In this document: piece by piece, positions 1 through 64,000 of the stretch | How positions within the stretch are numbered: position 1 is the stretch's first letter | How the letters are laid out: each line of letters begins with the position of its first letter | Assembly: GCF_014656375.1 (NCBI RefSeq) | Contig: NZ_BNCH01000001.1 | Location: 1-64,000, forward strand | Direction of reading: 5' to 3' | DNA: 64,000 nt | Source: Aliiroseovarius zhejiangensis | GTDB lineage: Bacteria > Pseudomonadota > Alphaproteobacteria > Rhodobacterales > Rhodobacteraceae | Translations under genes and position numbers: made by a program | Notes under the pieces: model-generated | What the model was told of the DNA's origin: nothing | The model's database searches: none | Seen by the model: only the letters and a program-made list of their open reading frames with translations

Positions 1-110
1 CGTTGCGCTCAGAGTGACATTTCTGCTTTGCGAACCAGGTGACATTTCTACTTGGTTGCAACAAGGGCGCGCATTGCTGCGCACTGCCCTGACGTGAGAT
101 TATCACTGGA
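1..110. mobile_element. Possible insertion-sequence terminus (partial)
   Basis: Two copies of the motif GTGACATTTCT followed by (G/A)CTT lie at about 14-28 and 39-53. This kind of repeated end is familiar from the non-coding ends of IS elements in alphaproteobacteria. No transposase lies inside the window, so the element, if real, extends to the left. The adjacent channel-gene remnant fits an insertion or deletion boundary. Family assignment is not possible from this fragment. Confidence 0.35.
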
Positions 111-240
111 TATCAGTGTGTTAACGGGTGATCCCTACGCCAACTGATATCGGTCTGCGCAATCCTTCGGTCGAATCAACTTGACCTGTCTTTTCCTTTG
201 TAGATTTGCGACCGGTCGTTTTTTGTCGAACGGGTGATGA

Positions 241-447
241 TGCCTTGTTGAGCTTTGGTCTGACATTGATGCGATTTGTGAAAGCCGTGCTTCTGCGGGC
301 AAGATCTTCACGGTGTTCTATATTCTGGTGGGTGTCGGAATTTTCGTGTCGCTGTTTACGTTTCTGGCTCGCGCGCTATTGCAAAGCCCTGATGTCGACA
401 CAGAAGGAAGCGCCCCGCATGGATCACCTGCGACCGGGAAGGACTAA
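241..447 (+). pseudogene. 3' remnant of a potassium-channel (Ion_trans_2) gene
   Basis: The frame read from 241 to the TAA at 445-447 encodes a tail containing AGKIFTVFYILVGVGIF and then a hydrophobic stretch ending in LARALLQS. This matches the helix that follows the selectivity filter in two-TM potassium-channel pore domains. The frame opens just after an in-frame TGA at 238-240. No filter sequence (TVGYGD type) and no upstream first helix can be found, so the 5' two thirds of the gene is missing. A frameshift or an IS-associated deletion at the left would explain it. Assignment rests on the characteristic helix only. Confidence 0.6.
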
Positions 448-466
448 GGGCGGGGTTTTCGCCCCT
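447..466 (+). terminator. Stem-loop between channel remnant and phoB
   Basis: GGGCG at 448-452 pairs with CGCCC at 460-464 around a GGGTTTT loop. It lies just after the remnant's stop codon and 14 bases from the end of the convergent phoB, so it may end transcription from either side. There is no long T tract, so efficiency is uncertain. Confidence 0.4.
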
Positions 467-479
467 ACCCGGTCGCCCC

Positions 480-1169
480 CTACCCCAGAGCGTAACCAGT
501 CCCGCGCACGGTGCGTAGCGGATCGGCGCCGCCATCCCGGCACAAGGCCTTGCGCAGGCGACCGACATGCACATCAACCGTACGCGTATCGACATAGACA
601 TCGCGCCCCCAGACCCGGTCCAGCAGTTGTTCGCGGCTCCACACCCGACCGGGTTTTTCCATCAGGGTGGACAGCAGGCGAAACTCCGTCGGGCCGAGTT
701 TTACCTCGCGATCCGCGCGCGTCACGCGGTGGCTTTCGCTGTCCAGCACGATGTCCTGATACTCCAGCCGTTGGCCGACGGCGGCAGGCCGGGTGCGGCG
801 CAACTGGGTGCGGATGCGGGCCATCAACTCGCTGACCGAGAATGGCTTGACCACATAATCATCCGCGCCGGTTTCCAGCCCGCGCACGCGGTCGACCTCT
901 TCCGAGCGGGCTGACAGCATGATCACCGGAATCATCCGGGTGTCCTTGCGGGTTTTCAGGCGGCGGCAAATCTCGATGCCCGACACGCCGGGCAGCATCC
1001 AGTCCAGCAAAACCAGATCGGGCGTGACCTCCTCGATCAGGATCAACGCATCATCTCCGTTTTCGGCAAGGGTGACATCATAGCCTTCGGCAGAAAGGTT
1101 GTAGCGCAGGATTTCCCGCTGGGCCGGTTCGTCTTCCACCAGCAGCACACAGGGCGTGTCGGCGCTCAT
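480..1169 (-). CDS. phoB: Phosphate regulon response regulator PhoB
   Basis: Two-component response regulator of 229 residues, the family's usual size. The N-terminal receiver domain (about 5-120) has the acidic pair E12/D13 and the phosphoacceptor D56 in LVLLDWMLPG. The conserved lysine lies in the VKPFS segment. The C-terminal half (about 130-228) is an OmpR/PhoB winged helix with the R-x-V-D-V-H-V-x-R-L-R recognition region. Phosphorylated by PhoR under phosphate limitation, PhoB binds Pho boxes and switches on high-affinity phosphate uptake. The start ATG overlaps the end of phoU by 4 bases, so it is the last gene of the pst-phoU-phoB transcript and probably autoregulated through the Pho box at 6793-6821. 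Confidence 0.97.
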   Translation of the reverse strand: MSADTPCVLLVEDEPAQREILRYNLSAEGYDVTLAENGDDALILIEEVTPDLVLLDWMLPGVSGIEICRRLKTRKDTRMIPVIMLSARSEEVDRVRGLETGADDYVVKPFSVSELMARIRTQLRRTRPAAVGQRLEYQDIVLDSESHRVTRADREVKLGPTEFRLLSTLMEKPGRVWSREQLLDRVWGRDVYVDTRTVDVHVGRLRKALCRDGGADPLRTVRGTGYALG

Positions 1170-1897
1170 GCCTTGGCTCCGCTGTCGGTGGTGGCCGGGA
1201 TCTCGTAGTTGGGCGCGTTGCCTTTCGGGCGTGCCTCGTCCGGCATTTCGCCTTTCACCAGATAGATCACCTGATCCGCGATCGAGGTGACGTGATCCCC
1301 CATCCGTTCGATGTTCTTTGCGATGAAATGCAGGTGCATACAGGATGAAATATTGCGCGGATCCTCCATCATGAAGGTCAGAAACTCACGGAACAAAGCG
1401 TTGTACATCTGGTCGATTTCAAGGTCACGCTGGCGCACATCCTGCGCCAGATCGGCATCGCGGCGGATATAGGCGTCCAGCGCATCAGTCAGCATCTGCT
1501 GAGCCTCGCCCGCCATCCGTTTGATCGCGCCCGAGGCGCCGTCGATGGGCTGCATATGCACCAGAACCGTGGTGCGTTTGGCCATATTCTTGGCATAGTC
1601 GCCAATTCTTTCCAGGTTCGCGGCGACCTTCATCACCGTCAGAACCGTGCGCAGGTCCGAGGCAATCGGTTGACGCAGGGCCAGGACGCGGGCGCAATCC
1701 TCCTGAATCTGCAAATCCAGCGCGTCGATCTTCTTGTCGTTCTGGCGCACTTTGGCGGCCAGTTCTTCGTCCCGGTTTTTCAGTGATCTGGCGCCCTGGC
1801 GGATGGCGTCCTCGACCATGCCGCCCATTTTCATCAGATGGGCCTGAATGTCCTCAAGGTCGCGGTCGAAGGCGGATGCGATATGTTGGTCGGTCAT
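1166..1897 (-). CDS. phoU: Phosphate signalling protein PhoU
   Basis: All-alpha protein of 243 residues with two PhoU repeats (about 15-105 and 120-210), each carrying the E/D-rich metal-binding pattern, for example ERIGDYAKNMAKR and ERMGDHVTSIADQ. PhoU links the PstSCAB transporter to PhoR so that the kinase is held off when phosphate is plentiful. It also limits phosphate uptake. It sits between pstB (20-base gap) and phoB (4-base overlap), the classical order. The C-terminal tail after residue 215 is low complexity and not conserved in the family. Confidence 0.96.
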   Translation of the reverse strand: MTDQHIASAFDRDLEDIQAHLMKMGGMVEDAIRQGARSLKNRDEELAAKVRQNDKKIDALDLQIQEDCARVLALRQPIASDLRTVLTVMKVAANLERIGDYAKNMAKRTTVLVHMQPIDGASGAIKRMAGEAQQMLTDALDAYIRRDADLAQDVRQRDLEIDQMYNALFREFLTFMMEDPRNISSCMHLHFIAKNIERMGDHVTSIADQVIYLVKGEMPDEARPKGNAPNYEIPATTDSGAKA

Positions 1898-1917
1898 GTT
1901 GGTCTCCTGCCCCGTGG

Positions 1918-2715
1918 TCAGCCGATCCGGCCGGTGATGTAGCTTTCGGTGCGCGGGTCGGTCGGGTTGGTGAATATCCGATCCGTCTCTCCGTATTCCA
2001 CAAGGTTGCCCAGATGGAAGAACGCGGTTTTCTGGCTGACCCGTGCGGCTTGTTGCATGGAGTGGGTGACGATCACCACGGAAAAGTTCTGGCGCAGCTC
2101 GTCGATCAGTTCTTCGACCTGCGCGGTCGCAATCGGATCCAGTGCCGAGCAGGGTTCGTCCATCAACAGCACTTCAGGTTCGGTGGCAATCGCACGGGCG
2201 ATGCACAGGCGTTGTTGCTGGCCGCCGGACAGTCCGGTGCCGGGCGCGTGCAGGCGGTCTTTCACCTCGTCCCAGATGGCGCCGCGACGCAGGGATTTCT
2301 CGACGATCTCGTCAAGGTCGGCCTTGTTGCGGGCCAGGCCGTGAATGCGCGGGCCATAGGCAATGTTGTCATAGATTGACTTGGGGAACGGGTTGGGTTT
2401 CTGGAACACCATGCCCACCTTGGCGCGCAACTGCACGGGATCGACGCGCTTGTCATAGATGTCTTCGCCATCCAGCCGAATATCGCCGTCGACCCGGCAG
2501 ATGTCGATCGTATCGTTCATCCGGTTCAGGCAGCGCAGAAAGGTCGACTTGCCACAGCCTGACGGCCCGATGAAGGCGGTGACGGTGTTGTCCTGAATGT
2601 CGACCGACACATCCTTGATGGCGTGGGTGTCGCCATAGTGGACCTGCACGTTCTTTGCCGTGATCTTGATGTCCTGCATCGATGCAGTCCTTTCGATACT
2701 TTTCATGTCGTTCAT
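1918..2715 (-). CDS. pstB: Phosphate ABC transporter ATP-binding protein PstB
   Basis: ATPase subunit of the high-affinity phosphate importer, 265 residues, acting at the cytoplasmic face of PstC/PstA. Walker A is GPSGCGKST at residues 50-58. The Q-loop, the LSGGQQQRL signature and Walker B with [11 protein letters not shown] follow in order, and the switch histidine is in VTHSMQQA. Two start codons are possible: the one given, and an internal ATG 12 codons further in (MQDIKI), where homology to other PstB proteins begins. The gene lies between pstA and phoU in one transcript. Confidence 0.96.
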
Positions 2716-2758
2716 GTGGTCGGTCTTTCATCTTTCGTTGCGGCGTGCGTCGTGCCGC

Positions 2759-4114
2759 TTACCAGCGGCGCTCGAACCGGCGTCGCAGGATGATTGCGAT
2801 GATATTCATGCTCATCAGGAAGAGAAGCAGGATGATGATGCCGCCCCACGCCCGTTCATAATAAGCGGGATCGGCGCGTTTGGCCCATTCATAAATCTGT
2901 GCGGGCATCGCCGAGTTCGGGGCCATGAACCCTTCGATCAAGCCATCGGGATAGTTCGAGGCGATATAGCCCACCATCCCGATCAGCAGCAGGGGCGCGG
3001 TTTCGCCAAGCGCCTGTGCCAGACCGATGATGGTGCCGGTCAGGATGCCGGGCATGGCCAGCGGCAGGACATGGTGGAACACCATCTGCATATTCGAGGC
3101 CCCTATCCCAAGGGCGGCCTCGCGGATCGAGGGCGGCACCGATTTCAGCGAGGCACGTGTCGAAATGATGATCGTTGGCAAGGTCATCAGGGTCAGGACC
3201 AGCCCACCCACCAGCGGGGCGGATTGGGGCAGATGTGCGAACTGGATGAACACGGCAAGGCCAAGGATGCCGAACACGATGGACGGCACGGCGGCAAGGT
3301 TTGCGATATTGACCTCGATCAGGTCGGTGAACCTGTTCTGTGGCGCAAATTCTTCCAGATAGATCGAGGCAGCCACACCAATGGGCAGCGCACAGGCCAG
3401 CACCACCAGCATCATATAAAAACTGCCCAGCATCGACACGCCAATCCCAGCCTGTTCCGGGCGGCTTTCCGAGGCATCCGCCCCGGTGATGAAATCCAGA
3501 TTGAAGGATTTTGTCACCAGCCCGGCCGTTTGCAGCGCGTCGACAAGATCAAGATGTGCGGGCGTCAGGTTCTTGTCCCGCGCAAGGCTGTCACGGGTCA
3601 CGCGGCCTTTCAAATAGCCGTCAACACGCGACGAGGCGAGCAGCTTGAACGCCACCGTTTCCCCGATCTGCTCAGGGTGCGCAATGACGTGGTCACGAAT
3701 GTCCGCCGCCGCGCCCGAACTGATCATCTTGCGCAGGTCTTTGCCCTTGGTGAACGGGTTTTCAGCACCAGCATCTGCGATGGCGCGGGCCAAGGCGTCA
3801 TCAATCAGCGGGTTGTAACCGAAAGTCGTCACCTTCTTGATGGCCTCGATGTCACGGGTGCCGGACTTGTCCAGTTTTGCTTCCTGAAGGTCGACATTCA
3901 GGGTGATGAAGCTTTGCTGAAACGCGCCCGCGCCCTTGAAGAGGATCGAACTGACCAGCACCACAAGGAACACCAGACCCACCGCAATGGCGGCAATGCC
4001 ATAGGCGCGGAACCGGGCCTCGGCGGCGTTGCGCTTTCGGGTGCGGTCATCGACCGTCAGGATCGAGGAGGTCGCACGGGGTTCAGGCGTCCCGGCAAGG
4101 CTTGCGTCGGTCAT
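2759..4114 (-). CDS. pstA: Phosphate ABC transporter permease PstA (long form, DUF3333-type N-terminus)
   Basis: Inner-membrane permease of 451 residues, about 150 longer than E. coli PstA. After one membrane helix at about 37-58 there is a soluble, probably periplasmic segment to about residue 220. This corresponds to the DUF3333 extension found in many alphaproteobacterial PstA proteins. The C-terminal half contains the binding-protein-dependent permease domain with the EAALGIGAS...VLPLAMPG coupling motif. Its ATG overlaps the end of pstC by 4 bases, suggesting translational coupling. The extension's role is not known. Confidence 0.95.
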   Translation of the reverse strand: MTDASLAGTPEPRATSSILTVDDRTRKRNAAEARFRAYGIAAIAVGLVFLVVLVSSILFKGAGAFQQSFITLNVDLQEAKLDKSGTRDIEAIKKVTTFGYNPLIDDALARAIADAGAENPFTKGKDLRKMISSGAAADIRDHVIAHPEQIGETVAFKLLASSRVDGYLKGRVTRDSLARDKNLTPAHLDLVDALQTAGLVTKSFNLDFITGADASESRPEQAGIGVSMLGSFYMMLVVLACALPIGVAASIYLEEFAPQNRFTDLIEVNIANLAAVPSIVFGILGLAVFIQFAHLPQSAPLVGGLVLTLMTLPTIIISTRASLKSVPPSIREAALGIGASNMQMVFHHVLPLAMPGILTGTIIGLAQALGETAPLLLIGMVGYIASNYPDGLIEGFMAPNSAMPAQIYEWAKRADPAYYERAWGGIIILLLFLMSMNIIAIILRRRFERRW

Positions 4115-5577
4115 TCGTATTGCTCCCGGTATTTGCGCACGATGTAGAGCGCAAGGACATTCAGGCCGAGGGTCAGGATGAACAGTGTCATGCCAAGGGC
4201 GAAAGCCACCAGTGCCTCGGGGCTGGCGAAGTCGCTGTCGCCGGTCAATTGGCTGACGATCTTGGCGGTGACGGTGGTCATTGCCGCAAACGGATTCAGG
4301 TCCAGCCGGGCCGCAGCCCCTGCCCCCATCACCACGATCATCGTTTCACCGATCGCGCGGCTGGCGGCCAGAAGCACCGCGCCCACGATGCCCGGAAGGG
4401 CGGCGGGCAACACCACCTGCCGCACGGTTTCCGATTGCGTGGCCCCCAACCCGTAGGATCCATCGCGCATTGTCTGCGGCACCGCGTTGATGATGTCATC
4501 CGACAACGAGCTGACAAAGGGGATCAGCATGATGCCCATCACCAGCCCCGCCGTCATCACCGACCGTGCGCCCTGCATCCAGCCCAGCCCATCGGCACCA
4601 AAGACGCCCACCAGCATCGGCCCGACCACGGTCAGGGCGAACAGGCCATAGACGATGGTGGGAATGCCGGCCAGCACCTCCAGCAAGGGTTTGGCAACGG
4701 CGCGGGTGGTTTTGCCTGCGTATTCGGCCAAATAGATGGCCGCGAACAACCCGATCGGCACCGCGACCAGCAGTGCGACCAGCGATATGTAAAGTGTGCC
4801 CCACAAAAGCGGCAGGATGCCCAGATGCTCGGACCCGCCGCGCCCTTCCGGGCTCCAGACCGTGCCGAACAGGAAATCGGTCATCGGGAACATGCCGAAG
4901 AAGTTGATCGTGTTGAACACCAGCGACAGGACGATGCCGATCGTGGTCAGGATGGCCAGCGACGCCGCCCCGATCAGCAACAGCTTCACGCCGGACTCAA
5001 CCCTGTTGCGGGCACGAAAATCGCCGGTGCTGCTGCGCAGCGCGAACAGAAAGCCGCCTGCCGCGATGATCAAGACAACCACGGTCAAGGCCAGGGTGCC
5101 TGTTTCGCTTCGCGCGCGCAAAGCCTGCGCGGCGCTCAGGATGGTGGGGCTGACCTCGCCCCCCAGCGCGACGCCGACCTGTGCCAATTGCGCGCGCAGA
5201 TCGGTGCTGTCGGCATCAAGTGCGGCAATGCCTTCGCGGGTCATCACATTCTGGCGCACCATTTCGTCCAGGCCTTCGGCGACACGGGCCACATCGCTCA
5301 TCACAAGGTTCAACTGGCCCGAGCTTTCATAGTGGGTTTCGGGGATCGCCCCGGCCACGCTGGCGTGGATCACGATGGGTTGCAGGATCACCCAAAGACA
5401 CAGCACCAGAAGTGCCGGCACCAGCGCCAGCATCGCTACGTTGTATCCATAAAAGCTGGGCAGAGAATGCAGTTTGCGCCGATCCCCCCCCACCGACGCC
5501 AGGGCCCGGGCACGGCCCAGAACAAAGCCAAGCACCGCCAGCGCCAGAATGATCACGAGAAGCCAGAATGCGGACAT
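4111..5577 (-). CDS. pstC: Phosphate ABC transporter permease PstC (long form)
   Basis: Second inner-membrane permease of the phosphate importer, 488 residues. E. coli PstC has about 320, so this is the alphaproteobacterial form with an extra N-terminal region holding about three membrane helices and a soluble loop (to about residue 200), resembling the DUF3708 extension. The permease domain follows, with the coupling loop DGSYGLGATQSETVRQVVLP. Coupled to pstA by a 4-base overlap and separated from pstS by 85 bases that contain a strong stem-loop. Confidence 0.95.
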   Translation of the reverse strand: MSAFWLLVIILALAVLGFVLGRARALASVGGDRRKLHSLPSFYGYNVAMLALVPALLVLCLWVILQPIVIHASVAGAIPETHYESSGQLNLVMSDVARVAEGLDEMVRQNVMTREGIAALDADSTDLRAQLAQVGVALGGEVSPTILSAAQALRARSETGTLALTVVVLIIAAGGFLFALRSSTGDFRARNRVESGVKLLLIGAASLAILTTIGIVLSLVFNTINFFGMFPMTDFLFGTVWSPEGRGGSEHLGILPLLWGTLYISLVALLVAVPIGLFAAIYLAEYAGKTTRAVAKPLLEVLAGIPTIVYGLFALTVVGPMLVGVFGADGLGWMQGARSVMTAGLVMGIMLIPFVSSLSDDIINAVPQTMRDGSYGLGATQSETVRQVVLPAALPGIVGAVLLAASRAIGETMIVVMGAGAAARLDLNPFAAMTTVTAKIVSQLTGDSDFASPEALVAFALGMTLFILTLGLNVLALYIVRKYREQYE

Positions 5578-5627
5578 GGGGAACTCTTCGCCATCTGTGC
5601 AGTTCCGTTGCTGGATCTGCGGGGTGA

Positions 5628-5657
5628 AGCGGTGCGGGACCCCTGCCCCGCACCGCT
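5628..5657 (-). promoter_or_regulatory. Stem-loop between pstS and pstC
   Basis: An 11-base perfect stem, AGCGGTGCGGG at 5628-5638 with CCCGCACCGCT at 5647-5657, has an 8-base loop and starts just after the pstS stop codon. On the minus strand no T tract follows it. It is therefore more likely a partial terminator or a 3' mRNA stabiliser that lets pstS be expressed above pstCAB than a full stop. That role is an inference. Confidence 0.6.
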
Positions 5658-5662
5658 GTTTT

Positions 5663-6715
5663 TTAGTTGGTCAGCACGTCTTCGGCAGCCACGGCGGCCT
5701 GTGTCGCTGCCAATTCGGGATCGGCCACCAGACCGTATTCGGACAACGGACCATCCGGGCCGGCGATCTCGTCCGCGACGAAGAACTCGGCGAACTCTTT
5801 CAGGCCGGGGATCACGCCGATATGGGCTTTCTTGATGTAGAAATAGAGCGGACGCGACACCGGGTATGCACCGCTTGCGATGGTCTCGGTCGAAGGCAGA
5901 ACCCCCGACATGGTGGCCACTTTCAGCGTGTCGGTGTTGTTTTCGTAAAACGCCAGACCAAAGATGCCGATGCCATCGGTATTGGACGAGATCGAGGCCA
6001 GCGTTTCGGTATAGTCTCCGTCGATATCGACCGATCTTCCGTCCGTCCGCACCGAGATGCAGGCCTTCTCGGCGGCTTTCTTCCTGGCTTTCTCGTCATC
6101 GCCTTCGGCGGCTTCGAGATAGAGGTCAAAGGCGCCTGCGGCCTCACATCCGGCCAAGAGCACCTTGTCTTCGAACACCTCGCGGGTGCCATGCTTGGTG
6201 CCGGGGATGAAGGCGGCGATGTCGGCGGCGGGCAGGGCTGCGTTGAACTCGGCCCACTGATTGTAAGGATTGTCGACCAGCGCACCGTCGACCACCACCT
6301 TGGCACCCAGCGCATTGAAGATGTCGATGGGTTCAAAGGCGCTGAAATCCGGGCCGTCGATCTGGCTGGCAAACACGATGCCGTCATAACCGATCCGCAC
6401 CTCGACAATGTCGGTCACACCCGCGGCAGCGCAGGCGTCAACTTCGGACGATTTGATCTTGCGCGAGGCGTTCGCGATGTCGATGGTGTTTTCCCCCACC
6501 CCTTCGCAAAACCGCTTCAACCCGGCGGACGAGCCGCCCGATTCGACCACCGGTGTCGGGAAGTCGAAATTTTCCCCGAACGCTTCGGCCACGATCGACG
6601 CATAGGGCAGCACTGTCGACGACCCGGCCACCTGCACCTGATCGCGGGCAGAGGCTGCGGTTGCAGAGGCGGCGGCAATCGCCAGGGTGGAGGCGGTCAG
6701 TTTGGCAAAGGACAT
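5663..6715 (-). CDS. pstS: Phosphate ABC transporter substrate-binding protein PstS
   Basis: Periplasmic phosphate receptor of 350 residues. A Sec signal peptide covers about residues 1-23 (hydrophobic core LTASTLAIAAASATA, cleavage near ASA). The mature protein begins with the family motif QVQVAGSSTVLPY. Further phosphate-contact motifs are ESGGSSAGLKRFCEG and GTKHGTREVFE. It delivers phosphate to PstCAB. First gene of the pst transcript, with a Pho box 78-106 bases upstream of its start. Confidence 0.96.
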   Translation of the reverse strand: MSFAKLTASTLAIAAASATAASARDQVQVAGSSTVLPYASIVAEAFGENFDFPTPVVESGGSSAGLKRFCEGVGENTIDIANASRKIKSSEVDACAAAGVTDIVEVRIGYDGIVFASQIDGPDFSAFEPIDIFNALGAKVVVDGALVDNPYNQWAEFNAALPAADIAAFIPGTKHGTREVFEDKVLLAGCEAAGAFDLYLEAAEGDDEKARKKAAEKACISVRTDGRSVDIDGDYTETLASISSNTDGIGIFGLAFYENNTDTLKVATMSGVLPSTETIASGAYPVSRPLYFYIKKAHIGVIPGLKEFAEFFVADEIAGPDGPLSEYGLVADPELAATQAAVAAEDVLTN

Positions 6716-6792
6716 GATGAACTCCTGTCTGTCTGTGTCATCGCCCGCTCGGACGACATGCCCCTGTCCTATGGGTCCTGATCAAAACTTTT

Positions 6793-6821
6793 GTGTCGAA
6801 TTTGTAAAAGTAATGTGACAA
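6793..6821 (-). promoter_or_regulatory. Pho box (PhoB operator) upstream of pstS
   Basis: Read on the minus strand, three 7-base units follow one another at 11-base spacing: TTGTCAC, CTTTTAC and TCGACAC, separated by ATTA and AAAT. PhoB sites are direct repeats related to CTGTCAT with 4-base spacers, so the layout fits, with the first unit the best match. The location in front of pstS supports control of the whole pst-phoU-phoB transcript. Confidence 0.7.
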
Positions 6822-6859
6822 ACCGCCGGGGTTTGCCGGATTTCATGCGGACCGAAAGC

Positions 6860-7900
6860 TCAACCCGCTGCGGCCGCAGGCAGAGTGACCGTGAACGTGC
6901 TGCCCTGCCCCATGGCGCTTTCGATCCTGAGCCGACCGCGATGGCGGTTCACGATATGCTTGACGATGGCAAGGCCCAGACCGGTGCCACCCATTTCGCG
7001 TGAGCGATGGGTGTCGACACGATAAAAGCGTTCGGTCAGCCGCCCAAGATGCTTGGGGTCGATTCCATCGCCATCATCTTCGACCGAAACCTCGACACCC
7101 GGTCCCTTGAAGGCGGGCACCTGTTCCAGCGCGCGGGTGGTGATCCGCACATTCCCGCCCTCGCGCCCGTATTTGATCGCGTTCTCGGTCAGGTTGGTCA
7201 CGACCTGCGTCAGTTGATCGCGATCCCCTGTCACAAGGACGGGCTGCTCGTCGCACGGTTGGATCACCAGTTCGACCTGCCGGTCCGCGGCCGCCGGGCC
7301 AAGCGTCGTTGCGACCATCGCGATCACCTGATCCAGATCGACCAGATCAGTGGGGCGCATCCGGGCCATGTCCTCGACCCGGCTCAACGACAGAAGATCC
7401 GTGACCAACCGGTTCATGCGCCCTGCTTCTTCTGCCATGATGTTGAGAAACCGGGCACGCGCCGCGGCATCGTCACGGGCCGGGCCGCGCAGGGTTTCAA
7501 TGAAGCCGGTCAGTGCGGTTAGCGGCGTGCGCAGCTCGTGGCTGACATTTGCCACGAAATCCGAGCGCATCTGCCCCGCCTCTTCCTGTGGCGCGGTGTC
7601 CACAAAGGCCATGAGAACGGAGTGATCGGACTCAAGCGCCGCTATATGGACATCAAAGATCTGTTCCTGACCATGCGTTGTCACAAGATAGCGGGCCGTG
7701 GTGGATGTGGTGCCTTCGATCACAGCCTCAACCGCGTCAAGCAAGGCAGGTTGGCGGATGGCCGTCGCCAGATGGCGCCCGGTCAGATCCCCCCGAAACA
7801 GGTCGCTCGCGGCCGCGTTCTGGTCCGCGATGCGCCGATCGCCCCCCACCACCAGCGCGGGCAAGGGTAAGGCATGCAGGACTTCGCTTGACGTAGGCAC
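6860..7900 (-). CDS. phoR: Phosphate regulon sensor histidine kinase PhoR (no membrane segment)
   Basis: Histidine kinase of about 346 residues. Order of domains: PAS-like region (about 5-100), HisKA with the phosphorylated H121 in NVSHELRTPL, and HATPase with the N box (TENAIKYG), G1 box (DDGDGI) and G2 box (GGTGLGLAI). It phosphorylates PhoB. The GTG at 7898-7900 was chosen as start because AAAGGGA precedes it at normal distance; an ATG at 7987 would add 29 unconserved residues. Neither version has a hydrophobic segment, unlike E. coli PhoR. It lies upstream of pstS in the same direction, 144 bases away. Confidence 0.9.
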   Translation of the reverse strand: MPTSSEVLHALPLPALVVGGDRRIADQNAAASDLFRGDLTGRHLATAIRQPALLDAVEAVIEGTTSTTARYLVTTHGQEQIFDVHIAALESDHSVLMAFVDTAPQEEAGQMRSDFVANVSHELRTPLTALTGFIETLRGPARDDAAARARFLNIMAEEAGRMNRLVTDLLSLSRVEDMARMRPTDLVDLDQVIAMVATTLGPAAADRQVELVIQPCDEQPVLVTGDRDQLTQVVTNLTENAIKYGREGGNVRITTRALEQVPAFKGPGVEVSVEDDGDGIDPKHLGRLTERFYRVDTHRSREMGGTGLGLAIVKHIVNRHRGRLRIESAMGQGSTFTVTLPAAAAG

Positions 7901-8125
7901 ACAGATCCCTTTCCGACTTGTTGCGTCAGTCTTAGGGATGGCGGGATATCGGCAGCAGGTCAAACCCCAAAAAAATGCAGCGCCCATCGCAAAGCGGGAA
8001 TTGCAAACCCCCGGATCGCCTTATATGTGTAAATCGAATTGGTGATGTGAAGGCCTGCGACAACCGCCCGCGGCGCCGGGAAATGGTGTTCAGAACTGTG
8101 AGAGATTTCAATCTGGTAACGTGTA

Positions 8126-8512
8126 ATGACTGAACGACGCAGTGATAAACCAATGCTCCTGGCACTAGGCGACGATCCCGTCGCAGACGACCGACTGAAT
8201 CAGGTCTGCCGCGTTACCCCTATGTCCTGCGAAGCGTTCTTTCGGATGTCGCGCGATGCGTTTGATCAGACCCGCGTCGACCTTGTGACGTCGTCCCTGT
8301 TCTGTGCGCAGACAGATTGCATCGAAATCGGGCAGCACCTGAACGCCATCGGGTTTCAGGGCGTATATCTGGTGCGCGCCGATACGCTGCCCAACCCTGC
8401 GGTGATCCGGCGTGAGCTGAAGCAACTCTATCCGAAACTTGATTGCCGGATTGTGACGCCGGAGGCGCTGATCAGTTTCATGAGCAGCGCACAACCGGTG
8501 TCGGGTCAATAA
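8126..8512 (+). CDS. Uncharacterised small protein, possibly receiver-like
   Basis: 128 residues, not recognised as a named family. The pattern resembles the fold of a response-regulator receiver: an N-terminal strand followed by an acidic turn (LLALGDDP), a central strand (VDLVTSSLF), then YLVRA and a helix (PAVIRRELKQL). A clear phosphoacceptor and lysine are not evident, so a degenerate receiver is only a suggestion. No good ribosome site precedes the ATG. An overlapping minus-strand frame (8165-8509) reads less like a protein. The 3' end overlaps the convergent DUF6456 gene by 7 bases. Confidence 0.6.
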   Translation: MTERRSDKPMLLALGDDPVADDRLNQVCRVTPMSCEAFFRMSRDAFDQTRVDLVTSSLFCAQTDCIEIGQHLNAIGFQGVYLVRADTLPNPAVIRRELKQLYPKLDCRIVTPEALISFMSSAQPVSGQ

Positions 8513-9603
8513 ATCAGATCATGATCGTCGCCCGCCACCTGATCATAGTGGCGCGCAAGATAGCTGAGCGCGACGCGCAACAGGTATTTTCCTGACCGGG
8601 CCGGCATTGCCATATCAGCCTCGATCCGCTCCATCCCCCGTTCATGGCAACAGACCGCCATGGCAATCTGCCCAAGCTCCGGGCCAAGTGCGGTGATCGC
8701 GTCGCTGAACCGTCGCCGGGCATCAAGCTTGCGGTCCGAGGGGTGGCCCGCCCGCACCGCCAGCCCCTGCCCCTGCCCGGCAGCCTGCACCCGATCCCAA
8801 CTGTTCAACCCCGAGACCGCGCATTGACCCAGCGCGAAGTCGCGGTGCAACCGTTCGGCGGCGCGCACCAGATCGGGCGACAGATAAGGCTTCTGCGCGC
8901 CTTTCGCGCGCCCCAGGACGCGCACCGGGCTGTCCGCCCCGATCGGACGCCGGGTCCGTTGCGTGCTCCGGGCGGCCTTGCCCCGCGTACCATCCCCCGC
9001 CAGACCCATGAAGGGGGTCTGAGCCTCGGCAAACCCGGTGGCGCGGCTTTCCGCCTGCGCCAGCATGCGGTTCAAGGCGACGCGACCTTCTGCGGTCATG
9101 TGATAGCGACAGATCCGCCCCTGCGTGTTGCCTTCGATCCAACCGCGCAGGGCCATGACCTCCACGACCTCGGTCGGTCCCTTGGCCAGAGTTACGGGAT
9201 CGCCATCGTCGCGGGCGGCCAGCACAACGGCTGTGTCCACCCCCTGGCTGACCACCATCACCGCCCGATCCTTCATCATCGCCCTGAGCAGACGCATCAT
9301 ATGCGGCGATACCGGGTCTTCCATCGTGTCATCCTGCCGGTGATCGGCAGGGTCCAGATCGGCCTGACCATCCCGCACCCCTGCCCCAAGACGGGTCAGA
9401 AGCGCATCGACAAGGGGATCATCGCGGCGCGCTTCGGTCTTGCGCACCTGGCGCATCACCGTCGACGCATGAACCCCCATATCCCGCGCGAGAGAGCGAA
9501 TTGACGTGCCCTTTTCCGTGTGTTTCAGATACAGGTGAACCTCGTCCGGCAGCCAGCGCAGTACAGAGTTGTGTTCGATCCCAGATGGCGTCGCGTTTTG
9601 CAT
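8506..9603 (-). CDS. Helix-turn-helix DUF6456 domain regulator
   Basis: 365 residues. The N-terminal 60 residues form a helix-turn-helix with the pattern TSIRSLARDMGVHASTVMRQ, typical of DNA-binding proteins. A second winged-helix-like region (about 90-170, with HMTAEGRVALNRML) and a C-terminal DUF6456 domain (about 225-350, RFSDAITALGPELGQIAMAVCC) follow. DUF6456 proteins are widespread in Rhodobacterales but have no established role. A sequence-specific regulator is inferred. The upstream region contains a long palindrome (9693-9722), a natural candidate for an operator, possibly autoregulatory. Confidence 0.85.
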   Translation of the reverse strand: MQNATPSGIEHNSVLRWLPDEVHLYLKHTEKGTSIRSLARDMGVHASTVMRQVRKTEARRDDPLVDALLTRLGAGVRDGQADLDPADHRQDDTMEDPVSPHMMRLLRAMMKDRAVMVVSQGVDTAVVLAARDDGDPVTLAKGPTEVVEVMALRGWIEGNTQGRICRYHMTAEGRVALNRMLAQAESRATGFAEAQTPFMGLAGDGTRGKAARSTQRTRRPIGADSPVRVLGRAKGAQKPYLSPDLVRAAERLHRDFALGQCAVSGLNSWDRVQAAGQGQGLAVRAGHPSDRKLDARRRFSDAITALGPELGQIAMAVCCHERGMERIEADMAMPARSGKYLLRVALSYLARHYDQVAGDDHDLIY

Positions 9604-9692
9604 TCAAGCCCCTTCCAATTGGCGTTCCGTGCGCTTCGCGATCATTCACCGCGCAACCGCAGGTTGAATTTTAGCCGGTTAGACCTATCATT

Positions 9693-9722
9693 CGATTGGT
9701 TAGCGTTTCGTTAACCTAATCG
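9693..9722. promoter_or_regulatory. Long imperfect palindrome, CtrA-like site
   Basis: CGATTGGTTAGCG and CGTTAACCTAATCG face each other around TTT. Inside lies TTAG, seven bases, TTAAC, close to the alphaproteobacterial CtrA site TTAA-N7-TTAA. It sits between the divergent DUF6456 and DUF6477 genes, 90 bases before the former. Confidence 0.5.
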
Positions 9723-9730
9723 GCCTGCGA

Positions 9731-9762
9731 TAAGGATTGTTGCCGAAGCGGTAAGAATTGTT
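9731..9762. repeat. 11-base direct repeat with 21-base period
   Basis: TAAGGATTGTT (9731-9741) recurs as TAAGAATTGTT (9752-9762). The 21-base period equals two helical turns, so both copies face the same side of the DNA, as expected for a dimeric or cooperative regulator. It lies upstream of the DUF6477 gene. Confidence 0.4.
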
Positions 9763-9849
9763 AAAGGCCGCGCACGGTCGGCGGTGGCTTGGCGCAACAC
9801 CCGTTTAGGTTGTGCAACGATCAGGGGGAATCATTGAAAGGATACCCCC

Positions 9850-10146
9850 ATGACCGACCCCTTCACCTGCATCAAAGCCCTTCGTCGTCCGCGTTTGCTT
9901 GTGCGCGCCGCGCGGTTCGGTTTGGTAGATTACAACCGGGACAGAGATTTGAAAAAGCTCATGAAAACAGCCGCGACCCCCAGCCCTGCGACCGCAATTG
10001 ACGAGCTGTTGCAGGAAGAAGCTCGGTTGGAAGACACCCGCAAATCGGGGGATGCATCCTATTCCATCGCCCATCATGTCGAGGTGCTGATTGCCCTGAT
10101 GTCTGAACTGCGCTTGCTGCCTCAGGGGCCGCGAGAGGTTCGATAA
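9850..10146 (+). CDS. DUF6477 family protein
   Basis: 98 residues, beginning with the family hallmark RRPRLLVRAARFGLVDYNR followed by a charged helix. DUF6477 proteins are short, conserved in Rhodobacterales and of unknown function. The protein has no signal peptide or membrane segment and is probably all-helical and cytoplasmic. It is divergent from the DUF6456 regulator across a 246-base region with operator-like repeats, so co-regulation is likely. GGGGGAA and AAAGGATA stretches precede the ATG; the second is the likely ribosome site. Confidence 0.85.
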   Translation: MTDPFTCIKALRRPRLLVRAARFGLVDYNRDRDLKKLMKTAATPSPATAIDELLQEEARLEDTRKSGDASYSIAHHVEVLIALMSELRLLPQGPREVR

Positions 10147-10170
10147 GGATCACCTTGGATCACGATTAGT

Positions 10171-10194
10171 TAAGGGGGCCGTTAAGCCCCCTTA
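10171..10194. terminator. Bidirectional stem-loop between DUF6477 and mttB-like gene
   Basis: TAAGGGGGC (10171-10179) pairs perfectly with GCCCCCTTA (10186-10194), with loop CGTTAA. It lies in the 91-base gap between convergent genes. No T tract follows on either strand. Confidence 0.55.
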
Positions 10195-10237
10195 GCAGGT
10201 CGTTAACCGACAAGAACGGATCGCGAACGATTCCAGT

Positions 10238-11782
10238 TTAGCCGAAGGCATCCGGCATCGAGGCTTTCTTGGCCTCGACATAATCGCGCAGACCTTCGGC
10301 AATGCCCGGATCCATTCCGGGTTGCTGATAGTCGGTCAGCAATTTCTCGACCCGCGCCGCGGCCAGGGATTCGGTGTCGCGCGCGCCCTCCTCTTCCCAG
10401 GTCTCGAACGGTTTGTAGTCCAGAAGCTCGGACCGCCAGAACGCGGTTTTGAAGTTCGCCTGTGTGTGCGCGCAACCCAGATAATGCCCGCCCGGCCCAA
10501 CCTCGCGGATGGCGTCCATTGCTTGCGCGTTCTCGTCCACGGCGATGCCTTTGGCCAGATGATGCAGCGTTCCCAACTGATCGGCGTCCATCACGAACTT
10601 CTCGAAGCTTGCAACCAGCCCGCCTTCCAGCCAGCCTGCGGCGTGCAACATGAAGTTCACACCCGACAACAGACCCATGTTCAGGCTGTTTGCTGTCTCA
10701 TAAGCGGCTTGTGCATCCGGCAGTTTCGATCCGTTGAACGATCCCGCCGAGCGGTAGGGCAGCCCCAGGCGGCGGAACAACTGCCCCGCGCCATAGGTGA
10801 TATGCGCCGCTTCTGGGGTGCCGAAGGTCGGCGCGCCCGAGTTCATGTCGATCGAGGACACGAATGTACCCGCCACCACCGGCGCGCCCTTGCGCACCAG
10901 CTGGCTATAGGCGACACCTGCCAGCACCTCGGCCAGCACCTGCGTCAGCGTGCCGGCCACCGATACCGGTGCCATCGCGCCGCCCACGATGAAGGGCGAA
11001 ATGATCGAGGCCTGATTGTTGGCCGCGAACACCTCCATCGCGCCCATCATCACGTCGTCATACTGCATGGGCGAGTTGATGTTGATCAGCGAGGTCATCA
11101 CGGTGTTTTGCTGCACGAAGTCCTTTCCGAACAGGATCTCGGACATCTCGATGCTGTCCTGCGCACGTTCGGGTGCCGTGACGGACCCCATGTAAGGCTT
11201 GTCCGACAGGGTCATGTGGGCCAACAGCATGTCCAGGTGACGCTTGTTCACCGGCACATCGGTCGGTTCGCAGACCGTACCGCCGGAATGGTGCAGCCAT
11301 TTCGACATATAGGCCAGTTTCACGAACTTGCGGAAATCCTCCATCGTGGCATAGCGCCGCCCACCGGCCATATCGCGCACGAACGGGGGGCCATAGACCG
11401 GGGCCAGCACCAGGTTGTTGCCACCGATCTCGACATTGCGTTCGGGGTTGCGGGCGTGCTGTGTAAAGCTGCTGGGCGCGGTCTTGCACAGTTCACGCGC
11501 CAATCCACGCGGGATACGGACCCGTTCACCGCTGACATCGGCCCCGGCGTCTTTCCAACGCTCAAGGGCTGCCGGGTTCTCGACGAAGTTGACGCCAACT
11601 TCCTCCAGCACCGTTTCGGCATTGTGTTCAATGATCTCCAACGCCTCGTCATTGAGGATTTCGAGGTTCGGGATGTTGCGCGCAATCGTCTTGGCGCATT
11701 CGATGCGTACGGCGGTGCGTTCCGCGCGACGGGCTGCGCCGCCGCCTCCGCGACCACGACGGCGGGTGGGTGCCTCGGTCAT
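10238..11782 (-). CDS. Trimethylamine methyltransferase (MttB) family protein, non-pyrrolysine type
   Basis: 514 residues, COG5598-type MttB superfamily TIM-barrel. Such proteins move a methyl group from a quaternary or tertiary amine to a corrinoid protein. Characterised members without pyrrolysine act on glycine betaine and related betaines. There is no in-frame amber codon, so this is the non-pyrrolysine type. Start ATG at 11782 is preceded by GGAGGA at good distance; the open frame further upstream is antisense to guaA. No corrinoid protein, activator or cobalamin methyltransferase lies nearby. The N-terminus is rich in Arg and Gly (RRRGRGGGGAARR). Substrate unknown. Confidence 0.85.
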   Translation of the reverse strand: MTEAPTRRRGRGGGGAARRAERTAVRIECAKTIARNIPNLEILNDEALEIIEHNAETVLEEVGVNFVENPAALERWKDAGADVSGERVRIPRGLARELCKTAPSSFTQHARNPERNVEIGGNNLVLAPVYGPPFVRDMAGGRRYATMEDFRKFVKLAYMSKWLHHSGGTVCEPTDVPVNKRHLDMLLAHMTLSDKPYMGSVTAPERAQDSIEMSEILFGKDFVQQNTVMTSLININSPMQYDDVMMGAMEVFAANNQASIISPFIVGGAMAPVSVAGTLTQVLAEVLAGVAYSQLVRKGAPVVAGTFVSSIDMNSGAPTFGTPEAAHITYGAGQLFRRLGLPYRSAGSFNGSKLPDAQAAYETANSLNMGLLSGVNFMLHAAGWLEGGLVASFEKFVMDADQLGTLHHLAKGIAVDENAQAMDAIREVGPGGHYLGCAHTQANFKTAFWRSELLDYKPFETWEEEGARDTESLAAARVEKLLTDYQQPGMDPGIAEGLRDYVEAKKASMPDAFG

Positions 11783-11968
11783 GGATGTCCTCCAATCTGT
11801 CCTGTTGATCTGTGAATATCCTGCGGGTCCGGTCAAATCCGCTCGCAAGCGTCCTTCGCGGGGCAAAAGCGACATCCGGCGGGAAAAGGTCGAAAAAATG
11901 TCCGTCGAGCCGCCTGCCTGGGCACGGCGGGACTTGCGCCCGCCCCGCCCCTGCCCTAATCGGTTTGC

Positions 11969-13528
11969 ATGACAGATCAGAGCCACGACCGCCTTCTTAT
12001 CATCGACTTCGGCAGCCAGGTGACGCAGCTTATCGCGCGTCGTTTGCGCGAATTGAACGTCTATTGCGAAATTCACCCCTTTCAGAACGTCACGATGGAC
12101 TTCGTGCGCGAGATGGCCCCGAAAGCTATCATCCTGTCCGGTGGCCCTGACAGTGTGACCCGCGAGGGCAGCCCCCGCGCCCCGCAAGAGATCTTCGATT
12201 TCGGCGTGCCGATTCTGGGCATCTGCTATGGGCAGCAGACGATGATGACGCAACTGGGCGGCAAGGTGGTCAGCGGTCATGGCACCGCCGAGTTTGGCCG
12301 CGCCTATGTCACCCCGGAAGCCAAGCTGGATCTGCTGGACGGCTGGTTTGAACACGGGGTCGAACAGGTCTGGATGAGCCACGGCGACCATGTTGCTGAA
12401 ATTGCACCGGGGTTTCAGGTTTACGGCACATCGCCCGGCGCCCCGTTCGCGATCACCGCTGATCTGTCGCGACACTTCTATGCGGTGCAGTTTCACCCAG
12501 AGGTCCACCACACCCCCAAAGGCGCGAAGCTGTATGAAAATTTTGTGCGTCTGGCCGGGTTCAAGGGCGACTGGACCATGGACGCCTATCGCGAGGAGGC
12601 GATCCGCCAGATCCGCGAACAGGTGGGCGACAAGAAGGTCATCTGCGGTCTGTCCGGCGGTGTCGACAGTTCGGTTGCCGCGGTGCTGATCCACGAAGCC
12701 ATCGGCGATCAGCTGACCTGTGTGTTCGTGGACCACGGCCTGCTGCGCAAGGGTGAGGCCGAAGAAGTCGTCACCATGTTCCGCGACCACTACAACATGC
12801 AACTGATCCACGCGGACGAGCAGGAACTGTTCCTGGGCGAGCTTGACGGGCAGTCCGATCCGGAAACCAAGCGCAAGATCATCGGGCGTCTGTTCATCGA
12901 CGTGTTCCAGAAACACGCGGACAAGATCGAAGGGGCCGAGTTTCTGGCGCAGGGCACCCTTTATCCGGACGTGATTGAAAGCGTAAGTTTCTCGGGCGGA
13001 CCTTCGGTTACCATCAAATCGCATCATAATGTGGGCGGTCTGCCGGAAAAGATGGGCCTGAAACTGGTCGAGCCACTGCGTGAGTTGTTCAAGGACGAGG
13101 TGCGCGAGTTGGGCCGCGAACTGGGTCTGCCTGCCCATTTCATCGGTCGCCACCCCTTCCCCGGCCCCGGCCTGGCCATCCGCTGCCCCGGAGAGATCAC
13201 CCGCGAAAAACTGGACATTCTGCGCGAAGCCGATGCGGTCTATATCGACCAGATCCGCAAACATGGCCTGTATGACGAAATCTGGCAGGCCTTCGTGGCG
13301 ATCCTGCCCGTCCGCACCGTGGGCGTGATGGGCGATGGGCGCACCTATGACTACGCCTGCGCGCTGCGCGCCGTGACGTCCGTGGATGGGATGACGGCGG
13401 ATTATTATCCGTTCAGCCACGAGTTTCTGGGCGAAACCGCCACGCGCATCATCAACGAGGTCAAAGGCATCAACCGTGTGACCTATGACGTGACCTCGAA
13501 ACCCCCCGGCACGATCGAGTGGGAGTAA
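11969..13528 (+). CDS. guaA: GMP synthase (glutamine-hydrolysing)
   Basis: 519 residues, converting XMP to GMP with ATP and glutamine in the cytoplasm. Class I glutamine amidotransferase domain at about 8-200 with nucleophile C86 in GICYGQQ and His/Glu in [12 protein letters not shown]-pyrophosphatase domain from about 205 with the P-loop SGGVDSS. The C-terminal dimerisation domain ends in PPGTIEWE, the family's invariant terminus, so the gene is complete. It is divergent from the mttB-like gene across 186 bases. Confidence 0.98.
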
Positions 13529-13619
13529 GCCTTTCGGGTGTTGCAGAGTTTCTGCACCGCCTGATCCACCCTCACCTTTGAGTTGTATATTACATTGCGC
13601 AATGCAGCTTTGACGGAAT

Positions 13620-14582
13620 ATGATCCGCTCAGGTTCAATCAGTATGAAAGCGCAAGACATGAAGGCAATCCTCGTGCGGATGATCACGGGCCTTACGGCA
13701 CATATGCGAGTCCGGCCGGTGCTGGCCCTGCTGCGCAGATTTCATCATCGCCCGGCTGTCCAGCGCATGTCGCGCTTTTTCGATCCGAATTACATCAGGA
13801 AAATCAGACCCTTCCGATGCCGACTTAAGTTAATGACCGTAGCTTGGAACGGCACTCGACTGCTGGTTGATGTGAACGATCACATCGGGTTTCAGACCTA
13901 TATTCGCAACGAACCGTTTGAGATGACCGTCCACGCCGTGGCGCGGCAGCTTGGTCTGGCCCGTGGCGATGTGATCCTGGACATCGGCGCCAATATCGGG
14001 ACGGCCAGCATACCGATCTGTCGCGAGCTTGGCTGCGAACTTGCGGCGGTCGAGGCGTCGAAAGACAACGCGGCCCTGCTTCTCAGGAACATCTCCCTGA
14101 ATGATGTGAAAGCCCGCGTGGATGTGGTCGCACTTTGCGCGGATACGGGGGCGGACGGGTTTGTGAAGCTGCATCTGCGGGACGGGAACCGGGGTGCGAA
14201 CTCCTTGCATGCGGAGTGGGCGGCCACCGCGGGCGACACGGCGTTTGAATGGGTGCCGGCCCTGACGCTGGACGACTATGTCAACCGGTCACGAATTGCG
14301 GACCGGATCAGGCTGATCAAGATTGACGTGGAGGGGGCAGAGCTGGATGTCCTGCGCGGCGGGCAAGGTTTCCTGAAAACAAACACCGCGCCGATCCTGA
14401 TGGAATACAGGATTGACGCGGGCGATTCGACACGCGACCTGCTGTTTCAGGTGCTTGACGGGCTTTGCGTCGATTATGAGGTGCATGCGCTGGATGACCG
14501 AGGCAACAGGCAGCCTTTCGACCGCAACACCCCCTATGCCAATGTGATCTTCGAGCGGCGCAGGCTGGCGGCAGCGGCCTGA
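13620..14582 (+). CDS. FkbM family methyltransferase
   Basis: 320 residues. The Rossmann-type SAM-binding core is at about 115-260: motif I is VILDIGANIGTASIP, and the acidic residue ending strand two is in AAVEAS. The later IRLIKIDVEGAELDVLRGG is the FkbM signature. FkbM proteins O-methylate sugars, lipids or polyketides; the substrate cannot be told from sequence. The first 100 residues are basic and not part of the domain. The start is uncertain: ATG codons at 13644 and 13656 are alternatives and no strong ribosome site distinguishes them. Confidence 0.8.
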   Translation: MIRSGSISMKAQDMKAILVRMITGLTAHMRVRPVLALLRRFHHRPAVQRMSRFFDPNYIRKIRPFRCRLKLMTVAWNGTRLLVDVNDHIGFQTYIRNEPFEMTVHAVARQLGLARGDVILDIGANIGTASIPICRELGCELAAVEASKDNAALLLRNISLNDVKARVDVVALCADTGADGFVKLHLRDGNRGANSLHAEWAATAGDTAFEWVPALTLDDYVNRSRIADRIRLIKIDVEGAELDVLRGGQGFLKTNTAPILMEYRIDAGDSTRDLLFQVLDGLCVDYEVHALDDRGNRQPFDRNTPYANVIFERRRLAAAA

Positions 14583-14626
14583 CCCTTTCCGCTTTCAAAA
14601 CCGTGATCGTTTGATACCTTGCCCCC

Positions 14627-14911
14627 ATGCCCAGGATCAGCCTGACAGGATATATGGATGTTCCCGCCGCCCGACTGCCTGCGGTCCGGGCCGCGCTTGC
14701 CGACCATATCGCTCTGACGCGGGCTGAACCTGGGTGCCTGCGCTTTGACGTCACCGAAGACCTGACACATCCGGGTCGCTTTCAGGTGTCGGAGCTTTTC
14801 GCGTCGCGCGCCGCTTTCGACGCGCATCAGGTCCGCAGCGCGGCAAGCCCGTGGGCTGACGTCACGGTGGGCCTTCCGCGCCGCTACGAGATCAACGAGG
14901 TCACTGCATGA
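14627..14911 (+). CDS. Antibiotic biosynthesis monooxygenase (ABM)-fold protein
   Basis: 94 residues, a single dimeric ferredoxin-like ABM domain. Seen are the opening strand (RISLTGYMDVP), a helix with LADHIALTRAEPGCLRFDV, and the typical RFQVSELFASRAAFDAHQ segment. Members include quinol monooxygenases and haem-degrading enzymes; many have unknown substrates. The stop overlaps the start of the downstream DMT exporter by 4 bases, indicating coupling. Confidence 0.8.
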   Translation: MPRISLTGYMDVPAARLPAVRAALADHIALTRAEPGCLRFDVTEDLTHPGRFQVSELFASRAAFDAHQVRSAASPWADVTVGLPRRYEINEVTA

Positions 14912-15798
14912 CGCCGACCCTGCGTGCCGCGCTGTGGATGACAGGGGCAATCGCCTCTTTCACCGCGATGGCCATTGCCGGGCGCGCGGTCAGTCATCAG
15001 TTGGATACGTTCGAACTGATGCTCTATCGCTCCTGCGTTGGGTTTGTCATTATCCTGACCATCCTGACCGTCAGCGGGCGATGGGCCGAGGTCTCTGCCC
15101 GCAACACGCCGCTGCATCTGGTGCGCAACCTCGCCCATTTTGCAGGGCAGAACCTGTGGTTTTTCGCATTGACCGCCATTCCCCTGGCACAGGTCTTTGC
15201 GCTGGAGTTCACCTCGCCGCTCTGGGTGGCGGCGCTGTCTCCGCTGGTGCTGGGTGAACGGCTGACGCGGTCCCGCGCATTCAGCGCAGCGGTGGGCTTT
15301 GTCGGGATCCTGATCATCGCGCAACCCGGGTCGGGTGGTGGATTGTCGGTGGGGCTTGGAGCGGCGGCGCTGTCGGCTGTCTGTTTCGCCTTTACCGCGA
15401 TGTTCACCCGTCGCCTGACCCGGTCCGAGACCACGCTGGGCATCCTGTTCTGGCTGACTGCGACCCAGCTTGTGTTCGGGCTGGTGACGGCGGGCCATGA
15501 TATGGACATCTCCCTGCCCGACCAAAGCACCGCACCCTGGCTGGTGCTGATCGGCTGCGCGGGGCTGTTGGCCCATGCCTGTCTGACCACGGCGCTGTCC
15601 CTGGCGCCCGCGTCAGTGGTGATCCCGATCGACTTTACCCGCCTGCCGCTGATCGCCCTGATCGGTGCGGTGTTTTACGACGAACCATTGGGTTGGGCGC
15701 TGATCGCAGGCGGCGGGCTGATTGTCCTGGCCAACCTGGTCAACCTACGGGCCGAAGCATCGCCCGTGCGGCGCAAAACCAATCTGCACAACCTGTGA
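14908..15798 (+). CDS. DMT superfamily (EamA) transporter
   Basis: 296 residues and about ten membrane helices arranged as two EamA repeats (about 8-140 and 150-285). The loop FALEFTSPLWVAALSPLVLGERL in the first repeat and IPIDFTRLPLIALIGAVFYDEPL in the second are the usual paired signatures. Such inner-membrane carriers export amino acids or other metabolites; substrate is not predictable. Translationally coupled to the upstream ABM-fold protein. Confidence 0.88.
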   Translation: MTPTLRAALWMTGAIASFTAMAIAGRAVSHQLDTFELMLYRSCVGFVIILTILTVSGRWAEVSARNTPLHLVRNLAHFAGQNLWFFALTAIPLAQVFALEFTSPLWVAALSPLVLGERLTRSRAFSAAVGFVGILIIAQPGSGGGLSVGLGAAALSAVCFAFTAMFTRRLTRSETTLGILFWLTATQLVFGLVTAGHDMDISLPDQSTAPWLVLIGCAGLLAHACLTTALSLAPASVVIPIDFTRLPLIALIGAVFYDEPLGWALIAGGGLIVLANLVNLRAEASPVRRKTNLHNL

Positions 15799-15976
15799 TC
15801 GCACCCTGCCGACCGTGCCGGGGCGAAAAACCGTGTCCTTTCCACATCTTTTTACGGCTTATAAACCCCGTCGAACGATCTTACCCAAGGTAACGATTGA
15901 CCAAGATCAACTGCGACAAATAGCCTTGGATTATGTAACCCACTTATCGGACAGTTTGTGGTTCACGGGAGGAATG

Positions 15977-17035
15977 ATGAACAAACTAACACTCACAACC
16001 GCTGCGCTTTTCACCGCGGCAGCGACCACCGCACAGGCGGGGATTGATCGGTCTGACCAGGACATTTCGATCCTGTTTGAGGAAGGCAACTACCTGTCCT
16101 TCTCATATGTCAATGTCAGCCCGACCATCGAAGGCACCGCCGCCGGTGTCTTTCCGATCAGCCAGTCGGCCGTCGATTTCTCGATGTTCTCATTGGGATA
16201 CAAGACCCAGTTGAGCGACAACCTGAGCCTTGCACTGATCTGGGACCAGCCCTATGGCGCCAGCATCTCCTATATCGACCCCCCTCTGGCCCCGGGAATG
16301 GCCGAGGTCAAAAGCTCGGCTCTGACCGGTATTTTGCGCTATGAAATGGGCAATGGGTTCTCGGTCCACGGCGGTGTGCGCGCCCAGAAAGTCTCGGGTG
16401 AGATCATTTCGAGCCTTGGGGCATTGAGCGCGGAAAGCGGCACCGAATGGGGTGGTCTTGTCGGCGTGGCCTATGAAAAACCCGAGATCGCGTTGCGTGT
16501 TGCCCTGACCTATTTCACCGCGGTCGATCATGCGCTGACTGGCGTACGCGCCACGCCGTTCGGAGTGGATGCTGTGACCGGTTCCGTTGAGATGCCGGAA
16601 GCCATCAATCTGGATTTCCAGACCGGTATTGCTGAAAACACATTGCTGTTCGGTTCGATCCGTCACGCAAAATGGGATGGTATCTCGCTGGATACGACCG
16701 GCCCGGCTTTCGGGGACGCCAACTGGGTGAACTTTGTCGAGGACATTACATCTTATGAGCTCGGCATCGGGCGCCGTCTGAACGACAATTGGTCGGTGTC
16801 GCTGTCGCTGGGGTATGAAGGCGGGTCGGACACCGGCACCACTTTCCTGGCACCGGCAGGCGCATCACGCTCGATCGCACTGGGTGCCAAATACACCCAG
16901 GGCAATTACGACATTTCGGCGGGTGTACAATACACCAAGTTCGACACCAAAACGGTGACATCGGGTGGCCTGCCCGTGGTCTATGACGGTGGCAGCGCCG
17001 TGGCTGTCGGCGTAAAAATGGGCCTGCGTTTCTGA
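15977..17035 (+). CDS. Outer membrane protein transport protein, FadL/OMPP1/TodX family
   Basis: 352 residues. A Sec signal peptide covers about residues 1-20 (LTLTTAALFTAAATTAQA), followed by alternating beta strands rich in aromatic residues and a terminal Phe (MGLRF), the outer-membrane assembly signal. The FadL family forms a 14-strand barrel that lets long-chain fatty acids and other hydrophobic compounds enter. GGGAGGA just upstream favours the second of two adjacent ATG codons (15974 and 15977). A clear terminator follows at 17061. Confidence 0.85.
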   Translation: MNKLTLTTAALFTAAATTAQAGIDRSDQDISILFEEGNYLSFSYVNVSPTIEGTAAGVFPISQSAVDFSMFSLGYKTQLSDNLSLALIWDQPYGASISYIDPPLAPGMAEVKSSALTGILRYEMGNGFSVHGGVRAQKVSGEIISSLGALSAESGTEWGGLVGVAYEKPEIALRVALTYFTAVDHALTGVRATPFGVDAVTGSVEMPEAINLDFQTGIAENTLLFGSIRHAKWDGISLDTTGPAFGDANWVNFVEDITSYELGIGRRLNDNWSVSLSLGYEGGSDTGTTFLAPAGASRSIALGAKYTQGNYDISAGVQYTKFDTKTVTSGGLPVVYDGGSAVAVGVKMGLRF

Positions 17036-17060
17036 GCTACACCCAGCAGACCTTTGTAAA

Positions 17061-17090
17061 CGCCCCGTGCCTGATGCGCGGGGCGTTTTT
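17061..17090 (+). terminator. Rho-independent terminator of fadL-like gene
   Basis: CGCCCCG (17061-17067) pairs with CGGGGCG (17079-17085), followed directly by TTTTT. It starts 26 bases after the stop codon. Confidence 0.88.
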
Positions 17091-17195
17091 CGTTTCACGC
17101 CGAGTTTTCTTTTCCCCTGCCTTCGCAGGATGATGCGAACCATTTGACCCGCCCGTCCTGGCCCCTTACCAAGGACCAAAATAACCGGGTGAACG

Positions 17196-18056
17196 ATGCT
17201 GTATCAAAACGCGCAGGACTGGCTGGATGCTCCGCATAAGCGGGTGTTGTTTTTTGGCATGTCCGGCTTGGGCAAGACCTTTCTGTCGACAATGCTGCGC
17301 AAACAGGGCGATTGGTTCCACTACTCGATCGACTACCGGATCGGCACCCGGTACATGGACGAATACATCACCGACAACCTGAAAACCCAGGCGATGCAGG
17401 TGCCCTTTCTGCGCGACCTGCTTTTGTCGGATTCGATCCGCATCGCGCCCAAGATCCGGTTCGACCACCTGACCCCGATGGCCACCTATCTGGGCAAACC
17501 CGGAGCCCCCGACAAGGGCGGGCTGCCGATCGAGGAATATCGCCGCCGCCAGTCACAATTTCGCACAGCCGAAACCGCCGCCTTGATGGACACCGGCCAT
17601 TTCATCGAACGGGCCGAAAAGATCTATGGCTATCCGCATTTCATCTGCGACACCGGCGGGTCGATCTGCGAATGGATCGATCCGGCCCTGTGCGAAAACG
17701 ACCCCCTGATCGCTGAGCTAAGCCAGCATTGCCTTCTGGTCTGGCTCAGGGGGGACGAGGCCCATACCCAACATCTGATCGACCGCTTCGACCGCGACCC
17801 CAAACCGATGGCCTATCAACCCGAGTTCCTGGCCCGGGTGTGGGAGGATTATCTGTTGAAAAACAGTCTGAAAGCCGACGAAGTTGAACCCGATTCCTTC
17901 ATTCGCTGGACCTATGCGCAGGCGCTCGCCCATCGTCAGCCGCTATATGAACACATGGCGCGCTATGGCGTGTCGCTCTGCGCTCACGAGGTGTCCGCGA
18001 TCCAGACGCCGCAGGATTTCACGGCGATGATCGCCACGGCGATTGACGCCGCCTGA
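17196..18056 (+). CDS. P-loop ATPase of unknown function
   Basis: 286 residues with Walker A GMSGLGKT at about 21-28, in the context RVLFFGMSGLGKTFLSTML, which recalls small-molecule kinases. FICDTGGSICEW near residue 150 may carry the Walker B acidic residue. An unusual YMDEYI segment follows SIDYRIGTR. No membrane segment or signal is present. The family occurs in Rhodobacteraceae as 'ATPase' without an assigned reaction. It lies 46 bases before the metA-type gene in the same direction, so the two may share a transcript. Confidence 0.7.
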   Translation: MLYQNAQDWLDAPHKRVLFFGMSGLGKTFLSTMLRKQGDWFHYSIDYRIGTRYMDEYITDNLKTQAMQVPFLRDLLLSDSIRIAPKIRFDHLTPMATYLGKPGAPDKGGLPIEEYRRRQSQFRTAETAALMDTGHFIERAEKIYGYPHFICDTGGSICEWIDPALCENDPLIAELSQHCLLVWLRGDEAHTQHLIDRFDRDPKPMAYQPEFLARVWEDYLLKNSLKADEVEPDSFIRWTYAQALAHRQPLYEHMARYGVSLCAHEVSAIQTPQDFTAMIATAIDAA

Positions 18057-18102
18057 TCCACACCTATCTTAAACCTTCTGTTGTTGACCAAGGACATCTG
18101 AC

Positions 18103-19041
18103 ATGCCGATCAAGATACCCTCATCCCTGCCCGCAGCAAATGTGCTGAAGGACGAGGGCGTGATGGTCATGTCCGAAGATCAGGCCGACAAACAGGACAT
18201 TCGCCCGATGCGGATTGCGCTGTTGAACCTGATGCCCAAGAAGATCGAGACCGAGACCCAGTTTTCTCGGCTGATCGGTGCACATCCGTTGCAGATTGAA
18301 CTGACCCTTTTGCGCCCGTCCGAGCATACGTCGAAAACCACCAGTCAGGCGCATATCGGTGCGTTCTATCAGCCGTGGGAGGACGTGCGCGATCAGAAGT
18401 TCGACGGGTTGATCATCACCGGCGCGCCGATCGAGCATCTGCCCTTCGAAGACGTCACCTATTGGGATGAAATCAGCCAGATCTTCGATTGGACGCAGAC
18501 GAACGTGCACTCCACCTTCGGCGTTTGCTGGGGGGGGATGGCGATGATCTATCACTTCCACAAGGTCAAGAAACATATACTGGAGGCCAAGGCCTTCGGA
18601 TGCTTTCCGCAAAAGAACCTTGATCCCGCTTCGCCTTATCTGCGCGGGTTTTCAGACACTTGCGTGGTGCCCGTCAGCCGCTGGACCGAGATGCGGCAGG
18701 CCGAAATTGATGCCGCTGACGGGCTGAGAACCTTGTTGGGATCGGACGAGGTCGGGCCGTGTCTGGTCGAAGATACGGCGCATCGCGCGCTCTATATCTT
18801 CAATCATTTCGAATATGATACGGGCACGCTGAAGGGTGAATATGACCGTGACATCGCCAAGGGCGCACCGATCAACGTGCCGATCAATTACTATCCCGGC
18901 AACGATCCGACGAAACAGCCCGAGAACCGGTGGCGCAGCCATGCGCATCTGCTTTACGCCAACTGGATCAGCGAGATGTATCTGACCACGCCGTTCGACA
19001 TCGACCAGATCGGGGAAACCAGACAAGACCGCCGCAACTGA
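18103..19041 (+). CDS. metAA: Homoserine O-acyltransferase, MetA fold, predicted acetyl-CoA-specific
   Basis: 312 residues, the normal length. It activates homoserine in methionine synthesis in the cytoplasm. Catalytic Cys142 lies in [11 protein letters not shown], and His and Glu are in [13 protein letters not shown]. Residue 111 is glutamate ([15 protein letters not shown]). In characterised MetA-fold enzymes Glu111 goes with acetyl-CoA use, while Gly111, as in E. coli, goes with succinyl-CoA. The likely product is therefore O-acetylhomoserine, despite common annotation as succinyltransferase. The 46-base upstream gap is too short for a SAM-II riboswitch. Confidence 0.92.
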
Positions 19042-19115
19042 CCCGGCCGGGGTCGTCTGGCGATTGCCAACCCGCGGCCTTCGCCCCATAATGGCGTGAA
19101 ATCAGGAGTTTGCGT

Positions 19116-19985
19116 ATGTCTTTGCCGTTCGATGGTGCCATCTCGAAATTTTTTCATGAGACTGCACCGGATGCGGTCAGACAGGCGATTGCAGAGGGTC
19201 ACAAGAAAGACATCCTGTCGGACACCTATCCCTATGACGACCGGATGGACAAGAATATCTATCAGGCCGAGATCGAGGCGCTTCAGCTTGAACTGGTCAA
19301 ACTGCAGGCCGATGTGAAAGCCACGGGCAAGCGCGTCGTGGTGATCTTCGAAGGGCGCGATGCGGCAGGCAAAGGCGGCACGATCAAGCGATTTCGTGAA
19401 AACCTGAACCCGCGTGTGGCGCGGGTCGTGGCCTTGTCCAAACCGTCCGACCGCGAAGCGGGAGAGTGGTATTTCCAACGTTATGTCAAACACTTGCCGA
19501 CCGAAGGTGAAATCACTTTGTTCGACCGATCCTGGTACAACCGCGCGGTGGTTGAGAAGGTGTTCGACTTTTGCACCGAGGCCGAGCGCGAAGCCTTCTT
19601 TCGCCAGCTTCCCGATTTCGAGGACATGCTGGTCGATGAAGGCATCCATTTCGTCAAATTGTGGCTGAATGTCGGACGCGCCGAGCAATTGCGGCGCTTC
19701 CTTGCGCGCGAGAAGAACCCGCTGAAACAGTGGAAACTCAGCTGGATTGATGTCGAAGGTCTGAACCGGTGGGACGCCTATACCGACGCAATCAAGGAAA
19801 CCTTTGATCGCAGCCATCGCCCACGCACGCCCTGGACCATTGTGCGGTCAGACGACAAGAAACGTGCGCGTCTTGCCGCCATTCGTTCCGTTCTGCAAGG
19901 CATTGAATACGCGGGTAAAGACAAGAACGTCGCGCATGCGCCAGACAGCAGGATCAGCGGTGGGCCAGAGGTTTGGGATGGCTAA
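19116..19985 (+). CDS. ppk2: Polyphosphate kinase 2
   Basis: 289 residues, single-domain PPK2. Walker A is [16 protein letters not shown], the Walker B region is [13 protein letters not shown], and a lid segment ([15 protein letters not shown]) follows. PPK2 enzymes transfer phosphate between polyphosphate and nucleoside diphosphates; the subgroup (class I, NDP-phosphorylating) is judged from length and is not certain. The ATG at 19116 has AGGAG seven bases upstream, better than the TTG at 19110. The last 8 bases overlap the start of the tetR-like gene. Confidence 0.92.
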
Positions 19986-20595
19986 ACGCGGTTATCACCA
20001 CGGAAATCTCAGGCAGGCGCTGGTCGATGCAGCCCTTGAACTGATCGAGGCGAAAGGCCCGACCGGCTTCACCCTGTCCGAAGCAGCCAAACAGGCTGGC
20101 GTGACCCCTGCCGCCGTCTATCGCCACTTTGCCGGGCGCGACGACCTGATCGCCGAGGCTGCACGTCAGGGATACGAGATTTTTGCCGATCTGATGGTCT
20201 ATGCCTATGACAAGAGCCAGCCATCCGCCCTGGCCAGTTTCGAGGCTACGGGCCGGGCCTATCTGGCCTTCGCGCGCAAATATCCCGGCCATTACATCTC
20301 GATGTTTGAAAGCGGGATCTCCACCAACCATTCCGCCGAACTGGCCCGCGTGGCCGGGCGTGCAATGGGGGTTCTGGAAAAGGCCGCCGAGCGTCTGGCC
20401 GAAAACATTCCGGAAAACAAGCGCCCCCCCGCACGGATGGTCAGCGCCCATATCTGGGCGATGAGCCACGGCGTGGTCGAGCTGTTCGGGCGTGGCAGTC
20501 CAGGGCAGAAAAGCCCCTTCCCGCCCGAAGAGCTTCTGGAAAGCGGGATCGGGATCTATCTGCGTGGTTTGGGTCTGATTCGGCCGGACGATTGA
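19978..20595 (+). CDS. TetR/AcrR family transcriptional regulator (WHG-type C-terminal domain)
   Basis: 205 residues. An N-terminal TetR helix-turn-helix (about 8-60) contains [21 protein letters not shown]. The C-terminal ligand domain has [14 protein letters not shown], the tryptophan/His-Gly pattern of WHG-type TetR proteins. Effector and targets are unknown. The start is inside the end of ppk2, so the two are co-translated and the regulator may control this transcript. It converges with sufS, with 16 bases between the stops. Confidence 0.9.
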
Positions 20596-20611
20596 TGCAC
20601 TCAGCTGCCGG

Positions 20612-21832
20612 TCAGACCAGCAAGCGGTGACACAGCTCCAACCCGTCAATCAGGCGATCCACCTCGTCTTTCGTGTTGTAAAGCCCAAACGACGCCCGCG
20701 CCGTTGCCGATACGCCAAGATGCTCCATCAACGGTTTCGCACAGTGGTGGCCCGCCCGGATCGCGATGCCCTTCTTGTCCAGAATGGTCGAGATGTCATG
20801 CGCATGCGCGGCACCTTCCATCGTCAAAGAGAAGATCGCCGCCTTGCCGGGGGCGGTGCCCTGCACGTTCACCCAATTCAGCCCGGCCAGCCGTTCAGAC
20901 GCATAGGAGGCCAGTGCGGCCTCATGGGCGGCAACGTTGTCCATGCCCAGATCCATCAGGTATTCCAGCGCCACGCCCATACCGATGGTCTGCACGATGC
21001 CCGGGGTGCCGGCCTCGAATTTCAAGGGCGGTGCGGCATAGGTGACATTGTCCTTCGTCACCTCGTTGATCATGTCACCGCCGCCGAAAAAGGGCCGCAT
21101 CTCGGCCTGTCGATCGGCCCGGATATAGATCGCCCCCGACCCGGAGGGGCCATAGAGCTTATGCCCGGTGATCGCATAGAAATCACAGCCGATATCCTGC
21201 ACGTCGACCGGCATATGCACGGCCCCCTGTGAGCCATCCACCAATACCGGTACATTCCTGGCGCGTGCCTCCGTGCAGATGGTTTTCACATCCACCACGG
21301 TGCCGAACACGTTCGAGCATTGGGTGACGGCGATCAGCTTGGTGCGGTCGGTGATCGCGTCCAGCACCTTTTGCGGGTCCAGTGATCCATCCGGTTCCGG
21401 GTCGACCCATTTCAGCACCACGCCTTGGCGTTCGCGCAGGAAATGCCAGGGCACAATGTTTGCGTGATGCTCCAGCGTGGACAGGATGATCTCGTCCCCC
21501 GCCTGCATGCGCGGCGCGGCCCAGCCATATGAGACAAGGTTGATACCTTCGGTGGTGCCAGAGTTGAAAATGATCTCGTCGTCCGAACCGGCGTTCAAAA
21601 AGCGCGCGACGATTCCCCGAACAGCCTCGTATTTCTCGGTCGCCAGGTTTGACAGGTAATGCAACCCACGGTGAACATTGGAGTATTCCTCGGCATAGGC
21701 GCGGGTCACGGCGTCAATCACCACCTGCGGCTTCTGCGCCGAAGCGCCATTGTCCAGATAGGTCAGAGGCTGGCCATTCACCTGCCGCGACAGAATGGGA
21801 AAGTCGGCCCGGACTGTGTTGATATCGAACAT
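20612..21832 (-). CDS. sufS: Cysteine desulfurase SufS
   Basis: 406 residues, PLP-dependent group II desulfurase that supplies persulfide sulfur for Fe-S cluster assembly. PLP lysine is in AITGHKLYGPSGSG and the catalytic cysteine in IRAGHHCAKPLM. The N-terminus (FPILSRQVNGQPLTYLDNGASAQKP) is typical. It is the last gene of the iscR-suf transcript, following two YIP1-like genes. No sufE, sufU or sufT lies next to it. Confidence 0.95.
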   Translation of the reverse strand: MFDINTVRADFPILSRQVNGQPLTYLDNGASAQKPQVVIDAVTRAYAEEYSNVHRGLHYLSNLATEKYEAVRGIVARFLNAGSDDEIIFNSGTTEGINLVSYGWAAPRMQAGDEIILSTLEHHANIVPWHFLRERQGVVLKWVDPEPDGSLDPQKVLDAITDRTKLIAVTQCSNVFGTVVDVKTICTEARARNVPVLVDGSQGAVHMPVDVQDIGCDFYAITGHKLYGPSGSGAIYIRADRQAEMRPFFGGGDMINEVTKDNVTYAAPPLKFEAGTPGIVQTIGMGVALEYLMDLGMDNVAAHEAALASYASERLAGLNWVNVQGTAPGKAAIFSLTMEGAAHAHDISTILDKKGIAIRAGHHCAKPLMEHLGVSATARASFGLYNTKDEVDRLIDGLELCHRLLV

Positions 21833-21846
21833 GACGCGGGCTCCGA

Positions 21847-22446
21847 TCAGTTGGGAAGGGTCATCGGCGCCGGTTCGACACCCAGAAGGACCAGAAGGAA
21901 AGATAGGGCAAAGACCGTCAGGATCATGAAGCCCAGGATCGACGCAAAGACCATACCTGTGGATGCAAAGCCGTGACTTTCGGTGGTGAAATGGCTCAGC
22001 ACCCAGAAAAACAGGAAGATCGAGGCGATCATGGTGATCGCGGCCAGACCCGGTGCGAACACGGTCAGAAGCAAGGTCAGGGCCTGCACCATCAGAAAGA
22101 TGAATTCCATCCAGACGACGGTGATGATGGCGTCCGACAGGCTGCCCTGCCCACCGAACATCCGCCCGATCACATATATGCCCCAGGCCAACCCGAACAT
22201 GAACGACGCCTCGATCACGCCCAGCAGGACCGGGCTGGACAGGACGGATCCCACCTGTGCGGCATCAAGCGGAAACATCATTCCCGCCAGCACACCCAGG
22301 GCGGCATTCACCACCACGACCAGCGCCAGCGCGGTCCACAATGTCTCGCGCGGAAGGTTCAGGTCGAACAGATCGCGCGCGACCTTGCGTGGTTCCGGCA
22401 CCGTTTGCAGCGCCATACCAAACAGATACCCAGGTTCAAGCCGCAT
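21847..22446 (-). CDS. YIP1 family membrane protein
   Basis: 199 residues with about five membrane helices and the YIP1 core (FGLAWGIYVIGRMFGGQGSLSDAIITVVWMEF region). The YIP1 fold is known from eukaryotic membrane trafficking; bacterial members have no established role. Located between the second YIP1-like gene (3-base gap) and sufS (14-base gap), so it belongs to the suf transcript. A direct role in Fe-S assembly is not shown by sequence. Confidence 0.78.
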   Translation of the reverse strand: MRLEPGYLFGMALQTVPEPRKVARDLFDLNLPRETLWTALALVVVVNAALGVLAGMMFPLDAAQVGSVLSSPVLLGVIEASFMFGLAWGIYVIGRMFGGQGSLSDAIITVVWMEFIFLMVQALTLLLTVFAPGLAAITMIASIFLFFWVLSHFTTESHGFASTGMVFASILGFMILTVFALSFLLVLLGVEPAPMTLPN

Positions 22447-22449
22447 GGT

Positions 22450-22938
22450 TCATCCTTCCACCCCGCGTTCCGCTTCCCGAAGGTTGATGGACCAGAACAG
22501 AAGGAATGCCAACAGGGCAAGCGCGCCGGTCAGGCTCATTTGCACGCCCTCACCAATGAAGCCAGCCACAAGACCCCAAAGAAGCCACAGCGGCGTGGCA
22601 CAGAGAAGCGCCCAGAACAGGGCAAACCGCGCGCCGAACGCCGTACCCTTGCCGCCCGCAAGCCGCATCAGCATGTGGCTGAGGGTGCCGATCACATAGA
22701 AGGCCAGCGGCATGATGAAGATCCATGCCAGCATGGTGCCCCCCATCAGCATGTTCAGGTCTTCGCCCGTTTCATGCGCGACACGGGCCAGACGGGGCAA
22801 TTGGGCGGCAAAAACCAGAAGGCACCCCCCCATCAGGACGGCCAGCGCCTTGTCTTCGCGCGTGCCCAGATCAAGCCTGCGCCGAAACACCGCACGCGGG
22901 GCGCGGTAGCTGCGGATCACATCATCAATCACGGACAT
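22450..22938 (-). CDS. YIP1-like membrane protein
   Basis: 162 residues, about four membrane helices after an amphipathic N-terminus (VIDDVIRSYRAPRAVFRRRL). It resembles the neighbouring YIP1 protein in size and helix order and may pair with it. It carries no cysteine or histidine cluster that would suggest metal binding. Sits 15 bases after sufD in the same transcript. Confidence 0.72.
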   Translation of the reverse strand: MSVIDDVIRSYRAPRAVFRRRLDLGTREDKALAVLMGGCLLVFAAQLPRLARVAHETGEDLNMLMGGTMLAWIFIMPLAFYVIGTLSHMLMRLAGGKGTAFGARFALFWALLCATPLWLLWGLVAGFIGEGVQMSLTGALALLAFLLFWSINLREAERGVEG

Positions 22939-22953
22939 CGCATCACGCCCTGA

Positions 22954-24239
22954 TCAGCCGCGATGGCGGGCAAGCCACGCATCCAGCCGGTCGTTGATCT
23001 CGGCGGCGATGGTGTCGTCCTCGATCTCGTCGATCGCGTCGGCCAGGAAGGCCAACACCAGAAGATCGGTCGCGATATGGGCCGGCACACCGCGCGAGCG
23101 CAGGTAGAACAAAGCCTCTTCATCAATCGCGCCTGACGTTGATCCGTGCGAACAGATCACGTCATCGGCATAGATCTCCAGTTCGGGTTTGGCCTGGAAA
23201 CTGGCGTCGTCGTCCAGCAAAAGCGACTGCGATTTCTGATAGCCGTCGGTCTTTTGCGCATCCGGTTTGACCAGAATCTTGCCCTGAAACACGCCCTTCG
23301 CGCCGTTTTTCAGCACTTTCTTGAACACCTGGCGACTTTCGCTGGCCACCGCGTCATGGGTGATGAACACGGTGTCGTCATGGTGAAAGGCACCGTCCGC
23401 CCCGTCGCCCAAGGCGGCACCCGCCACATGCGCGGTGGCGTCGTCGCCCAGAAATTCGATCACGCATTCGTTGCGGGTCAGGCGGCCATTCACCGTCATG
23501 GTGAAGCTTTTGAACACCGACTCAACGCCCAGACGGGCAAACATATGAGTGATCGCTTGCCGCTCATGGTCGCGTCCCTGCGCGCGGATATGGTGGAATT
23601 CGGCCCCATCCGCAACATCGACCTCGCACACTTTCGAGAACCGGGCAGCCGCCGCGCCGTTTTCCAGAAGCGTCAGTTTCGCCCCCTCTTCCAGCCGGAT
23701 CACATGGTGCAACACCGCGTCCGAGGTGGCGTCTTCGTGGCGATAGAACAGGCTGACAGGGCGGCTGACCTCGCCGGTGACACGGATCACCACGCCATCG
23801 GTGGCCATGGCTGTGTTGTACGCCGCCAACGGGCGCGCGACAGGGTTTTGCCCCCGCGCTTCCAGCACACCATAGAGGTCCTTGGCCCAATGGATATCGG
23901 CCGCCGTGGCATCCGCCAGACGCTCAATCTCGATCCCTTCGCCGGACAGATCATCCGAGGCGGTGGCGTCGAACACACCATCTACAAAGACAATTGTCAG
24001 CCGGTCGATCTGGTGAAAGACCGGCGGCTCGCCTTCGTAATCAAAAACCGCAGCAGCGTCGGGCACGGCGGCAATCAGGCTGTCGGGCCGGGTCCATTTC
24101 CAATATTCGTCACGGCGCGTCGGCAGCCCCATCTGGGCAAGGCGCCGGGCAGCATCGGCGCGGGCATCCTGTGCCCAGGCACCCGAAACCGGGCGCGCCT
24201 CGGCGCTGATCACCGCGGTGGCTTGCTTGGTGGCGGTGT

Positions 24240-24243
<4 letters not shown>
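22954..24243 (-). CDS. sufD: Fe-S cluster assembly protein SufD
   Basis: 429 residues, beta-helix scaffold subunit of the SufBC2D complex, related to SufB. The C-terminal part carries the conserved SHGSTSGAIDEEALFYLRSRG, with the histidine placed as in SufD proteins. The N-terminal helical domain contains the usual GLPTRRDEYWKWT. Its ATG overlaps the stop of sufC by 4 bases, which implies coupled synthesis of complex partners. Confidence 0.94.
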
Positions 24244-25004
<761 letters not shown>

Positions 25005-25016
25005 TTTAATCCGTCC

Positions 25017-25328
25017 TTACGAAACAGTGACAGCCGTGCCCGAGGCCGACACCATCAGCATGTTGTTGATCACTTCATAGTCGAGGTCCACGCCCACGAC
25101 CGCGTTGGCGCCCAAGGACGCCGCGTGTTCTTCCATCTCGGCCAGCGCGGTACGCCGCGCCCGGCCCAGTTCTTCTTCATATGCGCCCGAGCGTCCGCCC
25201 ACGATGTCGCGCACCTGTGCAAAGATATCGCGAAAGATGTTGGCGCCCAGAATGGCCTCGCCGGTGACGATGCCGTGGTATTTGGCGATAGGATGCCCTT
25301 CGACCGACGGTGTTGTGGTGATGATCAT
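25017..25328 (-). CDS. YbjQ/UPF0145 family protein
   Basis: 103 residues, full length for this heavy-metal-binding-domain-like family. Characteristic features are the opening [12 protein letters not shown], the core [12 protein letters not shown] and [25 protein letters not shown]. YbjQ proteins form pentamers; function is unknown. The start at 25328 follows GGAGCGGAG; an open frame runs upstream but lacks homology. Its position inside the suf transcript between a small membrane protein and sufC is noteworthy. Confidence 0.85.
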
Positions 25329-25354
25329 TTCTCCGCTCCTTAACTGCGCAGGTC

Positions 25355-25567
25355 TCAGCGCCACAGATCCAACAGTTTCATCACACCGCGCGACGCGGCC
25401 CAGCCCAGAAAGATCCCGACCGGAATCCAGATCATCGGGTTCAACTGGTCCATCTTGTGGGTGTTGATGTAAATCACGGCTGCCCCGCCGCCGATGGCGG
25501 GCAACACGTAGGGCAACGCGGATTCAACGCTGGCCCAGAATGCCTGACCCCTGTTGTTTTGTTCCAT
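25355..25567 (-). CDS. Small membrane protein in suf operon
   Basis: 70 residues, not recognised. Two hydrophobic stretches ([18 protein letters not shown] and [18 protein letters not shown]) predict two membrane helices joined by a short loop with [10 protein letters not shown]. It follows sufB by 30 bases and precedes the UPF0145 gene by 26. A scaffold-anchoring role can be imagined but not supported. The start at 25567 was preferred to an upstream in-frame codon because [11 protein letters not shown] begins the protein-like part. Confidence 0.65.
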
Positions 25568-25597
25568 GATCAATCCTCGGCTCACTCGGGGCGCTGA

Positions 25598-27121
25598 TCA
25601 GCCCACCGACCCTTCCAGCGAAATCGCCACAAGCTGTTGCGCTTCCATGGCAAATTCCATCGGCAGCGCTTGCAGCACTTCCCTGGCGAAGCCGTTGACG
25701 ATCAGGGCCACGGCCTCTTCCTCGTCCATCCCGCGCTGGCGGCAATAGAACATTTGTTCTTCGTCTACCTTGGATGTGGTCGCCTCGTGCTCCACGCGCG
25801 AGGAATTGTTCTTCACCTCGATATACGGCACCGTATGCGCGCCGCATTTGTCGCCGATCAGAAGACTGTCACACTGCGTGTAGTTGCGCGAGTTCTTGGC
25901 CTTCGGGTGCATCGACACGAGACCCCGATAGGTGTTCTGCGCCACGCCCGCCGAAATCCCCTTGGACACGATGCGCGATTTCGTATCGCGCCCCAGATGC
26001 ACCATCTTGGTGCCGGTATCGGCCTGCTGGTGGTTGTTGGTGATCGCGATGGAATAGAACTCGCCCTGGCTTTCGTTGCCACGGAGCAGGCAGGACGGGT
26101 ATTTCCACGTCACGGCAGAGCCGGTTTCCACCTGCGTCCACATCACCTTCGACCGGTCGCCCCGGCAATCGGCGCGCTTGGTCACGAAGTTATAGATGCC
26201 GCCCTTGCCCTCTTCATCGCCGGGAAACCAGTTCTGAACGGTCGAGTATTTCACCTCGGCGTCTTCTTCGACGATGATTTCCACCACCGCGGCGTGAAGT
26301 TGCGCCGTGTCGCGTTGCGGCGCGGTACAGCCTTCCAGATAGCTCACGTAAGAGCCCTTGTCGGCGATGATCAGCGTGCGTTCAAACTGGCCCGTATTTT
26401 CCGCGTTGATGCGGAAATAGGTGGACAGCTCCATCGGGCAGCGGGTGTTGGGCGGGATATAGACGAACGAGCCGTCCGAGAACACGGCCGAGTTCAGCGT
26501 CGCATAATAGTTGTCGCTGACCGGTACCACGGACCCCAGGTATTTCTTCACAAGCTCCGGATGATCCTTGATGGCTTCCGAGATCGAACAGAAGATGACA
26601 CCGGCCTTCTTCAGTTCTGCCTGAAACGTCGTGCCCACGGACACGCTGTCAAAAACCGCGTCCACCGCGACCTTGCGGCCTTCGGCGGGCACGTCTTCGG
26701 CCCCTTCGACCCCGGCCAGGATCATCTGTTCCTTCAGCGGAATACCCAGTTTTTCATATGTCGCCAGCAGCTTGGGATCAACCTCGTCCAAAGACTTCGG
26801 CTTCACCTCCATCGACTTGGGCCGGGCATAGTAATACTGATCCTGAAAGTCGATTTCGGGATAGTTCAGCATCGCCCATTCCGGCTCCACCATCTTTTCC
26901 CAACGTGCGAAGGCCGCCAGACGCCATTCGGTCATCCATTCGGGTTCTTCGTTCTTCTCGGAAATCAGCCGCACGATATCGGGGTTCAGGCCCTTGGGCG
27001 CGTACTCCATCTCGATATCTGTTTCCCAGCCATACTTGTATTGGCCGGCCAGCGATTTTACCGCCTCGACGGTTTCTTCTTCCACGCCTTCCTTGACGTT
27101 CAGTTCATCTGCACCGGCCAT
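25598..27121 (-). CDS. sufB: Fe-S cluster assembly protein SufB
   Basis: 507 residues, central scaffold subunit of SufBC2D. Typical segments are the [13 protein letters not shown]-like N-terminus, [32 protein letters not shown] and the C-terminal [20 protein letters not shown] with the Glu/Cys positions used for cluster handling. It follows the cysteine desulfurase gene by 27 bases. Confidence 0.96.
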
Positions 27122-27148
27122 GTCGTCCTTTCATTCGGGGACCGGGGG

Positions 27149-28192
27149 TCATCGACCCCGCGCCCGAAATTTCCTGTATTCTCTGATCCACGCCTCGGCA
27201 AAGGCGCGCACCTCATCCTCACTCGTCATGGGGCCAAGCGAGACACGCAACGCGCATCCCGCATGATCCCGGTCAAAGCCCATTGCCACCAGGGCGGCGC
27301 TGGATTTTACCTTCCCCGATGAACAAGCCGACCCTGCGGAAACCGCAAAACCGGCCAGGTCCATCACCATCACCTGTGTCTCGCCCTTCCAGCCCGGAGT
27401 GATGAAGCACGAGGTGTTGGGAAGCCTGTTCGCGTCTTTCCCGACAAAAATAGTCTCTTTTGCTGATTCCGCAATGGTGTTTTCTAGAATCTTTCTAAGT
27501 TTTTCGATGGCGGTCCAGGTGCCCGCCTCCAGATCCCGCTGTGCGGCTTTTGCAGCGGCGGCAAACCCGGCGATGCCGATCACATTCTCGGTGCCCGACC
27601 GGCGGCCCATCTCCTGCCCTCCGCCCTTGATCCGCGCTTCGATGTCGGTGCCACGCTTGACGATAAGGACACCCACACCCTTCGGCCCGCCCAGCTTATG
27701 CGCCGAGACAATCGCCATCCGCGCCCCGCACCAGTTGAACGCAAAGGGGATCTTCCCAAACGCCTGTGTCGCGTCGGTCAGGAAAAGCCCCTCTGGCAAG
27801 GTCTGGATCACGCCGGTTTCCGAATTCGCAACCTGCAACGCGCTGCGGGCCGGGTCGGGAACGGTCACGATGCCATCCATATCTGACGACAGGCTTTCAT
27901 CACACCAACTGCGCACCGCATCATGTTCTATGCCAGCGCAGGCAATGCCGCGCCCCTGCAGCGCCAACGCCGCCGCCTCGGTCGCGGAAGAGGTGAAGAT
28001 GATGTCCGCCCCTTCGGCCCCCAAGGCCGCCGCCAGGTCCTTGCGCGCCCGTTCAATCAACCCTTTCGCCGCCCGTCCCTCGGCGTGAACCGAGGATGGG
28101 TTGCCCACCACATCCATCGCCGCGACCATTGCTGTACGCGCCTCAGGTCGCAATGGCGTCGTGGCGTTCCAGTCCAGATACACGCGGCTCAC
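27149..28192 (-). CDS. NifS/IscS-like cysteine desulfurase
   Basis: 347 residues, class V aminotransferase fold with PLP. It opens with RVYLDWNATTPLRPEAR. PLP lysine is in VSAHKLGGPKG and the catalytic cysteine is in SAGSACSSGKVKSS, the long active-site loop of group I (NifS/IscS) enzymes. It therefore differs from the group II SufS at the other end of the operon, giving one operon two desulfurases. Start GTG at 28192 has GAGGGAG upstream; an ATG at 28210 would place the start on that site. Confidence 0.9.
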   Translation of the reverse strand: MSRVYLDWNATTPLRPEARTAMVAAMDVVGNPSSVHAEGRAAKGLIERARKDLAAALGAEGADIIFTSSATEAAALALQGRGIACAGIEHDAVRSWCDESLSSDMDGIVTVPDPARSALQVANSETGVIQTLPEGLFLTDATQAFGKIPFAFNWCGARMAIVSAHKLGGPKGVGVLIVKRGTDIEARIKGGGQEMGRRSGTENVIGIAGFAAAAKAAQRDLEAGTWTAIEKLRKILENTIAESAKETIFVGKDANRLPNTSCFITPGWKGETQVMVMDLAGFAVSAGSACSSGKVKSSAALVAMGFDRDHAGCALRVSLGPMTSEDEVRAFAEAWIREYRKFRARGR

Positions 28193-28261
28193 CGGCGCAC
28201 TCCCTCGCATTTTCTTGTTAAAAATATCCTTGCCGAAGGCCTTGAATCGCCGCGCAGCGGC

Positions 28262-28723
28262 TTATTCCTCATCAACCACCGCAAACAATGTCGGCACGGC
28301 AGGGCACGGTGTCAGCTCGTTCTTCACCACGTCCGACAATCGCGTCTGGTGCAGGAAAACATAGACATGCGCCGACAATCCTTCCCACAAACGGTTGGTC
28401 ATGGATTGCGCCTTCGAGCCTGAGCTGGCCCCTGACGCCCCTGCCCCCTTGTGCATGGCAGAAACGGTCTCATCCACTGCCTCAAGCACTTCCGACACGC
28501 GAATGTCTGACGCGGCCCGTGCCAGTTTATAGCCGCCCCCCGGCCCGCGCACGCTGTCGACCAGCCCGGCACGGCGCAGCTTGACGAAAAGCTGTTCCAG
28601 ATAGGGCAACGAGATATCCTGCCGCTTGGCCAGATCGGTCAGCGACAACAGGCTGTCATTGTCCTGCAACGCCAGATCGGCCAGCGCGACCATCGCGTAA
28701 CGCCCCTTGGTTGACAGCTTCAT
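28262..28723 (-). CDS. iscR: Rrf2 family regulator IscR, single-cysteine type
   Basis: 153 residues. The Rrf2 winged helix (about 1-85) contains MKLSTKGRYAMVALADLAL and SLPYLEQLFVKLRRAGLV. The segment that holds three cysteine cluster ligands in E. coli IscR reads MHKGAGASGASSGSKAQS here, without any cysteine; the only Cys is near the C-terminus (ELTPCPAV). Rhodobacter sphaeroides IscR is known to have the same single-cysteine layout and to repress Fe-S genes. Start 28723 follows GGGAGG. It heads the suf transcript and is probably autoregulated. Confidence 0.93.
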   Translation of the reverse strand: MKLSTKGRYAMVALADLALQDNDSLLSLTDLAKRQDISLPYLEQLFVKLRRAGLVDSVRGPGGGYKLARAASDIRVSEVLEAVDETVSAMHKGAGASGASSGSKAQSMTNRLWEGLSAHVYVFLHQTRLSDVVKNELTPCPAVPTLFAVVDEE

Positions 28724-28910
28724 CGCGTAACCTCCCGCAAAAACATTGACCTTTTGGACTATCGCCACTAGGTCACTTAGGACTGGTAAAGGCAGGTCCA
28801 GCACCCGCCAGATCGCCACCCCTGTATTATGGTGCGGGTCCGTATGCGTCAAGAAAGCTGGCAGTGGCAGCACGACGCAGGAACCGACGAAAAGAAGAGG
28901 CCAAGACCGA

Positions 28911-29564
28911 ATGCCTGAAGTGATTTTTCCCGGCCCCGAAGGCCGTCTTGAAGGCCGCTATCACGCCCAGAAGGAAAAAGACGCCCCCATCGCCATCATT
29001 CTTCATCCACACCCGCAATTCGGCGGCACGATGAACAACAAGGTGGTCTATAACCTGCATTATGCGTTCCACAACATGGGGTTCAACGTCCTGCGGTTCA
29101 ACTTCCGTGGCGTGGGGCGCAGCCAGGGCGAATATGATCAGGGCGTGGGCGAGTTGTCCGATGCCGCCTCGGCGCTGGATTACCTGCAATCCATGAACCA
29201 GAACGCCAAGCATTGCTGGGTCGCGGGTTTCTCATTCGGGGCATGGATCGGGATGCAGCTTCTGATGCGCCGGCCCGAAATCACCGGTTTCGTGTCGGTC
29301 AGCCCACCTGCGAACATGTATGATTTCAGCTTTCTGGCCCCCTGCCCCAGTTCGGGTCTGATCATCAACGGCACCGCCGACCGCGTGGCCCCGCCCGCCG
29401 ACACCCATGCGCTGGTGAACAAGCTGCATGAACAGAAGGGCATCACCATCACCCACACCGAGGTCGAGCGGTCCGGCCATTTCTTTGAAAATGACCATAT
29501 GGACACGATGATCACCCATGTGGATGAATATGTCCGCCGCCGCCTGACCGAAACGACACGCTGA
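28911..29564 (+). CDS. Alpha/beta hydrolase
   Basis: 217 residues. Catalytic serine is in AGFSFGAWIGM (G-x-S-x-G). The oxyanion region is LHPHPQFGGTMNNKVV, an acidic residue lies in INGTADRVAPP, and the histidine is in RSGHFFEND. This HPHP-containing dienelactone-hydrolase-like family is common in Proteobacteria; substrate unknown. Divergent from iscR across 187 bases and followed 11 bases later by a small unknown gene. Confidence 0.88.
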   Translation: MPEVIFPGPEGRLEGRYHAQKEKDAPIAIILHPHPQFGGTMNNKVVYNLHYAFHNMGFNVLRFNFRGVGRSQGEYDQGVGELSDAASALDYLQSMNQNAKHCWVAGFSFGAWIGMQLLMRRPEITGFVSVSPPANMYDFSFLAPCPSSGLIINGTADRVAPPADTHALVNKLHEQKGITITHTEVERSGHFFENDHMDTMITHVDEYVRRRLTETTR

Positions 29565-29575
29565 ACGGGGTCACG

Positions 29576-29791
29576 ATGGATCTTCTGGAACAGGTTGCGG
29601 ACGACATGGCCAAGGACGTGCTGGAGGCGGTTGAGCTGACGGGCAACGAAGACCTGGTGGACGAGATCAAGAAGACCATCGGATCCTCCTCAACCACGTT
29701 GGAGGAAGCGTTTATGACCGCCGTCCGCATCCGCCGCGCCGAGGCGCGCGGGCGGGCGCAGTTGCAGGCGCTGCTCAGGAAGTACACCTGA
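29576..29791 (+). CDS. Small uncharacterised protein
   Basis: 71 residues, mostly helical and acidic in the first half (LLEQVADDMAKDVLEAVELTGNEDLVDEIKK), basic in the last part (RIRRAEARGRAQ). No cysteine, signal or membrane segment. The plus-strand neighbour ends 11 bases before it, so a two-gene transcript with the hydrolase is likely. No family recognised. Confidence 0.65.
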   Translation: MDLLEQVADDMAKDVLEAVELTGNEDLVDEIKKTIGSSSTTLEEAFMTAVRIRRAEARGRAQLQALLRKYT

Positions 29792-29797
29792 TCAGGA

Positions 29798-30220
29798 TCA
29801 GGCCGGGTCGGTATCGCTTGTGCGACTGTCATCCCATTCACACGGCTGCCACAGCTCAACCTTGTTGCCCTCCGCGTCCATGATCCACGCAAAATCACCG
29901 TTCTCGTGACGTTCAGGTCCGGCGACAATCTGCACTCCTGCCGCCTTTAGCTGGGCAAGCAAGCCGTCCAGATCATCCACCCGGTAGTTGATCATGAAAC
30001 CGGCCGTGCTTGGGGCAAACCAGGTGCTTCCCCTGTCGGCCGTCGCCCAAACGGTCAGACCGCCGTCATTGGCGTTGTCGTCCTGCCATTTCAGGATTGC
30101 ACCACCAAAATCGGCCAGTTCCAACCCCAAATGATCCCTATACCACTTCGCGAGCGTCGCACCATCGCCGGTTGACTTGATGAACACGCCCCCAATGCCG
30201 GTGACTTTTGCGATGATCAA
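29798..30220 (-). CDS. VOC superfamily (glyoxalase/bleomycin resistance-like) protein
   Basis: 140 residues, two beta-alpha-beta-beta-beta units of the vicinal oxygen chelate fold. Visible landmarks are GGVFIKSTGDGATLAKWYRDHLGLEL, the central INYRVDDLDGLLAQLKAAGV, and the C-terminal WIMDAEGNKVELWQP with the metal-ligand glutamate. Reaction unknown. Converges with the small gene before it. Confidence 0.85.
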   Translation of the reverse strand: MIIAKVTGIGGVFIKSTGDGATLAKWYRDHLGLELADFGGAILKWQDDNANDGGLTVWATADRGSTWFAPSTAGFMINYRVDDLDGLLAQLKAAGVQIVAGPERHENGDFAWIMDAEGNKVELWQPCEWDDSRTSDTDPA

Positions 30221-30284
30221 TCCATCCCTTGATGTGGCCGGGACGCTTGACCGTCTGGCCTGTTGTGGGGCACACGCTGCGCCG

Positions 30285-30605
30285 TCAGGGCTGCTTGATT
30301 TCTACCACTAACGCTTCGCCGCGCCCCTTGTCACGAGTGTACCGCATCTGAGAGCGACGGGCTTCGATTGTTTCACAGTCCAGACCAAGGTCTTCGCCTC
30401 GCCACATGGCGGTTCGACAAAAAAACTTCCCGGACCAATACCAACTGCCCGTCAAGACCTCGCCGTTGATCAGGCCCGACATCCGGCCATCGGAATGGAT
30501 GGTGAACTCCATCCCGTCACCCACCAGAACCTTGTCGACGAAGTTGCGAACAAAGGCTTCTTTCGTTGTGATCTGGCGCCAATCCTTGTCATCGTTCGAC
30601 GTCAT
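30285..30605 (-). CDS. Uncharacterised protein
   Basis: 106 residues, beta-rich, without signal peptide. The central part (GDGMEFTIHSDGRMSGLINGEVLTGSWYWSGKFF) has the alternation of a small beta-barrel, similar to secreted or lipocalin-like folds, but it starts in the cytosolic fashion MTSNDDKDW. No family assigned. It is 42 bases before the M32 peptidase gene on the same strand. Confidence 0.65.
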   Translation of the reverse strand: MTSNDDKDWRQITTKEAFVRNFVDKVLVGDGMEFTIHSDGRMSGLINGEVLTGSWYWSGKFFCRTAMWRGEDLGLDCETIEARRSQMRYTRDKGRGEALVVEIKQP

Positions 30606-30647
30606 TCAGAATGGTCCTTTCAGACGGGGGCGGCAGCATCGCCCCAT

Positions 30648-32126
30648 CTACAGCCGATATATCTCGCCAAACTTGGCTTCCAGATACGCCAGCAATGGCT
30701 CGACCGAGACCGGTTTGCCGGTGGCCAGTTCGATCAGCTTTTCCGGCGCATAAAGCGCACCGTGCTGTTGGACCTTGTCGCGCAGCCAGTCCGTCGCATA
30801 TGTGACATTGCCTTGCGCCAGTTGGACATCCAGATCGGGGCAGTCATGGCGCAGAGCGTCGTGCAGGCAGCCTGCATAGACATTGCCAAGGCTATAGGTC
30901 GGGAAATAGCCAAACAAACCCTCGGCCCAATGCACGTCCTGCAACACGCCGTGCGAGGCGCGGTCGACCTCGTATCCGAAATCGGCAGCGAAACGTGTGT
31001 TCCAGGCCTCTTCCAGATCGGCAACGTCCAACTGGCCGGCAATCAGACGACGTTCAAGATCAAAGCGCAGCAAGACATGCAGGTTATACTGCACCTCGTC
31101 CGCCTCCGTGCGGACATAGCCCTTTTCAAGCCGGTTGACCGTGCCATAGAACGCGTCGGCGCTGCTGGCAGGCGCATAGCCAAAACGCTGCTCCATCCGG
31201 TCAAACAGCCAACCCGTGAAGGCGCGCGAACGCCCCAGCTGGTTTTCATAGATCCGCGACTGGCTTTCATGCGCCCCCATTGACGCGCCGCGCCCGATCG
31301 GCGTCAGCAGATAGGCACGGTCCACATTCTGTTCGTAACAGGCATGGCCGACCTCGTGGATGGTGGAATAGAAGCAGTTGAACGGATCGGCGGGATTGGT
31401 GCGCGTGGTGATGCGCACATCAAGGCCCGAGCCGGAACTGAACGGATGCAACGCCTTGTCGATTCGCCCATGGGTCAGGTCATAGCCGAATGTGCGCGCC
31501 AGCTTTGACGCCAGCTTCATCTGCTTCTTGGCCGGATATGTGCCGATCACTTTCTCGGGCTGGTGGTCAGAGCCAAGGGCGGCATCCCTGAGCTTGACCA
31601 GTCGCGGGCGCATCGCGTCGAACATGGTTTGAATGTCCTGCCCCGACGCCCCCGGTTCGTAATCATCCAACAGCGCGTCATAAAGATCGCCCCCGTTGGC
31701 CAGCGCGGCGGCCTCTTCCCGGCGCAGGGACACGATTTCCTCCAGCGCCGGTTGAAAGGACGCGAAGTCGTCAGCCGCCTTTGCCGCCGCCCATGTGCGA
31801 TGCGCGGCGGAGGTGGCGCGGGCGATCGCCATCGACAACGTGACCGGCACTTTCAGGGCGCGTTGCCGCGCGCGTTCGATTTCGCGGATCTGCGCGGCCG
31901 CGACAGGTGACAGTAGGGCTGTGTCAATCGCCTCCAGCCAATCGGCAATGCGCGGGTCGATCCGGCGGGCGTGCAGGATGTTCTCCATCGCTGCCATTTC
32001 TTCGGCGCGCTGCGGGGCGGCGCCGTCGGGCATCACGGTTTCCTGATCCCAGCCAAGACGTCCCGCGACTTCGGCAAGTGCCTGCGTGTCGCGCTGAAAC
32101 GCCATCAGATCGTCAAACGCAGTCAT
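30648..32126 (-). CDS. Carboxypeptidase M32 (thermostable carboxypeptidase 1 family)
   Basis: 492 residues, zinc metallopeptidase removing C-terminal amino acids. The HEXXH motif is in STIHEVGHACYEQN, and the downstream glutamate ligand lies in the HESQSRIYENQLGRS region. The family's N-terminal helical part has WDQETVMPDGAAPQRAEEMA. The gene is complete and lies 6 bases after the ctaA gene in the same direction, suggesting a shared transcript. Confidence 0.93.
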   Translation of the reverse strand: MTAFDDLMAFQRDTQALAEVAGRLGWDQETVMPDGAAPQRAEEMAAMENILHARRIDPRIADWLEAIDTALLSPVAAAQIREIERARQRALKVPVTLSMAIARATSAAHRTWAAAKAADDFASFQPALEEIVSLRREEAAALANGGDLYDALLDDYEPGASGQDIQTMFDAMRPRLVKLRDAALGSDHQPEKVIGTYPAKKQMKLASKLARTFGYDLTHGRIDKALHPFSSGSGLDVRITTRTNPADPFNCFYSTIHEVGHACYEQNVDRAYLLTPIGRGASMGAHESQSRIYENQLGRSRAFTGWLFDRMEQRFGYAPASSADAFYGTVNRLEKGYVRTEADEVQYNLHVLLRFDLERRLIAGQLDVADLEEAWNTRFAADFGYEVDRASHGVLQDVHWAEGLFGYFPTYSLGNVYAGCLHDALRHDCPDLDVQLAQGNVTYATDWLRDKVQQHGALYAPEKLIELATGKPVSVEPLLAYLEAKFGEIYRL

Positions 32127-32132
32127 ATCGCC

Positions 32133-33287
32133 TTATCCCTTGCTGCGAATGGATTGTTCGGTCGGGTAACCCGCCAGAAAACGCGCGTTCAGGATCAGAA
32201 CCCAGGTCAGGATCGCACCCACCTGATGGGTGATCGCCACATGCAGGGGCGAGGCCTGCAAAACCGTCGTGATGCCCAGCACCACCTGCCCCAGCACCAT
32301 CAGCGCAGCAAGGGTGAACCCCGTCCGCACCATCTGATTGCCGGACTTGCGCGAGACACGCCAAACCACGATGGCATAGATCACCAACAGATAACCGGTG
32401 ATCCGGTGCATGAACTGCACAAGACCTGCGTTTTCAAAGAAGTTGCGCCAGACCGGGGTCAGGTCGAAGGCATCCGGCGGGAAAAACTGCCCGGCCATCC
32501 AAGGCCAGTCGACAAAGCTGCGGCCCGCGTCGATCCCGGCCACCAACGCGCCCAACAGGATCTGAAGCAGCGCCAGATGCATCAAACCCGTGCCCATACC
32601 GAACAGTTTCGCCTCGCGCCCGCGGCGTGCGGCCATCAGGCTGGCCTCTTTCCGGCCCAGCAGCAGCACATACCACGCGATCAGCCCCAGGATGACAAAA
32701 GCCAGCCCCAGATGGATCGCCAGCCGATAGGACGCGACATCGACCCGATCCCCCGACAGACCGGACGAGACCATCCACCAGCCAATGGCCCCCTGCACAC
32801 CGCCCAACGCGCCCAGAAGCAACAGGCGTCCGGTCCAACCATTGGGGATCTTGCGCGCAGCCAGAAAGCCTAAAAAACCGATCGCCCAGACCAGACCGAT
32901 GAAGCGGCCCAATTGGCGATGCCCCCATTCCCACCAGTAAATGTATTTGAAATCGGACAGCTCCATGCCGCTGTTTTGCAGCTTGAACTCGGGGATTTGC
33001 TGATACTTCTCAAATTCACGCACCCAGTCTGCCTCGTTCATCGGGGGCATCGCCCCGGTAATGGGCGCCCATTCGGTGATCGACAGCCCCGAATCCGTCA
33101 GCCGCGTCAATCCGCCCACGACCACCATCAGGGTCACCAGCAAGAAAAGAACCACCAGCCACAGGCGCACGGCCCCGCGCGCGGCACCTCCGCCCGAGCC
33201 GCGTTCGATCACACCCGCCTTGGGCGCGGTGCGCGCGGTCTTCGTCTGGTCGCCGACTTCTTCAAAAATGCTGCGGGGTTTGGACAT
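32133..33287 (-). CDS. ctaA: Haem A synthase (COX15/CtaA)
   Basis: 384 residues with about eight membrane helices in two four-helix bundles. Histidine positions used for haem are seen in WEWGHRQLGRFIG, AIHLGLAF, FMHRITGYLLV and AITHQVGAI. The family motif LTRLTDSGLSITEWAPI is near the first helix. It oxidises the C8 methyl of haem O to make haem A for cytochrome oxidase. The first 30 residues are charged and cytoplasmic. Divergent from gyrA. Confidence 0.94.
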   Translation of the reverse strand: MSKPRSIFEEVGDQTKTARTAPKAGVIERGSGGGAARGAVRLWLVVLFLLVTLMVVVGGLTRLTDSGLSITEWAPITGAMPPMNEADWVREFEKYQQIPEFKLQNSGMELSDFKYIYWWEWGHRQLGRFIGLVWAIGFLGFLAARKIPNGWTGRLLLLGALGGVQGAIGWWMVSSGLSGDRVDVASYRLAIHLGLAFVILGLIAWYVLLLGRKEASLMAARRGREAKLFGMGTGLMHLALLQILLGALVAGIDAGRSFVDWPWMAGQFFPPDAFDLTPVWRNFFENAGLVQFMHRITGYLLVIYAIVVWRVSRKSGNQMVRTGFTLAALMVLGQVVLGITTVLQASPLHVAITHQVGAILTWVLILNARFLAGYPTEQSIRSKG

Positions 33288-33407
33288 TCTGCTCTCCCAT
33301 AGGCTTTGGCGCGATATTCGTTTACTTGACGGTGAAAGCCAAGGGGGCAGCGGGCAGGAAAATCCGTGAATATGCGCCGGTTTCCGGGGGAAAACAGGCC
33401 GTTCTGG

Positions 33408-33437
33408 TTGCCCCTGCGGTCAGCCCGATGATATAGT
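33408..33437 (+). promoter_or_regulatory. Predicted housekeeping promoter of gyrA
   Basis: TTGCCC (33408-33413) and TATAGT (33432-33437) are separated by 18 bases. A start of transcription near 33444 leaves a leader of about 40 bases before the GTG at 33484, but only 13 bases before an alternative GTG at 33457. Confidence 0.5.
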
Positions 33438-33483
33438 CATCGCAACCAGATATAGTGTGGCAAACACCAAAACGGCGGACAAC

Positions 33484-36243
33484 GTGACAGACACCCCAGA
33501 ACCCCCTGAGCAGACAGGCGAATTGCCGCCTGAACGACCCCATTACGACGGCCCCCAGATCGCCATCGAAGAGGAGATGAAAGCCTCCTATCTCGATTAC
33601 GCGATGAGCGTGATCGTCAGCCGGGCCATTCCTGATCTGCGCGATGGATTGAAACCGGTGCACCGGCGCATCCTTTACGCGATGTACGGGACGGGCAACA
33701 CGCATGACAAACCCTATCGCAAATCGGCGCGTCCGGTGGGCGATACGATGGGGAAATACCACCCGCATGGGGACTCTGCCATTTATGACGCTCTTGTGCG
33801 GATGGCGCAGCCCTTTTCGATGTCCCTGCCGCTTCTGGATGGTCAGGGCAACTTCGGCTCGATGGACGGCGATAATGCCGCGGCCATGCGATATACCGAG
33901 GTGCGGATGGACAAGCCCGCCGCCTCGCTTCTGGCGGATATCGAAAAAGACACGGTCGATTTTCAGGACAATTACGACGGCAAGGATCTTGAACCCACCG
34001 TCCTGCCCGCCCGGTTCCCGAACATGCTGGTCAATGGCGCTGGTGGTATTGCCGTTGGTATGGCCACCAACATCCCGCCCCACAACCTGGGAGAGGTCGT
34101 GGACGCTACGCTGGCCCTGATCGAAAACCCGGACCTGACGTCTGAGGGGCTGATGGAATATGTGCCCGGCCCCGATTTTCCGACCGGCGGCATCATGCTG
34201 GGCCGGTCCGGCGCGCGAAAGGCGTATCTGGAAGGCCGTGGCAGCGTCATCATTCGCGCCAAAACCCGTGTCGAAGAAATCCGCAAGGATCGCTATGCCA
34301 TCGTGCTGGACGAAATCCCCTATCAGGTGAACAAGGCCACGATGATCGAAAAGATCGCCGAACTTGTGCGTGACAAACGGATTGAAGGCATCTCGGCGGT
34401 GCAGGATGAAAGCGACCGGATCGGTGTGCGTGTGGTGATCGAATTGAAGCGCGACGCCACACCCGAGGTCGTGTTGAACCAGCTGTTCCGCTTTACACCG
34501 ATGCAAACCTCGTTCGGCTGCAACATGCTGGCCCTGAACGGGGGGCGGCCCGAACAACTGACGCTGCGTGATTTCCTGAGCCATTTCATCACCTTCCGCG
34601 AAGAAGTTGTGACACGCCGCACGGCATTCGAACTGCGCAAGGCACGGGAACGCAGCCATGTGCTGTGCGGCCTTGCCGTGGCGGTGACGAATGTCGATGA
34701 GGTGGTCGCCACCATCCGCGCATCGCACGATCCTGCCGACGCCCGCACCAGGCTGATGGAACGACGCTGGCCCGCGCAGGACATCGCCGAGTATATTCAG
34801 CTGATCGACGATCCGACCCACAAGATGAACGAGGACGGCACCTATAATCTGTCCGAAACGCAGGCCCGCGCGATCCTTGAGCTGCGCCTGCAACGTCTGA
34901 CCGCCATGGGCGTGAAAGAGGTCACGGACGAACTTCAAGACCTCGCCGCAAAGATCAGGGATTACCTGGATATCTTGCGCTCGCGTGAACGGATCATGGC
35001 GATCATCTCGGACGAACTGAACGAGGTGAAAGAAGCCTTCGCCGTCCCCCGCCGCACCCAGATCGTCGATTGGTCGGGTGATATGGACGACGAAGACCTG
35101 ATCGAACGCGAAGACATGGTCGTGACCATCACCGCGTCAGGCTGGGCCAAGCGCACGCCGCTGGCCGATTTCCGCGCGCAGAAGCGCGGCGGCAAAGGCC
35201 TGTCGGGGATGCAGACAAAGGACGAGGATGCGATCACAACCTTGTTCGTGGCCAATACCCATACCCAGCTTCTGTTCTTCACCGATGACGGGATGGCCTA
35301 TAAGCTGAAAACATGGCAATTGCCGCAGGGCGGGCGCACCGCCAAGGGCAAACCGTTGGTGAACATTCTGCCGATCCCAACCGGCGTGTCGATTGCGGCC
35401 ATCATGCCGGTTGATCGCGACGAAAAAGACTGGGACGACCTGCAAATCATCTTTGCAACCTCCAAAGGTTCGGTCCGCCGCAACCGTCTGTCGGATTTCA
35501 CCAATGTGATGCGCAACGGCAAGATCGCGATGAAATTCGAAGGTGACGATGAAGGCACCCGCCTGATCAACGCGCGAATTTGTGATGAAAATGATGATGT
35601 TATGCTTGTAACCTCATCCGGTCGTGCGATCCGCTTCCCGGTCACGGATGTACGTGTGTTCAACTCGCGGTCGTCCACCGGGGTGCGCGGCATCAAACTG
35701 GTGAATGACGGGGACGAGGTCGTCTCGGCCTCGGTGATCCGCCATTTCGATGCCGAACCGTGGGAACGCACCGCCTTCCTGAAACGCTATCGCGCGGAAC
35801 TGGGCGGCGACCCAAGCGACGACGACGGCACCGATTCCGAGAACGGCGATCTGGCCGAGGGCGTGCTGTCCGACGAGCGGTATCAGGAAATGCTGGCGGC
35901 GAAAGAGATGATCGTCACCATCACCACAGGCGGCGTGGGCAAGCTGACCTCGTCACACGATTATCCGGTGCGCGGGCGCGGCGGGCAAGGCGTGACCGCG
36001 ATGGAAAAATCCATGCGTGGTGGCCCCATCGTGGCATCTTTCCCGGTCGATCCGGAGGATCAGATCATGCTGGCAACCTCCAAGGGGCAGTCCATCCGCT
36101 GCCCGGTCAACGGCATCAGCTTCCGGTCGCGCAGCGCAGGCGGCGTCAAGGTTTTCAACACCGGCAAGGGGGAAGAGGTCGTATCGGTCGCCCGCATCAT
36201 CGAACAATCCGAAGACGATGACGCCACCGACAGCATCGACTGA
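33484..36243 (+). CDS. gyrA: DNA gyrase subunit A
   Basis: 919 residues. Topoisomerase subunit that cuts and rejoins DNA to introduce negative supercoils. The winged-helix/tower part holds [14 protein letters not shown], with Ser and Asp of the quinolone region unchanged, and catalytic Tyr in AAMRYTEVR. The GyrA box is QKRGGKG, and the C-terminal part has six beta-pinwheel repeats. An acidic insertion lies near residue 785 ([14 protein letters not shown]). GTG at 33484 (VTDTPEP) fits family N-termini and the predicted promoter; GTG at 33457 adds 9 residues. Confidence 0.96.
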
Positions 36244-36258
36244 TCCCCGACACCAGAC

Positions 36259-36304
36259 GGCCCCGTTTCTGCGTTTTCCAGCAAAAACGGGGCCTTCCCT
36301 TTTG
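36259..36304 (+). terminator. Terminator of gyrA
   Basis: GGCCCCGTTT (36259-36268) pairs with AAACGGGGCC (36285-36294), followed by TTCCCTTTT. It starts 15 bases after the stop codon. Confidence 0.75.
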
Positions 36305-36329
36305 CACGGCAATCTCCTATCTGCACCCC

Positions 36330-37676
36330 ATGACTGACAAGACATTACACATCGTGGGCGGCGGCATGGCCGGGTCCGAGGCCGCATGGCAAGCCGCGCA
36401 TATGGGCGTGGATGTGGTGCTGCACGAAATGCGCCCAAAGGTCGAAACCTTCGCCCACCAGACCGACGATTTCGCTGAAATGGTGTGCTCGAACTCGTTT
36501 CGGTCTGATGATGATGAACAGAACGCTGTGGGCCTTCTGCATTGGGAAATGCGTCAGGCAAATGGGCTGATCATGTCCAGCGCCGACCACAACCGCCTGC
36601 CCGCGGGCGGCGCCTTGGCCGTGGATCGCGACGCCTTTGCGCAATATGTAACGGAAAAACTGCGTGCGCTGCCGAATATCCGGGTCGAGTATGGCGAAAT
36701 CAGCGATCTGCCCACCGACGGGCATTGGATCTTTGCCACCGGTCCCCTGACCTCGCCGGCCCTGGGGGACGCCATCGCGAATGAGACCGGCACCGACCGT
36801 CTGGCATTCTTCGATGCGATCGCCCCCATCGTCTATGCCGACAGCATCGACATGGATGTGGTCTGGGCGCAGTCCCGCTATGACAAGGGCGACACCGAGG
36901 ACGAGCGACGCGCCTATCTGAACTGCCCCATGACCCGCGACCAGTACGAGGCCTTCATCGACGCGCTGCTCGCCGCCGACAAGACCGAGTTTCACGAAGG
37001 CGAAACCGCCACCTATTTCGATGGCTGCCTGCCGATCGAGGTGATGGCCGAGCGCGGGCGTGATACGCTGCGGTTTGGCCCGATGAAACCCGTGGGCCTG
37101 ACCAATGCTCACAAGCCTGATGACAAACCCTATGCGGTGGTTCAACTTCGCCGGGATAACGCATTGGGAACGCTCTATAATATTGTCGGCTTCCAGACCA
37201 AGATGAAATACGGCGCGCAAACGGACGTGTTCCGGATGATCCCCGGCTTGGAAAACGCCTCTTTCGCGCGGCTGGGCGGTATTCATCGCAACACCTTCAT
37301 GAACTCGCCGACGCTGCTGGACAGCCAAATGCGCCTGAAATCCCGCCCGAACCTCAGGTTCGCAGGCCAAGTGACGGGGGTGGAAGGCTATGTGGAAAGC
37401 GCGGCGATGGGGCTTCTGGCAGGGCGTCTGGCCGCCGCCGAGCTGCTGGGGCTGGACTTGCCCGACGTGCCGCAGGACACCGCCATGGGCGCTCTGATCC
37501 ATCACATCACGGGCGGGGCCGAGGCAAAGTCCTTCCAGCCGATGAATGTCAATTTCGGTCTGTTTCGCCCGGTTGACGGGCTGAAGGGCGGACGACGTGG
37601 GCGCAAGGACCGTTACAAGGCCTATACCGATCGCGCCAAGGCCGCCTGGATCGACTGGCTTGAGCAATCAACATAA
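36330..37676 (+). CDS. trmFO: tRNA m5U54 methyltransferase TrmFO
   Basis: 448 residues. FAD- and folate-dependent enzyme that methylates U54 in the T loop of tRNA. The FAD-binding motif is [14 protein letters not shown] at about 6-19. Cysteines known to be used in this family are in [11 protein letters not shown] and [33 protein letters not shown] is the second cofactor-binding signature. Followed 14 bases later by gluQRS, another tRNA-related gene. Confidence 0.96.
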
Positions 37677-37690
37677 AGAACGGCGCGTAT

Positions 37691-38533
37691 ATGACGGATT
37701 TCATAACGCGTTTTGCCCCCAGCCCTACCGGGCCCCTGCATCTGGGGCACGCATACTCCGCAATACTCGCCCATGATATGGCCCGCGCGGCGAACGGCCA
37801 GTTCCTCTTGCGGATCGAGGACACCGATCTGCAACGCAGCAAACCCGAATGGGATGCGCTGATCCGCCAGGACCTGACCTGGCTCGGGCTTCATTGGGAC
37901 GGCCCCGTGCTGCGCCAGTCGATGCAACTGACCTCCTACGACACATATCTAGCCCAACTCGCGGCACGCGATCTGCTCTACCCCTGCTCCTGCAGCCGCG
38001 CCGACATACGCGCCGCCCTCACTGCCCCGCAGGAAGGTCACCCGCACGAGGTCTATCCCGGCACCTGCAAACAGCGTCTCATGTCGGACCGCAAACCAGG
38101 CGACGCCCTACGCCTGCATCTGGACCGCGCGCTTGCCCTGCTGACTGATGACTTCCCCCGGTTCGTGGAAACCGGCGAGGCTCACAAAGGCACTCACCAG
38201 ATCGACCCCAGTCAAGCCCACACGCAGATCGGCGACGTGGTCCTGTCACGCAAGGGCGAAGATATCGTGGCCTATTTCCTCGCCTCCGCCATCGACGACG
38301 CGAGACAAGACATCACCCACGTGATCCGTGGCGAGGACCTGTTCGATTTCACCGCGATCCAGGTGATCCTGCTCACGCTTTTGAACCTGCCCGTGCCGAC
38401 CTATCATCACCACCGTTTGATCCGCGACGATCACGGCAAACGCCTCGCCAAACGCGACGATGCCCGCGCCATCGCGACCTATCGCGCAGAAGGCAAAACA
38501 CCCGCCGACATCCGCGCTATGATCGGCCTCTGA
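37691..38533 (+). CDS. gluQRS: Glutamyl-queuosine tRNA(Asp) synthetase
   Basis: 280 residues, a truncated class I glutamyl-tRNA synthetase relative without anticodon-binding domain. It attaches glutamate to queuosine in tRNA(Asp). The HIGH-equivalent is PLHLGHAYSA, zinc ligands are in CSCSRADI and VYPGTCK, and the KMSKS-equivalent is RLAKRDDAR. Probably in one transcript with trmFO. Confidence 0.94.
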   Translation: MTDFITRFAPSPTGPLHLGHAYSAILAHDMARAANGQFLLRIEDTDLQRSKPEWDALIRQDLTWLGLHWDGPVLRQSMQLTSYDTYLAQLAARDLLYPCSCSRADIRAALTAPQEGHPHEVYPGTCKQRLMSDRKPGDALRLHLDRALALLTDDFPRFVETGEAHKGTHQIDPSQAHTQIGDVVLSRKGEDIVAYFLASAIDDARQDITHVIRGEDLFDFTAIQVILLTLLNLPVPTYHHHRLIRDDHGKRLAKRDDARAIATYRAEGKTPADIRAMIGL

Positions 38534-38575
38534 CCGCCCCCGGTTTCTTCTGGCCAAAAAATATCCTGCGGGGGT

Positions 38576-38596
38576 CCGGGGGTGCAAAACCCCCGG
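38576..38596. terminator. Bidirectional stem-loop between gluQRS and hisI
   Basis: CCGGGGG (38576-38582) pairs with CCCCCGG (38590-38596), loop TGCAAAA. The preceding bases (CCAAAAAATATCC) resemble a pattern recurrent in Roseobacter intergenic regions; a weaker version is seen at about 28222-28231. It lies 7 bases from the end of convergent hisI. Confidence 0.6.
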
Positions 38597-38603
38597 CGCA
38601 GCC

Positions 38604-38963
38604 TCAGAGCATGGGCGCCATGATCTCGACCTCTTCCCCACCCCGGACCGCCGTAAAAAAGCAACTCCGCCGGTTGGTGTGGCAGGCCGGACCAGTTTGA
38701 TTTACCCTCACCAGCAGACAATCCCGGTCACAATCGACACGGAAATCGACCAGCTCCTGCACGTGCCCCGATGTCTCACCCTTCACCCAGAATGCCTGCC
38801 GTGATCGCGACCAATAGGTAACGCGCCCGGTCTCCAGCGTGCGCGTCACGGCCTCTTCATTCATCCAGGCCATCATCAGAACGTCACCTGTCGCAGCATC
38901 CTGCGCAATCGCCGGGATCAACCCGTTGTCGTCATAGCGCAGACTGCCTGTCTCGAATTTCAT
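38604..38963 (-). CDS. hisI: Phosphoribosyl-AMP cyclohydrolase
   Basis: 119 residues, third enzyme of histidine synthesis, opening the purine ring of phosphoribosyl-AMP. Metal ligands are in [12 protein letters not shown] and [12 protein letters not shown], and the substrate-binding part is [25 protein letters not shown]. It is the stand-alone HisI without the HisE domain. The start at 38963 is supported by family length; no other his gene is nearby. Confidence 0.95.
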
Positions 38964-39034
38964 GGACCATCCTTTCCAATTGCCCGTCAGCACCCTATGT
39001 AGACCGGGAAACCGCGACGGAAAAGGCAGGACAG

Positions 39035-39478
39035 ATGGCCGACAGCGACCTGATCAAGCTCTATTCAAAACAGATCCTCGCCCTTGCCGCGGCAATCCCG
39101 CATCTGGGCAGCCTCGAGGCGCCGGATGGCGAAGCAAAGGCCCGGTCGCCCTTGTGCGGATCAACTGTCACGGTCGGCATCACGCTTGACGCCGGAACGA
39201 TCACGGATTTCGCGCAGAATGTGAAAGCCTGCGCCCTGGGCCAGGCGTCGGCAGCGATCCTTGGCGGCGTGGTGATCGGGCTGGACCGGGCCGCGCTGCA
39301 ACAGGGGCGTGATGCGCTGCATGCGATGCTAAGCCAGAACGGCCCGGTCCCCGCTGCGCCGTTCGAGGGTTTTGAGGTCTTGCAACCCGCGCGTGAATTC
39401 AAGAACCGCCATGCCTCGATCCTGTTGCCGTTCGACGCCACGCTGAACGCAATCGACGCTGCAATGGCGGCGGCCTGA
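39035..39478 (+). CDS. NifU/SufU-like Fe-S scaffold protein lacking third ligand cysteine
   Basis: 147 residues of the IscU/SufU fold. Cys41 (SPLCGST) and Cys66 ([10 protein letters not shown]) stand where the first two ligands of SufU stand. The usual aspartate after the first cysteine (position 43) is serine, and the third cysteine region reads [13 protein letters not shown], with His126 near the expected place. Scaffold activity is thus uncertain; a sulfur-transfer or regulatory role is possible. It stands alone, 72 bases from divergent hisI. Confidence 0.8.
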
Positions 39479-39508
39479 AAAAACCGCCGCGCTCCTGGCA
39501 GGGAGGCG
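39479..39508 (-). terminator. Predicted minus-strand terminator
   Basis: CCGCCGC (39483-39489 region) pairs with GCGGCGG (39503-39508 region), and on the minus strand the stem is followed by TTTTTT. It lies 160 bases downstream of the microprotein gene, so it probably ends that transcript. The region 39509-39667 between them shows no gene. Confidence 0.6.
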
Positions 39509-39667
39509 GCGGCAGTTGCGGCTCGGGATAAACCGTTTCGGTGCAGGAATGAGGCAAAACACCGGAACGTGGGACAGGCGACGGGCAGTGAACCGTCAGG
39601 ACGCATCGCATTTGGGACATGATGCAGTGTCCGGACCCTGAGCTGGCAGAAACTGTGGGTTTGGGGG

Positions 39668-39790
39668 TCAGATCACCCCCGGCAGGTGCAGCGCACCGAA
39701 CAGAAGAACCAACAAGGACATCCCCCCGATTGCGTCTTGCCAGATTGTGGCGGACGAACGGGACATGACGGCTTTCACATCGTGCAACAT
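39668..39790 (-). CDS. 40-residue membrane microprotein
   Basis: Start ATG 39788-39790, stop TGA 39668-39670. GGAG lies upstream at proper distance (GGAGACACCCC, then ATG). The product has a charged N-terminal part (MLHDVKAVMSRSSATIW), then a hydrophobic helix with SLLVLLFGALHLPG. Similar short proteins, with a tryptophan-Gln-Asp-Ala element before one helix, are known to me in Roseobacters but have no function. A minus-strand terminator follows at 39479-39508 and an array of GAAC repeats lies upstream at 39883-39917. Confidence 0.65.
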   Translation of the reverse strand: MLHDVKAVMSRSSATIWQDAIGGMSLLVLLFGALHLPGVI

Positions 39791-39882
39791 GGGGTGTCTC
39801 CTGCTCTCGATCTCGGTGGCATTTCGGGGCTGCCATCCGCTTTGTTGCTACTTTGTTCGCATATTCTTAACGGTTTTGTAAA

Positions 39883-39917
39883 GAACTTTTTAAGAACATT
39901 TGTGAACTTATGAGAAC
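39883..39917. promoter_or_regulatory. Array of four GAAC repeats, LexA-like
   Basis: GAAC occurs at 39883-39886, 39894-39897, 39904-39907 and 39914-39917. The first pair is spaced by exactly seven bases, matching the alphaproteobacterial SOS box GAAC-N7-GAAC (GTTC-N7-GTTC on the other strand); the next spacings are six. The repeat length of about 10.5 puts all copies on one face of the helix. It lies 93 bases upstream of the microprotein and just after the 3' end of recG. Confidence 0.5.
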
Positions 39918-39924
39918 AAACGGC

Positions 39925-42015
39925 TTAACCCACTGAAATCAAACGGATCGCTTCGTCCTGACGCATCAGCCACAAAAGCACCCGCGCCGCGTGGCCCCGT
40001 AGCGTGGTCAGATCCGGGTCTTGTTGCAGCAATAGCCGCGCGTCTTTCTGTGCCACAGCCATCAGCCCCGCCTGATGTTCCAGATCACCGACCCAGAAGC
40101 GCGGCAGGCCGGATTGCGCCGTGCCCAGCACATCGCCCGCCCCGCGCATTTCAAGATCAGCTTCAGAAATCACGAACCCGTCTTCCGTGTCGCGCATCAC
40201 CGCCAACCGTTTCTCGCCCCCTTCCGTCAACGGAGGTTGATACATCAAAAGACACGTCGAGGCCGCCTGCCCCCGCCCCACGCGCCCGCGCAGTTGGTGC
40301 AGTTGGGCCAGCCCGAAATGTTCCGCCCGTTCGATCACCATGATCGAGGCATTGGGCACGTCCACGCCCACCTCGATCACCGTGGTCGCGACCAGCAGCT
40401 TGGTGCGCCCGGCGACGAAATCCGCCATCGCAGCGTCCTTTTCTACGAGCGGCATCTGGCCGTGAACCATGCCCACCATGCCCTCGCCCAGGGCGGCGCG
40501 CAGGTGTTTGAATCGTTCCTCCGCGGCGGTCAGGTCCATGACCTCGCTTTCATCGACCAGCGGGCAGACCCAATAGGCTTGCGCGCCATCGGCCATCGCG
40601 CGACGCAGGCGTTCGACCACCTCGTCGATCCGGCCCGATGACACCAGAACCGTCTTGATCGGCTTTCGCCCCGGCGGTTTCTCATCCAAGACCGAGACAT
40701 CCATATCCCCATATTGCGCCAGCGCCAGACTGCGTGGGATGGGCGTCGCGGTCATCACCAGCACATCCGCCGCTTGCCCCTTCGCGCCCAGCTCCATCCG
40801 CTGTGCGACGCCAAAGCGGTGCTGTTCATCGACGATGGCGAGCCGAAGATCGTGGAACTCCACGTCTTTCTGGAACACCGCATGGGTGCCGACCAGAATG
40901 TGAATGTCGCCACGCGCCAATGCCTCCAGTTTCGCGCGCCGCTCGGCGCCCTTGTCACGCCCGGTCAGGATCTCGACCACCACGCCCGCGGCATCCGCCA
41001 AGGGGCGCAGCCCTTCCAAATGCTGACGGGCCAGAATTTCGGTGGGGGCCATCATGACGCCCTGCCCGCCCGCCTCGACCGCGATCAGAAGCGACAGCAG
41101 CGCGACCAGCGTCTTGCCCGACCCCACATCGCCCTGCAACAGCCGGTTCATCCGCTTGCCCGAGGCTAGATCGGCGCTGATTTCTTCGACCGCGCGGGTC
41201 TGGGCGCCGGTCGGTTTGTAGGGCAGTGCGGCCAGCACCTTGGCCTGCAAATCGCCCGTGCCGACGCTGACCCGCCCCTTACCCCGCCTGACCTTGGCGC
41301 GGGCCAGTGCCAGCGTCAGCTGGTGGGCAAAAAACTCATCATAGGCCAGCCGCCGGCGCGCGGGCGATTGGGGCGACAGGTCATCGACGCCCTCGGGCGC
41401 ATGGGCCGCCATCAGCGCCTCATGCCAATCGGGCCAATGTTCGCGCGCTTTCAGTTCGGGGTCGATCCATTCCTTGAGGATGGGCAGCCGGGTCAGCACC
41501 TCGCCCACGCCCTTGGCGATGACGCGCCCGGTGACCCCGGCGGTCAAGCGATAGACGGGTTCGAAATCGGGGATGCTGGCGGCCTCGGCCGGGGTCATGA
41601 TATAGTCAGGATGAACGATTTGCAGCTTGCCGTCGAAGCTTTCCACCTTGCCCGACACAACGCGCGCCGCCCCTTCGGGCAGTTGCTTTTGCAGCCAGGG
41701 GCCATTGGCGTGAAAGAATACCAGTTCGAACGTGGTCAGGGGGTCACGAACCTCGACCCGGTAGGGTGCGGTGCGGGTGCGGCCCGGCCGGTGCTGCCCC
41801 ACCTCGATTTCCACGGTCGCCATGTCGCCCGGCTGCACCTCGGTGATCGAGGCGCGGAATTTGCGGTCGATACCAGCATGAGGCAGCCAGAACAGCAGGT
41901 CGCGCGGCCGTTCAATCCCCAATGTACCCAATGCCTTGGCGGTCTTCTCCCCGATGCCGCCAAGTGTTTCCAGATCGGCAAACAGAGGAAACAGGATCTC
42001 GGGCCGGGTTGCCAT
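39925..42015 (-). CDS. recG: ATP-dependent DNA helicase RecG
   Basis: 696 residues, remodels stalled replication forks and branched DNA. N-terminal wedge/OB domain (about 1-250), then helicase motifs: Walker A GDVGSGKT, box II LAIVDEQHRFG (the DEQH form), motif III TATPIPRS, motif VI HQLRGRVGRG. TSCLLMYQPPLTEGGEKRL and the GAGDVLGTAQSG wedge-helix signature follow. It is 3 bases downstream of ligA, so the two repair genes are probably co-transcribed. Confidence 0.96.
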   Translation of the reverse strand: MATRPEILFPLFADLETLGGIGEKTAKALGTLGIERPRDLLFWLPHAGIDRKFRASITEVQPGDMATVEIEVGQHRPGRTRTAPYRVEVRDPLTTFELVFFHANGPWLQKQLPEGAARVVSGKVESFDGKLQIVHPDYIMTPAEAASIPDFEPVYRLTAGVTGRVIAKGVGEVLTRLPILKEWIDPELKAREHWPDWHEALMAAHAPEGVDDLSPQSPARRRLAYDEFFAHQLTLALARAKVRRGKGRVSVGTGDLQAKVLAALPYKPTGAQTRAVEEISADLASGKRMNRLLQGDVGSGKTLVALLSLLIAVEAGGQGVMMAPTEILARQHLEGLRPLADAAGVVVEILTGRDKGAERRAKLEALARGDIHILVGTHAVFQKDVEFHDLRLAIVDEQHRFGVAQRMELGAKGQAADVLVMTATPIPRSLALAQYGDMDVSVLDEKPPGRKPIKTVLVSSGRIDEVVERLRRAMADGAQAYWVCPLVDESEVMDLTAAEERFKHLRAALGEGMVGMVHGQMPLVEKDAAMADFVAGRTKLLVATTVIEVGVDVPNASIMVIERAEHFGLAQLHQLRGRVGRGQAASTCLLMYQPPLTEGGEKRLAVMRDTEDGFVISEADLEMRGAGDVLGTAQSGLPRFWVGDLEHQAGLMAVAQKDARLLLQQDPDLTTLRGHAARVLLWLMRQDEAIRLISVG

Positions 42016-42018
42016 GGC

Positions 42019-44253
<2,235 letters not shown>

Positions 44254-44343
44254 TCATTTCATCCCGTTGCCTGCGTGTGAGCTATTGCCCAGCCCGGTCA
44301 CAGTGCCTAAGTTTCGCTGGGTACTGCCGGGGAACGGGTTTAC

Positions 44344-45087
44344 ATGACCGAACACGACGAACACGCAAAGCGCAAGCGGCGTCCGTTTGCCGGGCTGCGC
44401 AACAACTTCCTTGCCGGGCTTGTTGTCGTGGTCCCGATTGCCGTGACCATGTGGCTGATCTGGACCTTTGTCGGCTGGATCGACAGCTGGGTTCTGCCCT
44501 TCGTGCCTGCCCGGTATCATCCGGATGAACTGATCAACACGTTTTTCGGCGACAGCGAATGGTTCAAGATGCTGTTCGGCGAGGACGTACGCATCAATGT
44601 GCGCGGCTTGGGTGTGGTTGTGTTCCTGCTGTTCACCGTGCTGGTGGGCTGGATCGCCAAGGGTCTGATCGGACGGTCGTTCATCGCTTGGGGCGAAGGC
44701 CTGGTCGACCGGATGCCGGTTGTTCGCTCGCTGTATAACGGGCTCAAGCAGATTGCCGAGACCATTTTCAGCCAATCAACCGAGACCAAGTTCGACAAGG
44801 CCTGTCTGGTCGAATACCCGCGCAAAGGGATCTGGGCCATCGCCTTCATCTCGACCAAGGCCAAGGGCGAGATTGACGCACGGATCCCGGTGGACGAGGA
44901 TATTATCTCGGTCTTTTTGCCTACCACGCCCAACCCCACGTCGGGTTTCTTGCTGTTCGTGCCGCGCCATTCGGTGATCGAACTTTCGATGACGGTCGAA
45001 GATGCCGCAAAGCTGGTCATCTCGGCGGGGCTTGTCTATCCCAATGGAAAAGATCCGAAGACACCCCCTGAAAGTGCAACTAAATGA
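44344..45087 (+). CDS. DUF502 family membrane protein
   Basis: 247 residues with two membrane helices (FLAGLVVVVPIAVTMWLIWTFVGW and GLGVVVFLLFTVLVGWIAKG), then a soluble domain with the family landmarks RMPVVRSLYNGLKQIAETIF and LPTTPNPTSGFLLFVPRHSV. Function unknown. Its stop overlaps the ATG of the LysE-type gene by 4 bases. The N-terminus is strongly basic (AKRKRRPF). Confidence 0.88.
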   Translation: MTEHDEHAKRKRRPFAGLRNNFLAGLVVVVPIAVTMWLIWTFVGWIDSWVLPFVPARYHPDELINTFFGDSEWFKMLFGEDVRINVRGLGVVVFLLFTVLVGWIAKGLIGRSFIAWGEGLVDRMPVVRSLYNGLKQIAETIFSQSTETKFDKACLVEYPRKGIWAIAFISTKAKGEIDARIPVDEDIISVFLPTTPNPTSGFLLFVPRHSVIELSMTVEDAAKLVISAGLVYPNGKDPKTPPESATK

Positions 45088-45722
45088 CCCATCTGGCCAC
45101 GCCCGCGATCACAGGTTTTGCAACGGGGTTTTCCCTGATCCTTGCCATCGGCGCACAGAACGCGTTTGTGCTGCGGCAAGGCCTGTTGCGCCAGCATGTG
45201 TTTTGGTTGTGTCTGTTCTGTGCGGCTTCGGACGCGCTGTTGATTGCTGCCGGTGTGCTTGGCTTCGGGGCGCTGGTCGAGGCCTGGCCCCGCCTGCCCC
45301 TGATCATGGCGCTGGCAGGGGCGGGCTTTCTGATCATCTACGGGGCGATGCGGTTTCATGCGGCGATCAAGGGCGCCTACGAGATGGAGATCGCGGGGAA
45401 ATCCCGATCCCTTGGCGCCGTGATCGCCATTGCCGCCGCCTTCACCTGGGCCAATCCGCATGTCTATCTGGACACGCTGGGCCTGATCGGGGCGATTTCG
45501 ACATCATATCCCGACTGGGCACAGAGGATTGCGTTTGGCGCGGGTGCCGTGACCTCCAGCTTCGTCTTTTTCTTCTCTCTGGGCTATGGCGCGCGCCTGC
45601 TTGCGCCGATCATGCAGAAACCCGGCGCATGGCGGGTGCTGGATGTCGTGATCGGATTGACCATGTGGGTGATTGCGGCAGGTCTGATCCGGGGCGTGGT
45701 CACGGGGTCGATCGGCGGTTAG
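45084..45722 (+). CDS. LysE/ArgO family amino-acid exporter
   Basis: 212 residues, about six membrane helices. The signature ILAIGAQNAFVLRQGLLRQHV near residue 20 and WANPHVYLDTLGLIG near 120 place it with ArgO/LysE exporters of basic amino acids; individual substrate not proven. Coupled to the DUF502 gene and converging with the patatin-like gene with a 4-base overlap. Confidence 0.9.
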   Translation: MTHLATPAITGFATGFSLILAIGAQNAFVLRQGLLRQHVFWLCLFCAASDALLIAAGVLGFGALVEAWPRLPLIMALAGAGFLIIYGAMRFHAAIKGAYEMEIAGKSRSLGAVIAIAAAFTWANPHVYLDTLGLIGAISTSYPDWAQRIAFGAGAVTSSFVFFFSLGYGARLLAPIMQKPGAWRVLDVVIGLTMWVIAAGLIRGVVTGSIGG

Positions 45723-46771
45723 CCGAACATTTCTTCCAGATCGACGGTGCCGCGCAGGTTCAGATCCGCGCGATGGGCGTCCAAAAATGCACCTGCCGCC
45801 GCCCGTCCGGCATCCTTCAACCGATGCAGCGTCACCGAGGACGGCACCAGCTTGGTCGCGGTGCTGAGATCACGCATCAGTTCATCATCCGAAATCATGT
45901 GGACGAGTACATCACGCATCTGACCGGGTGACAATTGCCCCGACGCAATCAGCCGCTTGACGAAACTGATCGCCCGAAGCTCGCGCAAAAGCGAGGAATT
46001 GAAGCTGATTTCATTGATCCGGTTCTGGATATCCGCGCCGTTGCGCGGAATATCATGTCGATACAAAGGATTGATGTTCACCACCACGATATCGGCGGGC
46101 AAGGCCGGGTCGAACAGCGGAAACAGCGCTGGATTGCCGGTATAGCCGCCATCCCAGAACGCCTCGTCCGTGCCGGTTTTCGGATCGACCATCTCGACGG
46201 CCTGGAACACCGTGGGCAGGCAGGCCGACGCCAGAATAGCATCTGTGCTGATCTCGTCGCCGCCAAAGACCCGGATTTTGCCCGTGCGCACATTGGTGGC
46301 CGAGACATTCAGGCGCGGGCCGATATCGGCGCAGACCTTGTCATAATCGAAATCCGCAATGATATCGCGCAAGGGGTTCTTGTAGAACGGCCCATAGGCA
46401 TAGGGGCTGACGACGCGACTTGCCATGTCGGCCCATATGAACATGGGCGAGGCCTGAAACGCCTGGCTGATCAGCTCGTTCTGCGGGGCAAATTGTGCAA
46501 ACCACGAGGTCAGGCGCAGGTCATGCACCCCGGCCACCTTGTGCCACAGCGCATCAAGATTGGCGCGCGCCGCATCACGATCCTGCCCCTTGCCATCGGC
46601 CACCAATCCGGCTTTCAGCGCCGCCCCGTTGAGCGCGCCCGCCGAGGTGCCCGAGATCCCGGCGATCTCGATCCCGTCGTCTTCCAGCAGGCGGTCCAAT
46701 ACGCCCCAGGTGAAGGCGCCGTGGGCACCCCCGCCCTGAAGGGCCAGATTGATACGTTTTGGTTGTGCCAT
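45719..46771 (-). CDS. Patatin-like phospholipase
   Basis: 350 residues. Ser-Asp dyad hydrolase: the oxyanion loop is LQGGGAHGAF at about 10-19, nucleophile is in GISGTSAGALNG, and the catalytic aspartate is in FWDGGYTGNP. No signal peptide, so probably a cytoplasmic or membrane-associated lipid acyl hydrolase. It is 6 bases downstream of bdhA on the same strand, so a link to PHB-granule or lipid metabolism is plausible but inferred. Confidence 0.9.
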   Translation of the reverse strand: MAQPKRINLALQGGGAHGAFTWGVLDRLLEDDGIEIAGISGTSAGALNGAALKAGLVADGKGQDRDAARANLDALWHKVAGVHDLRLTSWFAQFAPQNELISQAFQASPMFIWADMASRVVSPYAYGPFYKNPLRDIIADFDYDKVCADIGPRLNVSATNVRTGKIRVFGGDEISTDAILASACLPTVFQAVEMVDPKTGTDEAFWDGGYTGNPALFPLFDPALPADIVVVNINPLYRHDIPRNGADIQNRINEISFNSSLLRELRAISFVKRLIASGQLSPGQMRDVLVHMISDDELMRDLSTATKLVPSSVTLHRLKDAGRAAAGAFLDAHRADLNLRGTVDLEEMFG

Positions 46772-46777
46772 TTCGGG

Positions 46778-47563
46778 TTAAAGCGCCGTCCAGCCGCCAT
46801 CGACCGATATCGTGGTGCCGGTGATCTGCGCTGCCGCGTCCGAGCACAGAAAGACCGCTGTGCCGCCCATCTGTTCGACCGTGGCGAATTCTTTCGACGG
46901 TTGGCGGGCCAGCATGACATCGCGCACCACCTCGTCCCGGCCCATGTTGTGGGTCTTCATTTGGTCTGGGATCTGCGCCTCAACCAGCGGGGTCAACACA
47001 TAGCCGGGGCAGATCGCATTGCTGGTGATCGGGTCCTCGGCGGTTTCCAACCCGACCGTCTTGGTCAGACCGACAATCCCGTGCTTGGCCGCGATATAGG
47101 CGGATTTAAAGGGCGAGGCTGTCAGACCATGGGCCGAAGCGATGTTGATCACCCGTCCCCAGCCCGCCTTGCGCATCATCGGCAGCGCCGCCGCAATCGT
47201 GTGAAACGCCGAGGTCAGGTTGATCGCGATGATCGCATCCCATTTGTCGGTCGGAAAATCCTCGATCGGGGCCACATGCTGAATGCCTGCGTTGTTGATC
47301 AGAATGTCGCACTGCCCGGCTTTCTCGATCAAGGCGCGACATTGATCGCCCTTCGACATATCCGCCTGAATATAGCGCGCGGTGACACCGAATTCCTTGG
47401 AAATTTCAGCCGCCAGTGCGTGATCATCGTCACTATCGGTGAACGAGTTCAGAACGACATCCGCACCGGCCCGCGCCAGTTCGCGCGCGATCCCCAACCC
47501 GATGCCCGAGTTCGATCCGGTGATGACGGCGGTTTTTCCGTTCAGCGACGTGGTGATGGCCAT
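46778..47563 (-). CDS. bdhA: 3-Hydroxybutyrate dehydrogenase
   Basis: 261 residues, short-chain dehydrogenase oxidising D-3-hydroxybutyrate to acetoacetate with NAD. Cofactor motif is TGSNSGIGLGIA, and the catalytic Ser/Tyr/Lys are in NIASAHGL and SAYIAAKHG. ICPGYVLTPLVEAQI and the C-terminal GTTISVDGGWTAL are typical of 3-hydroxybutyrate dehydrogenases. The start at 47563 follows AAAGGGA. Probably a two-gene transcript with the patatin lipase for use of PHB-derived monomer. Confidence 0.93.
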   Translation of the reverse strand: MAITTSLNGKTAVITGSNSGIGLGIARELARAGADVVLNSFTDSDDDHALAAEISKEFGVTARYIQADMSKGDQCRALIEKAGQCDILINNAGIQHVAPIEDFPTDKWDAIIAINLTSAFHTIAAALPMMRKAGWGRVINIASAHGLTASPFKSAYIAAKHGIVGLTKTVGLETAEDPITSNAICPGYVLTPLVEAQIPDQMKTHNMGRDEVVRDVMLARQPSKEFATVEQMGGTAVFLCSDAAAQITGTTISVDGGWTAL

Positions 47564-47589
47564 GGTGGTCCCTTTCAGACGACTGTTGT

Positions 47590-47598
47590 TGCGATGCA
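47590..47598 (-). promoter_or_regulatory. Possible PhaR-like operator near bdhA start
   Basis: TGCGATGCA is a short palindrome (TGC-N3-GCA) 27 bases before the start codon of bdhA. PhaR regulators of PHB metabolism in related bacteria bind TGC/GCA-type palindromes. A nine-base match is common by chance. Confidence 0.25.
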
Positions 47599-47734
47599 GC
47601 ATAACCCAATGTCTTTCGGACGCCAGTGGTTTCCCACCCGCAATCCCGCGGCGGGCCAGGTTGGTTTTGTGTCAGAGACCTGCACCCGATTCTCGTGCTT
47701 CGGGCCGCCGCGAAAGCACCCGGTTTTCAGCCAT

Positions 47735-47810
47735 AAAAAAAACGCCCGCACGAAGCGGGCGTTAAGTTATTGAGGCAGGTTTCATACAGGCAAGAAACCT
47801 ATCGAGCAGT
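47735..47810 (-). ncRNA. Predicted 76-nt small RNA with own promoter and terminator
   Basis: No protein gene fits this stretch. A minus-strand promoter (47817-47845) predicts a start at A47810. The transcript would contain a hairpin with 7-base stem AGGTTTC/GAAACCT (47777-47783 with 47794-47800, loop 10) and a short linker. It ends in a Rho-independent terminator with stem AACGCCCGC/GCGGGCGTT (47741-47763) and an eight-base T run. An alternative reading is a leader that stops transcription before bdhA (start 47563). It is not recognised as a named RNA. A tiny 7-codon frame exists inside but lacks a ribosome site. Confidence 0.6.
47741..47763 (-). terminator. Terminator of the small RNA
   Basis: The 9-base perfect stem AACGCCCGC/GCGGGCGTT has a 5-base loop and is followed on the minus strand by a T tract (47742 down to 47735). 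No protein gene ends upstream of it on this strand, which is why it marks an RNA. Confidence 0.85.
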
Positions 47811-47816
47811 GACCCC

Positions 47817-47845
47817 TTTATAAGCGGTCCGGCGCCACGTTCCAA
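47817..47845 (-). promoter_or_regulatory. Housekeeping-type promoter of the small RNA
   Basis: On the minus strand TTGGAA (47845-47840) and TATAAA (47822-47817) are spaced by exactly 17 bases. It points away from the peptide-binding-protein gene. Confidence 0.6.
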
Positions 47846-47854
47846 GCTAAAAGT

Positions 47855-47883
47855 TTGAAAAGACTATTTTCCGCCTCTAAAGT
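47855..47883 (+). promoter_or_regulatory. Possible promoter of the peptide-binding protein gene
   Basis: TTGAAA (47855-47860) and TAAAGT (47878-47883), 17 bases apart, lie about 40 bases upstream of the ATG at 47925. The core is moderately good and back to back with the small-RNA promoter. Confidence 0.4.
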
Positions 47884-47924
47884 TTCCCCAAATCAATTCA
47901 GGGATGTGAAGGAAAACGACGTTG

Positions 47925-49742
47925 ATGAGAGCAGCACACATAAAGACATTTCGCAGCTTGATCGGTGCGGTTTCCCTGTCGGTCTTCACCGCGCAGGTCG
48001 GCCTTGCCGAGCCCAAACATGGCATAGCTATGTATGGCGACCCTGCCCTGCCACCGGATTTTGTGTCTCTGCCCCATGTCAACGCCGATGCGCCTAAAGG
48101 CGGCAAGATCATTTTCGCCGAAGCGGGAAGCTATGATTCGCTGCATCCCGTGATCCGAAAAGGCAGCGCACCGTGGCAGTTGCGCTTCATGTTGTTTGAA
48201 AGCCTCATGGGCCGCAGTTACGACGAACCCTTCACGCTTTACGGCCTTCTGGCCGAATCGGTCGAGACGAATGACGCGCGCACATGGGTTGAATACACCC
48301 TGCGCGAAGGCACGCAGTTTTCCGATGGAAGCCCCCTGACCATCGAGGACGTGATGTGGTCCTACGAGGTGCTCGGCACGCTTGGCCACCCGCGTTATCA
48401 CGGGGCCTGGGCCAAGGTGGAAACGATGGAGCAGACCGGTCCCCGCTCTGTCAAGTTCACCTTCAACACCGAAGATCGTGAACTGCCGCTGATCCTGGGG
48501 ATGCGCCCCATCCTGAAAAAGGCGCAGTGGGAGGGGAAGGATTTCGAAGCCTCGGGCGTCGATGTGATCCCGATCGGCTCGTCGCCCTACGTGATCGGTG
48601 ATTTCGAACCCGGTCGCTATCTGACCCTGACGCGTAACCCCGATTATTGGGGCAAGGATGTGCCTTTCATGCAAGGACAGGCCAACCTGGATGAAATCCG
48701 GTTCGACTATTACGGCGACGGCGATGTGACGTTCGAGGCCTTCAAGGCGGGCGAAGCCACCACTCATCGCGAGACGAATCTGCAGAAATGGGCCACTCAG
48801 TTCAATTTCCCGGCGGTTCAATCGGGTGACATCGTGTTGTCCGATATTCCACATCAGCGCCCCACCGGCATCATGGGCTATGTGATGAACACCCGCCGCC
48901 CCGCCTTCTCGGATATCCGTGTACGGGATGCGATGATCCATGCGTTCAATTTCGAGTTCATCAATCAAAGCCTGAACGCTGGCGCGAAGAAGCGCATCCA
49001 GTCCTATTTCCACAACTCGGTCCTTGGGATGGCACCGGGCAAGCCTGCCGAAGGGTTGGTGCGCGAGATGTTGATGGGCTATGACGACCTGCCTGACGGT
49101 GCGGTCGAAGGTTATGCCTTGCCCGTCTCGGACGGATCGGCGCGCAACCGCGCGGGCCTGCGACGTGCGATGGAGCTGATGGAAGAGGCCGGGTGGACCA
49201 TTCAGGACGGCATGATGAAGAACGCCGATGGGCAGCCCTTCACGTTCGAAATCCTGTTGAACACCGGATCGTCCGAAAACCGGCAGGAGATCGACATCTT
49301 CGCCGACGCGCTCGGGCGGATGGGCATCACGCCCACCATCACCTCGGTCGACAGTGCGCAATACAAGGAACGCACCAATGCCTTCGATTTCGACATGGCC
49401 TATTACTGGCGCGGCCTGTCGCTGAGCCCCGGCAACGAACAGCACCTGTATTGGGGATCCGAAAGTGCCGACAAGGAAGGCACCCGCAACTGGATGGGTG
49501 TGAAAAGCGCGGCCATTGACGGGCTCATCGACCAGATGCTGAACGCGCGCGGACAGGACGAATTTCGCGCCGCGACCAAGGCGCTGGACCGCGTGTTGAC
49601 CGCAGGCCGCTATGTCATTCCGCTGGGCTATACCGACCTGTCCCATATCGCCCATGTGAAAGAGCTGAAATACCCCGATCGCATCCCGATGTATGGCGAT
49701 TACCTCGGCTTCCAACCGGAAATCTGGTGGTACGAAGAATAG
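47925..49742 (+). CDS. ABC transporter substrate-binding protein, peptide/oligopeptide type (SBP family 5)
   Basis: 605 residues. A signal peptide covers about 1-28 (FRSLIGAVSLSVFTAQVGLA). The two-lobed periplasmic receptor shows WVEYTLREGTQFSDGSPLTIEDV, the family 5 landmark, and LTLTRNPDYWG. Overall similarity is greatest to YejA-like microcin/oligopeptide receptors. No permease or ATPase genes follow; the next gene is an arsenite pump, so the rest of the transporter must be elsewhere. ATG at 47925 has AAGGAAAA upstream; a TTG directly before it is less likely. Confidence 0.92.
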   Translation: MRAAHIKTFRSLIGAVSLSVFTAQVGLAEPKHGIAMYGDPALPPDFVSLPHVNADAPKGGKIIFAEAGSYDSLHPVIRKGSAPWQLRFMLFESLMGRSYDEPFTLYGLLAESVETNDARTWVEYTLREGTQFSDGSPLTIEDVMWSYEVLGTLGHPRYHGAWAKVETMEQTGPRSVKFTFNTEDRELPLILGMRPILKKAQWEGKDFEASGVDVIPIGSSPYVIGDFEPGRYLTLTRNPDYWGKDVPFMQGQANLDEIRFDYYGDGDVTFEAFKAGEATTHRETNLQKWATQFNFPAVQSGDIVLSDIPHQRPTGIMGYVMNTRRPAFSDIRVRDAMIHAFNFEFINQSLNAGAKKRIQSYFHNSVLGMAPGKPAEGLVREMLMGYDDLPDGAVEGYALPVSDGSARNRAGLRRAMELMEEAGWTIQDGMMKNADGQPFTFEILLNTGSSENRQEIDIFADALGRMGITPTITSVDSAQYKERTNAFDFDMAYYWRGLSLSPGNEQHLYWGSESADKEGTRNWMGVKSAAIDGLIDQMLNARGQDEFRAATKALDRVLTAGRYVIPLGYTDLSHIAHVKELKYPDRIPMYGDYLGFQPEIWWYEE

Positions 49743-49826
49743 GATTGCCCTGCCCCGTTCCCCGCGTTACGGCGCTGTTACAAAGCGCGGATAAACACGC
49801 GTGACTTTTCGGGATCGGAGCATCTG

Positions 49827-50843
49827 ATGGGATTGTTTGAACGGTATCTGTCGCTGTGGGTGGCGCTGTGCATTCTGGCGGGTGTTGTGTTGGGAAACAC
49901 GGCGCCCGACCTGTTTGCGCTGATCGCCGGGGTTGAGTTTGCAAGCGTCAACCTGGTGGTCGCGGTGCTGATCTGGGTCATGATCTATCCGATGATGGTG
50001 CAGGTCGATTTCGCCGCGATCAAGGATATCGGTCGTCGGCCAAAAGGGGTGCTGCTGACGCTGGTGATCAACTGGCTGATCAAGCCCTTCACCATGGCCG
50101 CCCTTGGCTGGTTGTTCTTCCGGGTGGTCTTCGCCGGGTTCGTCGATCCGGAGACAGCCAGCGAATATATCGCGGGCATGATCCTTCTGGGCGTCGCCCC
50201 CTGCACTGCCATGGTCTTTGTCTGGAGCCAACTGACCAAGGGCGATCCGGCCTATACGCTGGTGCAGGTCAGTGTGAATGACGTGATCATGATCTTCGCC
50301 TTCGCCCCCATCGCCGCGTTCCTCCTGGGGATCAGCGACGTCACCGTGCCGTGGCAGACGTTGCTTTTGTCCGTTGTGCTGTATGTCGTGCTGCCGCTGG
50401 CGGCGGGGGTCTGGACCCGCCACCGTCTGATGCGCTCAAGCGAGGCGCGGCTTGACGCTTTCCTTGCCCGTCTGAAACCCTGGTCCGTCATCGGCCTGCT
50501 GGCCACCGTCGTGCTTCTGTTCGGGTTTCAGGCGCAAACCATTCTGGCCCAACCGTTCGCCATCGTGCTGATCGCCATCCCCCTGTTGATCCAGACCTAT
50601 GGCATCTTCGCCCTCGCCTATGGAGCGGCCCGCGCGATGAAACTGCCCCACAACATCGCCGCCCCGGCGTGTATGATCGGCACGTCGAACTTCTTTGAAC
50701 TGGCCGTCGCGGTCGCGATCTCTCTGTTCGGCCTTAACTCCGGCGCGGCGCTGGCCACTGTGGTCGGCGTGCTGGTCGAGGTGCCGGTGATGCTGTCGCT
50801 GGTGGCCTTTGCGAACCGCACGCGGCATTGGTTTGTTAGCTAA
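49827..50843 (+). CDS. acr3: ACR3 family arsenite efflux transporter
   Basis: 338 residues and about ten membrane helices. The conserved cysteine is in [21 protein letters not shown], and [17 protein letters not shown] is the second hallmark. These pumps expel arsenite (and antimonite) driven by the proton gradient. No arsR, arsC or arsH gene accompanies it here, so the gene may be constitutive or controlled from afar. RBS before the ATG is GGGATCGGAG. Confidence 0.9.
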
Positions 50844-50865
50844 GGCAACCCCACAGAGCTTGGTT

Positions 50866-50886
50866 TTGCAACAGCTATTGCAACAG
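50866..50886. repeat. Tandem TTGCAACAG repeat downstream of acr3
   Basis: TTGCAACAG occurs at 50866-50874 and again at 50878-50886. The 207-base gap 50844-51050 otherwise shows no gene or terminator. Confidence 0.4.
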
Positions 50887-51050
50887 GTTTCGAGTCACGG
50901 CGCTTAAAGTTCGCAACCAGTTGATACGCGGTTCCTCCGCCGTTTTCTGCACGCAATCAAAGTCAAATCGCGCGATTGTTGATTGATCCAACACAAAGAC
51001 CATGACTGGGAAAGGCGGTATCATTCAACTTTCCGTCGGGAGGAAGGTTT

Positions 51051-51443
51051 ATGGCAAACTGGTTTTCCAAACTGACACTCGCCGTTTTGACCGGGGTATT
51101 AATCTATTGGCTGACTCAAGGTCTGCGAACCGACGCGCCATCGACACAGTCGTCGGCCACCCGTGTGGTTGGGTATCTCGTGGTGTCAGACGGTGGGCAA
51201 GTGCGCAATCTGAATGATTTAGGTGCAGGTGCGACACTTTGCGGGAACAAGTCAACCATCGAAGCGCTTCGTGCTTTTGCACCGCTAGTGACATTCAACT
51301 TGCGCACAGTCCCAACACAGGAGCTTTTCCAAGCTTATCAGGTGGGGCTGTGCAAAGGTGTCCTGTTCCGCCAGCTGACCCAAACCAACGAGGTATTTCC
51401 TGCGGATCTGGCCGGCGGACGGGTGATAGAGATTCGAAGCTAA
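51051..51443 (+). CDS. Uncharacterised exported protein of low GC
   Basis: 130 residues. A single N-terminal membrane helix (LTLAVLTGVLIYWLTQGL) anchors or exports it. The region GATLCGNKSTIEALRAF...QAYQVGLCKGV resembles a piece of family 3 amino-acid-binding proteins, including two cysteines placed as their disulfide, but the lobe is incomplete. GGGAGGAAGG precedes the ATG, so the start is good. GC is visibly lower than in neighbours (the first 60 bases of the gene body have about 47 percent), which suggests recent arrival. No partner genes. Confidence 0.7.
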   Translation: MANWFSKLTLAVLTGVLIYWLTQGLRTDAPSTQSSATRVVGYLVVSDGGQVRNLNDLGAGATLCGNKSTIEALRAFAPLVTFNLRTVPTQELFQAYQVGLCKGVLFRQLTQTNEVFPADLAGGRVIEIRS

Positions 51444-51543
51444 AGCTCTGCAACCACGCAAAACGTGGCGTGCTTGTGTCTTGTTCAGGTTTGAAACAGA
51501 GAGAATTGGACTGCGATCCCTGACCAGGGATGTCTCCCATGGA

Positions 51544-52170
51544 CTACAGCAGCGACGTCACCCACAAGATCGTGGCGTCCTCGGCGCTGGTCGAGATCAC
51601 GTTGTGTCCCATCGAGGCGTCGTAATACGCGCTGTCGCCGCGCCTCATCTCGACCGGTTCATAGAACTCTGTGATCAGGCGGATCGCGCCGGTGAGGACA
51701 TAGAGAAACTCCTCGCCATCATGGCGCACCCAGCCGTCGAACTCGTCGAATGATCGCGCCCGCACCCGTGCGCGATAAGGCAGCATGGTTTTCTTGGTCA
51801 GCGCACCGGCCAACAGCTCATGTTCATAGGTGGTGGTGGCATGGGCAGCGCCCTCGCCCGTTTTTGTCACCGTCATACGGCCCGACACCTGCGCGGCTTT
51901 TGGCGCGGTGAACAGTTGCGGGACCGAGATTTCCAGCCCCACCGCCAGCTTTTTCAACGCCTCATAGGTCGGCGACATCTGACCGTTTTCGATCTTCGAC
52001 AGGGTCGACCGGGCCAGCCCCGCCTGCCGCGCCGCCTGCTCCAATGTCCAGCCGCGCGATTTGCGCAGGTCCCGCACGCGCGCGCCAAGGTCCAGCGGGC
52101 TGGGATCGGGGCGGTCATCCCCGTTCTCACGGGCCAGTCGGATCAGGCTGGGTTGTTCGGGCGTGGTCAT
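51544..52170 (-). CDS. XRE family regulator with cupin domain
   Basis: 208 residues. The helix-turn-helix at about 28-82 contains WTLEQAARQAGLARSTLSKIENGQMSPTYEALKKLA. The cupin sensor domain (about 120-205) has VRHDGEEFLYVLTGAIRLI and the second cupin motif near YDASMGHNVIS. This type often senses a small organic acid or amine. Divergent from the acyl-CoA synthetase gene across 79 bases, which makes that gene its likely target. Confidence 0.93.
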   Translation of the reverse strand: MTTPEQPSLIRLARENGDDRPDPSPLDLGARVRDLRKSRGWTLEQAARQAGLARSTLSKIENGQMSPTYEALKKLAVGLEISVPQLFTAPKAAQVSGRMTVTKTGEGAAHATTTYEHELLAGALTKKTMLPYRARVRARSFDEFDGWVRHDGEEFLYVLTGAIRLITEFYEPVEMRRGDSAYYDASMGHNVISTSAEDATILWVTSLL

Positions 52171-52249
52171 GCGCTTTCAATACACGGAAACCGGTGTGAT
52201 GCAACTGCATGCCCTTGCAAGTTGCGCACCCCCTTGGCACATCTGGGCG

Positions 52250-53794
52250 ATGTTGTCCGAATTTCGCCCCACCGCCCCGCTGCCCGCCCCGCCCGAGACT
52301 TTCAACATGGCGCGCTATGTGCTGTCCCATGCGATGGACCTTGGCGACAAGACGGCGCTAGCGGTGGTGACGCCTGACGGGACGGGTGAAACACACTGGA
52401 CCTTCGCCCAGCTTGAGCGAGCGGTGCGCGGCGTTGCAGGCGGGTTGCTGGCACGCGGGCTTGCGCCCGGCGACCGGGTGCTTCTGCGTCTTGGCAACAC
52501 GGTGGACTTTCCGCTGGCCTTTCTGGGCGCGATTGCGGCGGGGCTGGTGCCGGTGCCGACCTCGTCGCAACTGACCGGGGCTGAGATCACCAAGATGTCG
52601 GCCATGGTTGCCCCCAGCCTGATCGTGGCGGGTGACGGGATCGCATTGCCCTCGGGCACCGACGCGCCGGTTCTGGACCGAGACGCGCTGCACGCGCTGG
52701 CAAGCCATACGCCAGCGCCGTTTCACATGGGGGACCCGGAGCAGCCGGGCTACATCGTGTTCACCTCCGGCACCTCAGGCAAGGCGCGGGCCGTGGTGCA
52801 TGCCCATCGCGCCATCTGGGCGCGGCAGATGATGTGGGAGGGCTGGTACGGGTTGACCCGCGACGACCGTTTGATGCATGCGGGCGCGTTCAACTGGACC
52901 TATACACTGGGCACCGGGTTGATGGACCCGTGGTCGGCAGGCGCGACCGCTCTGATCCCGGCAGCCGGGACAGGTTCGGATCAATTGGGCGCGCTTCTGG
53001 CCCGCGAACGTGTCACGATTTTTGCCGCCGCGCCCGGCGTTTATCGCCAGATGCTGCGCGCGCCCCTGCCAGCCCTGCCCGCTTTGCGCCACGGCCTCTC
53101 GGCAGGTGAAAAGCTGCCCGCAACCACCCGCGAGCATTGGGTCAGCGCCACTCAGACCCCAATCCACGAGGCGTATGGCATGTCGGAATGCTCGACCTTC
53201 ATTTCCGGTGCGCCGGACCACCCGGCACCGCCCGGCACGCTGGGCTTTCCGCAGCCCGGGCGTCATGTCGCCGTGCTGGATGAGGATGGCCGTATCGTCC
53301 CGCGCGGCACTCCGGGCATCATGGCGGTGCACCGCAGCGATCCGGGTCTGATGCTCGGCTATCTTGGCGCCGAACAAGACACAAAGAACCGCTTTTCTGG
53401 CGATTGGTTCCTGACCGGCGACACCGTCAGCATGGGGCCAGACAGCGCCATCAGTTTTGAAGGACGGTCGGACGACATCATGAATGCCGGTGGCTTCCGC
53501 GTCTCTCCGATCGAGGTCGAAGCCGCCATGACCCTGCATCCCGACGTTCACGAAGCCGCCTGCGCCGAGGTCGCGGTCAAGGATGATGCGACGGTGATTG
53601 CCTGTTTCTACACACCTGAAACCGGGCCGGTTCAGTCGGACGAGCTTTCGGCCCATGCCCACGCCCAGCTTGCGCATTACAAGTGCCCCCGGCTGTTCAT
53701 CGCGCTGGAGGCGCTGCCGCGCGGCGCCAACAACAAACTGCTGCGGGGCACCTTGCGCGCACAGTTCGAAGCAGGCGCGCTGACCACGCTGTGA
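52250..53794 (+). CDS. AMP-binding acyl-CoA synthetase
   Basis: 514 residues, adenylate-forming enzyme. ATP-binding P-loop is YIVFTSGTSGKARAVVHAH; the A5 motif is EAYGMSECS; A7 is WFLTGDTV; A8 is FEGRSDDIMNAGGFRVSPIEVEA; the A10 lysine is in PRGANNKLLRG. It activates a carboxylic acid as CoA thioester; class resembles benzoate-CoA or acetyl-CoA-ligase-like enzymes but the acid cannot be named. The start at 52250 is the first that matches family N-termini (MLSEFRPTAPLP); ribosome site is weak. Confidence 0.9.
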   Translation: MLSEFRPTAPLPAPPETFNMARYVLSHAMDLGDKTALAVVTPDGTGETHWTFAQLERAVRGVAGGLLARGLAPGDRVLLRLGNTVDFPLAFLGAIAAGLVPVPTSSQLTGAEITKMSAMVAPSLIVAGDGIALPSGTDAPVLDRDALHALASHTPAPFHMGDPEQPGYIVFTSGTSGKARAVVHAHRAIWARQMMWEGWYGLTRDDRLMHAGAFNWTYTLGTGLMDPWSAGATALIPAAGTGSDQLGALLARERVTIFAAAPGVYRQMLRAPLPALPALRHGLSAGEKLPATTREHWVSATQTPIHEAYGMSECSTFISGAPDHPAPPGTLGFPQPGRHVAVLDEDGRIVPRGTPGIMAVHRSDPGLMLGYLGAEQDTKNRFSGDWFLTGDTVSMGPDSAISFEGRSDDIMNAGGFRVSPIEVEAAMTLHPDVHEAACAEVAVKDDATVIACFYTPETGPVQSDELSAHAHAQLAHYKCPRLFIALEALPRGANNKLLRGTLRAQFEAGALTTL

Positions 53795-53853
53795 TCCACG
53801 ACACTTCCCATCCCTGACATTCCTCGCTAGAGATTTCGGTCAAGGAGACCCAC

Positions 53854-54516
53854 ATGATCCGCCTTGATATCTTTTCCGACCCGATCTGTCCCTGGTGCTA
53901 TATCGGCAAATCCCGACTGGACCGCGCGCTGGAAGCGCGGCCCGATCATCCCTTCAAGGTCGAATGGCACCCCTTTCAGCTGAACCCGGACATGCCGAAA
54001 GAGGGGATGGACCGGCGCGCCTACCTGGAAGCGAAATTTGGCGGACAGGACGGGGCTGTGAAGGCTTATCTTCCCGTGATGAGCGAGGCCGAAGCGTCGG
54101 GGGTCGAGATCAATCTGGACGCCATCGCGCGCACGCCCAACACGTTGGATGCGCACCGGTTGATCCACTGGGCGGGGATCGAAAGGAAGCAGAATGCGGT
54201 GGTCGATCGCCTGTTTCGCGCCTATTTCGTCGATGGGATCGACATCGGCGACCCGGCCGAACTGGTCAGGATCGCACGCGCGGCGGGAATGGATGGTGAC
54301 GTGGTGGCGCGGCTTTTGTCGTCGGACGCGGATGCGGATGACCTACGCGCCCGCGACGCAGATGCCCGCCGCAAAGGGGTGCAATCCGTGCCGACCTTCG
54401 TGGTGGCCAACCAGCATGTCGTGCCGGGTGCGCAACCGACCGAGCTTTGGACGCAGGTGATCGACGACCTGGCCGAACAATTGCGCGACGGGGCTACCGA
54501 AAGCCCCGAAGCGTGA
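53854..54516 (+). CDS. DsbA family (FrnE-like) oxidoreductase
   Basis: 220 residues. Active-site CPWC is in FSDPICPWCYIGKSRL at about 9-16, and the cis-proline side is GVQSVPTFVV. No signal peptide, so it is a cytoplasmic FrnE/2-hydroxychromene-2-carboxylate isomerase-like thioredoxin-fold protein. AAGGAG lies upstream of the start. Its stop overlaps the GTG of the following exporter. Confidence 0.92.
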   Translation: MIRLDIFSDPICPWCYIGKSRLDRALEARPDHPFKVEWHPFQLNPDMPKEGMDRRAYLEAKFGGQDGAVKAYLPVMSEAEASGVEINLDAIARTPNTLDAHRLIHWAGIERKQNAVVDRLFRAYFVDGIDIGDPAELVRIARAAGMDGDVVARLLSSDADADDLRARDADARRKGVQSVPTFVVANQHVVPGAQPTELWTQVIDDLAEQLRDGATESPEA

Positions 54517-55733
54517 CATCCCGCCCCTTTCCGCCACAGACCCCGCTTCGCCTGCGCGAATATGTGCTGTTGATCGCGGCCTTATTCTCGATGGTGGCGT
54601 TCTCGATCGACTCGATCCTGCCCGCCCTGCCCGAGATCGGGGCGCAACTGGTGCCCGACGACATCAACAAGGCACAGCTTTTGATCAGCGCCTTCGTCAT
54701 CGGCGCGGGATTGGGACAACTGATTTTCGGCCCCTTATCTGACAGTATGGGGCGCCGCTTTTCGCTGTCGATGGGGATGCTGCTTTACATGGCAGCCGCC
54801 TTTGCCGCCCTCTGGGCGCAAACGCTCGAAACGATCCTGTTCTGGCGCTTCGTGCAGGGTCTGGGCGCCGCAGGGCCACGCACCTGCGGCATGGCGATGA
54901 CCCGCGATTTGTACGAGGGGCGCCAGATGGCGCGGGTAAACTCGATGGCCTTCGGGTTCTTCGTCTTCGTCCCCGCCGTCGCCCCGATGATCGGGCAGTG
55001 GATCGTTCTGGGTTTTGGCTGGCGGCAGATGTTCACCGCCTATATCCTGCTGGCCGCCGTGATCCTTGGATGGTTCCTGCTGCGCCAACCTGAAACGCTG
55101 CCGCCTGAACGGCGGCGCCCGCTGTCCCTGCGGCCCACCCTGCAAGCCTTCAGGCTGGTTCTGCAAACACGGGTTACGCTGATTTACATGGCGATCATCA
55201 CCCTGGCCTTTGGACAGCTCATGTCCTTCATCAGCTCGGCGCAGCAGATCTTTGTCGACGTGTTGGGAGCAGGTACGAATTTTCCATATTACTTCGCGAT
55301 GGTGACGGTTTTTTCCGCCGCATCCGGGTTTCTGAACGCGCAACTGGTGATGCGGCTTGGCATGCGAAGGCTGGCGTTGGTGGGCTTTGCCACGCAAACG
55401 GTGCTGGCCTCTTTGACGCTTTTCGCATGGTGGGTGCTGGCCCCAGACGGTGCGTTTGCGTTGTGGCTGTTCTGCGGCTGGGCGACGACGCTGTTCTTCC
55501 TGAACGGGCTGAGCTTCGGCAATCTGAACGCGCTGGCCATTCAGCCTTTGGGTCATGTGGCAGGCACCGCCGCCGCGGTCATTGGCGCCGTGCCGACCGT
55601 TGCAGCCATCGCCATCGCCGCCCCGGTGGGGCTGGCCTTCAATGGCACGCCCTTTCCCTTGCTGATCGGGGTTGTCCTTTGTTCTGCGGCGGCCTGGGCG
55701 CTGATGCAGTTGGACCGGGGGAACATGAACTAA
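54513..55733 (+). CDS. Bcr/CflA-type multidrug efflux MFS transporter
   Basis: 406 residues, twelve predicted membrane helices. The Bcr/CflA group features are AFSIDSILPALPEIGAQL in helix 1, GQLIFGPLSDSMGRRF (MFS motif A) and RFVQGLGAAGPRT near helix 5. Exporters of this group expel drugs or sulfonamide-type compounds. GTG at 54513 overlaps the stop of the DsbA-like gene; the 3' end overlaps mfd by 4 bases on the other strand. Confidence 0.9.
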   Translation: MTSRPFPPQTPLRLREYVLLIAALFSMVAFSIDSILPALPEIGAQLVPDDINKAQLLISAFVIGAGLGQLIFGPLSDSMGRRFSLSMGMLLYMAAAFAALWAQTLETILFWRFVQGLGAAGPRTCGMAMTRDLYEGRQMARVNSMAFGFFVFVPAVAPMIGQWIVLGFGWRQMFTAYILLAAVILGWFLLRQPETLPPERRRPLSLRPTLQAFRLVLQTRVTLIYMAIITLAFGQLMSFISSAQQIFVDVLGAGTNFPYYFAMVTVFSAASGFLNAQLVMRLGMRRLALVGFATQTVLASLTLFAWWVLAPDGAFALWLFCGWATTLFFLNGLSFGNLNALAIQPLGHVAGTAAAVIGAVPTVAAIAIAAPVGLAFNGTPFPLLIGVVLCSAAAWALMQLDRGNMN

Positions 55734-58700
55734 GACGCGGTGGGTTTGGCTTTCTCAGCCTTCGCTCGCGCGTCTTTCACCTTCATTGCCAAATCCTGCG
55801 CGATGGCAAACGCCCCCTTGATCTTGTCGGAGGTCTTGCGCCAGTCGCGGCGCACGACGATTTTGTTGTCACGCACCTTGGCCAACCCGTTCTGGGCGTG
55901 AATGAACTCGACCAACCCTTCGGGCGAGGCGAATTTGTCATTGTGAAACTGGATCGTCGCGCCTTTCGGCCCGCCGTCCAGCTTGGCGATGCCAGCCCGT
56001 TTGCACATGCCTTTGATCCGAACCACCAGAAGCAAGGTGTTCACCTCTTTCGGAAGCGGCCCGAAGCGGTCGATCAGTTCGGCGGCGAAGCCTTCAAGCT
56101 CGACCTTGGTAGACAGCGATGACAGGCGCCGATACAAGCCAAGCCGCACATCAAGGTCTGGCACGTAACTATCTGGTATCAAAACAGGAACGCCCAGATT
56201 GATCTGCGGCGCCCATGTGCTGTCGGCATCCGTCAACCCCTCCAACTCGCCCGCCTTGATCTTGGCAATCGCCTCTTCCAGCATCTGCTGGTAAAGCTCG
56301 TAGCCCACTTCGCGCATCTGGCCGGACTGCTCTTCGCCCACCAGATTGCCCGCGCCGCGAATGTCCAGATCCTGACTGGCCAGCGTGAAACCCGCCCCCA
56401 GAGCATCCAGCGATCCCAGAACCCGCAGACGTTTCTCGGCAGTTGGTGTCAGCGGCACACGCGGCTTGGTGGTAAGATAGGCATAGGCGCGGGTTTTCGA
56501 GCGCCCCACCCGGCCCCGGATCTGGTAAAGCTGCGCCAGTCCAAACATGTCGGCGCGGTGAATTATCATCGTGTTCGCGGTCGGAATGTCGATGCCGCTT
56601 TCCACAATCGTGGTCGCCAGAAGCACATCATACTTTCCGTCATAAAACGCGTTCATGCGCCGGTCCAGCTCACCCGCCGCCATCTGACCATGCGCCACCA
56701 CGAAGGACACTTCGGGGACGTGATCGGTCAGGAAGGCCTCGATCTCGGGCAGATCCTTGATCCGTGGCACCACGAAAAAGCTCTGCCCGCCGCGATAATG
56801 TTCCCGCAACAGCGCCTCGCGAATGGTGACGCTGTCGAATTCGGACACATAGGTGCGGATCGACAGGCGGTCCACCGGCGGGGTGCCGATGATCGACAGA
56901 TCACGCACACCGGACAGAGACATTTGCAGGGTGCGCGGGATGGGCGTGGCCGACAGCGTCAGCACATGCACGTCCGAGCGCATTTCCTTCAGCCGTTCCT
57001 TGTGCCCCACGCCGAACCGTTGTTCTTCATCGACAATCAACAACCCAAGGTTCTGAAACCGCACGTCTTTCGCGAGCAACGCATGCGTGCCGACGACAAT
57101 ATCCACGGTGCCGCGCGACAAGCCCTCGCGCGTCAGCTTCGCCTCGCGTTGCCCGACAAAACGGCTGAGTTGCCCAACCTGCATGGGAAAGCCCCGGAAC
57201 CGTTCAGAGAAACTTTTGTAATGCTGTCGCGCCAGCAACGTGGTGGGTGCGATCACCGCGACCTGCTGGCCCGACAGCGCCGCCACAAAGGCCGCGCGCA
57301 TGGCCACCTCGGTCTTGCCAAAACCCACATCGCCGCAGACCAGCCGGTCCATCGGGCGGCCCGAGGACAGGTCGCTCAGCACGTCCTCGATGGCGCCAAG
57401 CTGATCTTCGGTCTCTTGATACGGGAACCGGGCCGAGAACTCTTCCCACGCGTGGTGGGGTGCGTCCAGCACCGGCGCTTTGCGCAGCTCGCGTTCCGCC
57501 GCCAGCCGGATCAGCTTGTCGGCAATCTCGCGGATACGTTCCTTCAGCTTGGCCTTCTTGGCCTGCCATGCACCACCGCCCAGCTTGTCCAACAGCCCGG
57601 TGTCCTGCCCGAATTTCGACAGAAGCTCGATGTTTTCGACCGGCACGAACAAACGGTCGCCACCTGCATACTTCAACGCCAGACATTCATGTGGCGCGCC
57701 CATGGCGGTCACGGTTTCCAGACCCGTGAACTTGCCGACGCCGTGATCGACATGAACGATCAGGTCGCCCGCCGACAGGCCCTGCGCTTCGGTCAGGAAG
57801 TTTTCGGCGCGGCGCTTGCGCTTGGGGGCGCGGATCAGGCGGTCGCCCAGCACGTCCTGTTCGGAAATCACCGTCAGATCGGGGCCTTCAAACCCGTGTT
57901 CCAACGGCCAGACGGTCAGATAGACGCCGCCTTTGCCATCCGGCACATCGCGGAAATCGGTGATCCGTGTGGTGGCGATCAGGCCTTCATCCGCCAACAG
58001 CCCCTGCAACCGTTCCCGCGCGCCATCGGAATAGGACGCAACGATCACTGGCGCGTCATCTTTCGCGGCAATATGGTCGGTCAACGATTTGAACAGGTTG
58101 ATATTTTCCTGCTGCCGTTCCGGCGCGAAGTTGCGCCCGATGCGCCCGCCGCCATCCAAAACACCGGGACCGGTGGCTTGCGGAAGCGCGGCGAACTGCA
58201 CCACGCGGGTGTCTGCCAATGTGGCCTCCCACGCCGTATCATCAAGATACAGAAGCTCCGGCGGACAGGGTTTATAGACCGTGTCCATCCGGTTCTTTGC
58301 CGTCATCGCGATCTTGCGGGTCTCGTACTGGTCAACAATCGACTCCCACCGGCTGAGGCGGGCGGGTGTCAGGTGATCGTCCAGCATCACGGATGCATCG
58401 GGCACGTAGTCAAATATCGTCTCAAGCCGGTCGTGGAAGAACGGCAGCCAGTGTTCGTTCCCCTGATGCTTGCGCCCCGCCGAAATGGCTTCGTACAGCG
58501 GATCGTCGGACCCGGCCGCGCCAAACTCGATCCGGTAGTTCTGACGAAACCGGGTGATCGCCGCCGCATCCAGAATAACCTCGGACACCGGGGCCAGTTC
58601 GATGGATTTCAGTGTGTCGGTCGTGCGCTGCGTCACCGGGTCAAAACGGCGAATGCCGTCCAGCACGTCGCCGAACAGGTCCAGCCGCACCGGGCCGTCA

Positions 58701-59200
58701 TGGCCGGGGGCATAAATGTCGATGATGCCACCCCGGACGGCGAAATCCCCCGGCTCCATCACCGTAGGGGCTTGCGAAAACCCCATGCGCACCAGAAAGG
58801 CACGCAATTGATCGACGTCGATCTGGTGGTCAACGCGGGCGGTGAAGGAGGTTTCCTGCAACAGCGCGCGTTCCGGCACACGCTGCGTCGCCGCATTCAG
58901 CGTGGTCAGCAGAACAAAGCGACCCGCGATCTGCCCGGTCGCAAGCCCCGCCAAGGTCGCCATGCGCGTGGCCGAGATGGCGGCATTGGGCGACATGCGA
59001 TCAAAGGGCAGACAGTCCCAGCCCGGAAAGCGGATCACCGGTATCTGAGGCGCAAAGAACGCCAGCGCGGCCTCCATCGCGGCCAGTCGCTTGTCATCGC
59101 GCGCCACATGCACGACCGGCCCGGACCCACGGTCCAGTTCCTTGACCAGCAACGTGGCGTCAAACCCTTCAGGGGCACCAGAGAGCAGCAATTTTTCCAT
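55730..59200 (-). CDS. mfd: Transcription-repair coupling factor Mfd
   Basis: 1156 residues, full length. UvrB-homology region at the N-terminus, RNA polymerase interaction domain around residues 480-545 (LSAGDLIVHVDHGVGKFTGL), then helicase motifs: Walker A GDVGFGKTEVAMRAAF, DEEQRFG, SATPIPRTLQMSL, YQIRGRVGRSKT, followed by TRCF domain. It removes RNA polymerase stalled at DNA damage and recruits UvrA. No SOS-like box was seen upstream of the start. Confidence 0.97.
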   Translation of the reverse strand: MEKLLLSGAPEGFDATLLVKELDRGSGPVVHVARDDKRLAAMEAALAFFAPQIPVIRFPGWDCLPFDRMSPNAAISATRMATLAGLATGQIAGRFVLLTTLNAATQRVPERALLQETSFTARVDHQIDVDQLRAFLVRMGFSQAPTVMEPGDFAVRGGIIDIYAPGHDGPVRLDLFGDVLDGIRRFDPVTQRTTDTLKSIELAPVSEVILDAAAITRFRQNYRIEFGAAGSDDPLYEAISAGRKHQGNEHWLPFFHDRLETIFDYVPDASVMLDDHLTPARLSRWESIVDQYETRKIAMTAKNRMDTVYKPCPPELLYLDDTAWEATLADTRVVQFAALPQATGPGVLDGGGRIGRNFAPERQQENINLFKSLTDHIAAKDDAPVIVASYSDGARERLQGLLADEGLIATTRITDFRDVPDGKGGVYLTVWPLEHGFEGPDLTVISEQDVLGDRLIRAPKRKRRAENFLTEAQGLSAGDLIVHVDHGVGKFTGLETVTAMGAPHECLALKYAGGDRLFVPVENIELLSKFGQDTGLLDKLGGGAWQAKKAKLKERIREIADKLIRLAAERELRKAPVLDAPHHAWEEFSARFPYQETEDQLGAIEDVLSDLSSGRPMDRLVCGDVGFGKTEVAMRAAFVAALSGQQVAVIAPTTLLARQHYKSFSERFRGFPMQVGQLSRFVGQREAKLTREGLSRGTVDIVVGTHALLAKDVRFQNLGLLIVDEEQRFGVGHKERLKEMRSDVHVLTLSATPIPRTLQMSLSGVRDLSIIGTPPVDRLSIRTYVSEFDSVTIREALLREHYRGGQSFFVVPRIKDLPEIEAFLTDHVPEVSFVVAHGQMAAGELDRRMNAFYDGKYDVLLATTIVESGIDIPTANTMIIHRADMFGLAQLYQIRGRVGRSKTRAYAYLTTKPRVPLTPTAEKRLRVLGSLDALGAGFTLASQDLDIRGAGNLVGEEQSGQMREVGYELYQQMLEEAIAKIKAGELEGLTDADSTWAPQINLGVPVLIPDSYVPDLDVRLGLYRRLSSLSTKVELEGFAAELIDRFGPLPKEVNTLLLVVRIKGMCKRAGIAKLDGGPKGATIQFHNDKFASPEGLVEFIHAQNGLAKVRDNKIVVRRDWRKTSDKIKGAFAIAQDLAMKVKDARAKAEKAKPTAS

Positions 59201-59244
59201 GACGCGGAGGTAACGCCCTGTTTTCTGGTGTCAAGGGCGCGCCG

Positions 59245-59769
59245 TCAGCGCAGCACACCCAGTGACAGGTTCTGATACATCCCCCAAAGCGAGGTGATGA
59301 AAATCGCGCCCATCCCCAGAAACTGGGTCTGGACCCGATGGCGGTTCAGCCGGTCACGCAGCTCTTCGCCCACCAGCGCCCGCTCGCGGATCACCGCCGC
59401 CGTGTTCAGCGACATCAACCCGGCCAGCGCGATGGGGAACAACAACAAAAACACAGCCTGCGCAAACTCGACCTTGTACCAGAACCCCAATATGGCCATC
59501 GACGTGAACAGCGCCGCGGCGAACCCCAGGATCCACAGCCCCGATACACCCGCCACATACAATATCCGGTTGCAATTGATGCGCACCATGTCTTCCAGAT
59601 CCTGCTGCGCCTCGCCCTCAAGTCGGGCGGCTTTCTGGATCAGGTCATAGGGCACGCCGACAACCCAGTGGCTGACCGTTGACCAGGCCACGGCCAGCGC
59701 GATCCAATACCACAGGTTGGAAAATGATCGCATGTCGATGATTTCGAATACGGTGGAATACCAATCCAC
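59245..59769 (-). CDS. Membrane protein annotated in relatives as SufBCD-associated
   Basis: 174 residues with about four membrane helices (first NLWYWIALAVAWSTVSHWVVG; a pair around FAAALFTSMAILGFWY and VFLLLFPIALAGLMSL). A cytoplasmic helix (YDLIQKAARLEGEAQQDLEDMVRINCNRIL) lies between. Close homologues in Rhodobacteraceae carry the database name 'component of SufBCD complex', for which I know no experimental basis. It lies far from the suf operon, beside mfd and divergent from hemB. Confidence 0.75.
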   Translation of the reverse strand: MDWYSTVFEIIDMRSFSNLWYWIALAVAWSTVSHWVVGVPYDLIQKAARLEGEAQQDLEDMVRINCNRILYVAGVSGLWILGFAAALFTSMAILGFWYKVEFAQAVFLLLFPIALAGLMSLNTAAVIRERALVGEELRDRLNRHRVQTQFLGMGAIFITSLWGMYQNLSLGVLR

Positions 59770-59930
59770 GGGCGCTTTACCTTGCTTTTTGGCCGTATTC
59801 CGGGCGGTCCGGGTGCGGATCGGACGCTATGCCTGCTCGGGCCTGTCTTGTGTTTGGTCAGACTAGCCCCCGCAGCGGGTCAACGCCAGCCCGGTTTTGC
59901 GCTCAAAGACGCCCGATTGCAGACTTGTGA

Positions 59931-61028
<1,098 letters not shown>

Positions 61029-61075
61029 TCCAAGGCGCTTCATCGGCCAATTTTCGCACTGTCAATGCATTGAGG

Positions 61076-61104
61076 GTGACAGCCCTGCATCAACGCGCTA
61101 TATC
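61076..61104 (+). promoter_or_regulatory. Predicted promoter of the SYLF lipoprotein gene
   Basis: GTGACA (61076-61081) and TATATC (61099-61104) are separated by 17 bases, 73 bases before the ATG at 61178. Confidence 0.45.
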
Positions 61105-61177
61105 TTGTGGCCAAGTGGACCCAGAGCCACAAACGAGCACACAATCGCGCCGCAGGCGCATCTTACGAGGCGAATAC

Positions 61178-61744
61178 ATGGAAAAGAACAGGCTTTCCCG
61201 CAGAGGATTTATCATCGCCGCAGGCGGCGCAAGCATGTCGCTGGCGGCTTGTGCCAACGGGGTTGGGTCACGCAGTGGCGAACGGATCGACGCCCGCGTC
61301 GACAGCACGTTGGACTATCTTTACAACCGCTATCCCGGCACGCGCGAACTGGCCGCGAAATCAACCGGTCAGTTGATCATGCCGCTTGTCACCGAAGCCG
61401 GCTTCGGTCTGGGCGGTGCCTACGGGCGCGGCGCGTTGCGTATCAATGACGCGACGGTGGACTACTATCTGCTGACGCAGGCCAGCGCGGGGCTGCAAAT
61501 CGGTGCCCAGCAATTCGCGCATGTCCTGTTTTTCATGACCGATCAGGCGTTGCAGGATTTCCGCAGCGCCGCCGGTTGGGTCGCATCTGCCGACATCAAA
61601 TATGCCTTCCAGACCGATGGCGACCGGCTGACCGCCGACACGATCACGGCCTCGTCGCCGGTCGTGGCCGTGGTGTTCGGTCAGGCCGGGCTGATCGCCG
61701 GTGCCTCGATCGAAGGGGCGAAATACACCCGGATCATTCCCTGA
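61178..61744 (+). CDS. SYLF/YSC84 domain lipoprotein with Tat-type signal
   Basis: 188 residues. The N-terminus SRRGFIIAAGGASMSLAACAN combines the twin-arginine motif (SRRGF) with a lipobox (LAAC), so it is probably exported folded through Tat and lipidated. The mature part carries the SYLF/YSC84 landmarks: AAKSTGQLIMPLVTEAGFGLGGAYGRGAL and VVAVVFGQAGLIAGASIEGAKYTRI. These proteins bind lipids; bacterial role unclear. A bidirectional terminator follows. Confidence 0.85.
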   Translation: MEKNRLSRRGFIIAAGGASMSLAACANGVGSRSGERIDARVDSTLDYLYNRYPGTRELAAKSTGQLIMPLVTEAGFGLGGAYGRGALRINDATVDYYLLTQASAGLQIGAQQFAHVLFFMTDQALQDFRSAAGWVASADIKYAFQTDGDRLTADTITASSPVVAVVFGQAGLIAGASIEGAKYTRIIP

Positions 61745-61781
61745 TCCAACCGGAACAGAGCCGACACCGGATCACACGCAA

Positions 61782-61806
61782 AAAGGGCGGCAAAAGGCCG
61801 CCCTTT
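61782..61806. terminator. Bidirectional terminator
   Basis: AAAGGGCGGC (61782-61791) pairs with GCCGCCCTTT (61797-61806) around a short loop; T-rich on both exits (CTTTATAT on the plus side). It lies between the convergent SYLF and dehydrogenase genes. Confidence 0.8.
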
Positions 61807-61823
61807 CTTTATATCTCAACACC

Positions 61824-62696
61824 TTATCCCAGTGCCTTCAATCTTTTGAACAGGCTGGACGTATCCCAGCGCCCGCCACCCATCTTCTGCACATCCTTGT
61901 AGAACTGATCCACCAGCGCGGTCACCGGCAAGGATGCGCCATTTTCGTTCGCGGTGGATAGGCAAATGCCCAGATCCTTGCGCATCCAGTCCACGGCAAA
62001 CCCGTGATCGAAATGATCATCCGCCATGGTCTCGTGCCGGTTGACCATCTGCCAGCTGCCCGCAGCCCCGCCTTGAATGACATCCACCACTTCGCGAATG
62101 TCCAGCCCGGCTTTCTCGGCGAAATGCAGCCCTTCGGACAGGCCCTGCACCAGTCCGGCAATGCAGATCTGGTTGACCATCTTGGTCAACTGTCCCGCGC
62201 CGCTGTCGCCCAACCGCTTCACGCTGCGCCCATAGGCCTGCATGATCGGAAGCGCCGCATCGAACGCCGCCTGATCTCCGCCGCACATGATCGACAAGAC
62301 GCCGTTCTCGGCCCCGGCCTGCCCGCCGGATACGGGTGCATCCACGAAAGATACGCCCTGATCGGCGGCAGATGTGAACAACTCGCGGGTCACCGCAGCG
62401 GATACGGTGGTGTGATCGACAAAGACCGCCCCGTCCCGCATCCCGGCCAATGCGCCATCTTCGCCCAGAACCACCGCGCGCAGGTCGTCGTCATTGCCCA
62501 CGCAGGCCATCACGAAATCCGCACCCATGGCGGCCTCGCGCGGGGTGGGGGCGGATGCGCCGCCATGTTGCGCCGCCCAGCGATCGGCTTTTTCGGCGGT
62601 CCTGTTGAACACGGTGACCTCGTGCCCGTTGGCCGCAAGATGCCCGGCCATCGGATAGCCCATCACGCCCAAGCCCAAAAATGCACATTTCGCCAT
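61824..62696 (-). CDS. NAD(P)-dependent beta-hydroxyacid dehydrogenase (3-hydroxyisobutyrate dehydrogenase-like)
   Basis: 290 residues. Rossmann N-terminal domain with FLGLGVMGYPMAGHL, substrate motif DAPVSGGQAGAENG, catalytic lysine in LTKMVNQICIAG, and C-terminal helical dimer domain with the KDLGICL region. Members oxidise or reduce 3-hydroxyisobutyrate, tartronate semialdehyde or succinic semialdehyde; the exact substrate is not clear. The start at 62696 is preferred because MAKCAFLGLG is the usual beginning. Confidence 0.9.
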   Translation of the reverse strand: MAKCAFLGLGVMGYPMAGHLAANGHEVTVFNRTAEKADRWAAQHGGASAPTPREAAMGADFVMACVGNDDDLRAVVLGEDGALAGMRDGAVFVDHTTVSAAVTRELFTSAADQGVSFVDAPVSGGQAGAENGVLSIMCGGDQAAFDAALPIMQAYGRSVKRLGDSGAGQLTKMVNQICIAGLVQGLSEGLHFAEKAGLDIREVVDVIQGGAAGSWQMVNRHETMADDHFDHGFAVDWMRKDLGICLSTANENGASLPVTALVDQFYKDVQKMGGGRWDTSSLFKRLKALG

Positions 62697-62807
62697 AACC
62701 GCGTCCTTCCGTTGAAATCCCCTGTGATGCACAGTAGTTACCGCGACAGCGGGCAAGGTCAACGTCGACCGCAAGTGAAATGCAGATCAAGTGATGGATA
62801 GGGTGTG

Positions 62808-64000
62808 ATGGGCAAGGTCGTTCTGTGGATGATCCGCATCGTGGCGGGCCTTCTGGTGCTGGCCAGCCTGGCGACGCTTCTGGTCTATTACCTGGCGGCG
62901 CAATCGCTGCCCGACTACAGCGTCACACGAAAGACCGCCGGCATCTCTGCCCCGGTCGAGATCGTGCGCAACAACGCCAACATCCCCCATATCTTTGCCC
63001 AGAACGACGCCGACGTCTTTTTCGGCCTGGGCTATGCACATGCGCAGGACAGATTGTGGCAGATGATGGTGATGCGCCGCACCGCGCAGGGGCGCCTGTC
63101 CGAGGTGTTCGGGCGGCGGACCCTTCAGGTGGACGAACTGATGCGGCGACTGGATCTGTATACGCTGGCCAAGGCGGCGGTCGAGGTGCAGGATGACGAT
63201 GCCCGCGCCGCACTCAAGGCATATAGTTCGGGCGTCAATGCGTATCTGAGCCGCGTGAACGCCGAGGCGCTGGGCCGTGGCGCACCGGAGTTTTTCCTGT
63301 TCTCGAATGACGTGTCGCCCTGGCAACCCGCCGACAGCATCGCGATTTTGAAGCTGATGGGGGTGCAACTGGCCGGCCATCTGGAAGAAGAGCTGCTGCG
63401 CGCCCGCGTCACCCTTGCCCTGCCCGATGAACGGGTCAAGGACATCCTGCCCGACATTCCCGGCACGGGCATCGCTGCCCTGCCCGATTATGCGGCACTG
63501 CTGGGTGTGCCAAAGTCACAATTCGCCAACCTGCCCGCCCGTGAGGACCGCCCCGATTTATGGCCTGCCCCACGTCGGGGCCTTGCCGGGGCATCCAACG
63601 CCTGGGCAGCGGCGCCCAAACGCTCGGCCGCCGGGGGCACGCTTCTGGCCAATGACCCGCATCTTGGGTTCAGCGCGCCGTCGATCTGGTATCTGGCCCG
63701 GTTGGAGCTGTCGACGGGGGGCGTGATCGGCGGCACCATTCCCGGTATGCCCGCGATGATGGTCGGCCGGTCCGACAGCTTTGGCTGGGGGATCACATCG
63801 TCCTACCTGGACGATCAGGACCTGCATGTTGAAAAGCTGAACCCCGACAACCCGCGCGAGGTGCAGACACCCGACGGGTTCAAACCGCTGACCGAACGTG
63901 GCTCGATCGTGCAGATCAAGGACGAAGCCCCCGTGACCTTCGACCTGCAATGGTCCGACAATGGCCCGATCCTGCCCGGGCATCTGTTTGATCTGGGGAT
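62808..64000 (+). CDS. Penicillin acylase family protein (5' part, runs off window)
   Basis: First 397 codons of an Ntn-hydrolase precursor, cut by the window edge. A membrane helix at about 7-30 (IRIVAGLLVLASLATLLVYYLAA) anchors or exports it. The alpha part contains NIPHIFAQNDADVFFGLGYAHAQDRLWQM. The self-cleavage site before Ser263 (GLAGASNAWA) gives the nucleophile of the beta chain; HLGFSAPSIWYL and GTIPGMPAMMVGRSDSFGWGIT follow. Substrates of this group include acyl-homoserine lactones and beta-lactams; here unknown. Confidence 0.92.
   Translation, partial: MGKVVLWMIRIVAGLLVLASLATLLVYYLAAQSLPDYSVTRKTAGISAPVEIVRNNANIPHIFAQNDADVFFGLGYAHAQDRLWQMMVMRRTAQGRLSEVFGRRTLQVDELMRRLDLYTLAKAAVEVQDDDARAALKAYSSGVNAYLSRVNAEALGRGAPEFFLFSNDVSPWQPADSIAILKLMGVQLAGHLEEELLRARVTLALPDERVKDILPDIPGTGIAALPDYAALLGVPKSQFANLPAREDRPDLWPAPRRGLAGASNAWAAAPKRSAAGGTLLANDPHLGFSAPSIWYLARLELSTGGVIGGTIPGMPAMMVGRSDSFGWGITSSYLDDQDLHVEKLNPDNPREVQTPDGFKPLTERGSIVQIKDEAPVTFDLQWSDNGPILPGHLFDLG

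Follow-up and report, generated by a model that had tools for sequence, protein, structure and literature searches.

StsR (for sRNA targeting sRNA, formerly RSs0827) is a small RNA (sRNA) of Rhodobacter sphaeroides which, according to the papers describing it, is 72 nt long, binds Hfq, depends on RpoHI/RpoHII for its expression and is induced in stationary phase, under iron limitation and by photo-oxidative stress. Binding of StsR to UpsM and to the 5′ leader of the dcw cluster (division and cell wall genes) results in cleavage by RNase E and lower dcw mRNA levels (PMC8307010, PMC11354728, PMC8625941, PMC3413700, PMC3688512). The published cleavage of UpsM triggered by StsR is helped by Hfq. 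A further study gives a length of 268 nt for the mraZ leader of R. sphaeroides, 206 nt for UpsM and 130 nt for its processing product (PMC5089854). The rpoE mRNA, which is paired near its start codon, is another published and verified target of StsR in this species.

The window examined here, a 64,000-nt stretch of an Aliiroseovarius zhejiangensis contig (NZ_BNCH01000001.1, positions 1 to 64,000), very probably holds the stsR gene (probability about 0.9), judged against the published size, promoter and target of StsR. The unit lies on the minus strand. A −35 element TTGGAA (47840..47845, CTTGG in context and RpoHI/RpoHII-like) is separated by a 17-base spacer, as read from the sequence, from a −10 element TATAAA (47817..47822), and a candidate start A at 47810 opens a predicted StsR transcript of about 72-76 nt (47735..47810). 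Its 5′ arm ACTGCTCGAT (47801..47810), of which nt 2-8 match a second site, CGAGCAG, in mraZ leaders, is followed by hairpin 1 (47777..47800), with a 7-bp stem formed by the arms AGGTTTC (47800-47794) and GAAACCT (47783-47777), again by reading, and a 10-nt loop. The loop and 3′ arm make up the predicted main region of pairing with UpsM. An intrinsic terminator with a 9-bp stem and eight T (47735..47763) closes the unit, its stem-loop at 47763-47741 and its T run at 47742-47735. The stem-loop was also recovered by a terminator scan, which found 5 terminator-like sites in the scanned region against a shuffle mean of 3.6. The TTGGAA-17-TATAAA promoter was not among the results of a promoter scan requiring at least 9 of 12 matches to sigma-70. 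Folding of the RNA gave −26.3 kcal/mol against a mean of −14.3 kcal/mol for dinucleotide shuffles (z-score −4.49), and none of 200 shuffles was equally stable. No convincing protein gene lies inside the unit; the plus-strand open reading frames that overlap its 3′ end (45935-47773 and 47439-47765) are mechanical and run antisense to bdhA and its neighbour. The initial annotation, which had described this arrangement between 47735 and 47845 as free of protein genes and with the same promoter, hairpin and terminator, is borne out on all of these points. A scan of the window against Rfam 15 returned no family at its gathering score, so automatic annotation would overlook the StsR gene.

That annotation had made its candidate depend on conservation in near relatives. 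A search of 101 genomes found the RNA unit in 60 of 61 Rhodobacteraceae genomes, the sole miss being a genome that is 74% complete (G053). In the 40 genomes outside the family a single 25-nt match (G064) came up, which lacks the core. The 39-nt core ACTGCTCGATAGGTTTCTTGCCTGTATGAAACCTGCCTC is exact in 56 of the 60 family copies and, among the matches listed, in 173 of the 177 copies examined in relatives and named records, with the four altered copies (L067, L068, L071 and L072) all falling within the 60 relatives. The named records, at least 118 in number, were picked by an exact 28-mer and are uninformative on the conservation of that 28-mer. Copies near contig ends were left out of the respective counts (177 of 179 were kept for the core), and the compared genomes are related and hence not independent. 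In an alignment of 38 sequences the terminator covaries, with changes on both sides in 7 of its 9 stem pairs, and over the structure as a whole two-sided changes occur in 50 cells, where shuffles give 12.6. Hairpin 1 is nearly invariant and covariation is neutral on it. With a covariance model, 11 matches at E ≤ 0.001 were obtained among 385 alphaproteobacterial genomes. Five of these, scoring 101-107 bits, were all in Rhodobacteraceae; the other six, outside the family, scored 29-33 bits, and none of the five that were read had the core. Conservation, the near-identical core and the covarying terminator together indicate that the small RNA gene is real.

The promoter is conserved as well. Of 176 copies examined among the matches listed, 143 of the 150 with both elements have a spacer of 17 between TTGGNN and TATANN, and in 160 of the 162 having the TATA it lies 12 nt before the start. 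Upstream CTTG is present in 59 of 60 relatives and in 101 of 116 named copies, again among the matches listed. RpoHI/RpoHII promoters are described in two papers as carrying TTG near −35 and TAT near −12 (PMC10673084, PMC3441632). The conserved TTG/TAT pattern fits these promoters but is also close to sigma-70, and for that reason the sigma factor is one that we infer, from the work on R. sphaeroides and the promoter match.

The identity of the RNA was suggested above all by its complementarity to another locus. Weak secondary matches of the RNA search turned out to be reverse-complement elements ahead of genes. A 20-nt complement, allowed up to three mismatches, was searched in 61 genomes, of which 37 belong to the family. 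Besides the RNA gene, this brought up a recurrent 20-mer, CAAGTCAGGTTTCATACAGG, in 20 of the 37 family genomes, and a reversed control pattern gave 0 matches across the 61. Sixteen of these places were fetched, of which ten lie by sequence in mraZ leaders (seven with CAAGTCAGGTTTCATACAGG, three with variants); the remaining six (L113-L118) fall outside such leaders and were regarded as chance matches. The downstream mraZ was confirmed through TIGR00242 for six of the ten, below the curated cut-off, above which none of 40 mraZ matches reached (E-values 8e-22 to 6e-6). Across 30 mraZ leaders from as many genera, the longest perfect complement to the RNA exceeded the best of 200 shuffles preserving base composition only in 26, the exceptions being L258, L265, L282 and L279, the last of which is truncated where its contig ends. 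Twenty of the 30 leaders contain TTTCATACAGG, and 23 contain the second element, CGAGCAG, which can pair with nt 2-8 of the RNA and typically follows the first by about 50 nt. Duplex energies were calculated for the 23 leaders with the conserved downstream motif, leaving out the seven without it, and were unmatched by 100 composition-preserving shuffles in 22 (1 of 100 for L257); RNAduplex ignores internal structure and permits long one-sided gaps, and its energies are relative. The leader in the window's own genome (G000:C2, with the site near 239464, the mraZ match from 239687 and a terminator-like hairpin before mraZ) scored −46.8, better than all 1700 background windows. These pairings favour the trans-acting RNA that was one of the two roles initially offered for the locus, and base-pairing with UpsM and the dcw leader, a property of StsR, is predicted here as well.

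The closest link to the described system is provided by G111, which we take to be an R. sphaeroides-like genome, its PufA being 100% identical to the R. sphaeroides sequence. Its RNA has the same 39-mer and the same two neighbours and measures 72 nt when counted from ACTGC through the fourth T, and its mraZ leader carries the site with, by reading, one mismatch in 17. The published lengths put the cut at nt 76/77, within a few bases on the 3′ side of the paired site and inside CCCGCUUUCAUC. In a fold of G111 UpsM by itself, CCCGCUUUCAUC pairs with a GAUGAGA-CGGG element lying upstream. On co-folding with the RNA in G111, pairing of the 14-nt cleavage segment drops from 0.83 to 0.58; co-folding in the window's own genome did not open the segment (0.54 to 0.61). 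Size, the apparent promoter type and the G111 copy agree with the name StsR, and the predicted pairing with UpsM counts most; the name is very probably right. The candidate was initially called undescribed, a label that is superseded by the match in size, apparent promoter type and target to a published RNA, even though Rfam 15 has no family that scores at gathering level in the window.

Could the RNA instead belong to one of its neighbours? The location initially given is confirmed: a divergent gene, named by reading as encoding a peptide-binding (solute-binding) protein, starts at 47922 (47922..49742, plus strand), and bdhA, a 3-hydroxybutyrate dehydrogenase-like gene named in the initial annotation (46778..47563, minus strand), has its ATG at 47563, 171 nt past the terminator end. 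The peptide-binding gene is a constant neighbour, divergent in 59 of 60 relatives and in 107 of 113 testable named copies among the matches listed, and a median of 121 nt separates its start from the RNA core. Its position and distance are steadier than those of bdhA, and the two divergent units perhaps share a back-to-back promoter region with a conserved TTTCAAACTTTTAGCTTGG. bdhA is a frequent but inconstant neighbour. The second role initially suggested, a regulated leader of bdhA in which the terminator would act as an attenuator and set read-through into the gene, draws on its place on the same strand just after the terminator and on its presence within 450 nt in 46 of 59 relatives and 69 of 91 testable named copies (among the matches listed). 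The RNA is kept without bdhA at that distance in the remaining 13 of 59 and 22 of 91 among the same matches; as bdhA is absent nearby in so many copies, the RNA appears independent of it. Further, the terminator is strong and covarying, and mraZ leaders, which lie elsewhere in the genome, are the predicted pairing partners of the conserved 39-mer. On this evidence from neighbourhood and terminator the leader was rejected as highly improbable.

A different concern is that the locus encodes a distinct Hfq-type sRNA which shares the UpsM site, the true StsR being encoded elsewhere. The StsR descriptions compared give no sequence or coordinates, which leaves some room for this reading. Against it, the RNA is single-copy in G111, where the 16-mer of the UpsM site occurs, with up to two mismatches, at three places only: the RNA gene itself, one unrelated locus and the mraZ leader. 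The size, the apparent promoter type and the reported processing position of UpsM also fit StsR, and a separate sRNA of this kind is very unlikely. Least probable of all is a divergent representative of the MmgR/suhB (alpha-r8) family, to which the RNA shows a weak match over the whole RF00519 model; membership was rejected at 21.8 bits against a gathering score of 41 bits, and in G021, G024, G028, G035 and G037 a suhB match above the cut-off lies at a locus separate from the RNA. As an observation on that family itself, suhB/MmgR exceeds the Rfam cut-off in six family genomes, these five (L032, L034, L036, L038 and L040) and G053, and has no such match in the window's own genome. The other weak Rfam matches, among them Leu_leader, Hrs13 and BjrC1505, were all below their gathering scores and were treated as chance.

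With the RNA read as StsR, a second candidate target comes into view. Secondary matches in G013 and G007 precede a gene read as ftsB (DivIC/FtsB-like), which is distant from mraZ, and the ftsB leaders with complementarity to the RNA (L297-L326) include one in the window's own genome, on the same contig and outside the window (G000:C1:261615-261914). In 12 of 12 genomes tested, out of 21 of the window's genus, most of the hairpin is predicted to pair with the ftsB leader over the stretch between ribosome-binding site and start codon, at energies of −41 to −56 reached by none of 100 shuffles preserving base composition only. Contiguous runs are nonetheless short. The own-genome leader has an energy of −41.4, which 5 of 1700 background windows reach, and its longest perfect run, 7 nt, is within the shuffle range (best 9). 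Among 18 ftsB leaders outside the genus, only L325 gave an energy beyond that of every shuffle. GAGGCA is found in 13 of these 18 and AGGCAG in 11, in each case no more than 22 nt from the ftsB start; by reading, one or the other occurs in 16 of 18, compared with no more than 3 of 348 starts of other genes in the loci examined. Part of this sharing could be due to common descent of the ftsB ribosome-binding site. Collectively, the chances for and against the predicted direct control of ftsB by StsR seem to us balanced. No link between StsR and ftsB was found in the literature searched, and two StsR papers other than the primary one do not mention ftsB.

The following sequence of events may be proposed. 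Under stress or in stationary phase, active RpoHI/RpoHII would read the TTGG-17-TATAAA promoter and produce an RNA of about 72-76 nt. This RNA would pair with the long leader of mraZ, the first gene of the dcw cluster, and also with UpsM, the sRNA that would arise by early termination in that leader. According to the computed pairing, the hairpin loop and 3′ arm would take the site GCAGGTTTCATACAGGC, and CGAGCAG, the second site some 50 nt beyond it, could be taken by the 5′ end. As shown in R. sphaeroides, pairing would lead RNase E to cut the leader, dcw output would fall and growth would slow. In the window's genus the RNA would probably also block translation of ftsB by covering the ribosome-binding site and start codon. 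StsR would then restrain division in two ways, by gripping the dcw leader with two arms and by shutting off ftsB directly, a picture to which we give an even chance. If true, this double constraint would help explain the near-invariant 39-nt stretch.

An stsR ortholog in itself is an expected find. What is new, to our knowledge and within the literature searched, is the predicted two-armed pairing with the leader across genera and the prediction for ftsB. A candidate taken to be undescribed is now placed, with the confidence stated above, in a known circuit running from stress sigma factors to cell division, and the StsR RNA and its leader site are widely kept in Rhodobacteraceae. The analysis further offers two sharp predictions, namely a second arm on UpsM and ftsB as a direct target.

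The StsR network of R. sphaeroides includes rpoE, whereas rpoE pairing in the window's own genome was not above shuffles, since at seven candidate start codons the energy was equalled by 13 to 66 of 100 shuffles preserving base composition only. Either conservation of the target does not extend to this genome or the pairing is too weak to register in the test, and in our view rpoE is a secondary rather than a defining target of StsR. R. sphaeroides is known for both rpoE and chrR; searches of G111 with the ChrR family and an RpoE query did not find them. Separately, a motB-like gene in one genome only (L076, G052:C17) carries, immediately ahead of its start codon, 20 nt perfectly complementary to the RNA. 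Among the described systems, MmgR/suhB (RF00519, alpha-r8; SisA-D in Caulobacter) is another short sRNA from alphaproteobacteria that has both a hairpin and a terminator. UpsM, the dcw sRNA derived from a 5′-UTR, is the predicted partner, for which the window's own genome has such a leader; it is the target and not the RNA described here. StsR of R. sphaeroides comes from another genus and differs in terminator and linker, but is alike in being an RNA of about 72 nt from a free-standing gene, with an intrinsic terminator, a promoter resembling the RpoHI/RpoHII type and pairing, predicted here, with UpsM and the dcw leader.
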